A stretch of DNA of 64,000 nucleotides from assembly GCA_946480085.1 (NCBI GenBank), contig CAMLHZ010000001.1:868001-932000 (forward strand), written 5' to 3'. Below the pieces are notes generated by a model, which did no database searches, had not been told where the DNA came from, and saw only the letters and a list, made by a program, of their open reading frames with translations. This document shows positions 1 through 64,000 of the stretch, piece after piece. Source of the DNA: an uncultured Flavobacteriales bacterium. Its GTDB lineage: Bacteria; Bacteroidota; Bacteroidia; Flavobacteriales; Crocinitomicaceae. Position 1 is the first letter of the stretch, and each line of letters opens with the position of its first letter. The position numbers were made by a program, and so were the translations under genes.

Positions 1-1625
1 ATTCAACAGCCTACAGGAATTTTACACATGCCGTAAATCCATGGACTTTGGGAGTGATGACTTTTGATGGGTTGGATGAAAATGGTTATCCGTATAATTT
101 TGGGTCGACCGCTTCTAGCTATAATGATTACTTGACTTCAAAATGGATTGACCTTTCGTATGCTCCTATTGATTCCGTTTATCTTTCTTTCTTGGTTCAG
201 CGCGAAGGTTTTGGCGACGAACCGGAAGCTGGAGATTCATTGGTGCTGGAATTCTACGATTCAGCTGCTGACGACTGGGATAGAGTATGGGCTATAAACG
301 GTGGAGATGTTAGTGATTTTAAATTGGGACATATCCGAATTACACAAGCTGCTTATTTGACGAATGCTTTCCGTTTCCGTTTCAAGAACTACGGTTCTGT
401 TGCTGGGTTGTTGGATGAATTTCATTTGGATTATGTGCACTTAAGAACAGGAAGCGGCTATCAGGATACCTTGATGAAGGATTTTGCTTTCGTTTATCCG
501 GTTGGTTCTTTAATTGAAACGTATACACAAGTTCCATGGGATCATTGGGTGAACGATCCTACGCACATGAACCCGAACGTTCAGGTAACGGTTCGAAATG
601 GATCAAACTTGCCCGAAAACACAAGTGATGGAAACGTTGCCGTTAGTGTTGGTGGAGTGGTAGAAGGAAATTTTACGCTGCAAGATCAAATTCTCACGAA
701 TGGCGATTTGAATTACGGTCCAAGAACAGTTTATCAGTCGTTTCACGATTTTACCGGTGGATATGTGTTTTCTACAACACCAACTGCTGAAGAGAAAACA
801 TTTGACATTAAATCCACTGCAACAGCACCGTTTGCGCATTTAGCGTTGAATGACACGTGTTATACAACTCAGTTTTTTGGGAATGAATATGCGTATGACG
901 ACGGAAGTGCTGAGGCTGCTTTCGGAATTAATGGGGTTCAGGCAAGACTCGCACTACGTTTCGATCCTTATGAAGCAGATACATTGATGGGAGTGAAAAT
1001 CCACTTTGTTCCACAAGTGAGCGACCTTTCAGACAAATTATTCATGCTCACTATTTGGGCAAATAATGGTGGTGTCCCTGGTACCGTTTTATACGAAGAT
1101 AATTTCCTGAATCCACGATCTCCCATTTATGAAGATGGAAGAGGAGTGTTTACGGAGTATTACCTTCCAGACAGTTCGCTTTTGCTTCCCAATGCACCTT
1201 TCTTTATTGGATACCGTCAGGTTGATGCAAACAAGTTGAATACTGGTTTTGATCGAAACACCAACAATTCATCGAAAGCATTTTTCTCGTTGAACGGTGG
1301 TGTTACGTGGACAAATTCAACCATTGCTGGAACAATAATGATGCGTCCGATCTATAAAACTTCAGGTAACTATGATTTGGCTGTTGAAGAGCAAAAAGAA
1401 TTCTCAGATTGGCTGGTTTATCCAAATCCTGCAACGGGCATTGTTCGTCTTCAATTCGATAATCCCTCAGCGTATTCAGGTGCTGTAGTTCGTTCAATCA
1501 GCGGACAAACAGTAACTACTTTAAGCAGCTCAGAAATGGAGTTTGATATGAGTACGCTGCCTGCTGGAATGTACTTTGTGGAAGCACTTAACAATCCCAA
1601 AGTGGTAAAAGTGATTCGTCAATGA
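1..1625 (+). CDS. T9SS-sorted secreted protein, 5'-truncated by the window edge
   Basis: The reading frame is open to the left edge of the window. The first possible internal starts (TTG at 48, ATG at 57) are not preceded by a signal peptide, so the true start lies outside. The N-terminal part resembles the beta-rich jelly-roll regions common in secreted Bacteroidetes proteins (the GVMTFDGLDENGYPY stretch, then alternating strands). The last ~70 residues form a type A T9SS C-terminal sorting domain: a WLVYPNPATG motif, then a beta-sandwich, the LPAGMYFVE motif and a basic end VKVIRQ. Such proteins are exported by Sec, then moved across the outer membrane by T9SS and either anchored or released. 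The stop overlaps the next gene by four bases (ATGA). The molecular function of the N-terminal region is not recognisable. Confidence 0.85.
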   Translation, partial: STAYRNFTHAVNPWTLGVMTFDGLDENGYPYNFGSTASSYNDYLTSKWIDLSYAPIDSVYLSFLVQREGFGDEPEAGDSLVLEFYDSAADDWDRVWAINGGDVSDFKLGHIRITQAAYLTNAFRFRFKNYGSVAGLLDEFHLDYVHLRTGSGYQDTLMKDFAFVYPVGSLIETYTQVPWDHWVNDPTHMNPNVQVTVRNGSNLPENTSDGNVAVSVGGVVEGNFTLQDQILTNGDLNYGPRTVYQSFHDFTGGYVFSTTPTAEEKTFDIKSTATAPFAHLALNDTCYTTQFFGNEYAYDDGSAEAAFGINGVQARLALRFDPYEADTLMGVKIHFVPQVSDLSDKLFMLTIWANNGGVPGTVLYEDNFLNPRSPIYEDGRGVFTEYYLPDSSLLLPNAPFFIGYRQVDANKLNTGFDRNTNNSSKAFFSLNGGVTWTNSTIAGTIMMRPIYKTSGNYDLAVEEQKEFSDWLVYPNPATGIVRLQFDNPSAYSGAVVRSISGQTVTTLSSSEMEFDMSTLPAGMYFVEALNNPKVVKVIRQ

Positions 1626-2653
1626 TAGAAGAATTTGAAAGTGATACGGAAAATGAAGAAGAGGAACTCTATGAACATTATAAGTTTGTAGCGGATCCGG
1701 GACAAGAAATGATCCGTATCGATAAGTATTTAATTGATCGATTACCCAATACTTCCAGAAACAAGGTTCAATTCGCTGCTAAAAACGGAAACGTTGTAGT
1801 AAATGGCACGGCTGTAAAACCCAATTACAAAGTAAAACCCAGAGATGAGGTGGCTATTGTAATGCCTTATCCGGTGCGTGAAATTGAATTGATCCCTCAG
1901 GACATTCCACTCGATATTGTTTATGAAGATGATCAATTGATTGTTCTGAACAAACCAGCAAATATGGTGGTTCATCCCGGTTACGGAAATTACAAAGGAA
2001 CCTTGGTCAACGCCCTGGTTTATCATTTTGATAATCTTCCACAGCGTATTCAGGATTATTTTGGTCGACCAGGTTTGGTTCATCGCTTAGACAAGCATAC
2101 AACCGGAATTATGGTAGTTGCCAAAACAGAATTCGCACTTACTCATTTGGCAAAGCAATTCTATGATCGCACTACAGAACGTCGTTATCATGCGTTGGTT
2201 TGGGGAGATGTAGAAGAAGACATGCGAATTGAAGGAAATCTTGGACGTTCACTTAAGAATAGAAAGGTAATGACTGTCTTTCCTGATGGAGATCATGGGA
2301 AGCACGCGGTTACGCATGTGAAAGTTTTAGAACGCTTCGGATTAACAACTTTGGTTGAATGCAAGCTGGAAACAGGTCGGACTCATCAGATTAGAACACA
2401 TTTAAAGTGGAAAGGTCACCCACTTTTTCACGATTTAGAATATGGTGGAGATTCCATCGTAAAAGGAACTACAAGTGCCAATTACAAGCAGTTTATTGCC
2501 AATTGTTTTGATTTAACACCAGGTCAGGCTTTGCATGCTAAGTCACTGGGATTCAATCATCCGACAAAGAACGAATGGATGCAGTTTGAGTCGGAATTAC
2601 CTGATGGTTTTAAGGAATTATTAGGTCGCTGGGAGCGCTACAAGACCATTTGA
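1622..2653 (+). CDS. RluA-family 23S rRNA pseudouridine synthase (RluC/RluD type)
   Basis: This 343-residue protein isomerises specific uridines in rRNA to pseudouridine. Residues about 30-90 form an S4 RNA-binding domain (IDKYLIDRLPNTSR onward). The catalytic domain follows, with the family signature HRLDKHTTG at residues 154-162 and Asp157 as the catalytic aspartate. The downstream GRTHQIRTHL segment is also typical. An S4 domain plus this length fits the RluC/RluD branch rather than RluA itself; which uridines are modified cannot be read from sequence. An acidic N-terminal extension of about 25 residues is present. The ATG overlaps the preceding secreted-protein stop (ATGA), so the two are probably translationally coupled. 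Confidence 0.93.
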   Translation: MIEEFESDTENEEEELYEHYKFVADPGQEMIRIDKYLIDRLPNTSRNKVQFAAKNGNVVVNGTAVKPNYKVKPRDEVAIVMPYPVREIELIPQDIPLDIVYEDDQLIVLNKPANMVVHPGYGNYKGTLVNALVYHFDNLPQRIQDYFGRPGLVHRLDKHTTGIMVVAKTEFALTHLAKQFYDRTTERRYHALVWGDVEEDMRIEGNLGRSLKNRKVMTVFPDGDHGKHAVTHVKVLERFGLTTLVECKLETGRTHQIRTHLKWKGHPLFHDLEYGGDSIVKGTTSANYKQFIANCFDLTPGQALHAKSLGFNHPTKNEWMQFESELPDGFKELLGRWERYKTI

Positions 2654-2822
2654 TTTATAACAATTTGATAGTTAACTGTATTTTTTTTCGTTGCTAGGTT
2701 TTGCAATTAAAAATTTTAGGTTAATTTCGGCAAGCTTGATTTACCTTCGGATATATTGTAATTAAGTAACTTTTTACGAGGTTTACAGTATAATCCGGAA
2801 CTTAAACATATTGCTTCACGCT

Positions 2823-4997
2823 ATGAATATTAAGAAAATTATTCTTTTAACCGCGGTAACCGTTACCCTAAATGCGAATGCACAAAGTAAAAAGGCAATT
2901 AAAGATGCCGAACTTACTTATGCAAGTGCAAACTATTGTGACGCCGCGTCTAAGTGCGCCATTGCATACTCAAAAATCACTAAGAACACTCAGTCTGCGC
3001 TTAAGTTGAAAGCTGAATATGCTTTTAGAACTGGTGAGTCGTACAGAATGACGGATGATGCTGTTCAGGCTGCTGAATGGTATGAAAAGGCTGTTTTGTT
3101 GAAATATTACGAAAAGCACCCTGAAGTTTACTTGTACTTGGGTGATATGTACCGCATGACGGCTGATTTCAAAAGTGCAGAGAAGAATTACAACTTGTAC
3201 TTACAGAAAGTTCCGGGTGATGCAAGAGCAGAAATCGGTTTGAAAAACTGTAAAGACAATGCTGAATTTAAGGCGAACAGAACTCGTCATACGATCACTC
3301 CTGTGAATGCATTGAACAAGGAAGGGTTTGATATGTCACCAATGTTCGTTGATAAAAAAGATCAACAGCTTGCTTTTGCTACTACAAGTTTCCCTGTAAA
3401 AGGAGCTGATGAGGATCCGATTACTTGTGGACCTTATATGGATATTTATGTTGCTGAGATCGCTAAAAACGGAACATTCAACAAAGTAGCTCCAATTGAA
3501 GGTGACTCTATCAATACGGAAGATAGCGAAGGTACGTTGTGTATCGACGGAAGAGCAAAAACAATGTTCTTCACACGATGTCCAAGTGTGAAAAAAGAAA
3601 ATCTTGGTTGTGATATCTGGATGTCTGAAGCAGGCAGCAAAGGATGGGAGAAACCAATTAAGTTGAATTTGAAAAATGGTGTTGACTCTATTTCTGTTGG
3701 TCACCCGTGTGTTTCTGAAGATGGTAAATTCTTAATCTTTGCTTCTGACGATCCATCTGGATTAGGAGGTCGTGATTTGTGGTATACTGTTTATGATAAA
3801 AGAACTTCAACTTGGTCAACTCCTCAAAACATGGGGCCAGAGATCAATACTGCTGGTGATGAGTTATTCCCTTCATTGGCGAAAAACGGAGATTTGATCT
3901 ACTCTTCTAACGGAATGCCTGGAATGGGTGGTTTAGATTTGTACCGTGCAACTAAAATTGGAACGGATAACAAATGGGAGAATCCAACAAACTACGGAGC
4001 TCCGATCAACTCTGATCACAACGATTATTCAATGGTAGAGATTGACGACCGTTCAGGTTATTTTACTTCTGAGCGTAAAGGTGGTCAAAGTGCTAACAAG
4101 CCAGATATCTACAAATACGAGTTACCTCCAAACTTGTTTACGCTTCGTGTGAATGTATTTGATCTTTCAGATCCAAAGCGCGGAACTATGATTGCTGGAG
4201 TTAAAGTAATGGTACAAGGAAATAATCCTGCAGATAAATGGGAAGGTCTTACAGCGTCTGACGGTTCTATTTTCTGGGATAAAAGACCAAACGGAGATCG
4301 TTACATTAACGAGAACAGCTCTTACAAGATCATGATCGGTAAAGAGAAGTACTATGAAGATAAAAAAGGTGCTGAGTTTACAACAGTTGGTTTGAAGTAT
4401 GATCAGGATTTCGTAATTGATATGGGATTATACCCAATCAAACCGATTAAGCTACCTGAGGTACGTTACATCGTTGCTACGCACATTTTTGTGAATGACT
4501 CTACAATTAACTCTCTGGATTCATTAAACTACGTAATTACCATGTTGGATGAGAACCCGGGATTGGTTATCGAGTTGAGTTCACATACCGATCCACGTGG
4601 AGGTACAATTTACAATCAGGTACTTTCTGAAAACCGTTCTAAAGCGTGCTACGAATACCTGGTAAAACAAAAAGGTGTTGATCCTCGCCGTATTGTTCCA
4701 GTTGGTCGTGGTGAAAGCCAGCCACGTAAAGTTTTCTTAATGGATGGTAAATATTACGAGAAACAACCAGTAGATCCTGTAACGAATCTTCCGAATCCAA
4801 ATGCAAAAGAGATTGTGTTGACAGAAGCTTACATGAATCCGTTTAAGAAAACAGATAGAAAGAAGTTCGAGGTTTTACAACAGTTTAATCGTAGAACTGA
4901 AGCGGCGATAGTTACATTGGATTTCGATCCAGCGAAAGCTCCGCCAGCAAATCCTGATTATTTGGTGTTCAAGAAATTGCCACCGTCCAATAAATAA
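2823..4997 (+). CDS. OmpA-family protein with TPR, PD40 propeller and carboxypeptidase-regulatory-like domain (PorE-like)
   Basis: I start it at ATG 2823, which gives a clean Sec signal peptide (MNIKK...LNANAQ), rather than the TTG twelve bases earlier. Domains in order: TPR-like helices (about 25-130); WD40-like PD40 beta-propeller repeats (about 155-440, repeating the type FASDD...GGRDLWY and SSNGMPGMGGLDLYR); a carboxypeptidase-regulatory-like beta domain (about 443-540); and a C-terminal OmpA peptidoglycan-binding domain with SHTD ending at Asp590 and NRR at 689-691. This order is that described for PorE of Porphyromonas gingivalis, a periplasmic T9SS component tied to peptidoglycan. Bacteroidetes genomes carry several paralogues, so PorE itself is only a candidate. 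No PorP/SprF-like partner is adjacent. It is followed by a strong terminator. Confidence 0.85.
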   Translation: MNIKKIILLTAVTVTLNANAQSKKAIKDAELTYASANYCDAASKCAIAYSKITKNTQSALKLKAEYAFRTGESYRMTDDAVQAAEWYEKAVLLKYYEKHPEVYLYLGDMYRMTADFKSAEKNYNLYLQKVPGDARAEIGLKNCKDNAEFKANRTRHTITPVNALNKEGFDMSPMFVDKKDQQLAFATTSFPVKGADEDPITCGPYMDIYVAEIAKNGTFNKVAPIEGDSINTEDSEGTLCIDGRAKTMFFTRCPSVKKENLGCDIWMSEAGSKGWEKPIKLNLKNGVDSISVGHPCVSEDGKFLIFASDDPSGLGGRDLWYTVYDKRTSTWSTPQNMGPEINTAGDELFPSLAKNGDLIYSSNGMPGMGGLDLYRATKIGTDNKWENPTNYGAPINSDHNDYSMVEIDDRSGYFTSERKGGQSANKPDIYKYELPPNLFTLRVNVFDLSDPKRGTMIAGVKVMVQGNNPADKWEGLTASDGSIFWDKRPNGDRYINENSSYKIMIGKEKYYEDKKGAEFTTVGLKYDQDFVIDMGLYPIKPIKLPEVRYIVATHIFVNDSTINSLDSLNYVITMLDENPGLVIELSSHTDPRGGTIYNQVLSENRSKACYEYLVKQKGVDPRRIVPVGRGESQPRKVFLMDGKYYEKQPVDPVTNLPNPNAKEIVLTEAYMNPFKKTDRKKFEVLQQFNRRTEAAIVTLDFDPAKAPPANPDYLVFKKLPPSNK

Positions 4998-5004
4998 AAT
5001 AATT

Positions 5005-5034
5005 AAAGCCTCGATTTATCGGGGCTTTTTTTTT
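5005..5034 (+). terminator. Rho-independent terminator after the OmpA/PD40 gene
   Basis: A 10-bp stem (5005-5014 with 5019-5028, one T-G wobble) with a TTTA loop is followed by a run of T to 5034. It lies eight bases after the stop codon of the OmpA-family gene and closes that transcript. Confidence 0.9.
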
Positions 5035-5071
5035 GCTCGGATGTGATGCGTCCCGTCTCTTGAGATTTTCG

Positions 5072-5079
5072 TAACTTTG
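5072..5079 (+). promoter_or_regulatory. Bacteroidetes -7 box (TAACTTTG) for purM
   Basis: The octamer matches TAnnTTTG exactly and is followed by GC, as is typical. It lies 16 bases before the purM ATG and just after the upstream terminator, so it is well placed to start the purM-prfA transcript. No convincing -33 TTTG is visible at normal spacing. The untranslated leader would be only about ten bases. Confidence 0.6.
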
Positions 5080-5095
5080 CGCAATATTTCGCTAC

Positions 5096-6262
5096 ATGTC
5101 TGATATTCGATACAATTTAAGAGGAGTTTCCGCAGGAAAAGAAGAAGTGCATAACGCAATTAAGAACGTTGATAAAGGATTGTTTCCGCAAGCGTTTTGT
5201 AAAATTGTTCCCGACTACTTAACCGGAGATCCCGAATATTGTATTGTAATGCATGCGGATGGCGCTGGTACAAAATCGTCTTTGGCATACATGTACTGGA
5301 AAGAAACCGGCGATGTTTCGGTTTGGAAAGGAATTGCACAGGATGCATTGATAATGAATATCGATGATTTGCTTTGTGTTGGAGCAACAGAGAATATTCT
5401 TCTTTCTTCAACTATCGGACGAAATAAAAACCTGATCACAGGTGAAGTGATTGCCGCAATCATCAACGGAACTGAAGAGTTGCTTGATACCTTGAGAAAT
5501 CAGGGGATTGGAATTTACTCGACAGGTGGTGAAACTGCAGATGTTGGCGACTTGGTTCGCACAATCATCGTAGATTCAACGGTGGTTTGTAGAATGAAGC
5601 GTTCTGAAGTGATTTCTAACCATACAATCCAAGGTGGAGATGTTATCGTTGGTTTGGCGTCTTACGGACAAGCTTCTTACGAAACAGAATACAATGGTGG
5701 AATGGGGTCGAATGGTTTGACTTCTGCGCGCCATGATGTGTTCTCGAAAGAACTGGCTGCGAAATTTCCTGAAAGTTATGATGCTGCAGTTCCTGAAGAA
5801 TTGGTTTACTCTGGATCTAAAAAATTGACTGAGTCTGTTGACGGTGTTCCATTGGACGCTGGAAAATTGGTTCTATCACCAACAAGAACTTATGCACCAG
5901 TAATCAAGAAAATTCTTGATGAGCAAAGAGCGAATATTCACGGAATGGTTCATTGTTCTGGTGGTGCGCAAACAAAAGTGTTGCATTTCGTTGAAAATGT
6001 TCACGTTATTAAAGACAATCTGTTCCCAATTCCTCCGCTTTTCAAAATGATTCAGGAAGAGTCAAAAACGGATTGGAAAGAAATGTATAAAGTGTTTAAC
6101 ATGGGACACAGAATGGAAATTTACGTTTCTCCTGATTATGCAGATGCTATCATCCAGATTTCAAAATCATTTGGAATTGATGCGCAGATCATTGGTAGAG
6201 TTGAGACTTTTGAAGGTAAACAGGTAACTGTTTCTTCTGAAGTTGGTAAATTCCAATACTAA
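5096..6262 (+). CDS. purM: Phosphoribosylformylglycinamidine cyclo-ligase (AIR synthase), long Bacteroidetes form
   Basis: PurM closes FGAM to aminoimidazole ribonucleotide with ATP, step five of purine synthesis in the cytoplasm. The N-terminal RGVSAGKEEVHNAIKN stretch and the conserved HADGAGTKSSLAY segment (the PurM substrate/ATP-binding region) are clear. So are a STGGETADVGD motif around residue 150 and an HCSGGAQTK motif in the C-terminal half. At 388 residues it is longer than the E. coli enzyme (about 345) but has the usual length in Bacteroidetes. prfA follows after six bases, so the two are co-transcribed. I am sure of the PurM/AIR-synthase fold and confident of the specific reaction. 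Confidence 0.88.
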   Translation: MSDIRYNLRGVSAGKEEVHNAIKNVDKGLFPQAFCKIVPDYLTGDPEYCIVMHADGAGTKSSLAYMYWKETGDVSVWKGIAQDALIMNIDDLLCVGATENILLSSTIGRNKNLITGEVIAAIINGTEELLDTLRNQGIGIYSTGGETADVGDLVRTIIVDSTVVCRMKRSEVISNHTIQGGDVIVGLASYGQASYETEYNGGMGSNGLTSARHDVFSKELAAKFPESYDAAVPEELVYSGSKKLTESVDGVPLDAGKLVLSPTRTYAPVIKKILDEQRANIHGMVHCSGGAQTKVLHFVENVHVIKDNLFPIPPLFKMIQEESKTDWKEMYKVFNMGHRMEIYVSPDYADAIIQISKSFGIDAQIIGRVETFEGKQVTVSSEVGKFQY

Positions 6263-6268
6263 GAAATT

Positions 6269-7348
6269 ATGCAAGAGTTATTGAGCAAATTGGAAGCGAT
6301 TCATTTTCGCTTTATTGAAGTTGGAAAAATGATTACCGATCCGGAGATTATCTCGGATATGGATCGTTACGTGAAGCTGAATAAGGAATACCGCGATTTA
6401 GAAGAAGTTGATAACGCCTACAAAGCGTATAAGAATGTGTTGGATAATCTGAAAAGCGCAAAAGAACTTCTTGAGACGGAAACGGATCCTGAAATGCGTG
6501 AAATGGCGAAGATGGAAATCGACGAACTGGAAGGACAAAGACCGGGTTTAGAAGAAGACATCAAAATATTGCTTATCCCGAAAGATCCTGAAGACGATAA
6601 AAATGCCATTATGGAATTACGTGCCGGAACCGGTGGTGATGAAGCATGTATTTTCGTTGAAGATGTTTTCCGCATGTATACCATGTATTTCAAAGAATTG
6701 GGTTGGCATTACGAAATCATCAACTCTTCAGAAGGAAGTACAAAGGGCTACAAAGAAATTTCTATGTCAATTGAAGGTGCCGGAATTTACGGAATGCTGA
6801 AATTCGAATCAGGAGTTCACCGTGTTCAACGTGTTCCTGAAACAGAATCTCAAGGTCGTGTACATACTTCTGCAATCACTGTAGCGGTTTTACCGGAAGC
6901 TGAAGAAGTAGATTTCGAACTGGACATGAATGATGTAAGAAAGGATACGTTCCGTGCATCAGGAGCGGGAGGTCAGCACATTAACAAAACTGAATCTGCC
7001 ATTCGTTTAACGCACATACCAACAGGTGTTGTAGTGGAATGTCAGGACGGTCGTTCACAACATAAAAACTTAGCACAGGCAATTTCTGTTTTACGTTCTC
7101 GCTTGTACCAGGCGGAGTTAGACAGAGTGCATCAGGAACGTGCAGCACAGCGTAAAACCTTGGTTTCTACGGGTGACCGTTCGGCAAAGATCAGAACTTA
7201 CAATTATCCGCAAGGAAGAATCACTGATCACCGCATCAACAAAACCATTTACAACCTTGGACCTTTCATGAATGGAGATATTCAGGAAATGATCGATTCA
7301 TTGAAAATGGCGGAAAATGCGGAGAAAATGAAAGGTGAGGCAGTTTAA
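6269..7348 (+). CDS. prfA: Peptide chain release factor 1
   Basis: RF1 recognises UAA and UAG in the ribosomal A site and triggers peptide release. The GGQ catalytic motif is at residues 234-236, inside GAGGQHINKTESA. The stop-codon selectivity motif of the P-x-T type is PET at 190-192, within HRVQRVPETESQGRVHTS. The P-x-T motif and the absence of an SPF motif separate it from RF2. The length, 359 residues, is normal. It sits six bases after purM and ends in a perfect terminator hairpin, so it is the last gene of a two-gene operon. Confidence 0.97.
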   Translation: MQELLSKLEAIHFRFIEVGKMITDPEIISDMDRYVKLNKEYRDLEEVDNAYKAYKNVLDNLKSAKELLETETDPEMREMAKMEIDELEGQRPGLEEDIKILLIPKDPEDDKNAIMELRAGTGGDEACIFVEDVFRMYTMYFKELGWHYEIINSSEGSTKGYKEISMSIEGAGIYGMLKFESGVHRVQRVPETESQGRVHTSAITVAVLPEAEEVDFELDMNDVRKDTFRASGAGGQHINKTESAIRLTHIPTGVVVECQDGRSQHKNLAQAISVLRSRLYQAELDRVHQERAAQRKTLVSTGDRSAKIRTYNYPQGRITDHRINKTIYNLGPFMNGDIQEMIDSLKMAENAEKMKGEAV

Positions 7349-7701
7349 TGCTTTCTACGAATTGTTTTTAAGAATTGCTCAAAAATAAGGTTATGAATTG
7401 CAGAGTATTCTGCAATTTTTCTTTGCGCACTCATTTCTTTGCGTTTGGTATAGGAAACTAACAAGAGTGGGTCTTAAAATTTTACCGCGAAGAAAGAAGA
7501 ACGCAAAGATACGGTACGTCTTAGACGTCACTAATTTTTAAAACAAAGCCACCCTATTCTAGAACAAGACATTTTTTAATTAAAATCGGTAAAAGGTACT
7601 CATTCATTGAAATTTAGGTTGCAACTTTGCGCTAGAATTTCCACAAAAACAGTTCACACTGTAACTTATTGTCAGTTGAACGGTCGTACAAAAAAAGCTG
7701 A
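7349..7701. other. Non-coding spacer with inverted CTTTGCG-type repeats
   Basis: The 353 bases between prfA and the TonB receptor hold no credible gene. They contain the prfA terminator (7396-7420) and an imperfect inverted repeat (7420-7443 against 7486-7509) built from CTTTGCG/CGCAAAG words. There is also a small ACGTC-TTA-GACGT hairpin at 7516-7528. Near 7622-7629 there is CAACTTTG, one base off the Bacteroidetes -7 consensus and followed by CGC; it may be the receptor promoter, but no -33 element is evident. Confidence 0.6.
7396..7420 (+). terminator. Terminator after prfA
   Basis: A perfect 9-bp stem (7396-7404 with 7409-7417) with a GTAT loop runs into TTTTT. It lies 47 bases after the prfA stop codon. 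Confidence 0.8.
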
Positions 7702-10026
7702 ATGAAATTAAAATTACTTTTCACCCTTATTTTCCTATCAGGAATACAGGTTTTCGCACAGGAAAAAGCCACCTTGAGTGGAAATATCAGAGATAAATCT
7801 GACGGTGAAGATGTGATCGGTGCACGTATAAAAGTGAAAAACGAAACTATTGGTGCCGTTACGAATGAATATGGATTCTATTCATTAACACTGCCAAAAG
7901 GAAAATATATCATTGTTTTTTCATTCCCTGGATACAAAGACATTGAGGAAGAATTTAACCTCGATCAAAATATTACGAAAGATGTTTCGCTTGAAGTAGC
8001 TTCTACAATTAAGGAAATTAAAGAAGTAGAAATTACCGGCGTTCGACCTGATCAAAACGTAAAAGATCCGTTGATGGGAGTTGAACGTCTCGACCCTAAA
8101 GAGTTAGCCAAACTTCCTGTAATTTTCGGAGAAAAAGATATCATTAAAACCATGCAGCTTTTACCAGGTGTGAAAAGTGCAGGTGAAGGTGGTTCCGGAT
8201 TCTATGTTCGTGGTGGTGGAGCTGATCAGAATTTGATTCTTCTGGACGAAGCACCAGTTTATAACGCTTCGCACTTACTTGGATTTTTCTCAACGTTCAA
8301 CTCTGACGCATTGAAAGATGCATTCTTGTACAAAGGAAATCAACCGGCAAATTTTGGTGGACGATTAGCTTCTGTAATGGATGTTCGTATGAGTGAAGGA
8401 AACAATCAGCGCTACAACGTTGGTGGTGGAATTGGTTTGATCTCGTCGAGATTAAGTGTTGAAGGTCCAATTGTGAAAGATAAAAGTTCATTCCTGGTTA
8501 CAGGACGAAGAACTTATGCAGATGTATTCCTTAAGCTGACAGACAGGTTCAAAGAGAACAAATTGTACTTCTACGACTTGAATACGAAATTAAATTACAA
8601 GCTGGGTAAAAAAGACAAGATCTATCTTTCCGGGTATTTTGGTCGGGATGTTTTGGGCTTAGGAAAGTCGTTTGGAATTGATTGGGGAAACGCAACCGGA
8701 ACCGCACGCTGGAATCACATTTACAGTTCTAAACTGTTCTCGAACACCTCTTTCATTTACAGTTCATTCGATTACAAATTCAAGATTAAAACAGACGATA
8801 TAGAGTTTAGTATCAAATCGAAAATTGAAGATGTAAACGTAAAGCATGAGTTTCAGTACTATTTAAGTCAGCGCCATAAATTCAAATTTGGTTTGAACTC
8901 TATTTTACACGGAATTGTAACCGGACAAGTGGAAGCAAATGCAGCTGCTGGATTTAACGTTAAGAAGTTGGTTCCGAATAAAACAGTTGAAAACGCAGTG
9001 TTTTTTGTAGATGAATGGTCACTTTCTGAAAATTTCAATGTCAACCTGGGAGTTCGTGGAAGTTCATTAACCGTATTGGGTAATGGTGATGAAATGTACA
9101 CTTATGATTCAGAAGGAACCGTTTCTTCGACTACAGTTTACAAGAACAATTCTTTTTTGAAAACTTACGCTTTCATTGAACCGCGTGTTTCTTTTAGCTG
9201 GCAGTTGGTTGAAGGAATGTCAGTAAAAGGCGCTTATTCCCGAAATGTACAGAACATTCAACAGGTTTCAAGTTCAACAGCTTCGTCGCCAACAGACGTT
9301 TGGTTGACTTCAAGTTTGAACACAAAACCCGGAGTTTCGGATCAGGTAGCAGTTGGATGGTTTAAAAACTTGAAAGATAATACGTACGAAATCAATGTGG
9401 AGACGTATTATAAAGCAATGCAGAACCAACTGGATTTCAAAAATGGAGCAAATTCGCAAGCAAACGAGAAGTTGGAAGGTGAATTGTTGTCGGGAATTGG
9501 AAGAGCTTACGGTTTGGAGATCTTATTGAAAAAGAAAAGCGGCGCATTTACAGGTTGGGTTTCATACACGCTTTCAAAAACGGAACGTAAGATAGATGGA
9601 ATCAACAATAACAATTGGTACAATGCTCGTCAGGATAGAACGCACGATTTGTCAGTAGTTGGAATGTACGATATCAACAAACAACTTTCGGTTTCGGCCT
9701 TATTCATTTTCTATACAGGAAATGCAATTACTTTCCCAAGTGGGAAATACCAATACGATGGACAAACGTACTTCGTTTACACGGAAAGAAACGGCTACCG
9801 AATGCCAAATTACCATCGTTTAGACTTTGGTTTGACTTGGTATAGAAAAAATACAGAGAAATTTGAAAGCAGTTGGACGGTTTCTATTTACAATGTTTAT
9901 GCACGTGAAAATGCATATTCAATTGATTTCAGAGAGAACGCCGACGATCCAAGTAAAACAGAAGCAGTTCAAACCACGTTGTTCAAGATTGTTCCTGCAG
10001 TAACGTATAACTTTAAATTTAAGTAA
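7702..10026 (+). CDS. TonB-dependent outer-membrane receptor with N-terminal carboxypeptidase-like domain
   Basis: This 774-residue protein has a signal peptide (1-20, ending VFAQ) and a carboxypeptidase-regulatory-like beta domain (about 24-105, with GAVTNEYGFYSLTLPKG). A TonB plug follows (about 110-230, containing LLPGVKSAGEGGSGFYVRGG and DQNLILLDEAPVYNASH), then a long beta-barrel ending in the aromatic-rich NFKFK. Such receptors import scarce nutrients or translocate substrates using TonB energy. The DUF4249 lipoprotein gene starts one base after its stop, and this pairing suggests one functional unit, like SusC with SusD. It is a close paralogue of the receptor at 18420-20777 (near-identical plug motifs). 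The substrate is unknown. Confidence 0.92.
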   Translation: MKLKLLFTLIFLSGIQVFAQEKATLSGNIRDKSDGEDVIGARIKVKNETIGAVTNEYGFYSLTLPKGKYIIVFSFPGYKDIEEEFNLDQNITKDVSLEVASTIKEIKEVEITGVRPDQNVKDPLMGVERLDPKELAKLPVIFGEKDIIKTMQLLPGVKSAGEGGSGFYVRGGGADQNLILLDEAPVYNASHLLGFFSTFNSDALKDAFLYKGNQPANFGGRLASVMDVRMSEGNNQRYNVGGGIGLISSRLSVEGPIVKDKSSFLVTGRRTYADVFLKLTDRFKENKLYFYDLNTKLNYKLGKKDKIYLSGYFGRDVLGLGKSFGIDWGNATGTARWNHIYSSKLFSNTSFIYSSFDYKFKIKTDDIEFSIKSKIEDVNVKHEFQYYLSQRHKFKFGLNSILHGIVTGQVEANAAAGFNVKKLVPNKTVENAVFFVDEWSLSENFNVNLGVRGSSLTVLGNGDEMYTYDSEGTVSSTTVYKNNSFLKTYAFIEPRVSFSWQLVEGMSVKGAYSRNVQNIQQVSSSTASSPTDVWLTSSLNTKPGVSDQVAVGWFKNLKDNTYEINVETYYKAMQNQLDFKNGANSQANEKLEGELLSGIGRAYGLEILLKKKSGAFTGWVSYTLSKTERKIDGINNNNWYNARQDRTHDLSVVGMYDINKQLSVSALFIFYTGNAITFPSGKYQYDGQTYFVYTERNGYRMPNYHRLDFGLTWYRKNTEKFESSWTVSIYNVYARENAYSIDFRENADDPSKTEAVQTTLFKIVPAVTYNFKFK

Positions 10027-10027
10027 C

Positions 10028-10813
10028 ATGAAAGCGACTCTTTATTCTCTTGGAATTCTAAGCTTCTTAGCAAGTTTGTTGTTTGTTACTTCTTGTCAGA
10101 AAGTAATTAATGTTGATCTGAATGATGCTTCTGCAAATATTGTGGTGGAAGGCGAAGTTTTGGTTGGCGATACAACACATCGTGTAAAAATTACACGTAC
10201 AATGAACTTTGATGAACCATCCAATTTTCCTACAGTTGAAAACGCGGTGGTGACGGTGGTGGATAATTTGGGAAATGTAGGAACCTTCACGCATGTTGGT
10301 GCTGGAGTTTATGAATTGTCTTCATACCCCGGAGTGGAAGGAAGAACGTACACTTTGACCGTTGTTGTTGATGGAAAAACATATTCAGCATCCAGCACAA
10401 TGCCGCAAAATGTATTGATGGATAGTTTGTATGTGGAACAAATCCCGTTTGGCGCTGATACATTTAGTTTGGTGACACCGGAGCGTTTAGATCCCACGGG
10501 AATCGCCAACTATTATCAATTCCGGATTACCCAAAACGGTGAAGTTTATGACGGGATTACGCTTCAAACAGATCAATTGTACGATGGAAATGTAATTGTT
10601 GAACCTTTGTTTTTAGAGGAATTGGAAATCAACGATACGATTAAAGTGGATATGTTCAGTATTACCAAAGCGGCATGGACTTATCACAATCAGTTGCTGA
10701 ACAACTCTACCGGACAAAGTACACCTGCCAATCCGGTAAGTAATTTCTCCGGAGGCTGTTTGGGATTCTTTTCTACCAGAGGCGCAAGCTCGAAGACAAT
10801 CATTTTCCAGTAA
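10028..10813 (+). CDS. DUF4249-family lipoprotein, partner of the TonB receptor
   Basis: This 261-residue protein has a lipoprotein signal peptide with Cys23 as the lipidated residue (FVTSC). The body reads as beta-rich immunoglobulin-like domains with the DUF4249 hallmarks: NIVVEGEVL near the start, a TRTMNFDEP stretch, and a C-terminal GGCLGFFST. The family occurs almost only beside TonB-dependent receptors in Bacteroidetes. It is therefore inferred to sit at the outer membrane and help substrate capture, though this has not been shown. A second DUF4249 protein occurs at 17549-18433. Confidence 0.85.
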   Translation: MKATLYSLGILSFLASLLFVTSCQKVINVDLNDASANIVVEGEVLVGDTTHRVKITRTMNFDEPSNFPTVENAVVTVVDNLGNVGTFTHVGAGVYELSSYPGVEGRTYTLTVVVDGKTYSASSTMPQNVLMDSLYVEQIPFGADTFSLVTPERLDPTGIANYYQFRITQNGEVYDGITLQTDQLYDGNVIVEPLFLEELEINDTIKVDMFSITKAAWTYHNQLLNNSTGQSTPANPVSNFSGGCLGFFSTRGASSKTIIFQ

Positions 10814-10975
10814 CAGATATCCGCTTTTTTCCTGTAAAGACTTAAATGGCGGCTGGTAAGCGCCATAAAAAATCTGTGCATCTGTGGGAATGGGAAAAGA
10901 GTGTCTGTCAATATAATATGTATTGAAGTTATGATCAAGTGGTTGTCTTTTTAAGGCTATTTCCCTGAATAACCT

Positions 10976-10983
10976 TATTTTTG
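10976..10983 (+). promoter_or_regulatory. -7 box (TATTTTTG) for the pyrF transcript
   Basis: An exact TAnnTTTG octamer 19 bases before the pyrF ATG, in the 189-base spacer after the DUF4249 gene. A -33 TTG at the usual distance is not obvious; one TTG lies at 10943-10945, which is too far. Confidence 0.5.
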
Positions 10984-11002
10984 TGCCCTTGAATCCATTG
11001 GC

Positions 11003-11824
11003 ATGACAAAACAAGAATTAGTAAACGAGATCAAATCGAAAAAATCTTTTCTGTGTGTTGGTTTAGACACTGATCTGGAAAAAATTCCTCAACACTTGCT
11101 TTCAACCGAAGATCCGATCTTTGAATTCAACAAGGCAATTATTGACGCAACGAGTGATTTGTGTGTTGCTTATAAACCGAATATCGCGTTTTACGAATGT
11201 CTTGGACCAAAAGGATGGGAATCGCTGAAAAAGACAATCGATTATATTCCAAAACACTGTATGACAATTGCTGATGCGAAACGCGGTGATATTGGAAACA
11301 CATCAACATATTACGCTAAAACGTTTTTTGAATACCTGAATTGTGATGCGGTAACTGTTGCACCTTATATGGGCGAAGATTCGGTTACGCCCTTCCAGGA
11401 ATTCAAGGACAAATGGGTTATTCTATTGGCGTTGACATCAAATAAAGGGGCTCTTGATTTTCAGTTTACTACCGATCAAAATGGTGAAGAATTGTTTAAG
11501 AAAGTACTGCGTAAATCTTCTAAATGGGGAAGTGATGAAAATCTGATGTATGTTGTTGGTGCTACCCGCGCTGAAGGAATCGCTGAAGTTCGAAAATTGG
11601 TACCAAATCATTTCTTCCTTGTTCCCGGAGTTGGTGCGCAGGGCGGAAGTCTTGAAGATGTAGCTAACTACGGTTGGAATAATGACTGTGGACTTTTGGT
11701 CAATGCATCCCGTTCTATCATTTACGCTTCTGATGGTGAAGATTTTGCCAAAAAAGCAAGAGCAGAAGCCCTACAACTTCAGGCTGAAATGGAAACAATT
11801 CTGGTACAGAAACAGTTCGTTTAA
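11003..11824 (+). CDS. pyrF: Orotidine 5'-phosphate decarboxylase (long bacterial form)
   Basis: PyrF makes UMP by decarboxylating OMP, the last step of de novo pyrimidine synthesis. The catalytic signature DAKRGDIG is at residues 91-98 with Lys93 as the catalytic lysine. [11 protein letters not shown] at 19-29 is the N-terminal phosphate/ribose-binding motif, and VPGVGAQGG near residue 210 binds the phosphate. At 273 residues it belongs to the longer type found in Bacteroidetes and actinobacteria rather than the ~235-residue enterobacterial form. It heads a likely operon with the desaturase-like gene 22 bases downstream and mtnB. Confidence 0.96.
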
Positions 11825-11846
11825 ATTCGAATCCTAATACATCACA

Positions 11847-12743
11847 ATGGTTGATTACATTGAGAAACTGATCATTTTTATAAGTACGCCAATTTATGCT
11901 GTGCTTATTTTGGGTGAGATTATTCTCAGTAATTACCACAACAGAAAACTTTATACAGTTGGCGATACTGTTCAGAATGTTTATCTCATGTTGGCTAATA
12001 TGGGAATCGACGTTTTGATGCGTGCAATAACGCTCTTTGTTCTTGGATACTATTTCAGTTTTCATTTTGTAAGTTGGAACCAAAGTTCATGGTATTACTG
12101 GGCGTTACTTTTCCTTGCAGAAGATTTTATTTTCTACTGGATTCATCGTATCGATCATATCGTTCGCTTTTTCTGGGCGATCCATGTTACACATCATTCG
12201 TCCGATAAATTCAATCTGACAACGGGTTTCCGGTCTTCCGTTTTTCAGCCGCTTTACCGATTTGTTTGGTTCGTTCCGTTGGTATTAGTGGGCTTCGAGC
12301 CGTTCGATATTTTTATCATGTATTCGATAACGCAAACCTATGGAATCCTGGTTCATACAAAAGCGGTGAAGAAAATGGGCGTTTTGGAATATGTTTTGGT
12401 TACTCCATCTCATCACCGGGTACATCACGCTTCCAATGTGGAATACCTGGACAAGAATATGGGAATGATTCTCATTGTTTGGGATAAACTTTTCGGAACG
12501 TTTCAGGAAGAGTTGGATGAAGTTCCAATTCAATTTGGCTTGTATGAGAAAACCCTTGATAATAATCCTGCAAACGTGATCTTTCACGAATGGGTGGCTA
12601 TTATCAAGGATGTAAAACGCGCAAAAGGATTTCGAAATAAGTGGAATTACGTGGTTCGACCACCGGGTTGGAGTCACGACGGCACAACACTTACTTCAAA
12701 ACAACTTCGTAAATTAAAGGACGAAAACAACGGAAATGAATAA
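11847..12743 (+). CDS. Sterol desaturase / fatty-acid hydroxylase superfamily membrane enzyme
   Basis: This 298-residue integral membrane protein has hydrophobic segments near residues 5-25, 45-70, 82-98 and 138-162. Histidine boxes expected to bind two irons are present: HRIDH (100-104), HVTHH (113-117), an isolated His170, and HHRVHH (189-194). The superfamily uses a di-iron centre and oxygen to hydroxylate or desaturate lipids; known bacterial relatives act on carotenoids, sphingolipids or ether lipids. The substrate here is unknown. Its end overlaps the mtnB start by eight bases, so the two are translationally coupled although no metabolic link is apparent. Confidence 0.88.
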   Translation: MVDYIEKLIIFISTPIYAVLILGEIILSNYHNRKLYTVGDTVQNVYLMLANMGIDVLMRAITLFVLGYYFSFHFVSWNQSSWYYWALLFLAEDFIFYWIHRIDHIVRFFWAIHVTHHSSDKFNLTTGFRSSVFQPLYRFVWFVPLVLVGFEPFDIFIMYSITQTYGILVHTKAVKKMGVLEYVLVTPSHHRVHHASNVEYLDKNMGMILIVWDKLFGTFQEELDEVPIQFGLYEKTLDNNPANVIFHEWVAIIKDVKRAKGFRNKWNYVVRPPGWSHDGTTLTSKQLRKLKDENNGNE

Positions 12744-13344
12744 GATTGAAGAGTTAAAAAGAGAATTGGCTGAGGTAATTCGTAACTATCATCAAAAAGG
12801 TTGGTCGCCGGCTACGTCTACCAATTATTCCTTTCGTTCCGAAGAAAATTCGAACGTTATTTTCGTTTCAAAATCAGGAATTGATAAGTCAAAATTCTCT
12901 GAAAACGATTTTATGACTGTCGATTTTAATGGTCGGCCAACTCCCGAGTTTGCAGGTGTTCGTCCCTCTGCTGAAACGTTAATTCATTGTAAACTGTACC
13001 ATTTGTTTCCTGAGATGATGTGCATTGTTCACAGCCATTCTGTTTATTCGGTTCTTCAGTCAATCAAAAATGATTCTTTTGTTGAACTTGAAGGATATGA
13101 AGTATTGAAAGGATTTGAAGGAATCAAAACGCATGAAACGACAGTTCAGGTTCCTATATTCGATAATACCCAGGATATGGATGAGTTTTCAGCAACCTTA
13201 GGAAATAATAAACACCGCTTAACGGTTCCTGCGTTCATTATGCGCAAACATGGAACTTACGCCTGGGGACGAAACTTATTTGAAGCGAAAAGACACTTGG
13301 AAACTGCCGAATATTTGTTTGAAGTAGACTTTAAATTAAAGTGA
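12736..13344 (+). CDS. mtnB: Methylthioribulose-1-phosphate dehydratase
   Basis: MtnB dehydrates 5-methylthioribulose 1-phosphate to 2,3-diketo-5-methylthiopentyl-1-phosphate in methionine salvage. It is a class II aldolase-fold zinc enzyme. Zinc ligands are visible as HSH (His99, His101) and His172 in RKHGTYAWG. The N-terminal STNYSFR stretch and the SAETLIH motif are family features. At 202 residues the length is normal. mtnD, mtnC and mtnA lie 4-12 kb downstream, which supports MtnB over other class II aldolases. The ATG lies inside the end of the desaturase gene. Confidence 0.9.
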   Translation: MNKIEELKRELAEVIRNYHQKGWSPATSTNYSFRSEENSNVIFVSKSGIDKSKFSENDFMTVDFNGRPTPEFAGVRPSAETLIHCKLYHLFPEMMCIVHSHSVYSVLQSIKNDSFVELEGYEVLKGFEGIKTHETTVQVPIFDNTQDMDEFSATLGNNKHRLTVPAFIMRKHGTYAWGRNLFEAKRHLETAEYLFEVDFKLK

Positions 13345-13376
13345 AAAATCAAAAGGTAAAAGTCAAAAGTCAAAAG

Positions 13377-13499
13377 ATGAATGGTATTGACTTGCTTTTA
13401 TTGCTCGGCATTTTGTCGGGAACTCTTCAGATTTCCTTGTTGGTTTATTCCATCTTTTGGATAAAAGCAAAATTCGGAGATTTCTTTTTCCCTTTGTGA
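13377..13499 (+). CDS. Possible small single-pass membrane protein (40 residues)
   Basis: Just after mtnB there is an ATG-initiated frame of 40 codons. The peptide has a continuous hydrophobic stretch (about residues 6-29, rich in Leu/Ile) followed by WIKAKFGDFF, which looks like one membrane helix with a short basic tail. The same frame is open upstream to a GTG at 13341 that overlaps the mtnB stop (GTGA), so translational coupling is possible. The upstream part is low-complexity AAAGTCAAAAGTC repeat. I do not recognise the peptide; it could equally be chance. Confidence 0.35.
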   Translation: MNGIDLLLLLGILSGTLQISLLVYSIFWIKAKFGDFFFPL

Positions 13500-13600
13500 A
13501 ACTACTTCGAATTTTATAATCACTCATTTTTACTTTAATTGATCAAAGAATAAGAGAAAATATGTCTATTGTCTTTAGTCTGTCGTCTTCAGTTTGCTAG

Positions 13601-14383
13601 TCACCATTCTATCTCAAAATCATACGTTTTTCCATTGTAATAAAGAATCGTTTTTCGTTCATGTTGTTCTGTAGTTGTTGCATGACAATTACCATTCTCG
13701 TCATTTTCTGAAATTACAATTGAGGCCTTTTCCTTGATTATTAAATTGAAATATCCGTTTGAGGACTCTGTATCTATTGCAATTGTCCCTGATATAAAAA
13801 GTTGTTTTAGATTACAATCACTTGATCCTCTTTCACCATTTTCAACATGAATTTCGTAATCACCAAATACACAACGTAATTTACTGCCGTCGCGGATGTA
13901 TAAAGAAATGTCCGTTTTGAAGTAGGGGTTTGGATAACTTGAATTTCTGTAATTAACACGAACTCCAAACGCTCTAACTTCCTTTGAGAGCATGTATGGC
14001 GCAGTGTCGATCATGAATCCGCTGATTCGCACAGCATCAGACTCCAAAAGATGTTCACCTTCACTTCTTTGAATGATCTTTCCGGTTTGGTTATTTACAA
14101 CCACGATTATAGCATCAATGGTAAAACCATATTCATTATTTTCTTCGTCTTTCTCTGTTGAAATCACTTTCGGGATTACCATCACTGTTTCTGTTTTGGA
14201 ATAAGGAAGTGTTTTCGTTTCAAAAAGATCTTCTCTACAATCGGAAATTTTGAGTTTTAGTTGTTTTAAAGCCAGTGAAGTAAGAGAATCATTTGATAAT
14301 GTTGGTGGTTGAAGGTTTGATTCCATTCCAAAAGCGGAAAGAAAAGAAAAAATGATCAGTAGGAGTAGAATGGCTTTTTTCAT
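13601..14383 (-). CDS. Uncharacterised exported protein
   Basis: This 260-residue protein starts with a strong Sec signal peptide (MKKAILLLLIIFSFLSAFG). The mature part is a mix of strands and polar loops, with one cysteine near residue 54 (SDCRED), another in RCVFGD and a CNLK. I see no motif that names a family. It faces mtnB (convergent) and is divergent from the pirin gene, sharing only a 158-base spacer with it. It is transcribed alone. Confidence 0.7.
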   Translation of the reverse strand: MKKAILLLLIIFSFLSAFGMESNLQPPTLSNDSLTSLALKQLKLKISDCREDLFETKTLPYSKTETVMVIPKVISTEKDEENNEYGFTIDAIIVVVNNQTGKIIQRSEGEHLLESDAVRISGFMIDTAPYMLSKEVRAFGVRVNYRNSSYPNPYFKTDISLYIRDGSKLRCVFGDYEIHVENGERGSSDCNLKQLFISGTIAIDTESSNGYFNLIIKEKASIVISENDENGNCHATTTEQHERKTILYYNGKTYDFEIEW

Positions 14384-14490
14384 CTTTAATTTGATTTCTC
14401 CAAAGATATCTGCAGTCGGAATAAATATCGTTTTAAACTAACGAAAAGGCGAACAATGAAATGTTTAAAGTGCTGAATGCGAAAGAACCG

Positions 14491-14520
14491 TTGATTTGAA
14501 ACGAATATTATCTATATTTG
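14491..14520 (+). promoter_or_regulatory. Full Bacteroidetes promoter for the pirin gene
   Basis: TTG at 14491-14493, a 19-base spacer, then TATATTTG at 14513-14520, matching the TTG-N19-TAnnTTTG pattern. It ends 21 bases before the pirin ATG. Confidence 0.75.
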
Positions 14521-14541
14521 TTACCAGGGTAAATAATCTAT

Positions 14542-15687
14542 ATGAATAAGAACGTATCCAGAAGAAACTTTGTTCAGCGTTTGTCAATAGCTACAGGTGC
14601 TGCAGTCATTTTTCCATGGCTTAATGGAAATGCACGTGAAAATGAAAAATCCAAAACAATAGTAGCGCAGTCTCCAGTTAAATCCATTCATCCGCTGGGT
14701 TTTCAATGGGAAACTCAGGATCCGTTTTTGTTTTGTGTCCATCATGAAGATGCATTTCCCAAAGGCAATAATCAAATGGGACCGGAAGCAACACATTTTA
14801 CAGGTCGTCATATGGGTGATGATTTCATCATAAAGGACGGATTCCGAATGTATCATGGAAAAACAGTTCCTGGGTTTCCTGGTCATCCGCATCGGGGCTT
14901 TGAAACCATTACTGTTGTTCGGAAAGGAATTGTTGATCACGCAGATTCTTTGGGTGCTGCCGGAAGATACGGTGACGGAGACGTACAATGGATGACCGCG
15001 GGAAAAGGTGTTCAACATTCAGAGATGTTTCCTTTGCTGTCAACGGATAAAGATAATCCGATGGAATTGTTTCAGGTGTGGTTGAATTTGCCGAAAAAAG
15101 ATAAAATGGTGGATCCGCATTTTAAAATGCTTTGGCGTGATGTTATTCCAAACATTATTTCACAGAAAGAAGGCGAAGGAAAAGTATTGGTAGAATTGAT
15201 CGCAGGAAATTGGGGAAAAGATCTTGCGCCGTCACCACCACCTAATTCCTGGGCGAATCCACAGGAAAATGAAGTGCTGATCGTCAACATTAAAATGGAA
15301 CCTAATGCTTCAATTGAATTGCCGATTGCAAGTACTGGGGTGAATCGGAGTTTGTATTTCTACGAAGGAGATAAGTTGACTATAGCAGACACTGAAATTT
15401 CTTCTTATTCGGGTGTTTTCCTTGATCCTGCTCAGTCCGTTCATTTGAAATCTCACGATAGCGAAGTAAGTATTTTCATACTGCAGGGAAAACCGATAGG
15501 TGAACAGGTAATGCAGTATGGACCATTCGTTATGAATACGAAGGAAGAGATCAAACAGGCGTTTGATGACTATCACGCAACCCAATTCGGCGGTTGGCCA
15601 TGGCCAAGATACGACCAGGTTCACGACCGCAGCCAATCACGATTTGCAAAACACGCAGACGGTACGCTGGAAGAGAAGAAAGCTTGA
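14542..15687 (+). CDS. Pirin-family protein with a twin-arginine (Tat) signal
   Basis: This 381-residue protein begins with a Tat-type signal: SRRNFVQRLSIATGAAVIFPW, with the consensus SRRxF followed by a hydrophobic core. The remainder is a bicupin pirin. The N-terminal cupin carries GFPGHPHRGFETIT and GVQHSEMF, the His/Glu set that binds a metal (usually iron) in pirins. The second cupin is present but without clear ligands. Pirins are variously quercetinases or redox-sensing regulators and are mostly cytoplasmic, so an exported pirin is unusual; a Tat signal fits export of a folded, metal-loaded protein. The substrate is unknown. Confidence 0.87.
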   Translation: MNKNVSRRNFVQRLSIATGAAVIFPWLNGNARENEKSKTIVAQSPVKSIHPLGFQWETQDPFLFCVHHEDAFPKGNNQMGPEATHFTGRHMGDDFIIKDGFRMYHGKTVPGFPGHPHRGFETITVVRKGIVDHADSLGAAGRYGDGDVQWMTAGKGVQHSEMFPLLSTDKDNPMELFQVWLNLPKKDKMVDPHFKMLWRDVIPNIISQKEGEGKVLVELIAGNWGKDLAPSPPPNSWANPQENEVLIVNIKMEPNASIELPIASTGVNRSLYFYEGDKLTIADTEISSYSGVFLDPAQSVHLKSHDSEVSIFILQGKPIGEQVMQYGPFVMNTKEEIKQAFDDYHATQFGGWPWPRYDQVHDRSQSRFAKHADGTLEEKKA

Positions 15688-15762
15688 GGTCTGGCCAATA
15701 GAGTCAGCCTTCATATCTTTCAATCACTTTTTATCAGAGATATAATGTTCTGTTTTGAATGA

Positions 15763-16899
15763 TCAGAATGCTTCTCCCACAAAAATATAAATTCCGTGTC
15801 CTTCATTGGTCAAGGCAAAATCTGCTCTAATCCAAACGTCTTTCTTCGGAAATAACAGGAACCTGAGTCCGGCTCCACCAGCAACCAAAACATGATCGCG
15901 CTCAATATGCTGCAGTTGATTGTACACCAATCCTGTACTTGCAAAAACAGTTGCTCCCCAGCGTTTTGCGAAGGAAACCGGCAGCATTCTGTATTCTATT
16001 TGTGCAGCGAGAAGGTTTCGATCTCTAAATCGACCCAAATAATAACCCCGCATAATGCTTTCACCTCCCATTAATGCCAATTGGTTAAAAGGTGGATTTC
16101 CGGATGTAAATTGTCCAACGGCATGCATTGCCAGCACATTCCGTTTTTTAATCGGATGAAACCAGCGAACATCACTAAAGATCGAAGTAAATTCATACTT
16201 GCTTCCTAAACTTGGATTGTAGTGGAGAAAAGCAAGCTCAGAGAAAAATCCGTGGCGAACGTTCAGAACATTATGACGATTGTCGTAAAGCGCGCCAAGT
16301 CCAACTCCAAAATTCGTGGAACCTTCATGACCGTTTGGTCGAACATAAGCAACTGCGGTATCGTAATCATTGAATTCCACATTTCCCAAATGCTGAAGGT
16401 CAACCTCCAAACCACCGTAAAAGTTTCCGTATATCTTTCTCAATGCGCGTTCCTTGATCTGAAATTGAAAAGCTTCCACATTTGCCAATTTCACGTTTGG
16501 CGATTCAGCACCAATGCCATAAAACGTAAGAGGAAAACTTTGAAACTTCAGCTTACCAAGCGAGAACCAAAGATTTTTATCGGAGTAAAGCGCATGCTCA
16601 ATAATTCCACCGTACTGACCACGCAAAGTGTAGAATGCAAGTGCATTTACTTCACTCAAACGGTTGTTGGTATCGCCTTTTGCATAGCGAACAAACAAAC
16701 TACTTACGCCAAATTCAAAACTGGTTTCGGGAGAATAAGCGGCAATGGGATAAACGAGAAATTGAGATTCTGCTTTTGCGGTAGTATCGAAAAATACCTT
16801 CTTCACATAACGAACGGGCCAGGCTTGCTTTTTCTGAGCAAAAACGGGCTGAAAGAAGAAAATTAAAGTCGGAATGAGTAAAAGATATTTCAAAGTCAT
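15763..16899 (-). CDS. BamA/TamA (Omp85)-type outer-membrane beta-barrel
   Basis: This 378-residue protein has a signal peptide (1-21, ending VFAQ) and then alternating amphipathic strands typical of a 16-strand surface-antigen barrel. The segment GGESIMRGYYLGRFRDRN contains the Omp85 loop-6 motif (RGYxxGRFRD form of VRGF/Y). The protein ends in an aromatic residue (VGEAF), as outer-membrane barrels do. No POTRA domains precede the barrel, so it is a short barrel-only member rather than BamA. It is convergent with the pirin gene and divergent from mtnD. Its role is unknown. Confidence 0.85.
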   Translation of the reverse strand: MTLKYLLLIPTLIFFFQPVFAQKKQAWPVRYVKKVFFDTTAKAESQFLVYPIAAYSPETSFEFGVSSLFVRYAKGDTNNRLSEVNALAFYTLRGQYGGIIEHALYSDKNLWFSLGKLKFQSFPLTFYGIGAESPNVKLANVEAFQFQIKERALRKIYGNFYGGLEVDLQHLGNVEFNDYDTAVAYVRPNGHEGSTNFGVGLGALYDNRHNVLNVRHGFFSELAFLHYNPSLGSKYEFTSIFSDVRWFHPIKKRNVLAMHAVGQFTSGNPPFNQLALMGGESIMRGYYLGRFRDRNLLAAQIEYRMLPVSFAKRWGATVFASTGLVYNQLQHIERDHVLVAGGAGLRFLLFPKKDVWIRADFALTNEGHGIYIFVGEAF

Positions 16900-16993
16900 G
16901 ATTTCACCTTAAAATTAGCATTTTTACGCGCTTTTGCATTTGAAATGCGGAATTATCTTTTCAATTTTACATTTTTGAAATTCTCAATTTATT

Positions 16994-17539
16994 ATGGCTG
17001 TTCTATCCATTCCAGATTTGAATATCACGGAGCGCAATCCGGAGAAAATTCGTGCATTCATGAACGAAAGAGGAATCTTTTTCGACCAATGGACCGCTGA
17101 TGTTGTATTTGAAGATACGGCGAGTCAGGAAGAAATTCTGAAAGCATATGAATCGAGTCTTGCACCGTTCATGAAAGCAGGTGGTTACCAGACAGCTGAT
17201 GTGATTACCATCAACAAGCTAACGGATAATTACGAAGCCATTCGCGCAAAGTTTTTGTCGGAACATATACATACGGAAGATGAAATTCGCTTCTTCGTTG
17301 ACGGAAAAGGACTGTTTTGGTTCAACCTGGAAACGGAGCCTGTGTTCAATTTACTTTGTGAGCAAGGAGATTTGATCTCTGTCCCGGAAGGGACAAAGCA
17401 TTGGTTTGATGCTGGAGAAACGAACCCATTTGTCAAAGCCATCCGCATTTTCATTGATATGAGCGGCTGGGTTCCTCATTACACAGAAGCAGGTACAGAA
17501 AAAAAATTCGAATCTTTCGTTGTTCCGAAATCGTCTTAA
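16994..17539 (+). CDS. mtnD: Acireductone dioxygenase
   Basis: MtnD oxidises the acireductone of methionine salvage to the keto acid 4-methylthio-2-oxobutanoate plus formate (iron form). It is a single cupin of 181 residues. Metal ligands are visible: HIHTEDE gives His91, His93 and Glu97, and GTKHWFD gives His136. Spacing and length are those of the bacterial ARD family. It is divergent from the Omp85-like barrel and convergent with the DUF4249 gene, whose end is only nine bases away. Confidence 0.95.
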   Translation: MAVLSIPDLNITERNPEKIRAFMNERGIFFDQWTADVVFEDTASQEEILKAYESSLAPFMKAGGYQTADVITINKLTDNYEAIRAKFLSEHIHTEDEIRFFVDGKGLFWFNLETEPVFNLLCEQGDLISVPEGTKHWFDAGETNPFVKAIRIFIDMSGWVPHYTEAGTEKKFESFVVPKSS

Positions 17540-17548
17540 GAATATGAA

Positions 17549-18433
17549 TTAAAGCGTGTACCGTTGATGATTGGTGCATCCGAAAATTCCATAACCGTTT
17601 TCAACGTTCGTAAACACCTTCACTGGTTCTGAGAAAGTAGGATCGGTATTGGCTTGTTTCTGTACACTTTTATGATACAGGTAAGTTTCATAGTTGATGG
17701 AAGTTAAACTGTAAGTCACTGTAGATACGGTATTCGGATCTGGGTAGGCGAACGGATTGTTCGAGTAACTTTCGAATGTTTTGATCGCAGAGGCAAAGGT
17801 TTCATCTGAAAAAACAAAATAGATTCCACCATTGTAATCATCAAGTGGTTCATCCGAACCGTTATTTGCTATCGGATCATTCGAGCCCATGAAACCATAA
17901 TGGTTGAAATAACCATAAACGGTGTCCTCCATGTTTATGAATGTTCGAACCATGTAATAATTGTCTCCCGGAGGGTCTTGCCATTTCCAGGTAGCCAAAA
18001 GTTCGTCGTATCCGTCAGGATTTATTGTTGCCGTATCAATGGATAGAATCGGAACAATTCCAACGGTTGTAGTTGTAGCAGTAACTGTTGGATAGTCAGG
18101 ATGAGTAACCGTTATTTTGTAAGTGGTGTTCGCAGTTACGGTAAATGGAAATTCATATCGGTTATCATATACTGGAGTTGTAACCACGTAGGATGTTCCG
18201 GCTGTCAGATTTTCAATTGTCAGTGTTGCGCCTGAAGTGATTTCCGTATTCGGATAGTCTTCCATGAAGTTGTAGGTTCGTTCCAGGTAAATAACACACA
18301 TGGAATCTACTTCTAACAAACCTTGTACAACCAGTTTTGGCTCCAACAATTCTTCGTCATACTTGACTTCTTTTTGACATGAAACTCCAACGAGAATCAA
18401 TATCAGTAATAGAAAAAGGCTACTTCTTTTCAT
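17549..18433 (-). CDS. DUF4249-family lipoprotein, partner of the second TonB receptor
   Basis: This 294-residue protein has a lipoprotein signal peptide with Cys19 (LVGVSC). It has the same layout as the DUF4249 protein at 10028: LVVQGLLEVDS, YLERTYNFMEDYPN and beta-rich repeats, ending in the GYGIFGC motif. Its start overlaps the end of the TonB receptor by 14 bases, so the two are certainly co-transcribed and probably translationally coupled. It is inferred to act with that receptor at the outer membrane. Confidence 0.85.
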   Translation of the reverse strand: MKRSSLFLLLILILVGVSCQKEVKYDEELLEPKLVVQGLLEVDSMCVIYLERTYNFMEDYPNTEITSGATLTIENLTAGTSYVVTTPVYDNRYEFPFTVTANTTYKITVTHPDYPTVTATTTTVGIVPILSIDTATINPDGYDELLATWKWQDPPGDNYYMVRTFINMEDTVYGYFNHYGFMGSNDPIANNGSDEPLDDYNGGIYFVFSDETFASAIKTFESYSNNPFAYPDPNTVSTVTYSLTSINYETYLYHKSVQKQANTDPTFSEPVKVFTNVENGYGIFGCTNHQRYTL

Positions 18434-20777
18434 TTTGCTTAATCTCTTTAACTTTTTGAAGATTGAACTGGAATTTCCAGCTCACCGATGGAATAATTGG
18501 GAATAATGCTACCTGCATCAGGCGTTTTTCATTGTTCTTGTTGTAACCCACATAAACCATGAATGGATTTTGACGATTGTACACGTTGTAAATGGAGAAT
18601 GACCAGGTAGAAGTTCCTGCTTTTCGAACTTTGGTTTTATTTGCTCCTAAGTCCAAACGATGATAATCGGGCATCTTGAAATTGTTGATCTTTTCATAAC
18701 TCTCCAGTTGTGGGATCTGATAGCCAAATTGAGACATTGGATCATTGGCAGAACCGTAGATGTGCGTTGGAATGGTGAGTGAATTCCCTGAACTGTAAAC
18801 GAAAACAAGACCAAAATCCCATCCTTCTTTTTCCGGATTAGGATCGTAGGTAAGCGCTAAACTCAGATCATGTCTTCTGTCGTATTTGTAGAAGAAACGC
18901 TCCCCGTCGTTAATGTCATCAAACTGACGCTCTGTCCAACTCAAGGTATACCCAATCCAACCGGTAAAATTTCCTTTTTTCTTTTCCAGCAAAAATTCTG
19001 CACCGTATGACCAGCCCTGACCACTTGTGACTTTATTCTGCCAATCCGTTCCGCCTGAAATGAAACTTGCACCTTCTTTATATTGGATCAGGTTCTGCAT
19101 GTCTTTGTAATAACCCTCAATAGAGAATTGGAAACTTTTCGGAAGTTCAAGATAGTATCCCAAATTGTACTGATTCGAATAAATAGGTTTGGTTTTGTCC
19201 GTTGCAGGAACCCAAAGATCGGTTGGTAGTCCGATTGTTGAATTGGTCAATAAGTGTAGGAATTGCGCCATTCTGCTTCCACCAAATTTGATGCTCGATT
19301 TTTCATTCAACTGTACATTTCCGGCAATTCTTGGTTGGGGTACATGATACCAAACGCCGTTGGTTAAGAATGCAGAATAGTGAAGTCCAACATTTAGTTT
19401 TATCCGTTCACCAATTTTCATATCGTCTTCAATGTATGTATTCATCTCATGTGAATATTGACGAGGTGAACCGTCTTCGCTTTTATTTGTGCTACCATCA
19501 ACTGTCTCAGTAGAATACGAAATTCCCGGAGTAAAGGTGTGATAGGTATCTCCGGCTCCAAAACGAATAGTATGATTTGGATGAGGAAAATAACTTACGT
19601 CACTTTTTACTGACCAATCCAATATTCCCGAGTTGTATCCGTAATTCGTTTCGTCTTTTCCCTCATCTGTTTCTGAACTTTCTTCAAAACCAATTTTAAA
19701 ATGGTACTTAGAAAAGGTGGCGGTGGTATTCATGAACATTTTTGGGTTGATCTTGTAGTTCCATCTCAATGCCGAAATAGCATTTCCCCATTCCAAACCA
19801 GATTTTGTCTTGTAATTTTCCTCTTTTTCCGACATGTAAAACTTGTCTTTACCAAAATATCCACTGAGGTAAAGGTGATGTTTGTCGTTGATCTTATGCT
19901 GAACTTTGGCATTGAAATCCTGGAAAAAGTATCCGGCAAACATATCCTGACTCGCATAAATGAAAGGTTGTGTCAAAAGATCAATATACGTTCGTCTTGC
20001 TGAAACAATGAACGAAGTTCTGTCCTTAATGATCGGCCCTTCAAGTAAAACACGGGTTGCAATTAAACCTACCGAACCTTCCACATTGTAATACTTTGTA
20101 TTTCCTTCTTTCATCCGCATGTCAATTACAGACGACGCGCGTCCGCCGTAACGGGCAGGAAAACCGCCTTTGTGTAAAGTAACGCTTGAAATAGCGTCGG
20201 AATTAAACGTGGAGAAAAAACCGAAAAGGTGTGAAGCATTGTAAACAGGAACGCCATCCAGTAGAATCAGATTTTGGTCTGGTCCACCACCACGAACATA
20301 CAAACCACTTGAAGCTTCACCTCCGGATTTAACACCTGGTAAAAGCTGTAGCACTTTGAATACATCCCGTTCACCTAAAATAACCGGAAGTTTATCCACT
20401 TTATCCATGTCCAGCTCCATCGTTCCCATTTCGGAATTCTGTACTGCTCTGCTTCCCTGAATTTCAACTTCAGCAAGGTTACCAGCGACTTCCATTGCTA
20501 CATTCAGTTGCTGCTGATTTTCAGGAACAGGAATAAAAGTGGTTTTTAATCCGGAATATGAAATTCGCAGAACAGCGTTGTTTGATGGCAGTGTAACACT
20601 GTAATATCCATATTCGTTGGTCACGCTTCCTTTCTTCGAAATGGTGTCGTAAACGATGGCTCCAAAAAGTAATTCACCGTTTTCTGAACTGGAGATGGTT
20701 CCTGAAATGGTTCGTTGCTGTGCGTTCACTGAGAACAGCACAAAAAGCGCAGCAAGGCACAAAAAGTGTTTTTGCAT
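18420..20777 (-). CDS. TonB-dependent outer-membrane receptor, paralogue of the 7702 receptor
   Basis: This 785-residue receptor has a signal peptide (1-20, ending VNAQ), a carboxypeptidase-regulatory-like domain (about 21-100) and a plug with LLPGVKSGGEASSGLYVRGG and DQNLILLDGVPVYNASH. A barrel of more than 500 residues follows. The plug is closely similar to that of the 7702 receptor, so the two receptor/DUF4249 pairs are paralogous. After the expected aromatic end of the barrel (SWKFQF) there is a 14-residue, lysine-rich tail, which is unusual because barrel assembly normally needs the terminal aromatic. The tail codons overlap the DUF4249 start. The substrate is unknown. Confidence 0.92.
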   Translation of the reverse strand: MQKHFLCLAALFVLFSVNAQQRTISGTISSSENGELLFGAIVYDTISKKGSVTNEYGYYSVTLPSNNAVLRISYSGLKTTFIPVPENQQQLNVAMEVAGNLAEVEIQGSRAVQNSEMGTMELDMDKVDKLPVILGERDVFKVLQLLPGVKSGGEASSGLYVRGGGPDQNLILLDGVPVYNASHLFGFFSTFNSDAISSVTLHKGGFPARYGGRASSVIDMRMKEGNTKYYNVEGSVGLIATRVLLEGPIIKDRTSFIVSARRTYIDLLTQPFIYASQDMFAGYFFQDFNAKVQHKINDKHHLYLSGYFGKDKFYMSEKEENYKTKSGLEWGNAISALRWNYKINPKMFMNTTATFSKYHFKIGFEESSETDEGKDETNYGYNSGILDWSVKSDVSYFPHPNHTIRFGAGDTYHTFTPGISYSTETVDGSTNKSEDGSPRQYSHEMNTYIEDDMKIGERIKLNVGLHYSAFLTNGVWYHVPQPRIAGNVQLNEKSSIKFGGSRMAQFLHLLTNSTIGLPTDLWVPATDKTKPIYSNQYNLGYYLELPKSFQFSIEGYYKDMQNLIQYKEGASFISGGTDWQNKVTSGQGWSYGAEFLLEKKKGNFTGWIGYTLSWTERQFDDINDGERFFYKYDRRHDLSLALTYDPNPEKEGWDFGLVFVYSSGNSLTIPTHIYGSANDPMSQFGYQIPQLESYEKINNFKMPDYHRLDLGANKTKVRKAGTSTWSFSIYNVYNRQNPFMVYVGYNKNNEKRLMQVALFPIIPSVSWKFQFNLQKVKEIKQNEKK

Positions 20778-20923
20778 ATGATTTTTTATGCTAATTATGA
20801 AGTGTTTTTCTGATAACTCTTACCTGAACGTTAAATTGAAGATAACATTGTAAGCGAGGCGATTTTGTGGATCGTTCAAGCAGAGAATGCTCAAAATTAA
20901 TCGTATTAACCTTAATAATGTGC

Positions 20924-20931
20924 TACTTTTG
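20924..20931 (+). promoter_or_regulatory. -7 box (TACTTTTG) upstream of the 20952 gene
   Basis: An exact TAnnTTTG octamer followed by C, 20 bases before the ATG. No clear -33 TTG at the usual distance. Confidence 0.45.
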
Positions 20932-20951
20932 CAATCGAAATACCTAAATAC

Positions 20952-21563
20952 ATGAAATACATCCTTTCATTCACCTTTCTTTTCGTGCTCACAACAGGGT
21001 TTTCTCAATATGGCTTTCGACCATTTGTATTTCAGCCTGTGGGCGAACTTGGAGCCACCATGAAAACCACAGGTTCTGTAGATGTTACGTTTACGGAATT
21101 CTTTGAAGAATCAAAAGTACGTTGGCTTTATGGGTTCAATCTGCTTTGGCTTCGACCACGTTTAGATACGTTCCGTGTTTACTCAACTGTTACCGGCGGT
21201 TATGAAGGAACTCAGGTTTATCCTGGAACTCAGGTTATCGATGATTATATCATTCTAAATGCAAGTGCCGGTTTCGATTGGGCGCCTTTCGATTCGGACA
21301 AGTATTTCCCTTACATCGGTTTCGATTTTGTTCCCGGATTTTATCATTACAGAGATCAGGTGAGTATTCCGGGAGTGAAGAATATGGATCAAAGCATTTT
21401 CGGTGTTTTATTGGGATACCGAGCAAAATTGGGCTTCGAGTACCAATACTCAGGAGATATGGCCTTCTTTTTTCAAACCAGCAGAAATGGCTGGATAAAT
21501 CTAGATCCTCAGTTTACAGCAGGTGGACTGGAGTTCGGTTTAGGAGTTCGAATTTATTACTAG
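20952..21563 (+). CDS. Uncharacterised exported protein, probable small outer-membrane beta-barrel
   Basis: This 203-residue protein has a signal peptide (MKYILSFTFLFVLTTGFSQ). The mature part alternates hydrophobic and polar residues in strand-length blocks rich in Tyr, Phe and Gly (for example GVLLGYRAKLGFEYQYSG). It ends in FGLGVRIYY, so the terminal residue is aromatic. This looks like an 8-strand outer-membrane barrel. It is followed four bases later by a lipoprotein gene and is probably co-transcribed with it. No family name is recognised. Confidence 0.65.
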   Translation: MKYILSFTFLFVLTTGFSQYGFRPFVFQPVGELGATMKTTGSVDVTFTEFFEESKVRWLYGFNLLWLRPRLDTFRVYSTVTGGYEGTQVYPGTQVIDDYIILNASAGFDWAPFDSDKYFPYIGFDFVPGFYHYRDQVSIPGVKNMDQSIFGVLLGYRAKLGFEYQYSGDMAFFFQTSRNGWINLDPQFTAGGLEFGLGVRIYY

Positions 21564-21567
21564 AAAT

Positions 21568-22335
21568 ATGAAAACAGTAATTAAGCATATTTTATTTTCA
21601 ATTGTCATTCTGGCGTTTGGCCTCGGATGTAAAAAAGTACTCAAAGATCCAATGGATTATTATCCTGAGGTAAAAATCGTGAGTGCTACAGTTCAACAAG
21701 ACGGAACGGTGTTGGTTGAAGGTGAAGTTATTCATCCTGGAAAACATAAAAACTCGCATATAGAAGACGTAGGATTTTGTGCAAGCTCAACTGGTGAACC
21801 AGCAATGCTGGATAAACAGATCATAGCTTATTTGAATGGCAATACGTTTTCTGCGGTATATCCTATTGGCTATTTTGATGAGAACGAAACGTATAAAATT
21901 GCTGCCTGGGCTACAAACGATTTTGGTTATGGAATGAGTGAGTCAATGACTTTTGATTCCTTATTCCTGAATATAGATCCGCCATGCACTATATCAGATA
22001 TGTTTTATCAGGCAGGAGGAAACTCTGGTTATTATGACGGAGTGGTAGAAACGAGCACCAACGACTTTTGGGCTTCTCATGGTAACAATCGATTTTCAAT
22101 TGAGTTTCCGACGACTCCCCATGCTGGAGTTTATATGACTTATCCTTACGCATACGATAATGATAAAGTTAAATGCTCGGTTGATTTTGGTGGTTGGAGA
22201 GCTGTTAACTCTGGCGCATCTGTTTATGTAGAGAAGATCAATGCAACATCTTATCGTGTAACTATTTGTGATGCGATTTTCATGGTTTCGTCCAGCCAGG
22301 TTGATTACTCTGGAAGTTTCATTATCGAAATATGA
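21568..22335 (+). CDS. Uncharacterised lipoprotein with immunoglobulin-like domain
   Basis: This 255-residue protein has a lipoprotein signal with Cys21 (AFGLGCKK). Residues about 35-130 read as a fibronectin/Ig-like sandwich (the pattern VKIVSATVQQDGTVLVEGEV followed by a GFCAS-type strand and YKIAAWATNDFGYG), common in Bacteroidetes surface lipoproteins. The C-terminal half is beta-rich with no motif I can name. It lies four bases after the small barrel gene, and the two may form a barrel-plus-surface-lipoprotein pair. No function is known. Confidence 0.7.
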   Translation: MKTVIKHILFSIVILAFGLGCKKVLKDPMDYYPEVKIVSATVQQDGTVLVEGEVIHPGKHKNSHIEDVGFCASSTGEPAMLDKQIIAYLNGNTFSAVYPIGYFDENETYKIAAWATNDFGYGMSESMTFDSLFLNIDPPCTISDMFYQAGGNSGYYDGVVETSTNDFWASHGNNRFSIEFPTTPHAGVYMTYPYAYDNDKVKCSVDFGGWRAVNSGASVYVEKINATSYRVTICDAIFMVSSSQVDYSGSFIIEI

Positions 22336-22341
22336 TCATCT

Positions 22342-22371
22342 TTTGATTCACGCTTAGGATGTTTATCTTTG
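22342..22371 (+). promoter_or_regulatory. Full promoter for mtnC, positioned for a leaderless mRNA
   Basis: TTTG at 22342-22345, an 18-base spacer, then TATCTTTG at 22364-22371. The mtnC ATG starts only five bases past the end of the -7 box, about where transcription should begin, so the mRNA is probably leaderless. Confidence 0.75.
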
Positions 22372-22375
22372 AATT

Positions 22376-23071
22376 ATGATAACACTTACTCCAAAGTTCA
22401 TATTGACTGATATAGAAGGAACAACAACTTCTATTTCATTTGTTGCAGATGAATTGTTTCCGTATTTCCGTGAACACATCACTGAATTGTTGGAATTGAA
22501 AAGTCATCCGGTAGTTGCCGAGGCTTTTGCAGAAACTGTTCGTTTGGCAGAAGAACAGGACAATGAGATTTTAACTTCCGACGACGATATCATTTGGAAA
22601 TTGCGTCATTGGAGTTTGGAGGATAGAAAGATTACACCACTAAAAACCTTACAAGGTGTGCTTTGGGACACAGGTTACAAAAATGGTTCTTTGAAAGGAC
22701 ACGTTTATGGAGATGTTGCCCCACAATTGGAAGAATGGGCGGAACAAGGAATTCAGTTGGGCGTTTTTTCTTCAGGTTCAATCGCCGCACAAAAGCTGAT
22801 CTTCGGTTATAGTTTGGCTGGTGATTTAACACCTTGCTTTTCAGCGTATTTTGATACAACAACAGGCGGAAAACGTGAAACCGAAACGTATTCTAAAATA
22901 GCAGGGATCTTGAATTTACCAGCGAATGAGATCTTGTTTCTAAGTGATGTAGTAGAAGAATTAGAAGCAGCGAAGGAAGCTGGCTTTCAAACCATTCAAT
23001 TGGTTCGTCCGGGAACTGAAGCAAATTGGCCTTTGGTAGCTGCCGATTTCAACGAGATTTTTATCCCATAA
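22376..23071 (+). CDS. mtnC: Acireductone synthase (enolase-phosphatase E1)
   Basis: MtnC is a HAD-superfamily enzyme that enolises and then dephosphorylates 2,3-diketo-5-methylthiopentyl-1-phosphate to acireductone, using magnesium. The nucleophile motif is DIEGTTTSISF (Asp12, Glu14), typical of enolase-phosphatase rather than of ordinary DxD HAD phosphatases. HAD motif II is FSSGS near 130, and motif III/IV includes FLSDVVEELEAA near residue 195. At 231 residues the length is normal. Together with mtnB and mtnD it supplies the middle of the methionine-salvage pathway. A full promoter abuts its start codon. Confidence 0.95.
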   Translation: MITLTPKFILTDIEGTTTSISFVADELFPYFREHITELLELKSHPVVAEAFAETVRLAEEQDNEILTSDDDIIWKLRHWSLEDRKITPLKTLQGVLWDTGYKNGSLKGHVYGDVAPQLEEWAEQGIQLGVFSSGSIAAQKLIFGYSLAGDLTPCFSAYFDTTTGGKRETETYSKIAGILNLPANEILFLSDVVEELEAAKEAGFQTIQLVRPGTEANWPLVAADFNEIFIP

Positions 23072-23177
23072 TTCCGTTCAATCAATAGAAATTACCGTTT
23101 AAGGTAACACCAGCAACTAGTTGAACCGTTTCATCGTCAAGGCAATACTATTTGATTGTCTAACAAATTCAGATCTT

Positions 23178-24065
23178 ATGAAACAAAAACTTCTACTCTC
23201 AACAGCTCTTGTTATTTCGTTCTTTTCTCAGGCTCAGGTTCCCAATGGAAATTTTGAAACGCTGAACACTGAAAACAGAATAAGTCAATGGGCGAAAAAT
23301 TACCTCATGTCTGTGGTCATTGATACTACTGGTGAAGTGACTGGCGATTCCATTGTGTTTGACAATCCAGATAATCAGTTATACAGAGCAACAACAGATG
23401 CGCATTCGGGTGTATATGCCCTGGAAATGACCAACGGATTTAATTATACCACCAATTCTGGTTACGTTGGTGGCGCTTTTCTAGCGAGTTCGGATTTCTA
23501 TTCGGCAATCTTCCCTGAAATGGTTTACGTAGACCCGATTCAACCGGAAACGTTTAGCTTTTATTACAAGTATTTTCCGCAGGCAACAGATTCGGCAATT
23601 GCGGTACTCACGCTTTTTGATTCCGATTTAAACCAGATAGGACAAACTTCAGTAGTTCTCGGCGGAACAGTTTCTGATTACACTTTGGTAAGTTTGCCAA
23701 TTCAATATGATGTATTGGCTCCTGTAAATGCAATGAGTATCACCTTTGCAACTGCAACACCATCAAATCAGCCAACACCTGGAACCAGGTTTATTGTCGA
23801 TGATGTTGAACTGAGTGGAAACTTAAGCGTTGAAGAATCTGAAATGGAATTCGCTATGTTTCCAAATCCTGCAAATTCTGCTTTTCTTATTAATTCAGGT
23901 TCTGAAGCAGAAATATCAATTTTCACTGCTTCCGGAACGGAAATGGAAGTTTCTTTTACACCAGAAGGAAAAGTGGATTGCAGTGCCTGGGCAAATGGAT
24001 GCTATCTGGTTAAGTTGACAAATGATGATAAAACTTCAACACGAAGAATCGTTGTTTCACATTAA
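23178..24065 (+). CDS. T9SS-sorted secreted protein (first of a tandem pair)
   Basis: I start at ATG 23178, which begins a clean signal peptide (MKQKLLLSTALVISFFSQAQ), rather than an upstream TTG. The protein has 295 residues. Residues about 20-215 form a beta-rich domain beginning VPNGNFETL and ending in RFIVDDVELSG, the layout of carbohydrate-binding/jelly-roll modules in Bacteroidetes. Residues 227-295 are a type A T9SS sorting domain (MFPNPANS...). It contains an unusual Cys pair, Cys268 and Cys275, in DCSAWANGCYLV. The next gene has the same arrangement in its sorting domain. The biological role is unknown. Confidence 0.85.
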   Translation: MKQKLLLSTALVISFFSQAQVPNGNFETLNTENRISQWAKNYLMSVVIDTTGEVTGDSIVFDNPDNQLYRATTDAHSGVYALEMTNGFNYTTNSGYVGGAFLASSDFYSAIFPEMVYVDPIQPETFSFYYKYFPQATDSAIAVLTLFDSDLNQIGQTSVVLGGTVSDYTLVSLPIQYDVLAPVNAMSITFATATPSNQPTPGTRFIVDDVELSGNLSVEESEMEFAMFPNPANSAFLINSGSEAEISIFTASGTEMEVSFTPEGKVDCSAWANGCYLVKLTNDDKTSTRRIVVSH

Positions 24066-24093
24066 TATCCTCTCTAAATTTCCAAAGGATTGA

Positions 24094-24137
24094 TAAACGG
24101 TACGCTTAAAATAATAAGTCGTACCGTTTAGATTTTT
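24094..24137 (+). terminator. Terminator between the tandem T9SS genes
   Basis: A perfect 11-bp inverted repeat (24094-24104 with 24120-24130; AAACGGTACG against CGTACCGTTT) is followed by TTTTT at 24133-24137. It separates the two neighbouring secreted-protein genes into different transcripts. Confidence 0.8.
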
Positions 24138-24201
24138 ATCCATTTTCTGCACTTCGTTTTTGATAGATTTATTATTGTAAAAACTACAAATACAGTCACT
24201 T

Positions 24202-24894
24202 ATGAAAAAAGTTCTACTTACACTTTCATTGTTTTCGTTTGGTTTAAGTTGGGGACAACGCCAAATGGATTTCAAAACAACCATTACCTCGCCGGCAAAT
24301 AACGCGCAGGTGAACCTGAATGAAGTGGTGTTTTTCAATCTGGAGATTGAGAACCAGGGAAATGTAAATTTTCTCGCTTCCGATACCTTGAACATTTACG
24401 TCGAAATAAATGGTCAGCAAATTATTTTTCAACCGGAGAATATTGATCATTTGATTCGAACCGGAAATGTGATAAATGCAGGGTCAACTTATTCAATGGC
24501 CATGCAAACCGCTTTTTCGAATGGCTATGAGAACACTACGAATCAAATTTGTTTTTTAGTTGCACCTGTAAATTCAACGGATGAAATTCAGGAATTGACT
24601 ATGAACGATAATTCAGATTGTATTTATTTCTCTGTTGTAGAAGACAATGCAGCATTGAATGAAAATACTGCAGATAACATTTCCATTCTTCCTAATCCTG
24701 CGAGTCAATCGTTTTCAATTGATGGATTAGAAGCTAATTCAACATTTCAAATTACGGATGTGAATGGAAAGTTGATTTCTGTAGATGAGAATTCCAGCAC
24801 TGTTGATTGCTCTTCGTGGCCAAATGGCTGTTATCTGGTTCAAATTCAGCAGAACGACGTAATGGTGATGAAACGGGTGATCATAAATCACTAA
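24202..24894 (+). CDS. T9SS-sorted secreted protein (second of a tandem pair)
   Basis: This 230-residue protein has a signal peptide (MKKVLLTLSLFSFGLSWGQ). Residues about 25-150 look like one immunoglobulin/CARDB-like sandwich (NNAQVNLNEVVFFNLEIENQGN is the typical opening). Residues 162-230 are a type A T9SS sorting domain of exactly the same length (69) as in the preceding protein. It carries Cys203 and Cys210 in DCSSWPNGCYLV. The two sorting domains are clearly related while the N-terminal parts are not, suggesting domain swapping onto a shared sorting tail. It is followed by mtnA with no obvious terminator. Confidence 0.85.
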   Translation: MKKVLLTLSLFSFGLSWGQRQMDFKTTITSPANNAQVNLNEVVFFNLEIENQGNVNFLASDTLNIYVEINGQQIIFQPENIDHLIRTGNVINAGSTYSMAMQTAFSNGYENTTNQICFLVAPVNSTDEIQELTMNDNSDCIYFSVVEDNAALNENTADNISILPNPASQSFSIDGLEANSTFQITDVNGKLISVDENSSTVDCSSWPNGCYLVQIQQNDVMVMKRVIINH

Positions 24895-24962
24895 AATCAT
24901 AAAAATAGAAGCGAAGACGGATTTCTGTAATCTACAGTCTTTCGTCTTTCGTCTTTTGTCTC

Positions 24963-24970
24963 TACTTTTG
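24963..24970 (+). promoter_or_regulatory. -7 box (TACTTTTG) for mtnA, positioned for a leaderless mRNA
   Basis: An exact TAnnTTTG octamer whose last base is five bases before the mtnA ATG, the same distance as at mtnC. The region just upstream (24937-24960) is a degenerate TCTTTCG tandem repeat, and no good -33 TTG is present. Confidence 0.55.
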
Positions 24971-24974
24971 CCCC

Positions 24975-26039
24975 ATGAGCAAATTCAGAACTATTTGGAC
25001 AACACAAGACGGTTATGTTGAAGTAATTGATCAGCGAAAACTTCCGCATGAATGGGTGGTTGAAAAGTTGATCTCTTATAAAGATGCCGAACGTGCAATC
25101 AAGGATATGACAGTTCGTGGTGCACCTTTGATTGGAGCAACTGCGGCTTATGGAATATATTTGGCAGCTCGTGAAGGAGCAAATATGGAAGAAGCTTTTG
25201 CTGCATTACGCGCTTCTCGTCCAACTGCGGTAAACTTGTTTTGGGCGTTAGACCGAATGAAAGCGAAATTGAATGGCGCTTCCGATTTGGTAGAAACGGC
25301 GTGGAATGAAGCTGCTCAAATTGTGGAAGATGATGTAGAAACGTGTCGAATGATTGGTGTTCATGGACTTCCGTTGATCGAAGAGATTTCGAAAAGAAAG
25401 AATGGTGAAACAGTTCATATTTTGACACATTGCAATGCTGGAATGCTAGGTTGTATTGAATGGGGAACCATTTCTTCTCCCATTTATCAGGCTGCTGAAA
25501 AAGGAATTAAAGTACACGTTTGGGTTGATGAAACGCGTCCGCGCTTACAAGGTGCGAATTTGACTTGTTACGAATTGACGCGACACAATATTCCGCATAC
25601 ACTTATTGTAGATAATCAAGGCGGGCATTTGATGCAGCATGGAATGGTAGACATGTGTATTGTTGGAACGGATAGAACAACACGTCAGGGTGATGTAGCC
25701 AATAAGATTGGAACTTACCTGAAAGCGTTGGCCGCACACGATAACAAAATCCCGTTTTATGTGGCGCTTCCATCTACTACCTTGGATTGGACCATCAACG
25801 ACGGTTTGAAAGAAATTCCAATTGAGCAACGCAATCAGGATGAGGTGCGTTACATCGTTGGAAAAAGCAAAGCAACTGGTAAAATGGACGAAGTGTTAAT
25901 TTGTCCTGAAACTACAGGAGCAAGTAACTACGGTTTTGATGTTACTCCAGCCCGTTTGGTTACGGCACTAATTACTGAGCGTGGAGTTTGTGCAGCAAGT
26001 GAAGAAGGTTTGGTAGGCTTGTTTCCAGAGCAGAAGTAG
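24975..26039 (+). CDS. mtnA: S-methyl-5-thioribose-1-phosphate isomerase
   Basis: MtnA converts methylthioribose 1-phosphate into methylthioribulose 1-phosphate, the substrate of MtnB. It belongs to the eIF2B-alpha/beta/delta-like family. Recognisable motifs are TVRGAPLIGATAAYG (46-60), THCNAG with the catalytic Cys153 (151-156), and GTDR with the catalytic Asp233, followed by GDVANKIGTY. At 354 residues the length is typical. No MTA phosphorylase, MTA nucleosidase or MTR kinase is in the window, so the entry step must be encoded elsewhere. Confidence 0.96.
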   Translation: MSKFRTIWTTQDGYVEVIDQRKLPHEWVVEKLISYKDAERAIKDMTVRGAPLIGATAAYGIYLAAREGANMEEAFAALRASRPTAVNLFWALDRMKAKLNGASDLVETAWNEAAQIVEDDVETCRMIGVHGLPLIEEISKRKNGETVHILTHCNAGMLGCIEWGTISSPIYQAAEKGIKVHVWVDETRPRLQGANLTCYELTRHNIPHTLIVDNQGGHLMQHGMVDMCIVGTDRTTRQGDVANKIGTYLKALAAHDNKIPFYVALPSTTLDWTINDGLKEIPIEQRNQDEVRYIVGKSKATGKMDEVLICPETTGASNYGFDVTPARLVTALITERGVCAASEEGLVGLFPEQK

Positions 26040-26082
26040 CATTTAAAATAGAATTGCTATTTTTCGGGAATTCAATTCTTGT

Positions 26083-26571
26083 ATGAAGCACCTGCTGTTG
26101 TTTATTTCGATTGGCATGCTGTCCAGCTCATTTGCGCAGCTCATGACAAATTATGATGACAGTTTATTGGTTGTCAAAACACCCGAGTGGAAATTTCAAT
26201 CAGGATTTATTGGCGATTCAATAGTTGTTTTTCACGCTGTTGAGCGTTTGCAAGAGCCCTCAAAAGAATTCAGTGCCCGACAACGCGATAGCATAACATC
26301 GGCTTGGCTTAAGGTTCATCGCGCAGAATTTTTTGGAAGACGATTTTATTTGAATGGAAATGATGATTTTGTCTTCCAACAACGTATTAGTTGTGGAGTT
26401 GGAGCTACCAGCTATCAGTTTACACCTTTTCAATTCACATCAGGGGCATTCGAAATTTATTGGTCGGAAACGCCTTGGGAAGGAGTGCTAAGCAAACACC
26501 GATGCACTTATGTAATTTTAGAACTTTCTCACAAAGTGATGGTTTGGAAACGCATTCCTTCAGTTGAGTAA
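26083..26571 (+). CDS. Uncharacterised exported protein
   Basis: This 162-residue protein has a signal peptide (MKHLLLFISIGMLSSSFAQ). The mature part contains two cysteines (ISCGVG and KHRCTY) that could form a disulfide, and strands rich in Phe and Tyr; otherwise nothing is recognisable. TATTTTTC at 26058-26065 upstream is one base off the -7 consensus. It ends at a terminator shared with the convergent 948-residue secreted protein. Confidence 0.65.
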   Translation: MKHLLLFISIGMLSSSFAQLMTNYDDSLLVVKTPEWKFQSGFIGDSIVVFHAVERLQEPSKEFSARQRDSITSAWLKVHRAEFFGRRFYLNGNDDFVFQQRISCGVGATSYQFTPFQFTSGAFEIYWSETPWEGVLSKHRCTYVILELSHKVMVWKRIPSVE

Positions 26572-26575
26572 AAAT

Positions 26576-26614
26576 AAAAAACCGTGAATCTAAATGGATC
26601 CACGGTTTTCGTTT
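26576..26614. terminator. Bidirectional terminator between convergent genes
   Basis: AAAACCGTG (26578-26586) pairs with CACGGTTTT (26601-26609). There are A-rich bases on the left and T-rich bases on the right, so it can end transcription from both sides. It lies between the stops at 26571 (plus) and 26628 (minus). Confidence 0.8.
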
Positions 26615-26627
26615 TAAGTTGAATGAA

Positions 26628-29474
26628 TTAGTTTTTCACGATTCGTTTCACATACTTGTTTGTTCCGTCAACAATCGAAACCATGAATACGTTTCCTTTG
26701 AACGCATCCAAAGAAATTTCAGTTTCACCGTTAATTCCGGATTGTTCAAACAACAAGCGTCCTTCAATATCATAAATAGCTATAGAGGCAGTTGGATTTA
26801 CCAAACCGTCAATCTTAAATAAATTGTTCGTTGGGTTCGGATAAACCAACACATTGTCCAATTTACTTTCGATCGTTGCCAGATCTTCTTCAATCGGGTC
26901 GAAATCAATTCCACATCCTCCAGCATTCAGGTTGAAGTTGTTTTTAATGATCTCACACTTTGCGAACAAACTATTTGGAGCTTGATCGAGTGTTGTTACA
27001 ACGTTAGTATCGTTACTGATAACGTATGCGATATCGTAAATAACTGTATCGCCAATAAGTAATTTTTGGAATCCCGTGGAAGCGATGAATCTTCTGTCGC
27101 CCGGAGGATTAGAAATTGAACCCGTACCTGTAGGTTCTGCCTCCGACCATGTAAATCCAGGATCAACACCTTCTGTTCCATAGTTTACCGGATCTGAATC
27201 TCCAGGGAAAACATAATGTGCTTCAATGGTTGTTGTTCCTGCATTTCCAGGGAAACCGGTTCCTCCGAAGAACACCTGATCACCAAATCTCCACAAACCA
27301 TTTAAATAGTTGTTGTATTGATTGTACACGTTCGGATCAGCTTGTGAAGCAGGTGCAAAATTGGAAAAGTAAACGGAGTATTCCAGTCCCTTATATTCGT
27401 TATCAATTTGAGAATCCGAAAAGCCATAACCGTTAACCGAACCATTTTGTGAAACTCCAATTGGATTGTCTAGCCCATCTGGTTCCATTTTAGTTCCTTT
27501 TAAGACCATTATTCCTGAAGCTGGACATTTATCTTTGAACCCAATAATTCCACTATTGTTGCTGTCATATAACTGACCATTATAGTTGTAAACCAATCCC
27601 AAGTTTACATGTGTTCCAATGTAATCGTTATTGTAATAGCCTAAATCCTGATCTGCGTATGTACCCAATCTGAAAATTCCAAAATTCTCTACACGAGAGA
27701 AATAAAGTGATTTATTGAAGATTGTATTTTCGTATGATTCAGAGGTGTCGCAGTCAAACCAATACTTGTATGAATGTGTTTCAATAGAAGCAGAGTGAGA
27801 AGTATTTGGATTGTCATGAGTTATACTGAAGAAACAGTAATCTCCGTAAATGGAAGGATAGTCACCTTGATACGGTTCGTAAATGTTGTTTGCATTGATA
27901 TCTACGAAAGCGGCTAATATCTCAGCCTGACCAAGAGAAACATCTCCATGTGCAGGCCAATTTCTAATTCCATGAGGAGCGACATAGTTTGCGGTTCCAT
28001 TGGCCAAGGAGTCCAAATGGTCTTCAATCATTTCCCGTGTTACAAAAAATCCACGGTTGTATCGGTCTGAAACCAAATCTGTATACATTCCATTCGTAGT
28101 ATAAGGTCCAGGAAGAAACTGCGGTTCAAACATAGAGCTGTTCATTCCCAAAGTATCAAAGGAGCTAACACTGAGGCCTTCGTAGAAATTCGCCATGGTA
28201 TAAACAACAGGAATACTGTCATTATAATATATTCCTGAAGTGTTATTGTTTTTATGTGGAAAGAACTGATTCCCTAATCCAAGATCTACAGTGATGTTGT
28301 TTACTTTGTTCTGGTAATGGAATTCTTGTGTAGGCGATGTAAGCGGAGTCGATTTGAAAAATTCGATACTAACTGGCTGAGGCGTAATTTGATCATTTCC
28401 ATCATAGAATGAGTTCACTTGATTTTCATCACTCAATGAACCAAGTAGTGCAAGTCCTCCATTGAAAGTGAAAACATCAAGGTTTTTTTGCAGTGGTGTT
28501 GCAATCGAATCAACCATGTTGAATGCAAGATCGAACTTTCTGTAATATGTTTTTGTGGCAGGATTATAAGTGATAAACTGGTGTAAATGATTGTCGAGCA
28601 GTCCAAATTCAACGGAATTCAAAGCTGATGGATCTGGAATGGCAGTTGAGTTCACTATATTGAAAGAACTGTTTAATTCAAAGAGGTCAGAATTGTTGTG
28701 GACGAATAAATTCCCATTTGGAAGTACCAACAAATTACATGAGCCAGAAGTATTTGCATTTAAAGCGTGAACAGCGTATGTACTTGCTGCCGTTCTTTCA
28801 AAAAGTTGTTTTGTACCACTTACAAACGTCGAAACTTCCTTTCCATTGAAAAGAATTACTTTTCCGCCATCTTTCCCGTTTTGTGTACCGGAAATATTCC
28901 CAATGGCGGTTAATGCACCATCAACAAGTTCTTCAGTAGTGGAGTTTAAGGTTTGAACGTCGAATGTTGTTCTGTAAAGACCATTAGAAGATTTAACCCC
29001 GTAATTGACAAGTTGGTTTCCGTTTCGAATCGTGCTTACAAAAGCTTGTTTGAAAGTTGCAGGATTCAAATAGTCACCCGTTTCTGCGCCCGTTGCTTTG
29101 TTGTATTTCAGCACATAATAATTCATTGCGGTACTTGAATTCGCCAATGAAAATGTGATGATTCGATCTGTTCCTTCATCGAAAACTCCTGTAATTAGAG
29201 GAGTTACTCCGGTTAATCCTGTTGTTCCATAATTGAATTGAGTTACGGTAAGAACATCACCATTTTTATCAATGGAGGAAGTGGTTACTAATAGTTCATT
29301 ACTAGCATTCATTTCCGCTCGAACCAAATCGATTTCCTGATTGGTTTGTTCCAATGCAAAGCTCTGGTAAACCCGTAAAGTATTATAGTAATGATTGTAA
29401 GATCTTTTGAATTGAGCATTAGCACTGAAGGATACAGTGGTCGCAATGCATGCAATGATAAGGTGGAGTTTCAT
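26628..29474 (-). CDS. Large T9SS-sorted secreted protein
   Basis: This 948-residue protein has a signal peptide (1-21, ending SANAQ). The long central region is beta-rich, with repeated strand patterns such as YYVLKYNKATGAETG and VILFNGKEVSTFVSG that suggest a propeller-like or repeat-strand fold in the first 350 residues. The middle contains Gly/Asn/Tyr-rich stretches with acidic loops (FVDINANNIYEPYQGDYPS) that resemble calcium-binding loops. Residues 874-948 are a type A T9SS sorting domain (NVLVYPNPTNN... ending KYVKRIVKN). It is monocistronic, with its own promoter and terminator. Enzymatic function, if any, is not visible. Confidence 0.88.
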   Translation of the reverse strand: MKLHLIIACIATTVSFSANAQFKRSYNHYYNTLRVYQSFALEQTNQEIDLVRAEMNASNELLVTTSSIDKNGDVLTVTQFNYGTTGLTGVTPLITGVFDEGTDRIITFSLANSSTAMNYYVLKYNKATGAETGDYLNPATFKQAFVSTIRNGNQLVNYGVKSSNGLYRTTFDVQTLNSTTEELVDGALTAIGNISGTQNGKDGGKVILFNGKEVSTFVSGTKQLFERTAASTYAVHALNANTSGSCNLLVLPNGNLFVHNNSDLFELNSSFNIVNSTAIPDPSALNSVEFGLLDNHLHQFITYNPATKTYYRKFDLAFNMVDSIATPLQKNLDVFTFNGGLALLGSLSDENQVNSFYDGNDQITPQPVSIEFFKSTPLTSPTQEFHYQNKVNNITVDLGLGNQFFPHKNNNTSGIYYNDSIPVVYTMANFYEGLSVSSFDTLGMNSSMFEPQFLPGPYTTNGMYTDLVSDRYNRGFFVTREMIEDHLDSLANGTANYVAPHGIRNWPAHGDVSLGQAEILAAFVDINANNIYEPYQGDYPSIYGDYCFFSITHDNPNTSHSASIETHSYKYWFDCDTSESYENTIFNKSLYFSRVENFGIFRLGTYADQDLGYYNNDYIGTHVNLGLVYNYNGQLYDSNNSGIIGFKDKCPASGIMVLKGTKMEPDGLDNPIGVSQNGSVNGYGFSDSQIDNEYKGLEYSVYFSNFAPASQADPNVYNQYNNYLNGLWRFGDQVFFGGTGFPGNAGTTTIEAHYVFPGDSDPVNYGTEGVDPGFTWSEAEPTGTGSISNPPGDRRFIASTGFQKLLIGDTVIYDIAYVISNDTNVVTTLDQAPNSLFAKCEIIKNNFNLNAGGCGIDFDPIEEDLATIESKLDNVLVYPNPTNNLFKIDGLVNPTASIAIYDIEGRLLFEQSGINGETEISLDAFKGNVFMVSIVDGTNKYVKRIVKN

Positions 29475-29492
29475 AAGTGATTTATTTTGCTG

Positions 29493-29523
29493 TAAAAGTA
29501 ATAGAGACGTTTGTATAAATCAA
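29493..29523 (-). promoter_or_regulatory. Probable promoter for the 948-residue secreted protein
   Basis: Read on the minus strand: TTG at 29523-29521, a 20-base spacer, then TACTTTTA at 29500-29493 (one base off TAnnTTTG). The -7 box ends 18 bases before the start codon. Confidence 0.5.
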
Positions 29524-29592
29524 CGAATTAAATTGAAAATTGGTTGGTCCATAAGGATGTTTTTCACTAACTTATTTAAGAAACAATGAGTT

Positions 29593-30873
29593 ATGAATGA
29601 AAAATACCTTCATTTCATCTGGAAATCGAAGCGATTACTGACCACTGAATTGAGCACTACCACTGGAGAAAACATAATCATCAGGAGCTTTGGTGAATAC
29701 AACTTTGATTCTGGTCCTGATTTCTTTAACGGTTCAGTTCAGCTTGGAGATTTGGCACTGCATGGCAACATAGAAATGCATGTAAATTCTTCTGATTGGA
29801 TGAAACACGGACATCAACATGATTCCGCATACAACAACGTAATTCTTCATGTGGTTTATAATCACGACATGGAGATCTTGGTAAATGGACAGCCGCTTCC
29901 AACCTTGGAATTGAAATACCTGATCGATTGGAAGCATTTTAACGAATCTCCTCACAAACTCGAATTCCAGAATAACATTCCATGCGATAAACATCTGTAT
30001 GTAGTTTCTGAGAATGCAATCGATGGACAGTTGAAAAGAAATACACACGACAGATTGCAACGGAAATCAACGGAACTTGATGAACTGTTTGTAAGTTTGA
30101 ATCTCAGCATTCACGAGCTCTTATTTTATAGTCTTCTTAGGGCATTCGGCGGGAAATTAAATGCGCTTCCATTCATTGAATTGGCTAATCGAATTCCAGT
30201 GTATCATTTTCTCAGATCTACTTTATCCATAAGAGAATCTATTTTGCTTGGCGCTTCGGGATTTCTGGAAGATTCGTTCGACCATGAATATGAACGCTTG
30301 CTGAAAAGCGATTGGGCATTTCAGAAACACCGTTTAACACTCAGCAATCTTGAATCTTCGTCACTGAAATTCAAGGGAGCCAGACCAGGTAGTTTTCCTG
30401 CGCTTCGTTTGGTTCAGTTCGCGAATTTTTCAGATCGCTTTGACTGGTCTTATCATTTTTGGACCGAAGAGCCCGCTGAAATTCTAAACTTGTTCCTCAA
30501 ATCATTAACCGTTAAAACACACGACTATTGGTCGGAACATTATCATTTAGGCAAGAAAAAACGTAAACCAGATTCGGGTTCGTTATCGAAAGAAATGGCA
30601 GAAAACATTGTCATAAATGCAGTTGTTCCCTTTTTGTTTTGGTACGGACAAAAGCATGGAAACATTTCACTTCTCAACAAAGCCGTTGAATTGCTGGAGC
30701 TGATTCCACAGGAGAAAAACAAGATTGTTGAACGCTGGCAGAAATTGATCATCTACCCGAACAATGCCCGTTTTGGACAAGCTATTCTGGAACTCAATAA
30801 TCAATGGTGCACACCCAAAAAATGCCTGAATTGTCTGATTGGAAAAGAGGTCTTGAATCTAACGCAACAATAG
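29593..30873 (+). CDS. DUF2851-family protein
   Basis: This 426-residue protein matches the DUF2851 pattern I know from Bacteroidetes: HFIWKSKRL at the start, FDSGPDFFNGSVQLGD (the conserved DxGPDF core, about 39-54), GNIEMHVNSSDWMKHGHQHD and NVILHVVYNHD. The C-terminus has a WCTPKKCLNCLIG cluster with three cysteines, possibly a metal site. There is no signal peptide, so it is cytoplasmic. The family has no assigned function. It is divergent from the large secreted protein and precedes a lipoprotein/PspC/RmlD-like run. Confidence 0.85.
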   Translation: MNEKYLHFIWKSKRLLTTELSTTTGENIIIRSFGEYNFDSGPDFFNGSVQLGDLALHGNIEMHVNSSDWMKHGHQHDSAYNNVILHVVYNHDMEILVNGQPLPTLELKYLIDWKHFNESPHKLEFQNNIPCDKHLYVVSENAIDGQLKRNTHDRLQRKSTELDELFVSLNLSIHELLFYSLLRAFGGKLNALPFIELANRIPVYHFLRSTLSIRESILLGASGFLEDSFDHEYERLLKSDWAFQKHRLTLSNLESSSLKFKGARPGSFPALRLVQFANFSDRFDWSYHFWTEEPAEILNLFLKSLTVKTHDYWSEHYHLGKKKRKPDSGSLSKEMAENIVINAVVPFLFWYGQKHGNISLLNKAVELLELIPQEKNKIVERWQKLIIYPNNARFGQAILELNNQWCTPKKCLNCLIGKEVLNLTQQ

Positions 30874-30915
30874 CTGAAAGAATATGTGTACCTTCGTATC
30901 ACTAACTCGATTTCT

Positions 30916-31407
30916 ATGAAAAAATTACTTTTTGCTTTACCATTTTTAATGCTTTTAACGGCTTGTCCAATTGGTTTGGATTATGCTCCCGGCAAAGTAG
31001 GAACCGAGGCTGTTGACACACGTTTGGAAGGAACTTGGGTTCTGGATCCTAGCACTCCAGATCATGAAGTGACGAAAGTGACATTTAAGAAACAGAATAA
31101 ATTTGCTTACATGGTTACGGTTGAAGAGCGTGGCGAAATGTATGCGATGGAGACAGATGAATACTTCATGTATCAAACTGTTATTGATGGTTTGAACGTG
31201 ATGTACCTGAAACCTTCTAATGAAGATAAATACTATTTGTACCAGTTTGAACTTGATGGAAAACAGTTGATCGTTGGTGATATTTCTTTGTTGGATGGAG
31301 GAACTGATGCCTTGACTTCTACAGAATCTTTGAGACAACAAATTGCAACATCTAAGTCGATGGAGGAATTTAAAAGTATTGGAAAATACGTTTTTAATAA
31401 AAAATAG
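30916..31407 (+). CDS. Uncharacterised small lipoprotein
   Basis: I start at ATG 30916, the first residue of a lipoprotein signal (MKKLLFALPFLMLLTAC, lipidated Cys17), rather than a GTG ten codons earlier. The mature part (about 146 residues) has the pattern GTWVLDPSTPDHEVTKVTF followed by KYYLYQFELDGKQLIVGDIS, which resembles small lipocalin-like or DUF-type envelope lipoproteins. TACCTTCG at 30889-30896 may be a -7 box. The PspC gene follows five bases after its stop. Confidence 0.75.
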   Translation: MKKLLFALPFLMLLTACPIGLDYAPGKVGTEAVDTRLEGTWVLDPSTPDHEVTKVTFKKQNKFAYMVTVEERGEMYAMETDEYFMYQTVIDGLNVMYLKPSNEDKYYLYQFELDGKQLIVGDISLLDGGTDALTSTESLRQQIATSKSMEEFKSIGKYVFNKK

Positions 31408-31412
31408 GAACC

Positions 31413-31649
31413 GTGAAAAGAACCTTGCAAAAAATAGCTTTCTTCTTTGAAATGCGCTCTTTCGGAGTGTGTGATTGGTGGGCCTCTAAATTGGGAATTC
31501 AATCCAGTAAAGTGCGTTTGGGGTTTATTTATGCAACATGCATTGGTTTAGGCTCACCCCTTATTCCATATCTGATTATGGCATGGATTCTTGAACACAA
31601 ACACTATTTCAAAATTAAGTCGAAGAAAAGATCAATCTGGGAATTGTAA
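31413..31649 (+). CDS. PspC-domain small membrane protein, GTG start
   Basis: This 78-residue protein starts with GTG five bases after the lipoprotein stop. It shows the PspC pattern: FGVCDWWASKLGIQSSKVRLGFIY followed by one strongly hydrophobic helix (TCIGLGSPLIPYLIMAWIL) and a basic tail. PspC proteins act in envelope stress sensing and membrane protection. This is the short, single-domain Bacteroidetes form. The next gene starts one base after its stop, so translational coupling is likely. Confidence 0.8.
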   Translation: MKRTLQKIAFFFEMRSFGVCDWWASKLGIQSSKVRLGFIYATCIGLGSPLIPYLIMAWILEHKHYFKIKSKKRSIWEL

Positions 31650-31650
31650 A

Positions 31651-32547
31651 ATGAAGGTTTTAATTACTGGCTCTAATGGTCTTCTTGGGCAAAAACTGGT
31701 AAAACGATGCTTAAAGCACAACATCAGTTTTGTTGCTACTTCCAAAGGCGAAAACAGGAATCCGAATTGTACTCACGAAAACTATGTTTCTGTCGACATA
31801 CAAAATGCGAATGAAATAATTGAGTTGATTGCTAACGTTCATCCCGATGCAATCATTCATACTGCGGCCATCACCAATGTTGATTATTGCGAAGATCACT
31901 CGGAAGAATGTCACAATGTGAATGTAGAAAGTGTTAGAACCTTGTTTGAACTTTCACGCAAACAGAACATTCATTTTCAACTGCTTTCTACCGATTTTGT
32001 CTTCAATGGTGAAAAAGGAAATTATTCTGAAATTGATGAGGTAGATCCGCTTAGTATTTATGCAAAATCGAAAGTTGACGCTGAACACATTCTCTTGAGC
32101 AGTGATTATGACAATTGGTCTATTGCAAGAACCATCATTGTTTACGGAACCGGAGAAAATTTGTCACGCTCAAATATGATTCTTTGGGCTTTAACGGCGT
32201 TGCCTCAAAATCAACCCATGAATTTGGTGAATGATCAGTTTAGAGCACCAACTTGGGCAGATGATCTGGCTTTTGGTTGTATGGAGATTGTTCTAAGAAA
32301 GGAAAAAGGCATTTTTCACTTGTCCGGACCAGAAACACTTTCGGTGAGTGAAATTGTGCGCAGAATTGCAAAACACATCGGAGCTGATGAAAGTTTGATC
32401 AACGAGATTTCTTCATCAACACTAAATCAGGCAGCGAAACGTCCACCAAAAACCGGTTTCAATTTAACTAAAGCTCATTCCAAATTAGGATACAAACCAA
32501 AAACGATCGAAGAGACTATTGATTTGCTGTTGAGTGAATTAGGTTAG
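31651..32547 (+). CDS. SDR-family NAD(P)-dependent reductase, RmlD-like
   Basis: I start at ATG 31651 because MKVLITGSNGLLGQ places the Rossmann motif (G7xxG10xxG13) right at the N-terminus; the frame is open further upstream but lies inside the PspC gene. The protein has 298 residues. The catalytic pair is Tyr137 and Lys141 (YAKSK), with a serine/threonine in LLSTDFVFNG (113-120). The TDFVF and YGTGEN segments and the overall length match dTDP-4-dehydrorhamnose reductases. No rml genes are next to it, so the sugar substrate is open and a non-rhamnose role is possible. Confidence 0.85.
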   Translation: MKVLITGSNGLLGQKLVKRCLKHNISFVATSKGENRNPNCTHENYVSVDIQNANEIIELIANVHPDAIIHTAAITNVDYCEDHSEECHNVNVESVRTLFELSRKQNIHFQLLSTDFVFNGEKGNYSEIDEVDPLSIYAKSKVDAEHILLSSDYDNWSIARTIIVYGTGENLSRSNMILWALTALPQNQPMNLVNDQFRAPTWADDLAFGCMEIVLRKEKGIFHLSGPETLSVSEIVRRIAKHIGADESLINEISSSTLNQAAKRPPKTGFNLTKAHSKLGYKPKTIEETIDLLLSELG

Positions 32548-32614
32548 TTTGTTATTCCCGTATTTTTTCGTTTTTCAGAATTTTTTGCTAGTTTGGGCGA
32601 CCAATTATTCGCTC

Positions 32615-33475
32615 ATGTCTAACACACTGAAATTCTCAAAGTCTAACCTACGCGGTTCACTCATACTTCTTGGCATTATTGCGATTGTTTTCGTACTTCC
32701 CGACCTTATTCGTTACTATTCAAATGAAGAGATTATTTCCTTTCAGTCATTGACTTCTGAAGAAAAGGAAGCGATCAAAAAGCTTAAACATAAAGAGCGT
32801 AGAAATTACTCATTTCGTGGTGAGACTTCCCGATACGTTGTTCCACCTGAGAAATTTAATCCGGATGACTATTCGGTGGAACAATGGATGTTTTTAGGAT
32901 TGTCGCGGAAGCAAGCTAATGTTTTGGTGAAATGGCACATTAACTCCAATGAAGATTTGAAAAATGTTTTCGTGGTGAATGATGAGTTGTATAACCTGAT
33001 CAAAGATTCTACATTCTATACACCAAAATTTAAGCAGGAATCGAAATACAAGCAAGAGGAAACTCCTCGTCTCCAAAAAAGAGTTGATTTGAATTCAGCA
33101 TCTATGGAGGAATTAATGGAAATAAAAGGAGTTGGAGAATACTTCGCCAAACAGATCATGTGGAAACGAGAAAAGTTTGGTGGTTTTGTCAGTTTTGATC
33201 AACTGAAAGACATCAAGCATGTAGATGATGAAAAATTAGAGACATGGAAAACACAAGCGTTCTTGAATGAAAAACATCTTAAGAAGATCAATATAAACAC
33301 CGCTACAGCAGAAGAGTTTAAAGCTCATCCTTATATTTCTTGGAATTTGGCAAATTCTCTCGTAAAATTGCGCTCCCAAGTTGGGCATTATTCCAAAGTG
33401 GAAGATGTGAGAAAATCTGTATTGATGACAGATGATCTTTATGAGAAATTGAAGTACTATTTAGTTGTAGAATGA
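32615..33475 (+). CDS. Helix-hairpin-helix DNA-binding protein with N-terminal membrane anchor (ComEA-like)
   Basis: I start at ATG 32615; the ORF extends upstream but that part has no signal. The protein has 286 residues with a transmembrane helix at about 15-33 (LILLGIIAIVFVLPDLI). Three HhH units follow: about 88-135 (degenerate), RVDLNSASMEELMEIKGVGEYFAKQI (about 162-187, the best match) and ININTATAEEFKAHPYISWNLANSL (about 225-250). This is the layout of ComEA-type DNA-binding proteins, which take up DNA in competence. In Bacteroidetes such proteins often stand alone, so a role in DNA uptake is inference. It overlaps apt by ATGA. Confidence 0.85.
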   Translation: MSNTLKFSKSNLRGSLILLGIIAIVFVLPDLIRYYSNEEIISFQSLTSEEKEAIKKLKHKERRNYSFRGETSRYVVPPEKFNPDDYSVEQWMFLGLSRKQANVLVKWHINSNEDLKNVFVVNDELYNLIKDSTFYTPKFKQESKYKQEETPRLQKRVDLNSASMEELMEIKGVGEYFAKQIMWKREKFGGFVSFDQLKDIKHVDDEKLETWKTQAFLNEKHLKKININTATAEEFKAHPYISWNLANSLVKLRSQVGHYSKVEDVRKSVLMTDDLYEKLKYYLVVE

Positions 33476-34002
33476 TAGAAGAAAAGCTGAAAGCAGCCAT
33501 TAGAGATGTTCCGGATTTCCCGAAAGAAGGGATTGTTTTTAAAGATATTACGCCAATTATGATGGATGCGAAACTTTCAGAAGAAGTTTTAGATCATTTG
33601 GTTAACGAGTATAAGGATAAGGGATTGACCAAGATTGCGGGAATCGAAAGTAGAGGATTCCTTTTTGGTTATCCGCTTGCAATGCGTTTGGGATTGCCAT
33701 TTGTACTTGTACGTAAGGCAGGTAAATTGCCTTATCACAAGATCAGTCATTCATACGATTTGGAATACGGGTCAGCGACAATTGAGATCCATACAGATGC
33801 TATATCGGCTGGTGACAAAGTTTTGGTTCATGATGATTTATTGGCCACTGGCGGATCGGCAGGAGCGGCGGCAGAACTGATTCAAAAGTGTGGAGGAGAA
33901 GTAGCTGGGTTTTCATTCCTTGTAGGATTGGAATTTTTGGACGGTGAGTCTAAATTGGCGCAATACTCTGAGAATATTATTACATTAGCGCGCTATTTTT
34001 AA
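33472..34002 (+). CDS. apt: Adenine phosphoribosyltransferase
   Basis: Apt makes AMP from adenine and PRPP in purine salvage. The PRPP-binding signature VLVHDDLLATGGSAGAA is at residues 117-133 with Asp121/Asp122. RKAGKLP (81-87) and the FKDITPIM motif near residue 23 are characteristic of Apt. The length is 176 residues. It starts inside the stop of the HhH protein gene. Adenine is released by MTA-consuming enzymes, so the gene has an indirect link to methionine salvage. Confidence 0.97.
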   Translation: MIEEKLKAAIRDVPDFPKEGIVFKDITPIMMDAKLSEEVLDHLVNEYKDKGLTKIAGIESRGFLFGYPLAMRLGLPFVLVRKAGKLPYHKISHSYDLEYGSATIEIHTDAISAGDKVLVHDDLLATGGSAGAAAELIQKCGGEVAGFSFLVGLEFLDGESKLAQYSENIITLARYF

Positions 34003-34052
34003 GATAGCAAACTAGATTACAACGAAAAAATAACACCCCAAAACTGCATAAA

Positions 34053-35192
34053 ATGAATTTTGAGTTGAATGAAAATCAGCAAATGATTGCGCAAATGGTG
34101 CGTGATTTTGCTGAGAAAGAAATCCGTCCTAAACGAAACGAGTGGGATGATAAAGAAGAGTTCCCGGTTGAAGTAATGAAAAAGATGGGTGAGCTTGGCT
34201 TACTTGGAATCTATATCCCTGAAGAATACGGTGGAAGCGGCTTTGGCTACTTCGAATACGCAACAGCGTTGATGGAACTTGGAAAGGTTTGTGGTGGTGT
34301 TGGATTAAGCGTTGCAGCTCATAATTCATTATGTACAGGACATATCTATTACCACGGATCAGCTGAGCAAAAGAAAAAATACCTTCCGCTTTTAGCAAGT
34401 GGAGAATGGATTGGCGCTTGGGGATTGACTGAACCGAACACTGGATCTGATGCCATGCGCATGAAGACAACCGCTGTGAAGGATGGTGAATACTGGGTGA
34501 TTAACGGAGCTAAAAACTGGATCACTCATGGACTTTCAGGTGACGTTTCTGTGGTTTTGGTTCGCACAGGTGAATTATTGGATTCGAACGGAATTACAGC
34601 ATTTATCGTTGAAAAAGGAACACCTGGATTCTCTGCGGTAAAGATTAAGGATAAATTAGGTGTTCGCGCATCTGAAACTGCTGAGCTTATTTTCGACAAT
34701 GTTCGTTTACACGAATCGCAAGTGATTGGTGAAGTTGGACAAGGTTTCAAACAAGCAATGCAAATTTTAGACGGTGGTCGTATTTCTATTGCAGCACTTT
34801 CTTGTGGTATTGCTCGTGGAGCTTATGAAGCTTCAGTTCAATATGCAAAAGAGCGTGAGCAGTTTGGGCAATCAATTGGAAAATTCCAGGCGATCGGATT
34901 TAAATTAGCTGATATGGCTACTGAAGTTGATGCAGCTGAGTTGTTGACTTATCAGGCGGCCGATTTGAAGAACCGTGGTGAAAAAATGACTACTCAAGGA
35001 GCTTTTGCTAAATATTTTGCATCAGAAGTTGCCGTAAAATGTGGTAATGAAGCAGTTCAGATTATGGGTGGTTACGGTTATACGAAAGAGTATCCGGCAG
35101 AGAAATACCTGCGTGATGCAAAGTTGATGACCATCGGTGAAGGAACCTCTGAGATTCAAAAATTGGTTATTTCAAGAGAACTATTGAAATAA
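34053..35192 (+). CDS. Acyl-CoA dehydrogenase
   Basis: This 379-residue protein is an FAD-dependent acyl-CoA dehydrogenase that introduces the alpha-beta double bond in acyl-CoA. The family motifs are WGLTEPNTGSDA (about 130-141, FAD/substrate), the FDNVRLHESQVIGE stretch and the C-terminal IGEGTSEIQ, in which Glu363 is the expected catalytic base. The spacing is that of short/branched-chain types, but the chain-length preference cannot be read. It stands alone between apt and rpsU; no other beta-oxidation genes are in view. Confidence 0.94.
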   Translation: MNFELNENQQMIAQMVRDFAEKEIRPKRNEWDDKEEFPVEVMKKMGELGLLGIYIPEEYGGSGFGYFEYATALMELGKVCGGVGLSVAAHNSLCTGHIYYHGSAEQKKKYLPLLASGEWIGAWGLTEPNTGSDAMRMKTTAVKDGEYWVINGAKNWITHGLSGDVSVVLVRTGELLDSNGITAFIVEKGTPGFSAVKIKDKLGVRASETAELIFDNVRLHESQVIGEVGQGFKQAMQILDGGRISIAALSCGIARGAYEASVQYAKEREQFGQSIGKFQAIGFKLADMATEVDAAELLTYQAADLKNRGEKMTTQGAFAKYFASEVAVKCGNEAVQIMGGYGYTKEYPAEKYLRDAKLMTIGEGTSEIQKLVISRELLK

Positions 35193-35205
35193 TTTTGAAA
35201 TACTA

Positions 35206-35235
35206 TTTGTTGAAAAGAAAAAAAAGTTATCTTTG
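35206..35235 (+). promoter_or_regulatory. Strong promoter for rpsU
   Basis: TTTG at 35206-35209, an 18-base spacer, then TATCTTTG at 35228-35235 followed by CGC. The start of rpsU is about 58 bases downstream, a long leader for this genome. No Shine-Dalgarno-like AGGAG is present close to the ATG. Confidence 0.8.
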
Positions 35236-35293
35236 CGCTCCCTATCAATAGGTAGGTAAAGAAAAGAAGCTAATAATAGAATTAAAATAGAAT

Positions 35294-35485
35294 ATGTTAA
35301 TCATTCCTGTAAAAGAAGGCGAAAACATCGAAAGAGCCCTTAAGAAGTACAAAAAGAAGTTCGACAAAACGAACACGATGAAAGAATTACGTCGTCGTAA
35401 AGAATTCGTAAAACCATCTGTAGTATTGCGTCAAAACAATATTCGTGCTGCTTACGCTCAAAAGATGAAATCGTTAGAGGCATAA
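35294..35485 (+). CDS. rpsU: 30S ribosomal protein bS21
   Basis: This 63-residue basic protein is bS21: MLIIPVKEGENIERALKKYK opens it, the MKELRRRKEFVKPS segment follows, and the tail is lysine-rich. In Bacteroidetes, bS21 sits at the 30S platform and helps sequester the 16S anti-Shine-Dalgarno; published work on Flavobacterium johnsoniae links a strong SD on rpsU mRNA to autoregulation. Here the bases just before the ATG (TAATAATAGAATTAAAATAGAAT) show no such SD. It is monocistronic, with its own promoter and terminator. Confidence 0.97.
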   Translation: MLIIPVKEGENIERALKKYKKKFDKTNTMKELRRRKEFVKPSVVLRQNNIRAAYAQKMKSLEA

Positions 35486-35506
35486 TCTATTGAAATAGAT
35501 ATTTAG

Positions 35507-35538
35507 AAAAGGAGTTCAGTTTTGAGCTCCTTTTTTTT
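35507..35538 (+). terminator. Terminator after rpsU
   Basis: A 12-bp stem (35507-35518 with 35523-35534, one G-T wobble), GTTT loop and a T-run to 35538. Confidence 0.9.
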
Positions 35539-35547
35539 GTTGTTGAT

Positions 35548-35572
35548 GGTGACTGAGGGGAGTCGAAGTACC
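35548..35572. repeat. Fragment of a dispersed CTGAG/GAGTCGAAG repeat
   Basis: The spacer between rpsU and xerC contains GACTGAGGGGAGTCGAAGT, flanked by GGT and ACC. Words of the form CTGAGCGGAGTCGAAG are, to my knowledge, common intergenic repeats in Bacteroidota. Only one copy is in this window, so this call rests on recollection. Confidence 0.35.
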
Positions 35573-35613
35573 AGCAACGTAACCTTTCTGCCAATCCCAC
35601 CGTTAACCATTAC

Positions 35614-36492
35614 ATGGTTACAGAAAACTTCATTTCGTTTTTAGAGGTTGAGAAGCGTTATTCTCAGCATACGCTTATTGCGTATAAGGAAGATTTGAAT
35701 CAGTTCCTGGAATTCTCTGCAATTAAAAACAATGCTGAATTAAGCGAAGTAACACACCAGGTTATTCGTGGCTGGATTGTGCAATTGATAGAATCGGGAA
35801 GTACGAACAGAACTGTTGCCCGTAAATTGAGTTGTTTACGATCTTTCTTTAAATGGTTGGTCAGTGAAGGGAAAATAGAAGTGAATCCAATGCTTCGGGT
35901 GAAAGCTCCAAAAGTCGAAAAGCGCTTACCCAATTTTGTAAAACAATCCGAAATTGAAATTGCGGACCATTCGGAATTATTCAGTTCGGATCATGATGGA
36001 AAGCGTGATCAACTCATTTTTGAATTGTTTTATCAGACCGGAATTCGTTTGTCAGAGTTAATAAACCTTAAAGAAAAGGATATTCAGGACGGACGAATAA
36101 AAGTGCTTGGAAAGAGAAATAAAGAGAGGTTAATTCCTATAAGTACTGATTTAGTTCAACTTATAAATGAATACCGATTAATTAAACCAAAGAACGGTGA
36201 TGGTTTGGAGTTTTTCCTGGTCAAATTTGACGGTAGAAAATTGTCGTCAAAGTTTGTTTATAGGAAAATAAATAATTACCTTGGAAGTGTAAGCTCTGTG
36301 CAGAAAAAGAGCCCGCATGTTCTCCGTCATACATTCGCAACTCATTTATTAAACAATGGGGCAGGGCTAGAAAGCTTGAAAGAGTTATTGGGTCATGCGA
36401 GTTTGTCGGCAACACAGGTTTATACGCACAGTTCGTTTGCGCAAATTAACTCGATTTATTCACAAGCTCACCCACGTGGGCGTAAAAAGTAA
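35614..36492 (+). CDS. xerC: Tyrosine recombinase, XerC/XerD type
   Basis: This 292-residue recombinase has an N-terminal SAM-like DNA-binding domain (1-105). The catalytic domain contains the full active site: Arg145 (TGIRLSEL), Lys167, His235-x-x-Arg238 (HVLRHTFATHLL), His261 (LLGHASL) and the nucleophile Tyr270 (TQVYTH). The size and lack of accessory domains mark a housekeeping Xer recombinase that resolves chromosome dimers at dif, not a phage integrase. Position between rpsU and hpf is the usual place for XerC in Flavobacteriia. Whether it is called XerC or XerD is convention. Confidence 0.9.
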   Translation: MVTENFISFLEVEKRYSQHTLIAYKEDLNQFLEFSAIKNNAELSEVTHQVIRGWIVQLIESGSTNRTVARKLSCLRSFFKWLVSEGKIEVNPMLRVKAPKVEKRLPNFVKQSEIEIADHSELFSSDHDGKRDQLIFELFYQTGIRLSELINLKEKDIQDGRIKVLGKRNKERLIPISTDLVQLINEYRLIKPKNGDGLEFFLVKFDGRKLSSKFVYRKINNYLGSVSSVQKKSPHVLRHTFATHLLNNGAGLESLKELLGHASLSATQVYTHSSFAQINSIYSQAHPRGRKK

Positions 36493-36497
36493 CAGTC

Positions 36498-36794
36498 ATG
36501 GATATCAAAGTTCATTCAATCCACTTCAAGGCAGACCAGAAGTTATTGGATTTCATCGAAGAGAAGGTGAACAAGTTGCAATTATTTTCGGATAGTATTA
36601 TTTCAAGCGAGGTTTTCCTGCGTTTGGATAAGGATTCAGAGAAAGAAAATAAGATCGCGGAAATTAAAATCTTGATTCCAGGTAAGGAGTTATTTGCCAA
36701 AAAACAGTGTAAATCATTCGAAGAAGCGGCAGATTTATGCATTGGGGCACTAGAAACTCAGGTAAAAAAACATAAAGGGAAGATTGCTGGTTAG
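36498..36794 (+). CDS. hpf: Short ribosome hibernation-promoting factor (HPF/RaiA family)
   Basis: This 98-residue protein has the beta-alpha-beta-beta-beta-alpha pattern of RaiA/HPF: MDIKVHSIHFKADQKLLDFI, then VFLRLDKDSEKENKIAEIKI and KSFEEAADLCIGALETQVKK. It binds the decoding region of the 30S subunit and inactivates ribosomes in stationary phase. The C-terminal dimerisation domain of long HPF is missing. It starts five bases after xerC and ends in a strong terminator. Confidence 0.92.
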   Translation: MDIKVHSIHFKADQKLLDFIEEKVNKLQLFSDSIISSEVFLRLDKDSEKENKIAEIKILIPGKELFAKKQCKSFEEAADLCIGALETQVKKHKGKIAG

Positions 36795-36817
36795 TCCTGT
36801 AAATGAATACATTAATG

Positions 36818-36848
36818 AATGGAGGCAAAAAGGCCTCCATTTTTTTTT
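36818..36848 (+). terminator. Terminator after hpf
   Basis: A 9-bp perfect stem (36818-36826 with 36833-36841), AAAAAG loop and a T-run to 36848. Confidence 0.92.
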
Positions 36849-36867
36849 AAAATTTTATCGATTTTTT

Positions 36868-36896
36868 TTTGGAAAACGTTTGTGGGTATACATTTG
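36868..36896 (+). promoter_or_regulatory. Upstream of two tandem promoters of the tRNA-tuf operon
   Basis: TTTG at 36868-36871, a 17-base spacer and TACATTTG at 36889-36896. The same -7 octamer is repeated 13 bases later in the second promoter. Confidence 0.6.
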
Positions 36897-36909
36897 TTTA
36901 CTACATTTG
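36879..36909 (+). promoter_or_regulatory. Downstream tandem promoter of the tRNA-tuf operon
   Basis: TTTG at 36879-36882, exactly 19 bases, then TACATTTG at 36902-36909 followed by C: an ideal Bacteroidetes promoter. The first tRNA starts 67 bases downstream. Confidence 0.8.
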
Positions 36910-36975
36910 CAAACCCAAATGGGAAAAACACCAAGAGAAAACGTTCTTTTACATCGTATTACCAAATAAAAAATT

Positions 36976-37049
36976 GCCGGTGTAGCTCAGTTGGCTAGAG
37001 CAGCTGATTTGTAATCAGCAGGTCGGGGGTTCGAGTCCCTCCACCGGCT
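36976..37049 (+). tRNA. tRNA-Thr (UGU)
   Basis: A 74-base cloverleaf. Acceptor GCCGGTG pairs with CACCGGC; D-arm GCTC...GAGC; the anticodon loop TTTGTAA carries TGT; the T-arm has GGGGG TTCGAGT CCCTC. CCA is not encoded. First gene of a four-tRNA cluster. Confidence 0.97.
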
Positions 37050-37062
37050 CAAGAAAATTTTT

Positions 37063-37144
37063 GGGGACGTCGCATAGTGGCTATTGCAGTAGACTGTAAA
37101 TCTATCACCTTACGGTATCGCTGGTTCGAGTCCAGCCGTCCCCA
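37063..37144 (+). tRNA. tRNA-Tyr (GUA)
   Basis: An 82-base class II tRNA with a long variable arm. Acceptor GGGGACG pairs with CGTCCCC; the anticodon GTA sits in CTGTAAA; the T-loop is TTCGAGT. Confidence 0.97.
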
Positions 37145-37170
37145 CTTAATTTTCCTGAATAATATTATAA

Positions 37171-37243
37171 GCGGGAGTAGCTCAGTTGGTAGAGCGTCAG
37201 CCTTCCAAGCTGAGGGTCGCGAGTTCGAATCTCGTCTCCCGCT
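37171..37243 (+). tRNA. tRNA-Gly (UCC)
   Basis: 73 bases. Acceptor GCGGGAG pairs with CTCCCGC; the anticodon TCC is in CTTCCAA; T-loop TTCGAAT. Confidence 0.97.
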
Positions 37244-37281
37244 CAAATAAAAAACTGGTACACGATCTAAGAGAGCACCAA

Positions 37282-37353
37282 GCCGGTGTAGCTCAGGGGT
37301 AGAGCGCTTTCTTGGTAAGGAAGAGGTCACGAGTTCAAATCTCGTCATTGGCT
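37282..37353 (+). tRNA. tRNA-Thr (GGU)
   Basis: 72 bases. Acceptor GCCGGTG pairs with CATTGGC using two adjacent G-U wobbles; the anticodon GGT is in TTGGTAA; T-loop TTCAAAT. Together with tRNA-Thr(UGU) it covers most threonine codons. It directly precedes tuf. Confidence 0.96.
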
Positions 37354-37446
37354 CTACAAAAGAAGTTCACTCATTGGTATTTCAAATGGGTGAAATTTTG
37401 TATTAGTAAGAATAAAGGTTTATTAACTACGTAACAAATAAAACAA

Positions 37447-38634
37447 ATGGCTAAGGAAAATTTTAATCGTTCCAAACCGCACGTTAACATTGGTACTATC
37501 GGTCACGTTGACCACGGTAAGACTACGTTGACAGCTGCAATTTCAAGCGTATTGGCTGCTAAAGGATTGGCGGCTGTTCGTGATTTCTCTTCAATTGATA
37601 ACGCACCTGAAGAAAAAGAACGTGGTATTACAATTAATACTTCACACATCGAGTACGAAACTGCTAACCGTCACTACGCACACGTTGACTGTCCAGGTCA
37701 CGCGGATTACGTAAAGAACATGGTTACTGGTGCTGCTCAAATGGATGGAGCGATCTTAGTTGTTGCTGCAACAGATGGTCCAATGCCACAAACACGTGAG
37801 CACATCCTATTAGGAAAACAAGTTGGTGTTCCTCGTTTAGTTGTATTCATGAATAAAGTGGATATGGTTGATGATGCTGAGTTGTTAGAGTTAGTAGAAA
37901 TGGAAGTTCGTGAATTGTTGTCATTCTATGATTATGATGGTGACAATGCTCCAGTAATTCAAGGTTCTGCACTTGGTGCGTTGAACGGAGAAGCTGCTTG
38001 GGTTGCTAAAGTTGACGAATTGATGGATGCTGTAGATACTTACATCGAATTGCCTCCACGTGATGTTGATAAGCACTTCTTGATGCCAGTTGAAGACGTA
38101 TTTACGATTACAGGTCGTGGTACTGTAGCAACAGGACGTATCGAAACAGGTGTAATCAACTCTGGTGATCCAGTTGAAATCTTAGGAATGGGTGAAGAGA
38201 AATTGACTTCAACTGTAACTGGGGTAGAGATGTTCCGTAAGATCTTGGATCGCGGAGAAGCTGGTGACAACGTAGGTCTTTTATTACGTGGTATTGAGAA
38301 ATCTCAAATTAAGCGTGGTATGGTTATTTGTAAACCAGGATCAGTTAAGCCTCACCAAGATTTCAAAGCTGAGATCTATGTATTGAAGAAAGAAGAAGGT
38401 GGACGTCACACTCCATTCCATAACAAATACCGTCCTCAGTTCTACTTCCGTACAACTGACGTAACTGGAGAGATTTTCTTGACAGACGGACGTGAGATGG
38501 TTATGCCAGGTGATAACGTAACAATTAATGTTAAGTTGATCGTTCCTGTAGCTATGGACAAAGGTCTACGTTTCGCTATCCGTGAGGGTGGGCGTACAGT
38601 AGGTGCTGGTCAGGTTACTGAGATCGTTGGATAA
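37447..38634 (+). CDS. tuf: Elongation factor Tu
   Basis: This 395-residue GTPase delivers aminoacyl-tRNA to the ribosome. The G1 motif GHVDHGKT is at 19-26, DCPGHAD and NKVD follow, and the beta domains 2 and 3 are complete (ending [15 protein letters not shown]). No separate promoter is visible between the last tRNA and tuf, so it is expressed from the tandem promoters upstream of the tRNAs. A terminator follows immediately, only partly separating it from tRNA-Trp/secE. Confidence 0.99.
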
Positions 38635-38656
38635 TTCCACAAAATAAATAAGTAGG

Positions 38657-38684
38657 ATAGGGGAGCTTTACTCCCCTATTTTTT
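38657..38684 (+). terminator. Terminator between tuf and tRNA-Trp
   Basis: A perfect 9-bp stem (38657-38665 with 38671-38679), CTTTA loop and a T-run to 38684. The T-run ends directly at the first base of tRNA-Trp (38685). There is no room for another promoter, so downstream genes must rely on read-through or on a promoter overlapping the hairpin. Confidence 0.88.
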
Positions 38685-38757
38685 GCGGGTGTAGCTCAGT
38701 TGGTAGAGTAGTGGTCTCCAAAACCATTGGTCGTGGGTTCGAATCCTACCGCCCGCG
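38685..38757 (+). tRNA. tRNA-Trp (CCA)
   Basis: 73 bases. Acceptor GCGGGTG pairs with CGCCCGC; the anticodon CCA is in CTCCAAA; discriminator G. It lies between tuf and secE, as in many bacteria. Confidence 0.97.
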
Positions 38758-38778
38758 CTGATTAATACAAGGTTAGCC

Positions 38779-39003
38779 GTGTCAAAATTTAGAAATTATT
38801 TAAGCGAAACAGTTACTGAGATGACTCAGAATGTTACGTGGCCTACTTGGAAAGAATTACAGAGCAATACACTTATCGTGGTTGTTGCCTCTATTATCTT
38901 TGCTTTGCTAGTATTTGTAATGGATGCTGGATTCGGAATTGCTCCGGATGCTAACGCAGCATGGAAGGGTGCAGTTGGTTTTATATATTCATTTTTCTTG
39001 TAA
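38779..39003 (+). CDS. secE: Preprotein translocase subunit SecE, GTG start
   Basis: This 74-residue single-span SecE clamps SecY in the translocon. The N-terminal amphipathic part (FRNYLSETVTEMTQNVTWPTWKELQ) contains the conserved VTWPTWKEL motif just before the single transmembrane helix (about 28-48). The start is GTG at 38779. nusG begins six bases after the stop. Confidence 0.95.
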   Translation: MSKFRNYLSETVTEMTQNVTWPTWKELQSNTLIVVVASIIFALLVFVMDAGFGIAPDANAAWKGAVGFIYSFFL

Positions 39004-39009
39004 TACAAG

Positions 39010-39561
39010 ATGGGAGATATTAAAAAACGTTGGTACGTAGTTCGTGCAGTGAGCGGAAAAGAAAAGAAGGTTAAGGAATATCTTGACCTTGAAATTTCGC
39101 GTTTAAAACTGGACGATTTCGTTTCACAAGTACTTATTCCTACTGAGAAAGTATTCCAAATCCGTAATGGAAAGAAAGTTTCTAAGGAAAAAGCGTATTT
39201 ACCAGGTTACGTGTTGATTGAAGCAGCTCTTTTGGGAGAGGTTCCTCACGTAATTAAAGGTATTCCTAATGTGATTGGTTTCTTAGGTGCAGAAAAAGGT
39301 GGAGATCCTCAACCTATGCGCCTTTCTGAAGTGAATCGTATTTTAGGTAAAGTCGACGAATTGTCGGAATCGGAAGAAGAAATGAAAATTCCTTTCGTTG
39401 TTGGTGAATCTGTTAAGGTTATTGACGGACCATTCAACAACTTCTCTGGTGTGATCGATGAGATCAATGAAGAGAAGAAGAAATTGAAAGTAATGGTGAA
39501 AATCTTCGGACGTAAAAACCTTCTCGAGCTTAGCTATATGCAAGTAGAGAAAGAAGGTTAA
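39010..39561 (+). CDS. nusG: Transcription termination/antitermination protein NusG
   Basis: This 183-residue protein has the NGN domain at 1-115 (KRWYVVRAVSGKEKKVKEYL, then YLPGYVLIEA and the GVPNVIGFLG-type strand). The C-terminal KOW domain contains VKVIDGPFNNFSGVIDEIN. NusG binds RNA polymerase and couples it to Rho and to ribosomes. It has the expected size and place before rplK. Confidence 0.98.
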   Translation: MGDIKKRWYVVRAVSGKEKKVKEYLDLEISRLKLDDFVSQVLIPTEKVFQIRNGKKVSKEKAYLPGYVLIEAALLGEVPHVIKGIPNVIGFLGAEKGGDPQPMRLSEVNRILGKVDELSESEEEMKIPFVVGESVKVIDGPFNNFSGVIDEINEEKKKLKVMVKIFGRKNLLELSYMQVEKEG

Positions 39562-39580
39562 TTAGTTTGTATTAACCGCA

Positions 39581-39631
39581 GCAGTGGAATTATTGATTAA
39601 AGCTTCCCTTTAACGTCCACGTTACGACTGC
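39581..39631 (+). promoter_or_regulatory. Structured leader of rplK-rplA, candidate L1 autoregulation site
   Basis: The 85-base nusG-rplK spacer can fold as GCA/TGC (39581-39583 with 39629-39631), GTGG/CCAC (39584-39587 with 39617-39620) with a one-sided loop between them, and an apical hairpin TTAAAG/CTTTAA (39597-39602 with 39608-39613). Ribosomal protein L1 is known to repress rplK-rplA in E. coli through a leader with an asymmetric loop; the match here is by analogy only. Confidence 0.35.
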
Positions 39632-39646
39632 ATAATTTAAATAACA

Positions 39647-40093
39647 ATGGCTAAAGAAGTAGCAGCATTGATCAAATTACAGATCAAAGGTGGTCAAGCC
39701 AATCCAGCTCCTCCAGTTGGTCCCGCACTTGGTGCAAAAGGGGTTAACATTATGGAATTTTGCAAGCAGTATAATGCTCGTACGCAAGATAAGCCAGGAA
39801 AGGTATTACCATGTGTGATTACTGTTTACAGCGACAAGTCGTTTGACTTCGTCATCAAAACTCCTCCAGCAGCAGTACAAATTATCGACAGTACTAAGCT
39901 TAAGAAAGGTTCTTCTGAGCCTAACAAAAGCAAAGTGGGATCAATGACATGGGATCAAATCCGTGTGATCGCTGAAGATAAGATGCCTGATATGAACTGT
40001 TTTACAGTTGATTCAGCAATGTCTATGATTGCAGGAACAGCACGTAGTATGGGTGTAATCGTTAAAGGAGGTGAAGCTCCGGCAACTAAATAA
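39647..40093 (+). CDS. rplK: 50S ribosomal protein uL11
   Basis: This 148-residue protein is L11. The N-terminal domain is [21 protein letters not shown], and the C-terminal rRNA-binding domain contains [20 protein letters not shown] and ends [11 protein letters not shown]. It forms the GTPase-associated centre with 23S rRNA. It starts 85 bases after nusG, in a spacer that can fold. Confidence 0.98.
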
Positions 40094-40101
40094 CAAGAGT
40101 C

Positions 40102-40797
40102 ATGGGTAGAATTTCTAAGAAAAGAAAAGAGGTTTTAGCAAAGTACGATTTGACTAAAATCTACACATTGACTGAAGCTTGTGATTTGGTTAAGGACGTT
40201 ACAACAACGAAGTTTGATGCTTCTGTTGACATCTCTGTGCGTTTAGGAGTAGATCCACGTAAAGCGAATCAAATGGTTCGTGGTACCGTAGCTCTTCCTC
40301 ACGGAACTGGTAAGGATGTACGAGTATTAGTACTTTGTACTCCAGACAAAGAAGCTGAGGCGAAAGCAGCAGGTGCTGAATTTGTTGGATTAGACGAATT
40401 CATCGACAAAATCAAAGGTGGTTGGACAGATATCGACGTTATTATTACAATGCCGTCTGTTATGGGTAAAGTTGGTGCATTAGGTCGCGTTTTGGGACCT
40501 CGTGGATTGATGCCAAACCCTAAGACTGGTACTGTAACAATGGAAGTTGGTAAAGCAGTAGAAGAAGTTAAAGCTGGTAAAATCGACTTTAAAGTTGATA
40601 AGTACGGTAACATTCACTCGTCTATCGGGAAAGCTAGTTTCGAAGGAACTAAAATTCGTGAGAACGCGTTTGAATTGATCAATCAATTGAACAAATTGAA
40701 ACCGTCAGCAGCGAAGGGGACTTACATTAAGTCTATCTTCATTAGCTCTACGATGTCTCCAAGTATCCAAATTGATGCTAAATCTGTAACGGCTTAA
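40102..40797 (+). CDS. rplA: 50S ribosomal protein uL1
   Basis: This 231-residue protein is L1 of the ribosomal stalk. The diagnostic stretch is [21 protein letters not shown], near residues 122-142; the C-terminal [16 protein letters not shown] region is also typical. It is cotranscribed with rplK (eight bases apart) and is the usual translational repressor of this pair. rplJ begins 12 bases after its stop, so there is no space for a separate L10 leader. Confidence 0.98.
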
Positions 40798-40809
40798 ACA
40801 TCTTGAAGT

Positions 40810-41331
40810 ATGAATAAAGATCAAAAAGCACAGTACATAGACGATCTTGCGGCAGATTTATCTAATGCAAACATCTTCTACTTAGCAGATACGTCTGAAT
40901 TGTCAGTGGAAACTATCAATCAGTTACGTCGCAAATGTTTTCAGCAAAATATTGAATTACGTGTAGTAAAAAATACTTTGTTGGCAAAAGCAATGGAACG
41001 TGTTGAAGGAAGAGATTACGGTCAGTTACCTGAAGTATTGGGTGGACCAACATCAATTCTTTTCGCTGAAGTTGGTAACGTACCAGCTAAATTAATTAAA
41101 GAATTCCGTAAGAAGAATGATAAGCCAATCCTTAAAGGAGCTTACATTGACGAAGCAGTATTTATTGGTGATAACCAATTGGATACGCTAGACGCATTGA
41201 AATCTCGTGAAGAATTGCTTGGTGAAATCATCGGATTGTTACAAAGCCCTGCTAAGAATGTTATTTCTGGCTTAATGAGCGGTGGTAACAAGATTGCTGG
41301 AATCCTTAAAACGCTCGAAGAAAGAGCATAA
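40810..41331 (+). CDS. rplJ: 50S ribosomal protein uL10
   Basis: This 173-residue protein is L10, the anchor of the L7/L12 stalk. The N-terminal rRNA-binding part contains LRRKCFQQNIELRVVKNTLL, and the C-terminal helix that holds L7/L12 dimers (NKIAGILKTLEERA) is present. In many bacteria L10 with L12 represses its own mRNA; if so here, the site must lie inside the end of rplA. Confidence 0.97.
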   Translation: MNKDQKAQYIDDLAADLSNANIFYLADTSELSVETINQLRRKCFQQNIELRVVKNTLLAKAMERVEGRDYGQLPEVLGGPTSILFAEVGNVPAKLIKEFRKKNDKPILKGAYIDEAVFIGDNQLDTLDALKSREELLGEIIGLLQSPAKNVISGLMSGGNKIAGILKTLEERA

Positions 41332-41367
41332 CAAAAATTATTAAGAACCTTTTTAAATTCAATAAAA

Positions 41368-41745
41368 ATGGCTGATTTAAAACAAATCGCAGAAACATTA
41401 GTTAACCTTACAGTAAAAGAAGTTAACGAGTTAGCAACAATTATGAAAGACGAGTACGGTATCGAGCCTGCTGCTGCTGCACCTGTAATGGTTGCTGGTG
41501 GAGGTGCTGGTGCTGGTGAAGCTGCTGCTGAGAAAACAGAATTCGATGTAATTTTGAAAGCTGGTGGAGCTAACAAACTTGCAGTAGTTAAGTTGGTTAA
41601 AGAATTGACTGGTAACGGATTGAAAGAGTCTAAAGACATCGTTGATGGAGCTCCTGCTACATTGAAAGAAGGTGTTTCTAAAGACGAAGCAGCTGCTTTG
41701 AAGACACAGCTTGAAGAGGCTGGTGCTGAAGTAGAGATCAAGTAA
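41368..41745 (+). CDS. rplL: 50S ribosomal protein bL12 (L7/L12)
   Basis: This 125-residue acidic protein has an N-terminal dimerisation domain, an Ala/Gly-rich hinge ([20 protein letters not shown]) and a C-terminal factor-binding domain ([20 protein letters not shown]). It recruits translation factors to the ribosome. It is followed by two consecutive hairpins before rpoB. Confidence 0.98.
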
Positions 41746-41762
41746 TTAGTTACTACATTTTT

Positions 41763-41805
41763 CAGGAAAGGTGTCCGCCTCAGGCGGATGCCTTGTCCTG
41801 TTTTT
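41763..41805 (+). terminator. Probable attenuator hairpin between rplL and rpoB
   Basis: A long stem centred on TCCGCC-TCA-GGCGGA (41774-41788), extended outward to 41763-41800 by G-T wobbles and CAGGA/TCCTG, is followed by TTTTT (41801-41805). A second small hairpin, TCGGC-GTTTA-GCCGA (41805-41819), ends in TTTT at 41820-41823. rpoB translation starts 32 bases later. A partial terminator at this point is known in E. coli and sets the ratio of ribosomal protein to RNA polymerase transcripts. Confidence 0.75.
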
Positions 41806-41854
41806 CGGCGTTTAGCCGATTTTAAAGTCCTTTTTGAATTAAAATTTTTTCGCC

Positions 41855-44800
41855 TTGGCAACAACAAGCAATACATCTACAAGAATTAATTTTGCTTCAA
41901 GCAAAAATCAGTTCGCTTATCCAGATTTCCTGGATATACAGCTTAAATCCTTCCAAGAGTTCTTCCAATTGGAAACAACTCCTGAAAACAGAGAAAGTGA
42001 AGGATTGTACAAGGTATTTGCGGAAAACTTCCCAATTACTGATACACGCAACCAATTCGTGTTGGAGTTCCTTGATTATTTCATCGACCCACCACGCTAT
42101 ACAATTGAAGAGTGTATCGAACGTGGTTTAACTTATTCAGTTCCACTTAAAGCAAAACTGAAATTATACTGTACAGATCCGGAACACGAAGATTTCGAAA
42201 CGATCGTTCAGGACGTGTATTTGGGAACTATCCCATACATGACTCCGAAAGGTTCATTCGTTATTAACGGTGCTGAGCGTGTTATCGTTTCTCAGTTGCA
42301 CCGTTCTCCAGGTGTGTTCTTTGGTCAAAGCCGTCACGCAAATGGTACTAAATTGTACTCTGCACGTGTTATTCCTTTTAAAGGATCTTGGATCGAATTT
42401 GCAACAGATATTAATAGTGTCATGTACGCATACATCGACCGTAAGAAAAAGCTTCCTGTAACGACGCTTTTCCGCGCGATCGGATATGAAACAGATAAAG
42501 ACATTCTTGAAATATTCGGCCTTGCTGATGAAGTTAAGGCTAATAAAGCAGCATTGAAAAAATGCGTAGGTAGAAGATTAGCTGCACGTGTATTGAAGTC
42601 TTGGATTGAGGACTTTGGAGATGAAGATACAGGTGAGGTAGTATCTATCGAACGTAATGAAGTTATTTTAGATCGTGAAACTCTTTTAGAAGATCATCAT
42701 ATTGACCTGATTGTAGATGCAGGTGTAAAAACAGTGATTTTCCACAAAGAAGATGCTAACGCTGCAGATTACACGATTATTTATAATACACTTCAAAAAG
42801 ATACTTCGAACTCTGAAAAAGAAGCAGTAGAACATATCTACCGTCAGTTACGTAACGCTGAACCACCAGATTATGAAACTGCAAAAGGAGTATTCGAGAA
42901 ATTATTCTTCTCTGACGCACGTTACGACTTAGGTGAAGTAGGGCGTTACAGAATGAACAAGAAATTGAATGTTACCAATGGTGAAGAATCACGCGTATTG
43001 ACGAAAAGCGATATGCTTTCTATCATCAAGTACTTAATCGAATTGATTAACTCTAAGGCCGACGTAGATGATATCGATCACTTGTCGAATCGTCGTGTTC
43101 GTACTGTAGGTGAGCAATTGTACTCTCAATTTGGAGTAGGATTGGCGCGTATGGCTCGTACAATTCGTGAGCGTATGAACGTTCGTGATAACGAGGTCTT
43201 TACTCCTATCGATTTGATCAATGCGAAAACGCTTTCTTCTGTAATCAACTCGTTCTTCGGAACAAACCAGTTGTCTCAGTTCATGGATCAAACGAATCCG
43301 CTTTCGGAAATTACCAACAAGCGTCGTTTGTCTGCACTAGGGCCAGGTGGTCTTTCTCGTGAAAGAGCTGGTTTCGAGGTTCGTGACGTTCACTACACGC
43401 ACTACGGTCGTTTGTGTACAATCGAAACTCCAGAGGGACCAAACATTGGTTTGATTTCGTCTCTTTGTGTATTCGCGAAAGTGAATAAACTAGGATTCAT
43501 CGAAACTCCATACCGTTCAGTAAACGCTGGTAAAGTTGATATTACTTCTGAACCAATTTACTTGTCGGCTGAAGAGGAAGATGGTAAAATGATCGCTCAG
43601 GCGAATGCAATCGTGGATGATAAAGGAAATTTCCTTTCGAATGTTGTTAAAGCACGTTACGAAGGTGACTTCCCAGTTGTTCAACCAAAAGATTTGCATT
43701 TGATGGATGTAGGTGCTAACCAAATTGCATCTATTGCGGCATCTTCAATTCCATTCCTGGAGCATGATGATGCCAACCGTGCCCTGATGGGATCTAACAT
43801 GCAACGTCAGGCTGTGCCGTTATTGAAACCGCATTCGCCGATCGTTGGAACAGGAATCGAGCAATTGGTTGCACGTGATTCACGTGTATTGATCAATGCT
43901 GAAGGTCCTGGAACTGTTGAATACGTAGATGCTAACGAAATCGTAATCCGTTACGACTGGACATCTGAAGATAAATTGGTAAGTTTCGAAAGTGAGGTAA
44001 TTCGTTACCCATTGACGAAATTCCAAAAGACTAACCAAAGTACAACGATCAACTTGAAACCAATTGTTCGCAAGGGGGATACAGTTGAAAAAGGTCAGGT
44101 ACTTTGTGAAGGTTATGCAACTCAGGGAGGTGAACTTGCACTTGGACAAAACCTTAAAGTGGCATTCATGCCTTGGAAAGGTTATAACTTCGAGGATGCG
44201 ATCGTAATTTCTGAGAAAGTTGTTCGTGATGATATCTTTACTTCAATCCACATTGATGAGTACGCACTAGAGGTACGTGACACAAAACGTGGTATGGAGG
44301 AATTGACTTCTGATATTCCAAACGTTTCTGAAGAGGCAACTAAAGACCTTGATGAAAACGGATTGATCCGTATTGGAGCTGAGATCAAGGAAGGTGACAT
44401 TCTTATTGGTAAGATTACTCCAAAAGGTGAAACTGATCCGTCTCCGGAAGAAAAATTATTACGTGCAATCTTTGGTGACAAAGCGGGTGATGTGAAGGAT
44501 GCTTCTTTGAAAGCTGGTCCATCGCTTCGTGGTGTTGTTATCGAGAAAAAATTGTTCTCTCGTGCAATTAAAGATCGTAAATCTAAAGCTCAGGACAAAC
44601 CAGTTTTGGAAGTTCTGGATACAGAGTACGAAAAGGATTACGCTGAGTTGAAAGAGAAACTGGCTGACAAATTGATCACTATTTTGGGTGAGCACAAATC
44701 AGCAGGTGTATTCAACAACTTCAAAGAAGAGATCATTAAAAAAGGACAAAAGTTCGTTGCTAAAAACTTGTTGGCTATCGATTATACAATCGTTAATCCA

Positions 44801-45667
44801 ACAGCTTGGACAGCTGACGCTCATGTGAACGCTCTTATTAGTAGAGTACTTCACAACTTTACAATTAAAGCAAACGATCTATTAGGGATCTATAAACGTA
44901 AGAAGTTCCATATTTCAGTTGGTGATGAGTTGCCAGCAGGAATCGTGAAAATGGCGAAAGTTTATGTTGCTCAAAAACGTAAGTTAAAAGTGGGTGATAA
45001 GATGGCAGGACGTCACGGTAACAAAGGTATCGTTGCGAATATCGTTCGTCAGGAGGATATGCCATTCTTAGAAGATGGAACACCGGTAGATATCGTATTG
45101 AATCCACTAGGGGTACCATCTCGTATGAACTTAGGTCAGATTTATGAAACTGTACTTGGTTGGGCAGGTGAGAAATTGGGTGTGAAATTCGCTACTCCAA
45201 TCTTCGACGGTGCTAAACCAGAGCAAATTAACGAATGGACTGATAAAGCAGGAGTTCCGCGTTCAGGTAAAACTTACTTGTTCGATGGAGGTACGGGAGA
45301 CCGTTTCCACCAACCTGCAACTGTTGGAGTTATCTACATGTTGAAATTATCTCACATGGTTGATGACAAAATGCATGCTCGTTCAATCGGACCATACTCA
45401 TTAATTACACAACAACCATTGGGTGGTAAAGCTCAATTCGGAGGTCAGCGTTTTGGTGAGATGGAGGTTTGGGCTCTTGAAGCATTCGGTGCTGCTAATA
45501 TCCTACAAGAAATCTTGACTGTTAAGTCGGATGACGTAATGGGTAGAGCGAAAGCATACGAAGCTATAGTTAAAGGTGATAACATTCCTGAACCAGGAAT
45601 TCCTGAATCATTCAACGTATTGTTGCATGAATTGAGAGGTCTTGGATTGAATGTATCAATGGACTAA
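41855..45667 (+). CDS. rpoB: RNA polymerase beta subunit, TTG start
   Basis: This 1270-residue protein starts at TTG 41855; the homologous N-terminus ([24 protein letters not shown] in pieces) begins just after it and no in-frame ATG fits better. It carries the rifampicin-binding cluster ([17 protein letters not shown] at 471-487) and the [20 protein letters not shown] segment. The catalytic and flap regions are complete, ending GLGLNVSMD. At the position equivalent to E. coli His526 there is Asn488, a residue linked to lower rifampicin sensitivity. It is followed 48 bases later by rpoC. Confidence 0.98.
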
Positions 45668-45715
45668 GCTCACGATTAAACGATTTTTGTAGAATTCAAT
45701 AAAGAAAAAAATACA

Positions 45716-48700
45716 ATGGCTTTTAGAAAAGAAACACCGAAAAAACAAAGCAGCTTCAATAAGATTACGATCTCGTTGGCTTCTCCTGAGGTGATCCTTG
45801 AGCAATCAAGTGGTGAGGTACTCAAGCCTGAAACAATTAATTACCGTACTTATAAGCCGGAAAGAGATGGTTTGTTCTGTGAGCGAATCTTCGGACCAGT
45901 GAAAGATTACGAATGTCACTGTGGTAAATACAAACGTATCCGTTACAAAGGAATCGTGTGTGACCGTTGTGGTGTTGAGGTTACTGAAAAGAAAGTACGT
46001 CGTGAGCGTATGGGACACATTTCTCTTGTTGTTCCTGTAGCGCACATCTGGTACTTCCGTTCATTGCCAAATAAAATTGGTTATTTGTTAGGACTTCCTA
46101 CCAAGAAGTTGGATCAAATCATTTACTACGAGCGTTATGTAGTTATCCAAACGGGTATCGCTACAAACCTTGATGGATCATCTTTGGCTGAGAAAGATTT
46201 CTTGACTGAAGAAGAGTACCTGGATATTTTGGATACACTTCCAAAAGAAAACCAATACTTGGAAGATACAGATCCAAACAAATTCATCGCTAAGATGGGT
46301 GCTGAAGCTCTTTACGACTTATTACGTCGTTTGAAGCTGGAAGAACTCTCTTACAACTTGCGTCACCAGGCAAACAACGAAACTTCAGTTCAACGTAAGC
46401 ACGAAGCATTGAAGCGTTTGCAAGTGGTTGAAGCAATGCGTGACTCTCAAAAACGTATCGAGAACCGTCCTGAATGGATGATCGTGAAAGTAGTTCCGGT
46501 TATTCCACCAGAATTACGTCCGTTGGTTCCACTAGATGGTGGACGTTTCGCAACATCGGATTTGAACGACCTTTACCGTCGTGTAATTATCCGTAATAAC
46601 CGTTTGAAGCGTTTGATCGAGATCAAAGCACCAGAGGTTATCTTGCGTAATGAGAAACGTATGTTGCAAGAGGCTGTTGACTCATTGTTCGACAACTCTC
46701 GTAAGGCTTCTGCCGTTAAAACAGAATCAAATCGTCCGTTGAAATCCCTTTCTGATTCATTGAAAGGTAAACAAGGACGTTTCCGTCAAAACTTACTTGG
46801 TAAGCGTGTTGACTACTCTGCGCGTTCAGTAATCGTTGTTGGACCAGACTTGAAATTACACGAGTGTGGTTTACCGAAAGATATGGCTGCAGAGCTTTAC
46901 AAACCGTTTATCATCCGTAAAATGATTGAGCGCGGAATCGTGAAAACGGTTAAATCAGCGAAGAAAATCGTTGACCGCAAAGAGCCGGTTGTTTGGGATA
47001 TCTTAGAAAACGTATTGAAAGGACACCCGGTACTATTAAACCGTGCTCCTACGCTTCACCGTTTAGGTATTCAGGCATTCCAGCCTAAATTGATCGAAGG
47101 AAAAGCGATTCGTTTGCACCCGTTGGTAACAACAGCATTCAACGCCGATTTCGATGGTGACCAGATGGCGGTTCACTTACCATTAGGTAACGCTGCAATT
47201 TTGGAAGCTCAATTATTGATGTTAGCATCACACAATATCCTGAACCCTGCGAATGGAGCACCGATTGCGGTACCTTCTCAGGATATGGTCTTGGGTCTAT
47301 ACTACATCACGAAAATGCGTACATCTACACCAGAACATAAAGTTCAGGGTGAAGGAAGTATTTTCTACTCTCCACAAGAGGTAATTATCGCTAACAACGA
47401 AGGTAGATTAGATCTTCATGCACCAATCAAAGTGAAGTCTTATGATTTGAATGCAGAAGGAGTTCCAACGTTGATGATGATTGATACCACATGTGGTCGT
47501 GTGTTGTTCAACGAAGTTGTTCCACGTGAGGTAGGATTTATCAATGACGTATTGACTAAGAAAGCGCTTCGCGATATTATTGGTCACGTATTGAAGATTT
47601 GTGGAACAGCTAAAACAGCTAAGTTCCTGGATGATATCAAAGAATTAGGATATGGAATGGCGTTCCGTGGAGGTTTGTCTTTCAACTTGGATCACATTAT
47701 CATTCCTAAAGAAAAAGAAATTCTTGTTGCGAAAGCAGAGAACGAAGTAAAAGAGGTAATGGCCAATTACAATATGGGTCTTATTACAAATAACGAGCGT
47801 TACAACCAAATCATTGATATTTGGACGCATACAAACTCTCGTTTGACGAATACTTTGATGGAACAGTTGAAAAACGACGATCAAGGATTCAACTCTATTT
47901 ACATGATGTTCGACTCTGGTGCACGTGGATCCAAAGAGCAGATTCGTCAGCTTTCCGGAATGCGTGGATTGATGGCGAAACCGCAAAAATCTGGAGCTTC
48001 TGCACAGGAAATTATCGAGAACCCGATCCTTTCCAACTTTAAAGAAGGTCTTTCGATTTTGGAGTACTTTATCTCTACTCACGGTGCGCGTAAAGGTTTG
48101 GCCGATACAGCATTGAAAACGGCGGATGCGGGTTACCTTACTCGTCGTTTGGTTGACGTTGCACAAGATGTTGTTATCAACATCGAGGATTGTGGAACAT
48201 TGAGAGGTTTAGTTGCAACTTCATTGAAGAAAAATGATGATATCGTTGAACCATTGTACGATCGTATTTTAGGACGTACTTCTGTTCATGATGTTTATGA
48301 GCCTGAAACAGAAAATTTAATTGTTGCTGCAGGTGAATTGATCTCTGAAAATGTTGCTGAGGCTATCGAAAAAGCTGGTATTGATGAAGTTGAAATTCGT
48401 TCAGTATTAACTTGTGAGATGCGTCGTGGTGTTTGTTCTAAGTGTTACGGACGTAACCTTGCAACTCACCGTATCGCTCAGGATGGTGATGCAGTAGGTG
48501 TTATCGCAGCTCAGTCAATTGGTGAGCCGGGTACACAGCTTACACTTCGTACATTCCACGTTGGGGGTACCGCTTCTAACATTGCGGATGTATCGGATTT
48601 GAAGGCAAAATCTTCTGGTAAATTGGAAATCGATGAGTTACGTACAATTTCTCGTAAAGCTGCTGATGGAACTGAGAAAATTATTGTTGTAGGTCGTTCT

Positions 48701-49996
48701 GCTGAATTGAAAATATCTGATCCTAAGACTGGAGTTACATTGATGACATCAAACATTCCTTACGGAGCTGAGATGATGATCGATGCGAATACAACAGTGA
48801 AAAAAGGTGACGTTATTTGTAAGTGGGACCCGTACAATGCGGTAATCATTTCAGAGGTTTCTGGTAAAGTTGTATTTGAGAATATTATTGATGGTATTAC
48901 TTACCGTGAAGAAGTCGATGAGCAAACAGGATTTACTGAAAAAGTAATTATTGAATCTCGCGATAAAAAGAAAAACCCTGCAATTCACATCATCGATCCT
49001 AAGACGAAAGAGGTGTTACGTGAGTACAACATTCCAGTTGATTCACATATCTCTGTAAACGAAGGTGATAAAGCTGAATTAGGAGTTATTTTGGTGAAGA
49101 TTCCACGTGTCGCTGGTAAAACAGGGGATATCACAGGAGGTCTTCCACGTGTAACCGAATTATTCGAAGCACGTAACCCATCGAACCCTGCTGTAGTTTC
49201 TGAAATCGACGGAATCGTTGAGTTTGGTAAAATTAAGCGTGGTAACCGTGAGGTTCAGGTAACATCTAAAGCTGGTGATGTTCGCAAATATTTAGTTCCA
49301 CTTTCTAAACATATCCTTGTACAGGAAAATGACTTCGTTCGTGCTGGTCAACCATTATCCGATGGAGCAACAACACCAAACGATATCTTGAACATTCAAG
49401 GACCTACAAAAGTACAAGAGTACATTGTAAATGAGATCCAGGAGGTTTACCGTTTACAAGGGGTGAAGATTAACGACAAACACTTCGAGGTTATCGTTCG
49501 TCAGATGATGTTGAAAGTAGAGATTATTGATGCTGGAGATACACGTTTCTTGGAAGGACAATCTGTTCACAAAGCAGATTTCATGGAAGAGAACGATGCA
49601 ATCTACGGAATGAAAGTAGTAGTTGATGCTGGGGAATCTACGGAATTGAAAGCTGGAATGATTGTTACTTCTCGTAAGTTGCGTGATGAGAATTCTCAGT
49701 TGAAGCGTGCTGACAAGCAATTAGTAGAGTCACGTGATGCAGTTCCTGCAACATCAACTCCATTGCTTCAAGGTATCACACGTGCGTCATTGCAAACACA
49801 ATCGTTCATCTCAGCTGCTTCCTTCCAGGAAACAACGAAAGTATTGAACGAGGCTGCAATCTCAGGAAAAGAAGATCACTTATTAGGTTTGAAAGAAAAC
49901 GTAATTGTTGGTCACTTGATTCCTGCAGGTACAGGTGTACGTCGATTCAACAAAGTATTGGTTGCAAACCAAGAAGAATTAGACACGATTTCTTAA
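45716..49996 (+). CDS. rpoC: RNA polymerase beta' subunit
   Basis: This 1426-residue catalytic subunit has the N-terminal zinc site at Cys67, Cys69, Cys82 and Cys85 (ECHCGKY... VCDRCG). The magnesium-binding NADFDGD motif is at 476-482 (Asp478, Asp480, Asp482). The second zinc cluster lies in [17 protein letters not shown], and the trigger-loop region [20 protein letters not shown] is intact. The length is typical for Bacteroidetes, which lack the large E. coli insertion. It closes the ribosomal protein/RNA polymerase operon with a strong terminator. Confidence 0.99.
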
Positions 49997-50020
49997 GTAG
50001 AAATAACGTTTTAAAATACG

Positions 50021-50052
50021 AATCCCCGCTTGGTAACAGGCGGGGATTTTTT
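50021..50052 (+). terminator. Terminator of the rpoBC operon
   Basis: A 12-bp stem (50021-50032 with 50037-50048, one wobble), GTAA tetraloop and TTTTTT. Confidence 0.95.
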
Positions 50053-50086
50053 ATGTAATCTCAATTCAGATTAAATCACCTGAAGA

Positions 50087-50323
50087 ATGGGAATAGCACT
50101 TCTTCTTTTATTTGCTTGCCTGGTGTTCGCGACACGGGCACAATCAGATTCTTTTTAGGAAACGCCTACCAAAGACAACTTCTACTGTTTTTACCAGGTC
50201 GATAAAATGTACACGGATCCCAATCGATCGTATCGAAAAGAACCCAACATTTCGTTGAAGGAAAAGTTGTTTACATCATCACTTTCGCACTCAGCACCTT
50301 ATCGTCTTTCGTATAGATTTTAA
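50087..50323 (+). pseudogene. Small secreted-protein gene interrupted by an in-frame TAG
   Basis: An ATG at 50087 begins a convincing signal peptide (MGIALLLLFACLVFATRAQ, then SDSF) that stops at TAG 50156-50158. The same frame then stays open for another 54 codons, reading ETPTKDNFYCFYQVDKMY onward, to TAA at 50321. The second part is polar and protein-like up to about codon 65; the last codons overlap the end of the convergent T9SS gene (50271). This fits a small exported protein killed by one nonsense mutation, or a decayed remnant. I do not recognise the family. A sequencing error or chance remains possible. Confidence 0.4.
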
Positions 50324-51542
50324 GAATGTAAACGCCTTTTGACAGTTTTCCTGCACCAATTGTTACTGAATTGGTACCTTCTTTTATTGCTACATCTTTT
50401 CGGGAAATCACTTCATTTCCTGCGATATTGTACACAACAAAATTAGCACTTGACTTCTTTTTGGAACTCATTTTTACTTCAATTTCGTTGTCTGTTGCAA
50501 AACAAGAAATGAGCGTGTAGTTGCTTGAGGTAGATGTGGCCGGATCAATTGAAACGATGTTAGAGTAGCGATAGCCTTCATCGTTGTTAATCATTTTCAG
50601 GCGATAGTAAACAGTCGAGTTATGTCCTACATCGGTGTAAGAGTAGTTGCAAGGAGCGTTACCCGTACAATTCGCCTGTTTCGTATAAATTTTTGAAAAC
50701 GTATTTCCGTCAAAAGAGCGCTCTAATTCATATCTTGAGAAATCCGTTTCGTTATCAACCTTCCAGGTCAGTTCAGTTCCGGTATTATCTGCTTTCGTTT
50801 CAGCTTTGAAGCTTAATAGGTCAACGGACAATGCTGTAGGTGTGGTTATGCGAATATCATCGACTGCCCCAGATGGATCCGTTCCTGATCCGTTCCCGTT
50901 ATTTCTCCAGTTGAAACCGATTCTTACGTTAGGATTACTACTGAAAGCTGCTGGTAAGACTAAGTTATAAGTTGTCCATTGTCCCTGACTGTAACCATTA
51001 CATGATCCGCAACAAACGCTTGTTAAGCAATACTGAAATCCTGCAGGCCATGTTGCCCCGTTGTCGGTACTTAATCGAAGTTGCAACCTGTCATCTGAAC
51101 AACCAGCACTTCCATAAGCAATGAAATCGAATGTCAGGGTAATTGTTCCTGGATAAGCCGAAGTATTGATGGTTGGAGAAACTGCAGTTCTAAACGTTGC
51201 ATTGACTACACCTGTTTCGTTGAAACTGGCTCCCATATCGCCTCCCGAACCCGGATCGGCACCAATGTGTAAACTAGCATCACCTATACAACTCGATCCA
51301 CAACCGGGAGGCGCAATTCCTTCTTCCGCACAACTAATGAACCAATTGTTCGGAGAGCCACCAGTTGTTCCACCGTCATTGTCGAGAATAGTCCAGCCAT
51401 TCCATGTACTAGCGATACAATTAGAAGCACAACCATTATTGAAATTATCTGACCAAATAGTGGTTTGACCAAAAGACTGGAATGTCGGAATTACAAAAAA
51501 GAGAAGAAGTAATTGAAGCCTGAAGTGTAGTATTAGTTTCAT
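50271..51542 (-). CDS. T9SS-sorted secreted protein, last gene of the UbiA operon
   Basis: This 423-residue protein has a signal peptide (1-26, ending QSFGQ). Residues about 27-235 form a Cys- and Gly-rich jelly-roll (MAM/concanavalin-like) domain with cysteine pairs such as NNGCASNC and PPGCGSSC and the closing GAVDDIRI motif. A fibronectin-like segment (ELTWKVDNETDFSRYELERS, about 258-325) follows. The C-terminal ~75 residues are a T9SS sorting domain (VVYNIAGNEVIS... GVYILKIYT). The ATG overlaps the stop of the upstream membrane protein by four bases, so it is translated as part of the five-gene operon. Its ligand is unknown. Confidence 0.87.
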   Translation of the reverse strand: MKLILHFRLQLLLLFFVIPTFQSFGQTTIWSDNFNNGCASNCIASTWNGWTILDNDGGTTGGSPNNWFISCAEEGIAPPGCGSSCIGDASLHIGADPGSGGDMGASFNETGVVNATFRTAVSPTINTSAYPGTITLTFDFIAYGSAGCSDDRLQLRLSTDNGATWPAGFQYCLTSVCCGSCNGYSQGQWTTYNLVLPAAFSSNPNVRIGFNWRNNGNGSGTDPSGAVDDIRITTPTALSVDLLSFKAETKADNTGTELTWKVDNETDFSRYELERSFDGNTFSKIYTKQANCTGNAPCNYSYTDVGHNSTVYYRLKMINNDEGYRYSNIVSIDPATSTSSNYTLISCFATDNEIEVKMSSKKKSSANFVVYNIAGNEVISRKDVAIKEGTNSVTIGAGKLSKGVYILKIYTKDDKVLSAKVMM

Positions 51543-52765
51543 AGTTTAAAATTATTTTTTTTTCGCCCAGGTAAATATTCGACAATCAAATGTATTGAAA
51601 ACGAGATGAATAACACTAAAAATAGTTGTAAAGTTGGAAATCCAATAAGCGGTGCACCGAAGGTTAAGTATCCAAGAAATAACAAGCCTACAGAAACCGT
51701 AGCTTGAAAAAGAGCTGACAACACCGGAATTTGCTTAAAACGTAAGGGTTTTTCGTAGAGCACAAACAGTAATCCCCAAACTATGAGTGCAGCAAAGCAT
51801 GTATAAAAAGAAATACAGGCACTTGTACTCAGAATAACCAGAAAGAGGCCGTTTTGCAAACCGAAATGGTTGCTGTTGAATTGGTTATTCCGTCCGAAAT
51901 GATAATAGATCCATAATGTTGTAATGAGTACGATTAACAGCGGGAAGTAATATAGCGTGGTGGGGTTAAGCTTCCAGTTCATCGGATAATTTTTTAGCGC
52001 AAGACTGGCCCCATAGGTAATCAGTCCAATTGCTATAATCAGCCGCACCAAGGCTTGCCAGGTGATGTTAAAAGAAATGGATTTACGCTTGAAACGGTAT
52101 ACAATGAAAAGTATGAAGAACAGATCGAGTGTAAACAACAAATAGATGGATGACTTATCGTCGGGAGCATAACTCAGGTGCAGAAGATCGTTGATTTTCC
52201 CCAAAAAAAACGGAATAGCACCCGAAAGAAAAAGTACGGTGTAAATACTGAAAGTGCCTAAAAGTGCCTTCAAAATATTCCCGGTTTTGGTATACACGTA
52301 ATTGAAACTTGCAAATACCAACAGCACAATTTCGATCCTTATTCCCAGCGTTGCACCTCTGCTTAAGCTTGCTCCGCCAATCGTAACATAGGAGTAGGCG
52401 ATGTCCGAGAAAGAATTAATGGCAAGATAGTTCATCTTGGAAAGTTTGCCCTGAGAAACAATGAGGTCAATAATAGGTGCCGTAAGTGCAATCGAAAAAC
52501 AGCACACTACTAATCGAACGATTTTCTCCATTTTCTCACCTGAAAATAAATGCAGTTGAATCATAAACGCAACAACGATGAAGGTAAACCAGAGACCGAT
52601 GTGTATTGCATCTTCAGCTCTGAATAAGCGTTGATTGGAAAAAAACTCCAAACATAAACGAACACTGAGAATGGCAAGGAATAAAAATAAATAACGCTTT
52701 AAAGGCAAGGTGTTTCCTTCTATAATGTCGACAATTTTCTTAAAAAGCTGCTGGAACTGTTTCAT
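51539..52765 (-). CDS. Polytopic membrane protein of unknown function (UbiA operon)
   Basis: This 408-residue protein has about 11-12 hydrophobic segments spread over its length (for example LFLFLAILSVRLCLEF near 25-42, FIVVAFMIQLHLF near 61-73, LLFTLDLFFILFIVY near 209-223). It has a basic C-terminus (YLPGRKKNNFKL). I recognise no transporter or enzyme motif; His and acidic residues inside the membrane segments are few. It lies between a lipoprotein gene (four-base gap) and the T9SS gene (four-base overlap). It could be a transporter or flippase for the product of the operon, which is speculation. Confidence 0.75.
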   Translation of the reverse strand: MKQFQQLFKKIVDIIEGNTLPLKRYLFLFLAILSVRLCLEFFSNQRLFRAEDAIHIGLWFTFIVVAFMIQLHLFSGEKMEKIVRLVVCCFSIALTAPIIDLIVSQGKLSKMNYLAINSFSDIAYSYVTIGGASLSRGATLGIRIEIVLLVFASFNYVYTKTGNILKALLGTFSIYTVLFLSGAIPFFLGKINDLLHLSYAPDDKSSIYLLFTLDLFFILFIVYRFKRKSISFNITWQALVRLIIAIGLITYGASLALKNYPMNWKLNPTTLYYFPLLIVLITTLWIYYHFGRNNQFNSNHFGLQNGLFLVILSTSACISFYTCFAALIVWGLLFVLYEKPLRFKQIPVLSALFQATVSVGLLFLGYLTFGAPLIGFPTLQLFLVLFISFSIHLIVEYLPGRKKNNFKL

Positions 52766-52769
52766 ACGA

Positions 52770-53657
52770 TTACAATTGATACATTACACCTTTGCCAATC
52801 AGGAGTTCGTTATTTACTAATTGTGTGTTTTCTATTCGAAAGAATCTGAGTTTACCCGTTTCTTCGGAAAAATGAATGGAAGCTTGCTTCATTTTTTTTG
52901 CGTTTTCCCAATAAATCTCATTCTCGTTAAGTATAGGTTTTCCTTCGTAGGGAAAGGTGTTGTAAAGCACATCAATATTGTTGGCATCATCTCGAGCAAC
53001 GAAAAGACTAAAGTGCTGGCCGTCTTCTGTTCTTGTATCGAACCAGTAGTACGAATTCTTAGTCCGATCAAAGAGAAAACCTGCATTCCTGACAATACTG
53101 AGAAAAGCCACATATTCCTGGTTTTCTGCATTCGTACTTTCATCGTTTAGTAGGGTAAGTATGGGTTCGAAAACCCTAACTACAGTGTCATTCGTTTTTT
53201 TTAACTCAATATAAGCGTCTTTTTCGGAGTGTTTCAGTTCCCAATCGACTTCATTTTTTGAATTTTTTCCATGAAACTCGAGTTTTTGTTTTCTAATGCT
53301 CCATCGAACTTCTTCTCCAAGACTGTCATTCAAAGCTGTTCCAAATAAAATTGGAAAACGGGTTTGATTTAACTTTTCTACAGAATCAGCATAAAAACCG
53401 AAGATATTAGCACGTGTGGTATTGGGCTTTAGCAGCGTACAATACGCCAATAAACTTTGTTTGTTCTGTTCGTTAGAACTCAAGATCAGCAAACTCAACG
53501 TAGCGTTTGTAGTGTCTTTGAAAGAATTCGGAAATACAGTCAGGATATAAACCTGATCGCCGATTGCAGTATGTGAAAGTGATTGAACAACTTCCTGTTT
53601 TTTCTTTATACCGCAAGAAAAACAACATAGGAGTATACCGATCAATAATTTATTCAT
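52770..53657 (-). CDS. Uncharacterised lipoprotein (UbiA operon)
   Basis: I start at the ATG at 53657, giving a lipoprotein signal with the lipidated Cys in CCFSCG (MNKLLIGILLCCFSC), rather than 18 codons upstream. The 295-residue protein is beta-rich (for example AIGDQVYILTVFPNSF, EVRWSIRKQKLEFHG) and ends NNELLIGKGVMYQL; it reads like a beta-sandwich or lipocalin-like fold, without a motif I can name. Its start overlaps the end of the QW-repeat gene by eight bases, and the membrane protein starts four bases after its stop. Confidence 0.75.
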   Translation of the reverse strand: MNKLLIGILLCCFSCGIKKKQEVVQSLSHTAIGDQVYILTVFPNSFKDTTNATLSLLILSSNEQNKQSLLAYCTLLKPNTTRANIFGFYADSVEKLNQTRFPILFGTALNDSLGEEVRWSIRKQKLEFHGKNSKNEVDWELKHSEKDAYIELKKTNDTVVRVFEPILTLLNDESTNAENQEYVAFLSIVRNAGFLFDRTKNSYYWFDTRTEDGQHFSLFVARDDANNIDVLYNTFPYEGKPILNENEIYWENAKKMKQASIHFSEETGKLRFFRIENTQLVNNELLIGKGVMYQL

Positions 53658-54666
53658 GACCGAGATTGTGTTGATACAATAACAGTGCTTTATAGGCCAA
53701 AGCAGTAGCAATCAGGTATTCATTCTTTCTGTACCGCTGATTGCGAATTGGAAATAAACCCCCATCCCAGCAACCATTTTGTTTTTGGCTTGCAATGAGA
53801 AATTTCAATCCTTTTTCCACTGCTGATTTGGAGTTTTGATCGGTCTCATTTCCCAGTACCTGAAGCATAAAAGCGGTGTGTAATTCTGCCGAAATATGAT
53901 TGTTGACATCGTTTCCGGAGAAATTCCAACTGCCATTTTCAAGTTGTGTAGCCAGAATGAATGCCTTTGCTTTTCCAAGTTCTGTAGCGTAAATGGTGTC
54001 ATTTTTTAGCGCTGGAACACATTGCCAAAGGGCATATCCAGGTGAATCATAGTATTCCCACGTTTGCCCCCAGGAACCATCTTTCAATTGATGCTGAGCA
54101 ATATAATCCAACGCTGTTTTTTTGTCATACTGGTCGTAATTGGTCAATTCGAACAAATTCACAGCAAATCCGGTAACGGAAGGAAAGTAAACTTCATAAG
54201 CTACATCCGGATTTCCGATAGCCCAACGACCGTTTTTCTCCTGGAGTTGAGCGATTGTTGCAAGCTGTTTTGTGAAATCGGTTTCAGGGTTTATGCGATG
54301 CAATAGTTGAAGGTAAACGGAACTTGTTTCAATACAGTATGACGAAGCACAAGTGGCGTTATGACATATAATTCCGTCTGCGTTTTCAATGGTCTTCAAC
54401 CAGTTGACTCCATGCTGTATAATGCTGTCGTTTTTTTGAGCGTCGTCGAGTAATGCGTCACATACCAGAATCGTTTCCCAAAAATTGAAAAGAACTTTCG
54501 TTGAATCCTGAAACGTGCCGTTTTCATACTGGTGCGTTTCTAAGAATTTCCGTGCTTTAGACACCGAATTCGTTAAACTCTGATCACTTATTTGAGCATA
54601 GAGAGAGTAGTTGCACAAACTGATAGTGGCCCAAACGACCAGAAAATATGTAGCGTTTATTTTCAC
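53650..54666 (-). CDS. Exported protein with terpene-cyclase-type QW repeats (single alpha/alpha barrel), GTG start
   Basis: I start at GTG 54666, where GTGA overlaps the UbiA stop and a signal peptide follows (VKINATYFLVVWATISLCNY to YAQ, residues 1-25); the frame is open further upstream but lies inside the UbiA gene. The 338-residue protein contains five QxxxG-x-W/F repeats at 46-52, 142-148, 193-199, 241-247 and 294-300 (e.g. QLKDGSW, QLENGSW). These mark the squalene/terpene cyclase and prenyltransferase-beta alpha/alpha toroid. It is about half the length of squalene-hopene cyclase and lacks a DxDD catalytic motif. Cys101, Cys106 and Cys111 form a tight cluster. It may bind or modify an isoprenoid or peptide outside the cytoplasm; function unknown. 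Confidence 0.75.
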   Translation of the reverse strand: MKINATYFLVVWATISLCNYSLYAQISDQSLTNSVSKARKFLETHQYENGTFQDSTKVLFNFWETILVCDALLDDAQKNDSIIQHGVNWLKTIENADGIICHNATCASSYCIETSSVYLQLLHRINPETDFTKQLATIAQLQEKNGRWAIGNPDVAYEVYFPSVTGFAVNLFELTNYDQYDKKTALDYIAQHQLKDGSWGQTWEYYDSPGYALWQCVPALKNDTIYATELGKAKAFILATQLENGSWNFSGNDVNNHISAELHTAFMLQVLGNETDQNSKSAVEKGLKFLIASQKQNGCWDGGLFPIRNQRYRKNEYLIATALAYKALLLYQHNLGHE

Positions 54667-55580
54667 CAGTTGTTTTTCAAAATAATGAGCGATATAAGTC
54701 CGAGAAAAAGACTGTTGTGGAGTAAGAAAAGCGGTTTTTCGTTGTACGGTTTTCGAAATAGTAAAAGTAAATGAATTGCGCACATCCCGAGTAGCAAAAG
54801 GGAAATCCAGTTTGTCTGAAAGTAAACAAATACCATCGCATAGGCAGAGATTATGAAAATTGCCAGAAGATTTTTGGCGGCTTTCATCCCCCACAAAACC
54901 GGAATGGTTTTAACCCCGGCATGCTGATCACCTTCCACATCTTTCAGATCAACAAAATTTGCCATTAGCGAAATGGGAATAAGAATGAAGAGCATCCAGA
55001 ATACTGGAAATTCCTGCACTTTTCCATTCGCGGTAAGAAAACCGCAGCAGGCAGAAATGAGTGTGTTAATCCCGATGAGCAACTTGGCCAGAAAAACGAA
55101 TCGCTTTAACTTGAAAGGTTTACAGGAATAGACATAGTAAACAATTGAAAGGCCGAGAATAGTGCAGAAGTAATGTAGTCCGATTGCTGCAGAAAGTAAA
55201 ATGGAAACAACTAAACTCAATCTGGAAATCAAGCGGTAACTGTTCAGCGGTATACTTTCTTTTACCAACGGCCTGTTTTTATTTGAAATTTTATCAACTT
55301 CCAAATCCTCCTCATTGTTTGTTGCAATGGCGAATACAGCCGCATATGTCAAGGCGAAAAAGAAGTTTACCATTTCCAGCCAGGTTTCTGATTCGACCTG
55401 TTTTAAGTCCGGTAGAGCATTGGTGTGAAGTGAAAAACCGAAAAGAAAAACCGCAAAATAATGAAGAATCCTTCCAAGTCTAAGGTCCAGAAATAATTCA
55501 CGAAACAATCCCCGATTTACAGCCCATAACGATGCAATGGGTAATAAAGCACAGATCAGAATTATCAGCTGCAGGGTCAT
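54663..55580 (-). CDS. UbiA-family prenyltransferase, first gene of the five-gene operon
   Basis: This 305-residue integral membrane protein has about eight to nine hydrophobic segments. Both aspartate-rich motifs of the UbiA superfamily are present: NNEEDLEVD (Asn89, Asp92, Asp96) followed by NKNRPL, and DLKDVEGD (Asp211, Asp214, Asp218). They bind magnesium and the prenyl diphosphate, so an active enzyme is predicted. The NRPLV segment is shared with chlorophyll/menaquinone-type enzymes. The acceptor is unknown: there is no quinone or heme gene nearby, and the linked genes are exported or membrane proteins. Four genes follow with overlaps or tiny gaps. Confidence 0.88.
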   Translation of the reverse strand: MTLQLIILICALLPIASLWAVNRGLFRELFLDLRLGRILHYFAVFLFGFSLHTNALPDLKQVESETWLEMVNFFFALTYAAVFAIATNNEEDLEVDKISNKNRPLVKESIPLNSYRLISRLSLVVSILLSAAIGLHYFCTILGLSIVYYVYSCKPFKLKRFVFLAKLLIGINTLISACCGFLTANGKVQEFPVFWMLFILIPISLMANFVDLKDVEGDQHAGVKTIPVLWGMKAAKNLLAIFIISAYAMVFVYFQTNWISLLLLGMCAIHLLLLFRKPYNEKPLFLLHNSLFLGLISLIILKNNW

Positions 55581-55790
55581 GTGGGTATTGAATATAGTAG
55601 CAAATACACTGGAGTAAATGTACTCATTTTAATGGAATTCAGGGTTTTGAGTTAATGGTTCATCACATGATGTTAAAACTGGAGATTGTCAAGCTGTGAA
55701 GTTTCCATGTAGGTTGATTCAATAAAATTTGGCTGTTAACCAAGAGGAACATAGATGTAATTTCGCGCGAAGTAAGTTCTAAGAGATAAT

Positions 55791-55827
55791 TCACTGATTC
55801 TTTGCACACAGAATCAAGTGATTTTTT
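55791..55827 (+). terminator. Terminator-like hairpin upstream of the 55840 gene
   Basis: TCACTGATTC (55791-55800) pairs with GAATC-A-AGTGA (55811-55821, one bulged A) and is followed by TTTTTT. It ends just 13 bases before the next start codon. No gene on the plus strand lies close upstream, so it may end a small RNA or act as a leader switch. Confidence 0.5.
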
Positions 55828-55839
55828 GTATTATTCAAA

Positions 55840-56166
55840 ATGAAACGAATTCAACTCAGCAAACGCGCCTTCTTTTTCGGATTGAATCTGTTATTCTTTC
55901 CAAATAAGCCCATTCTTTATTTCGATAGACAGTTTCTGTACTTTGAATCACGAAAGGAAAAAGGGAAATACGCTATTGAATCAATCGTTCAACTGAGCAA
56001 TACCTGGAGTAAGATTAACCACCAAACGGTTTGGGAAATAGCAGGAAGAGCCGAAGGTAAATACTACAGTTTCACATTTATTACAAAGCGAATTGCTGGT
56101 TATGATCCAATTGATGCATTGAAAGGGTTGCTAGGAGAGGTGAACCCGAAGTGCAAGATAGGTTAA
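55840..56166 (+). CDS. Uncharacterised small protein
   Basis: This 108-residue protein has no signal peptide but a hydrophobic patch near residues 11-20 (FFFGLNLLFF). It reads as a small alpha/beta protein (YFDRQFLYFESRKEKGKYAI, EIAGRAEGKYYSFTFIT), a layout seen in PH-like domains, though I cannot assign it. The base composition is in line with its neighbours. It stands alone between the UbiA operon promoter region and a convergent lipoprotein gene. Confidence 0.6.
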   Translation: MKRIQLSKRAFFFGLNLLFFPNKPILYFDRQFLYFESRKEKGKYAIESIVQLSNTWSKINHQTVWEIAGRAEGKYYSFTFITKRIAGYDPIDALKGLLGEVNPKCKIG

Positions 56167-56191
56167 GCTTCTTGAGCTGTTTGGCTCATTT

Positions 56192-56719
56192 TTATATAGT
56201 AGTTCTTTTGTACTTGTTTTTACTGTCTTTGATTACTTTGAATCCACACAAACTAAAAATGCTGTCTCTACTAATTGTTCTGTGGGTGCCAAAAAAGTCA
56301 TCAATAACCTGAAATTCATCGTATTTCATTATGTCCTCGTTAGAAATATAATTTTTGAAAACTCGTGTTGCAATTTCAGTCAAATAGTCCTCACTTTTGG
56401 TTTGTAGAGATAAAGGTACTGGACGTTTGCGCTTGTATCTAAAGAAAAACTCTTTATGTGTAAGACGATTCTGTCCTCTGCAACGCCAGAAGTGATAGAC
56501 ATGTTCAATTTTAGCATATTCAAATTTTTTGTCCACCATACTATCGTTCAATCGTTGTTCAGCTAGAGTCATTTTGCCAATACTATCAAACTTACAGGTT
56601 TGTTCAAAGTTGTGTTGTGCTTCTTGTTCTTCGGTAGTTGGATTACGAAAAGGCATTTGATCACAAGCAATCCATAATGGTAAGAGGAAAAGCAAAATGA
56701 TAACGTGTTTCATGTTCAT
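56192..56719 (-). CDS. Uncharacterised lipoprotein
   Basis: I start at ATG 56719 (MNMKHVIILL) rather than the ATG at 56758; ATG 56713 is equally possible. A lipoprotein signal ends in LWIAC. The mature ~155 residues are charged and probably helical, with HVYHFWRCRGQNRLTHKEFFF and VPLSLQTKSEDYLTEI segments and two further cysteines (CKFDS, SLCGFK). No family is recognised. It is monocistronic. Confidence 0.6.
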   Translation of the reverse strand: MNMKHVIILLFLLPLWIACDQMPFRNPTTEEQEAQHNFEQTCKFDSIGKMTLAEQRLNDSMVDKKFEYAKIEHVYHFWRCRGQNRLTHKEFFFRYKRKRPVPLSLQTKSEDYLTEIATRVFKNYISNEDIMKYDEFQVIDDFFGTHRTISRDSIFSLCGFKVIKDSKNKYKRTTI

Positions 56720-56795
56720 GTCTTTGAAGAATGTTTTTGCAAGTTGATCGTTTATCAATCAATAGATGTTAAAATGACCAATACATCGGAAGAAG

Positions 56796-57689
56796 CTAAA
56801 GTACGTTCTTAGGTTTTCTATTAAGCACATAAACAGCCGCAATTCCCAAACAACCGCCAACAATGGTATACCATTTCAATTCTTCACCAAGAATAAAGTA
56901 GGCAGATAATCCCGCACAAAGTGGAACGGTGAAAATAAAACTGCTTGCACGTTCAGCACCAATTTGCGATGTGGCGTAGAAATACATGGTTGTTGCAAAA
57001 CTGGTAACAATTACACTTCCAAAGAGTAAATTCCCCCAGAAACGGAAATCTGTTGTATGTAGAAGTGTGTTTACCGATTTGAAATCAACGAACGGAGTAA
57101 TTGCAATGATTGTAACAACGTACATCCACCACGTAAATGCCAATGGATTTCCGAATTCTTTTGACCTTGAAGAGAATTTGCTCATTATCGACCACAATAA
57201 AGCACTTGCCAGGAACAAGGCGTTGCCAATATCAGAGAGTATATTGAGGTTGTTCCACAATTGAAGCAATACAACTCCGGCAATGGCTCCCAGTAAAATT
57301 CCTATAGATTCATTGGTCTTTGGTTTTCTCCATGCCAGTAAAAGACCAAGGGTATAAGCCATGATTGGATTCAAAGTAGTTACCAAAATTCCACCTGCAC
57401 CTGAATTTCCTTTCTCTAGGCCTTGCAGGAACGTATAGTTGTAAACCGACATCAGAAGTCCTGATATCACAACAAATATAACCCCGAGTTTACTGATTCG
57501 GAATTTCACTTTCATGAATAACAGAAGCGGAACCAAGCTAATAATCACCAGGGCATAACGTATAAAACCTAGGGTAAAGGGATCGCCGAACGACTTAAGT
57601 ATTTTGTTAGACGGCCAACTTAAACCCCAAAACACCATTGAAACAATTAGTAGTATGCTTAGTCTACGAAGGGCTTTTTTGTCTTCCAT
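56796..57689 (-). CDS. EamA/DMT-family transporter
   Basis: This 297-residue membrane protein has ten hydrophobic helices in two EamA repeats; the second repeat starts near residue 150 (NALFLASALLWSIMSKFSS). The N-terminus VFWGLSWPSNKILK is the classic EamA opening, and PLLLFMKVKFRISKLG also fits. The family exports metabolites such as amino acids. I choose ATG 57689 over two in-frame GTGs just upstream. A -7 box ends five bases before this start, so its mRNA may be leaderless. It lies 33 bases after the histidine kinase stop. Confidence 0.9.
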   Translation of the reverse strand: MEDKKALRRLSILLIVSMVFWGLSWPSNKILKSFGDPFTLGFIRYALVIISLVPLLLFMKVKFRISKLGVIFVVISGLLMSVYNYTFLQGLEKGNSGAGGILVTTLNPIMAYTLGLLLAWRKPKTNESIGILLGAIAGVVLLQLWNNLNILSDIGNALFLASALLWSIMSKFSSRSKEFGNPLAFTWWMYVVTIIAITPFVDFKSVNTLLHTTDFRFWGNLLFGSVIVTSFATTMYFYATSQIGAERASSFIFTVPLCAGLSAYFILGEELKWYTIVGGCLGIAAVYVLNRKPKNVL

Positions 57690-57694
57690 CACCA

Positions 57695-57702
57695 CAAAAA
57701 TA
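57695..57702 (-). promoter_or_regulatory. -7 box (TATTTTTG) for the EamA gene, leaderless position
   Basis: On the minus strand TATTTTTG reads from 57702 to 57695 and is followed by five bases and then the ATG at 57689. No clear -33 TTG lies at the normal distance. Confidence 0.45.
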
Positions 57703-57722
57703 GATGATTTCTGAGAAGCAGC

Positions 57723-59495
57723 TTATTCAATTGAAAATAAAAACGTGAAAGAAGTACCCGTAGAATTGGAAACACATTTCATCTCGCTGTGAAGTTGATC
57801 ACTTAATGCTTCAACAATTTCCAATCCTAATGAAGAGTGGTTACGGAAATCGTCACTTTCAAATCCTTTTCCGTTGTCAGAAATATGCATTTCCATTCTA
57901 TTGTTTTCCACTTTCGTGAGAAAGCTCAGTTTCGGAGTTTCTGTATTCCAATAGGCATGCTTCAGGGCATTACTAATAATTTCCGAGGCGATTAAACCTA
58001 ATGGAACGGCTTGATCAATGCTCAATTGCTGGTCAACGAAACTGGTCTGGGTTTCAATCTTGATTGTTCTGTTCGATAATGCTTCTAACTGTAAATTCAG
58101 AATATTATGCAGGTATTTTGCACTATCCACTTTTCCAAGATCCGCATCCTTTTGATACAAACTTTGGTGCATCAACGCAATGGTTTGAATACGTGTTTTA
58201 CTATTTCTTAACGCTTCAATGGCAGTTTCATCTGTTAATTGAGACTCCTGCAGATTCAACAAACTTGAAATGATCTGTAAACTGTTTTTCACACGATGAT
58301 GAACCTCTTTTAAAAGAATTTCTTTTTCGTAAAGTGCCTTATCAATGGTTTTGTTTTGTTCCAGAATTTCAGAATTCGATTTCTTCAGGGCTTTATTCAG
58401 CTTTCGCGATTTTCTGTAATAGAAGATTCCAAGTACAATCAAAATCAGAGTAACGGAAAGAGCGATAAACATAACTGTGGTTTTTCGTTTACTCCGCAGC
58501 AATCTTCTTTTCTGTTCGTCAATGATCTCATTGTTGATCCGCAATTCGTAATCCGTTTCCAATCGGGTAATCAAGGCGTTGTTAGCGTAAGTATCTAAAC
58601 TGTCTTTAGAAACGTGAAACAATTCATTGTACTTCAGCGCTGTTTTGTAATCCCCCTTTAAGGTATATGTCACCTCAAACGCAGAATACGCATAAGTAAT
58701 GTCTTCTAAGCTATGTACTTTTTGGCCTAGTTCTAAGCATAAATTGCAGTAGTACAAAGAGGAATCAAGCATATTTGCCGCTCTGAATTGTCTGCCAATA
58801 TTGTATAACACCAGTAATTCGTCTAACGGATGATTTAGCTTCCTATATTGTTTAAGCGCACGTTTATAAATGGGTAAAGCTTCTTTAGTTTTTCCAGTGT
58901 TTACCAAAATATTCGCAATGTTATTTTGAATCTTTGCCTCGAGATAAGCGTCATTGACCGTCTTTACTTTGTCTTCTGCTTCGCGATAAAATTGAAGCGC
59001 TTTTTCATTTTCTCCCGATTGAAAACAATTGTTTCCACGACCATTGATAACTTCAATTTTTAAGTGCTTGTTATGGTGACTGTTTGCGTAACGTTCAACC
59101 TGCTTAATACAGTTTTCAGATTTTTTGAATTCTTTGGTAACACTGTATGCCTGACTCAAAAGAAGATTAGCCTGGGTTATTCCCGCCTCATTCTTAATTT
59201 GGAAATAGTGTTTATGCGCCTGCAGTCCTTGTTCGAGGGCAAGGTCAAGTTCTCCACGAAATAAATGAATTCGTGCTTTAGCAAGAGTTACCTGCGCCTT
59301 CCATTGAATATTCTTCGAGTGCTGAACAATGTTGTAAGCGGAATCAATAAACATTAGAGCCGAATCAGTATTCACGCGCTGAAGACGAACTGCATTCTGG
59401 TATTGTTTTTTGCCAGTTTGCGAAAAAGTGCTCGTTGACGTTAGAATAACCAACGTGAATAAGAGAAGAATAGTAGCTCGGCAATTATTTAACAT
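57723..59495 (-). CDS. Membrane sensor histidine kinase with periplasmic TPR repeats
   Basis: This 590-residue protein has a signal peptide (1-26, ending TFSQ) and tetratricopeptide-like helical repeats from about 30 to 320 (for example AKIQNNIANILVNTGKTKEALPIY). One transmembrane helix (340-360) and a coiled-coil linker follow. The HisKA_2-type dimerisation domain has EVHHRVKNSLQ with the likely phosphorylated His400. The HATPase domain contains EIISNALKHA (N box) and the DNGKGF motif. No receiver domain and no response-regulator gene is adjacent, so its partner is elsewhere. The EamA gene downstream may be linked. Confidence 0.9.
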   Translation of the reverse strand: MLNNCRATILLLFTLVILTSTSTFSQTGKKQYQNAVRLQRVNTDSALMFIDSAYNIVQHSKNIQWKAQVTLAKARIHLFRGELDLALEQGLQAHKHYFQIKNEAGITQANLLLSQAYSVTKEFKKSENCIKQVERYANSHHNKHLKIEVINGRGNNCFQSGENEKALQFYREAEDKVKTVNDAYLEAKIQNNIANILVNTGKTKEALPIYKRALKQYRKLNHPLDELLVLYNIGRQFRAANMLDSSLYYCNLCLELGQKVHSLEDITYAYSAFEVTYTLKGDYKTALKYNELFHVSKDSLDTYANNALITRLETDYELRINNEIIDEQKRRLLRSKRKTTVMFIALSVTLILIVLGIFYYRKSRKLNKALKKSNSEILEQNKTIDKALYEKEILLKEVHHRVKNSLQIISSLLNLQESQLTDETAIEALRNSKTRIQTIALMHQSLYQKDADLGKVDSAKYLHNILNLQLEALSNRTIKIETQTSFVDQQLSIDQAVPLGLIASEIISNALKHAYWNTETPKLSFLTKVENNRMEMHISDNGKGFESDDFRNHSSLGLEIVEALSDQLHSEMKCVSNSTGTSFTFLFSIE

Positions 59496-59671
59496 GCTGG
59501 ATAACTGGATCTTTGAGGGAGGGAAGATAAGAAAAAAAATAAGAACTGTGAAAGTTGAAACTTGAGCAAAGTATTTTGTTAAACTCTTAAATTTGTGATT
59601 GATGAAATGGTTTTACGGAAAACCAAGTGCTACTAATTGCGTTTAAAATATGAACCTGAACTAAAAAAAAT

Positions 59672-59679
59672 TATCTTCG
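59672..59679 (+). promoter_or_regulatory. Variant -7 box (TATCTTCG) before the DUF3467 gene
   Basis: TATCTTCG differs from TAnnTTTG by one base and is followed five bases later by the DUF3467 ATG. The TTCG variant recurs upstream of genes near 2742 and 30889. Confidence 0.4.
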
Positions 59680-59684
59680 CATCT

Positions 59685-59993
59685 ATGGAAAAAAATGAAA
59701 ACCAAATAAATATAGAGCTTTCTGAAGAATTAGCAGAAGGCGTTTATTCAAACCTTGCCATCATAACACATTCTCAAGCTGAATTTGTTACGGATTTCAT
59801 TCAAATGATGCCTGGAATGCCCAAAGCGAAAGTAAGATCTCGTGTAATTATGTCGCCGCAAAGTGCAAAACGTTTAATGCACGCACTTATTGAAAATGTG
59901 CAGAAATATGAGCAGCAAAATGGAGTGATCACTGATAATGATGCACCGTCGTTTCCTCCAATGAATTTTGGTGGACCTGCAACTCAAGCGTAA
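59685..59993 (+). CDS. DUF3467-family protein
   Basis: This 102-residue cytoplasmic protein starts at ATG 59685; the frame is open upstream but has no conserved sequence. It matches DUF3467: INIELSEELAEGVYSNLAIITHSQAEFVTDFI in pieces, then the P-G-x-P-KAKVRSRVIMSP motif and the C-terminal helix RLMHALIENVQKYE. The family is small and conserved in bacteria; its function is unknown. It stands alone. Confidence 0.85.
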   Translation: MEKNENQINIELSEELAEGVYSNLAIITHSQAEFVTDFIQMMPGMPKAKVRSRVIMSPQSAKRLMHALIENVQKYEQQNGVITDNDAPSFPPMNFGGPATQA

Positions 59994-60088
59994 AAAACTG
60001 TAATTTTCCAACACTTTTCGCGTTTAACTAAAAATGAACTGAAACTGTTGTTTAATACTTACGTATTACAAATATTAAAACTAAAACT

Positions 60089-60493
60089 ATGAAAAACTGG
60101 ATTTTTGCTTCTTTATCAGTGCTCTTCCTATTGGCGAGTGCTTGTTCAAAGCATACAACTCCACGCCGTGTTAAGCATGTATTACCTGAAGGGTCATGGA
60201 AAATCACTTCGTTTACAATTGAAGGTGTTTCCGTTACAGAAGATTACAGTACTTATTCTTTTGGATTTGATGAAGAAGGGGGGATTAGAGTATTTGGCTC
60301 TGGATTTTCAGCAAACGGAAGTTGGGAAACAGGTCTAAATAGAAATCCTTGTATTCTGTATTTAAGTTTTCCACCGGTTGGTGGTTTAGAATACCTTGCA
60401 GATGATTGGCAGGTAACCCAAATAAAAAAGGATGTCATTACATTAAAGAGAAACGACAGTAACTCTAGTAGTAACCTGACATTCAAAAGATAA
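60089..60493 (+). CDS. Small lipocalin-like lipoprotein
   Basis: This 134-residue protein has a lipoprotein signal with Cys19 (LLASAC). The mature part has the pattern GSWKITSFTIEGVSVTEDYS, then SFGFDEEGGIRV, NGSWETG and WQVTQIKKDVITLKR, matching the lipocalin-like lipoproteins common in Bacteroidetes. Ligand and function are unknown. It is monocistronic. Confidence 0.75.
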   Translation: MKNWIFASLSVLFLLASACSKHTTPRRVKHVLPEGSWKITSFTIEGVSVTEDYSTYSFGFDEEGGIRVFGSGFSANGSWETGLNRNPCILYLSFPPVGGLEYLADDWQVTQIKKDVITLKRNDSNSSSNLTFKR

Positions 60494-60606
60494 CTGACGT
60501 AGTTTTACGCTAAGTTTATCTATTGATTTTAAGCTGAATCTTATATTCAAGTTGAATTACTTGTTTAATTGGAGGAAGCTACTAATTTTGTACAAAAGCT
60601 ATTTGG

Positions 60607-60909
60607 ATGACCTCTGAACTTAAGGAATATATTGATCGTATTCAGGCGAAGGCTCAACACTTACATACTTTGTTAGTGACAGAGAGAGAACGCTCAGGAT
60701 CTTTATTGACTGAAGTTTCACGTCTCAATGAAGTGGTTGAGAATCAAGCTCAGGAATTGCAAAGAATGCAAGGTGAGTATGATGATTTAACTTCTAAGTT
60801 GTCCGAAAGGCAAGATCAGGAGCCAATGTTTAATGATGAGTTAGACGTTGATGCGCTGGTGAAAGAAATTGATTTTTGCATTCAACAATTAAAGATAGCG
60901 AATGAGTAA
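60607..60909 (+). CDS. Small coiled-coil protein cotranscribed with zapA
   Basis: This 100-residue protein is almost entirely heptad repeats: LKEYIDRIQAKAQHLHTLLVTERERSG, then SRLNEVVENQAQELQRMQG. The acidic C-terminal part ends in VKEIDFCIQQLKIANE. It overlaps zapA by eight bases. Its size and position recall ZapB-like divisome coiled coils, but I see no specific ZapB motif, so the link is from context only. Confidence 0.75.
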   Translation: MTSELKEYIDRIQAKAQHLHTLLVTERERSGSLLTEVSRLNEVVENQAQELQRMQGEYDDLTSKLSERQDQEPMFNDELDVDALVKEIDFCIQQLKIANE

Positions 60910-61201
60910 GGTGTCATTAAAAGTGGTTGTAGCCGGAAGGACGTACCCTTTGACTGTTGCAGAAGCGGAAGTTCCGCGTGTTCAGGCAGCAGCAGATGAC
61001 ATTAATCGTGCAATAAAACAATTGCAGGATAACTTTGCTGTTCGCGATATGCAGGACTTATTGGCAATGACAGCTCTTCAGTTGTCAACAAAAGGTAGCA
61101 AAAGTGCCACCCCAGCTAGTACTGCGACCACTACAGTAGATTTTACTGAAACAGCTCAGGCTTTGAAAAAGCTGGCTGACGAATTGGATGCTCTAGGTTA
61201 A
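60902..61201 (+). CDS. zapA: Cell division protein ZapA
   Basis: This 99-residue protein starts with the ZapA domain (VSLKVVVAGRTYPLTVAEAEVPRVQAAADDINRAI in pieces), followed by a helix (RDMQDLLAMTALQLS) and a final coil (ALKKLADELDAL). ZapA bundles FtsZ filaments at the division ring. It is coupled to the coiled-coil gene before it and followed 57 bases later by rny, an order I know from other Bacteroidetes. Confidence 0.9.
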   Translation: MSKVSLKVVVAGRTYPLTVAEAEVPRVQAAADDINRAIKQLQDNFAVRDMQDLLAMTALQLSTKGSKSATPASTATTTVDFTETAQALKKLADELDALG

Positions 61202-61258
61202 TCGATTTTCTTTCATTTTTGTCTTGTCTTTGTCCAAAAGCACGTTAATATATATGTT

Positions 61259-62794
61259 ATGGATTTTGGAATCATTGCCGCGATAATCGGTTTGGCAGTA
61301 GGAGGAGGAGGAGTTTATGTCCTTCAAGCTGTTGCCCTTAAAAAACGAAGAGAACAAGTTATTAAAGACGCTGAAAAAGACGCTGAGACGCTTAAAAAGA
61401 ATAAGATTCTTGAAGCGAAAGAACGTTTTTTAAAACTGAAAGAAGAGCATGAAGATGCTGTTAAAGAGCGTGAACGTAGAGTGCAATCTAACGAAGATAA
61501 GGTTAGAGGTAAAGAGAAAACAATGAATCAAAAAATCGAAGAACTTTCCCGTAAAGAGAAAGATTCAGATCGATTGAAATCAGAGTTGGATTCTAAACTT
61601 GCTGCCAATGAAGCACGTTACCAGGAGTTGGAGAAAATGCACCAGAAACGTGTTGCTGAATTAACCAAGATCACTGGTATGTCTGTTGAGGAAGCTAAGA
61701 ACATGTTGATGGAGTCATTGAAAGATGAAGCTAGAACATCAGCAATGGTGCACATCAAGGAAATTACTGAGGAAGCAAAATTGAATGCCAATCGCGAAGC
61801 AAAACGTATCGTGATTCAAACCATTCAACGTGTAGCTTCAGAACAAGCAGTTGAAAATGCTGTTTCTGTTTTCAATATTGATTCTGATGAAGTGAAAGGT
61901 AGAATTATCGGTCGTGAAGGTCGAAATATTCGTGCTTTAGAAGCTGCTACCGGAGTGGAAATTATTGTTGATGATACGCCCGAGGCAATTATCCTGTCTT
62001 GTTTCGATCCTGTAAGAAGAGAGATTGCTCGTTTGGCATTACACCAATTGGTTTCTGACGGACGTATTCACCCAGCTCGTATTGAAGAAGTTGTTGCGAA
62101 AACAAAACGTTCTTTAGAAGAGGAAATCGCTGAAACGGGTCGTAGAACGTGTATCGATTTAGGAATTCATGGTTTACATCCGGAACTGATCCGTATGGTA
62201 GGTCGTATGAAATACCGTTCATCTTACGGACAAAACCTATTGCAACACAGTCGTGAGGTAGCCAATCTTTGTGCTATTATGGCTGCAGAACTTGGGTTGA
62301 ATGTTAAAGTAGCGAAGCGAGCCGGATTACTTCATGATATTGGTAAAGTTCCTGACGAAGAACCAGAATTGCCTCACGCTATTCTAGGGATGAAAATTGC
62401 TGAGAAATTTGGTGAAAAACCTGAAGTTCTCAATGCAATTGGAGCTCACCACGATGAAATTGAAATGACATCTTTGATTTCTCCGATTGTTCAAATTTGT
62501 GACTCCATTTCAGGAGCACGACCAGGAGCACGTCGTGAGGTGGTTGAGTCATACATCAAACGTATCAAAGATCTTGAAAACTTAGCGTTGTCTTACGAGG
62601 GAGTGAATTCTGCATATGCTATTCAAGCTGGACGGGAATTACGCGTTTTGGTTGAAAGTGAAAAAGTGACTGATATTCGTGCAGATGAATTGTCCTTCGC
62701 GATTTCTCAGAAAATTCAAACCGAAATGACTTATCCCGGACAAGTGAAGGTGACAGTTATTCGTGAACGTCGTTCTGTAAACTACGCAAAATAA
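61259..62794 (+). CDS. rny: Ribonuclease Y
   Basis: This 511-residue endoribonuclease starts mRNA decay. In order: an N-terminal membrane anchor ([19 protein letters not shown], 4-22), a long coiled coil (about 28-135), a KH RNA-binding domain with the [19 protein letters not shown] loop (about 218-237), and an HD phosphodiesterase domain with the HSREVANL and GLLHDIGKV motifs (the HD metal pair). The length is normal. The stop overlaps the next gene by one base (TAATG). Confidence 0.97.
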
Positions 62795-63792
62795 TGTACA
62801 AGCCCTTTCCTTCTTTTGTAAACGCACTGGCGGGAAAGCGGGTTCTTGTAACTGGTGGGGCTGGCTTTATTGGTTCTAATCTGGCAGAAGCTTTATTGGA
62901 AATTGGTGCTGTTGTAACTGTTCTTGATGATTTGAGTACCGGCTTACAAAGTAACGTTGATCGCTTAAGTGCTCATGCCAATTATTCCTTTGTTAAAGGA
63001 GATATTACCAATCCTTCGGACTATAGGGATTTGCTAAAGAATGTGGATTTGATTTCACATCAGGCAGCTCTTGGTTCTGTTCCCCGTTCAATCGCGTTGC
63101 CGTTAAATACACATCACGTAAACGCAACTGGATTTTTGACCATGCTGCATGAAGCTAAGGAAGCTGGAATCAAACGTTTTGTTTACGCAAGTTCTTCTTC
63201 TGTTTATGGCGATTCATTAGATTCTCCGAAACAAGAAGGTGGTGAAGGAAATATGCTGTCTCCATATGCCGTAACGAAGCAGCTGAATGAAGAGTATGCA
63301 CAGGTTTATCATCGCCTGCACGGAATGGAGTGTATAGGCTTGCGTTACTTTAATGTTTTTGGACCTTATCAAAATCCGGAAGGAGTTTATGCGGCTGCAA
63401 TTCCAAGATTCTTGGATAAAATGCTTTCAGGAGGTGAAATTGTGGTGAATGGTGATGGTAATCAAACACGTGATTTCACATTCGTAAGAAATGCAGTTTT
63501 GGCAAATTTGGCATCTTTAACGAATGAGAATTCATCGGCATTTGGAAAGGTTTATAATGTTGCGTGCGGAGCAAGTTGCACGCTGAACAATGTCATTGAG
63601 GCATTACATCAAGGATTACTAAAGCTGAATATCGAACCGAAACACAGTTTGGTATACGGACCTGAGCGCAGTGGTGATATTCGTGACTCTTTAGCAAATA
63701 TTTCTGCAATTGAAACAAACCTTGGATATAAACCACTCTATACCTTTGAAGAAGGCGTCGATACGTATCTGGATTTTCAGTTGAATAAATGA
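62794..63792 (+). CDS. NAD-dependent UDP-sugar 4-epimerase (WbpP/VipB-like)
   Basis: This 332-residue extended SDR has the NAD motif VTGGAGFIGSN (Gly21, Gly24, Gly27), the catalytic Ser/Tyr/Lys set (ASSSSVYGD at 132-140; Tyr158, Lys162 in YAVTK) and the sugar-binding NVFGPYQNPEGVYAAAIPRF segment. The short N-terminal extension before the Rossmann fold and the NPEGVYAAAIP motif are typical of the UDP-N-acetylhexosamine 4-epimerases used in surface polysaccharide synthesis (WbpP, VipB/TviC). The ATGA overlap with the flippase gene places it at the start of such a cluster. Confidence 0.9.
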   Translation: MYKPFPSFVNALAGKRVLVTGGAGFIGSNLAEALLEIGAVVTVLDDLSTGLQSNVDRLSAHANYSFVKGDITNPSDYRDLLKNVDLISHQAALGSVPRSIALPLNTHHVNATGFLTMLHEAKEAGIKRFVYASSSSVYGDSLDSPKQEGGEGNMLSPYAVTKQLNEEYAQVYHRLHGMECIGLRYFNVFGPYQNPEGVYAAAIPRFLDKMLSGGEIVVNGDGNQTRDFTFVRNAVLANLASLTNENSSAFGKVYNVACGASCTLNNVIEALHQGLLKLNIEPKHSLVYGPERSGDIRDSLANISAIETNLGYKPLYTFEEGVDTYLDFQLNK

Positions 63793-64000
63793 AATTGAGT
63801 AAACAGACAGATTTTGTTAAATCGGTTTTAACTTTACTGACGGGCACCGTGCTTGCTCAAATTATAGGTTTTGCTATTTATCCGTTAATCACCCGAATAT
63901 ACAGTCCCGATGATATGGGGGAATTAGGGTTATTTACCCGGTTTGTTCCTTTTATAGCAACATTTGCAACTGTTAGATACGAGTTTGCGCTACCCATTGC
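63789..64000 (+). CDS. Oligosaccharide flippase (Wzx-like), 3'-truncated by the window edge
   Basis: The gene starts at ATG 63789, overlapping the epimerase stop (ATGA), and runs off the window. The 70 residues in view show two membrane segments, VLTLLTGTVLAQIIGFAIYP and FVPFIATFATVRYEFALPI. Between them is the loop LITRIYSPDDMGELGLF, the hallmark of the polysaccharide biosynthesis (PST/Wzx) flippase N-terminus. It moves lipid-linked sugar units across the inner membrane. Confidence 0.9.
   Translation, partial: MKLSKQTDFVKSVLTLLTGTVLAQIIGFAIYPLITRIYSPDDMGELGLFTRFVPFIATFATVRYEFALPI

Follow-up and report, generated by a model that had tools for sequence, protein, structure and literature searches.

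The window, i.e. the whole stretch of 64,000 nucleotides that was analysed, carries on its minus strand five open reading frames that are read from 55580 to 50271 and encode, in this order, a UbiA-family prenyltransferase (UbiA), an exported toroid with QW-type motifs (QW), a putative lipoprotein, a polytopic membrane protein (MEM) and an exported protein with a T9SS tail (T9). The junctions from gene 1 to gene 5 are a GTGA overlap, an eight-base overlap, a four-base gap and an ATGA overlap, and in both frames and junctions the sequence confirms the overlapping five-gene operon proposed originally. Pfam searches returned matches for UbiA, QW and T9 and none for the lipoprotein or MEM; signal peptides and the lipobox were assigned by eye. 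A terminator-like 13-pair hairpin with a T-run (50020..50049, no strand assigned) lies between a convergent rpoC-like gene and the cassette; the six terminator-like sites found are not above shuffles (mean 5.0), and the promoter scan gave a result no better than shuffles. All features described below are on the minus strand.

The products of the cassette

UbiA (305 aa; 54663..55580) belongs to the UbiA prenyltransferase superfamily (PF01040, 101.3 bits; cut-off 34.2), the Asp-rich motifs of which follow the patterns NDxxDxxxD and DxxDxxxD. The original prediction that both motifs are kept holds for the second, DLKDVEGD (residues 211-218; 54927..54950; D211, D214, G217 and D218 invariant in 15/15 aligned rows), which is intact, and needs correction for the first, NNEEDLEVD (residues 88-96; 55293..55319; N88, N89, D92 and D96 invariant), which reads NNxxDxxxD with N replacing the first D in 15/15. 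UbiA stays under the cut-off in all 25 NCBIfam models listed of 27, the best being PRK12884 (82.7 bits against a cut-off of 269), whereas among five paralogs scanned one each exceeds the CtaB, MenA and ubiA_other cut-offs. In a 38-row tree, a single branch separates the 16 cassette UbiAs from 18 other UbiA paralogs of cassette genomes (taken from 90 PF01040 matches), with support of 91/93, which is moderate and below the tool's star; two myxobacterial rows (L082 and L083), for which the longest open frame was not the correct one, were left out. Based on the NCBIfam scores and the separate tree group, we reject a housekeeping identity (CtaB, MenA, UbiA, MqnP or DGGGPS), and the grouping with housekeeping enzymes that the original prediction had staked itself against did not occur.

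QW (338 aa, GTG start, exported as judged by eye; 53650..54666) matches PF13243 (51.3 bits; cut-off 26.1) and has, as stated originally, five QW-type motifs (Q46, Q142, Q193, Q241 and Q294, each followed by a G) and no DxDD. Structure prediction, proposed originally as a check, gives a single alpha/alpha6 toroid of the class-II-terpene-cyclase type with the size (~340-370 aa) and fold of MstE-type monodomain proteins. Among its closest fold matches are structures in complex with farnesyl and geranylgeranyl compounds; a lower-ranked match is the Rab GGTase beta subunit (1ltx_B, TM 0.56 by query). A near-invariant C/H/E set lies in residues 101-114 (C101 H102 N103 ... C111 I E113 T114; 54325..54366), with C111 and E113 each conserved in 71, H102 in 68 and C101 in 65 of 73 aligned rows, and an alignment of the next repeat with squalene-hopene cyclase suggests that this set is probably at the DxDD place. 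The DxD[DE] motif is missing from 72 of the 73 QW proteins listed, the window's own included; the sole occurrence is at a different position, in the most distant protein. A canonical class II terpene cyclase is rejected for QW on the absence of DxDD.

The lipoprotein (295 aa; 52770..53657) has Cys at the lipobox place in 15/15 aligned rows and a conserved GxG near its C-terminus.

MEM (408 aa; 51539..52765; 192 homologs, of which 120 are listed; AF2 model with pLDDT 82) consists of two parts. The N-terminal membrane domain (residues 1-225; 52091..52765) has R36, E40, H55, P97, D100 and G137 as invariant columns of a 26-row alignment. Among these 26 MEM proteins it matches no relevant Pfam family, the CPBP/exosortase type included, a weak relation still being possible, and it gave no noteworthy fold match in a whole-model search and no PDB sequence match. 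It bears a weak likeness to the N-terminal part of myxobacterial UbiA fusions (hhalign probability ~5%, E 0.008), on which no conclusion drawn here depends. The second half (residues 230-406; 51548..52078) has the UbiA fold in the predicted model and lacks both Asp-rich motifs, the first falling in a gap and the alignment stopping at the second. This half appears to be related to the UbiA of the same operon but dead as an enzyme, i.e. an apparent UbiA pseudoenzyme.

T9 (423 aa; 50271..51542) ends in a type A T9SS sorting domain (residues 351-421; 50280..50492) that is above the cut-offs of TIGR04183 (30.6 bits; cut-off 23) and PF18962 (Por_Secre_tail; 29.2 bits; cut-off 27), in agreement with the export route predicted originally. 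Its Cys-rich exported domain (residues 27-240; 50823..51464) has an invariant His and ten Cys that are invariant in 121/121 domains (that of the window plus the top 120 among 221 homologs, at 70-93% identity), four of them cassette-specific; these 121 domains of cassette type presumably lie in cassettes, most not being traced to a locus. In the stretch C172-LTSV-C177-C178-GS-C181 (51000..51029), generic homologs have C172 in 0/18, C177 in 2/18 and C181 in 1/18 cases, whereas C178 is present in 16/18. Among the T9-domain proteins, P0258, P0288 and P0302 have a DUF11 tail.

Conservation and distribution

The five genes form a self-contained cassette that recurs, scattered, in uncultured bacteria. 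A scan with MEM identified 16 loci, 14 of which have all five genes; in the remaining two the contig is cut, inside QW at L014, where no lipoprotein lies between QW and MEM, and inside MEM at L015. The dispersal of the genes in other genomes, the second outcome the original prediction had put at stake, was thus not observed. The loci rest on MEM-first searches, and clusters without MEM would therefore be missed; in one scan the candidates listed were scored at no more than four per genome. In 18 neighbourhoods (L001-L016, L019 and the window) only the cassette families are near-universal, each in 17/18, a count in which QW and MEM of L014, though present there, are hidden by the overlap filter. 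The next most widespread family, F4, occurs in 5/18 at varied places and on varied strands, and within these neighbourhoods the loci share no sixth gene and no isoprenoid diphosphate or acceptor gene travels with the cassette.

In 200 genomes from the family of a Fluviicola sp., MEM, cassette-type QW (E <= 1e-121; next match 1.6e-17) and the cassette-type T9 domain (77-85% identity; next <= 51%) occur in the same four. Among 348 genomes of another order only two have a cassette-type T9 domain (71-76%; others <= 47%), and both are cassette genomes. Generic copies of the domain, often in larger frames, are present without a cassette-type one in 84/200 (26-51% identity) and 47/348 (28-47%) genomes. 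Given that the same set recurs in other genomes and co-occurs in the same four, chance adjacency of unrelated genes is rejected. A plasmid- or virus-borne element is likewise rejected: no T9-domain match was found in 72,556 plasmid records, and none of the 72 IMG/VR stretches with a pattern match encodes a MEM relative.

The exported T9 domain is the slowest-evolving part of the cassette, with a mean identity to the window's copy of 73% compared with 50% for MEM, 43% for UbiA, 38% for QW, 33% for the T9 tail and 17% for the lipoprotein, the fastest-evolving member. This comparison covers 10 loci, the window and nine of 17; it omits near relatives (L004, L011, L013, of which MEM is also in two frames, and L016), L010 (lipoprotein not extracted) and the cut loci L014 and L015, so that neither partner of the pairs L010/L011 and L013/L016 is represented. 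Distances for the T9 domain correlate with those of its partners at r 0.24-0.52, and the partners among themselves at 0.54-0.76.

In a myxobacterial cassette the T9 domain (73% identity) is followed by EGF repeats and a non-T9SS tail. At their C-termini the myxobacterial homologs have CGCG/GCGC followed by a hydrophobic segment and an Arg-rich terminus; a stand-alone copy matches the MYXO-CTERM model TIGR03382 (16.7 bits; cut-off 15.85), whereas the cassette's own copy (L056/L014) has no match to it and resembles MYXO-CTERM on visual inspection only. In this cassette no lipoprotein occupies the usual position, and in the genome, with the contig cut, a search for a cassette-type UbiA returned only a distant fusion protein (E 5e-7). 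Because GC at third codon positions is 0.90-0.93 in the cassette frames and the T9 homolog combines EGF repeats with a non-T9SS tail, binning contamination of this contig is unlikely.

A possible surface-protein pathway

Combining these data, we tentatively suggest that the five genes could quite possibly make up a single pathway that is dedicated to a surface protein, moves between bacteria as a unit and has the T9 domain as its client. Such a pathway would be isoprenoid-dependent and would probably modify or load the domain, an isoprenoid-linked compound being placed or used at the cell surface as proposed originally. In this model, (i) UbiA would make an isoprenoid-derived lipid at the inner membrane, (ii) MEM, in which a membrane domain is joined to a dead UbiA, would pair with UbiA and pass on, flip or trim the product, (iii) the exported QW toroid would keep the isoprenoid in a cyclase-like cavity in the periplasm and process or transfer it by means of the C/H/E residues in place of the DxDD acid, (iv) the lipoprotein would hand it over at the outer membrane, and (v) at the cell surface the T9 domain would carry the product or be covalently altered by it.

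We count as points for the pathway the conservation of the gene set, its co-occurrence, the identity and invariant Cys of the T9 domain, the myxobacterial cassette, the isoprenoid-complex folds close to QW and the UbiA-like half of MEM. Counted against it are the lack of an isoprenoid diphosphate or acceptor gene in the cassette, the N for the first D in the UbiA motif, the myxobacterial genome without a cassette-type UbiA (contig cut) and with the lipoprotein missing from its place, the weaker T9-partner distance correlations, and the ordinary nature of the T9 domain family as such. Because this family is ordinary, with generic copies often in larger frames, the T9 domain may also be an adhesin-like fold in which the ten Cys simply form disulfides.

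Alternatively, the cassette could make a meroterpenoid-type small molecule, UbiA prenylating an aromatic acceptor, QW cyclising or finishing the product in the periplasm and T9 only binding or presenting it. We consider this model unlikely: nearly all listed QW proteins lack DxD[DE], the window's among them, QW itself seems to be exported, the loci share no gene for an acceptor, tailoring or transport, and the slowest evolution would be unexpected for a mere binder such as T9.

A sharper version of the surface-protein pathway, to which we give distinctly little credence in this specific form, is that the cassette covalently attaches an isoprenoid-derived lipid to Cys of the exported domain with the periplasmic cyclase-fold toroid as transferase, i.e. 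extracytoplasmic protein prenylation, the client reaching the surface through T9SS in Bacteroidota and with a different tail in Myxococcota.

UbiA enzymes of the phosphoribosyl type exist, and in a lipid-linked sugar route, which we regard as improbable, UbiA would be of this type, MEM would act as a transferase in the membrane, and either the T9 domain or some other polymer of the surface would be glycosylated. Most improbable is a redox or metal system, in which UbiA and MEM would make and place a prenylated cofactor and the Cys-rich surface domain would hold a metal or thiol cofactor: the ten invariant Cys (an adjacent pair with a third two residues on) and the invariant His would suit it, but several Cys also occur in generic relatives, as expected of structural disulfides, and the loci share no further gene, e.g. 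for a redox partner.

In the surface-protein pathway, a strictly conserved gene set would link isoprenoid-type enzymes to one exported protein, and the cassette supplies a client with ten invariant Cys and an enzyme whose catalytic site is altered, both of them testable, as well as an apparent UbiA pseudoenzyme. Should the client prove to be lipid-modified, protein lipidation chemistry would gain a new location and a new class of enzyme; otherwise the cassette would still reveal an undescribed surface function under extreme constraint, which has probably passed between phyla. The degenerate UbiA half of MEM, the exported domain as the most conserved part and the myxobacterial cassette with its different tail go beyond the original prediction.

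Comparison with described systems

The original prediction was aware of no described system with this gene set, and a literature search likewise found no description of it. In eukaryotic FTase and GGTase a beta toroid acts with an isoprenoid and a cysteine-bearing protein; the beta subunit has a Zn site of Asp, Cys and His in the toroid and is accompanied by an alpha subunit. The cassette resembles these systems in its toroid, its isoprenoid-type enzymes and its Cys-bearing protein, and Rab GGTase beta is among the fold matches; it differs in having no alpha-subunit gene and in being extracytoplasmic, and the QW fold is nearer to cyclases. The near-invariant C101, H102, C111 and E113 of QW are the residues that, judged from sequence, might be compared with this Zn site.

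The substrate of MstE is made by a UbiA enzyme. MstE, of the merosterolic acid pathway, is a monodomain class II cyclase with a prenylated compound as its substrate (PDB titles; excerpts of PMC9401909). QW is likewise a single toroid of similar size and fold in the predicted model; in contrast to MstE, it looks exported, lacks DxDD and is accompanied by MEM, the lipoprotein and a T9SS client.

YfiM-1 lipocone operons couple a UbiA-like enzyme to a lipid-acting partner, as the cassette may do, with a function that is predicted only; the other genes named in that source (amidophosphoribosyltransferase, RidA, and HD and PHP phosphoesterases) are unlike those of the cassette, and T9SS appears there in toxin and TPM-domain contexts (PMC12419801).

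In MYXO-CTERM surface sorting, myxosortase is a CPBP protease, and lipidation of the tail Cys by an enzyme yet to be known has been proposed (excerpts of PMC11980579). The tails of the myxobacterial T9 homologs resemble this system, with a model match for the stand-alone copy only, whereas MEM has no CPBP Pfam match and the conserved part in the cassette is the domain rather than the tail.

The cassette and its distribution

Reading the window sequence confirmed the original prediction of five minus-strand ORFs at 50271..55580, with its coordinates and tight junctions. In order, these encode a UbiA prenyltransferase, a predicted, apparently exported toroid without DxDD (QW), a putative lipoprotein, a polytopic membrane protein whose second half is a degenerate UbiA fold (MEM) and a T9SS-secreted protein with a Cys-rich domain (T9 domain). 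A 13-pair terminator-like hairpin separates the cassette from the convergent large ORF 45716-49996, which we take to be rpoC. Because QW and MEM homologs include the 'Candidatus Fluviicola riflensis' proteins A3D31_18970 and A3D31_18980, whose tag numbers leave space for one gene in between, these relatives point to a Fluviicola-like flavobacterium as the source. Upstream, the 590-aa ORF 57723-59495 is sensor histidine kinase-like by eye, and one further cassette has a homolog in its vicinity (family F24, L013).

MEM profile A1, run against the GTDB contigs, picked up 16 loci (L001-L016), with titles from Fluviicola (2), Flavobacteriales, Chitinophagaceae (2), Sediminibacterium, Ferruginibacter (2), Saprospiraceae, other Bacteroidota/Bacteroidia (6) and one Myxococcaceae MAG. 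All five genes are present at 14 of the 16, in the order UbiA-QW-lipoprotein-MEM-T9 at 12 of these and with T9 first at two (L010, L011). MEM is split over two overlapping frames in L013, the sequence of L015 ends inside MEM, and the myxobacterial L014 starts within QW and lacks a lipoprotein gene in the QW-MEM interval. Lipoproteins were detected by BLAST with that of the window (five loci), by position (nine) or by clustering (L010), and one cluster takes in those of all these loci, L019 and the window. At ten tabulated loci the genes are tightly packed: with longest-ORF starts, the first three junctions range from overlap to 44 bases, and T9 begins between a 4-base overlap and 108 bases downstream. 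In ORF clustering of 18 neighbourhoods (L001-L016, L019 and the window), each cassette family occurs in 17 and no further family comes near this spread: the next, F4, occurs in five, at varying places and strands, and F5 in three, and shared flanks lie mainly inside the pairs L003/L004, L008/L009 and L013/L016. The five genes form a cassette and are no coincidence.

MEM is rare, occurring only in the centre genome among 395 genomes from the phylum of G001, a Fluviicola sp., and likewise among 193 from that of G014, the Myxococcaceae MAG. Among 200 genomes of G001's family, the same four (G001, G002, G015 and G671), and no others, carry strong MEM matches, QW at E <= 1e-121 and the T9 domain at 77-85% identity, the G015 domain being a half at a contig start. 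A fifth MEM match, in G641 (6e-4), covers the UbiA-like half only; weaker QW matches, from 1.6e-17, occur in 22 other genomes, many in frames of ~750 aa, the size of full-length cyclases; and 84 others have only generic T9-domain copies (<=51% identity). Among 348 genomes of G012's order, strong T9 domains (71-76%) are confined to the cassette genomes G011 and G012, and 47 others have copies of up to 47%.

The exported domain and its tails

The exported domain is the cassette's centre. Across ten loci the window's T9 domain has a mean identity of 73% to the others (64-83%); the T9 tail averages 33%, UbiA 43%, QW 38%, MEM 50% and the lipoprotein 17%. Ten Cys are invariant in all 121 sequences compared (the window and its best 120 homologs). 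Of these, Cys 148, 172, 177 and 181 occur in 0, 0, 2 and 1, respectively, of 18 generic relatives from the 348-genome set, and the other six in 7 to 18; the last Cys sit where most generic copies show a gap.

The window protein and many homologs carry a T9SS tail domain, and the myxobacterial homologs have EGF-like repeats and a Cys-hydrophobic-Arg end. The stand-alone copy in G014 matches the MYXO-CTERM model TIGR03382 at its end (16.7 bits; cut-off 15.85), and the cassette's own myxobacterial copy was unmatched in this search. In three of the best 120 homologs (P0258, P0288 and P0302) the cassette-type domain is followed by PF01345 and a ...FLDGFE-like C-terminal end, and these proteins may come from a third group of bacteria that uses yet another surface tail; in the two scanned, the DUF11 repeat model falls below cut-off. 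One paper gives the cell surface as the destination of MYXO-CTERM proteins (PMC11980579). It is thus the T9 domain that is retained while its tail varies, and probably its outside address too; this should not be over-read, as members of the domain family are widespread in bacteria with a T9SS.

G014 carries the domain twice (73% and 70%). As no copy was detected at E <= 0.001 in the 192 other genomes searched from its phylum, the cassette-type domain in G014 points to transfer between phyla. The second copy, L053:1941-4226, is a 761-aa protein with a cassette-type surface domain, EGF-like repeats and a MYXO-CTERM end. In the 14 kb read from its 15.9-kb contig there is no QW, MEM or cassette UbiA alongside, and it may therefore be a second client.

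A proposed pathway and other UbiA pairings

We suggest, at somewhat less than even odds, that the cassette encodes a dedicated isoprenoid-dependent pathway for the T9 domain; in its boldest form, which we consider unlikely, the product would be covalently attached to cysteine. The UbiA product would pass to MEM, QW, the lipoprotein and finally the T9 domain, an order that matches where these proteins are expected to sit, from the inner membrane through the periplasm and outer membrane to the surface; we infer every transfer step. The component families are already known. We found no earlier description of the gene set, of the dead UbiA fusion, of the exported toroid lacking DxDD or of the client: a literature search covering few subscription papers found no such system linking UbiA with T9SS/type IX secretion, sorting, anchoring, protein prenylation or monodomain cyclases, and in two papers naming both UbiA and T9SS the relevant passages concern other matters.

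Other, myxobacterial UbiA proteins with Asp motifs occur in four of 193 genomes of G014's phylum (L054:2274-3752, L063:7408-8895, L064:1523-3028 and L065:7172-8077), and where complete also have an N-terminal membrane part. Each gene faces, in convergent orientation, the 3' end of a large ORF. These ORFs measure 465 to 2384 aa, are all truncated by contig ends and in part show Ig-like, fn3 or BNR matches. The C-termini of these partners are mostly alike, with YCxxxCH and a basic tail such as SLRILRGGxxRRxR; the L063-L065 pair shows weak likeness (E 0.003-0.025). These loci are a second pairing of UbiA with a surface-type protein. Near the UbiA fusion gene L063:7408-8895 lies a 1021-aa ORF (L063:3713-6778) that combines a squalene-hopene-cyclase-like part (PF13243, 281 bits) with an MpaB/rubber-oxygenase domain (PF09995, 77 bits).
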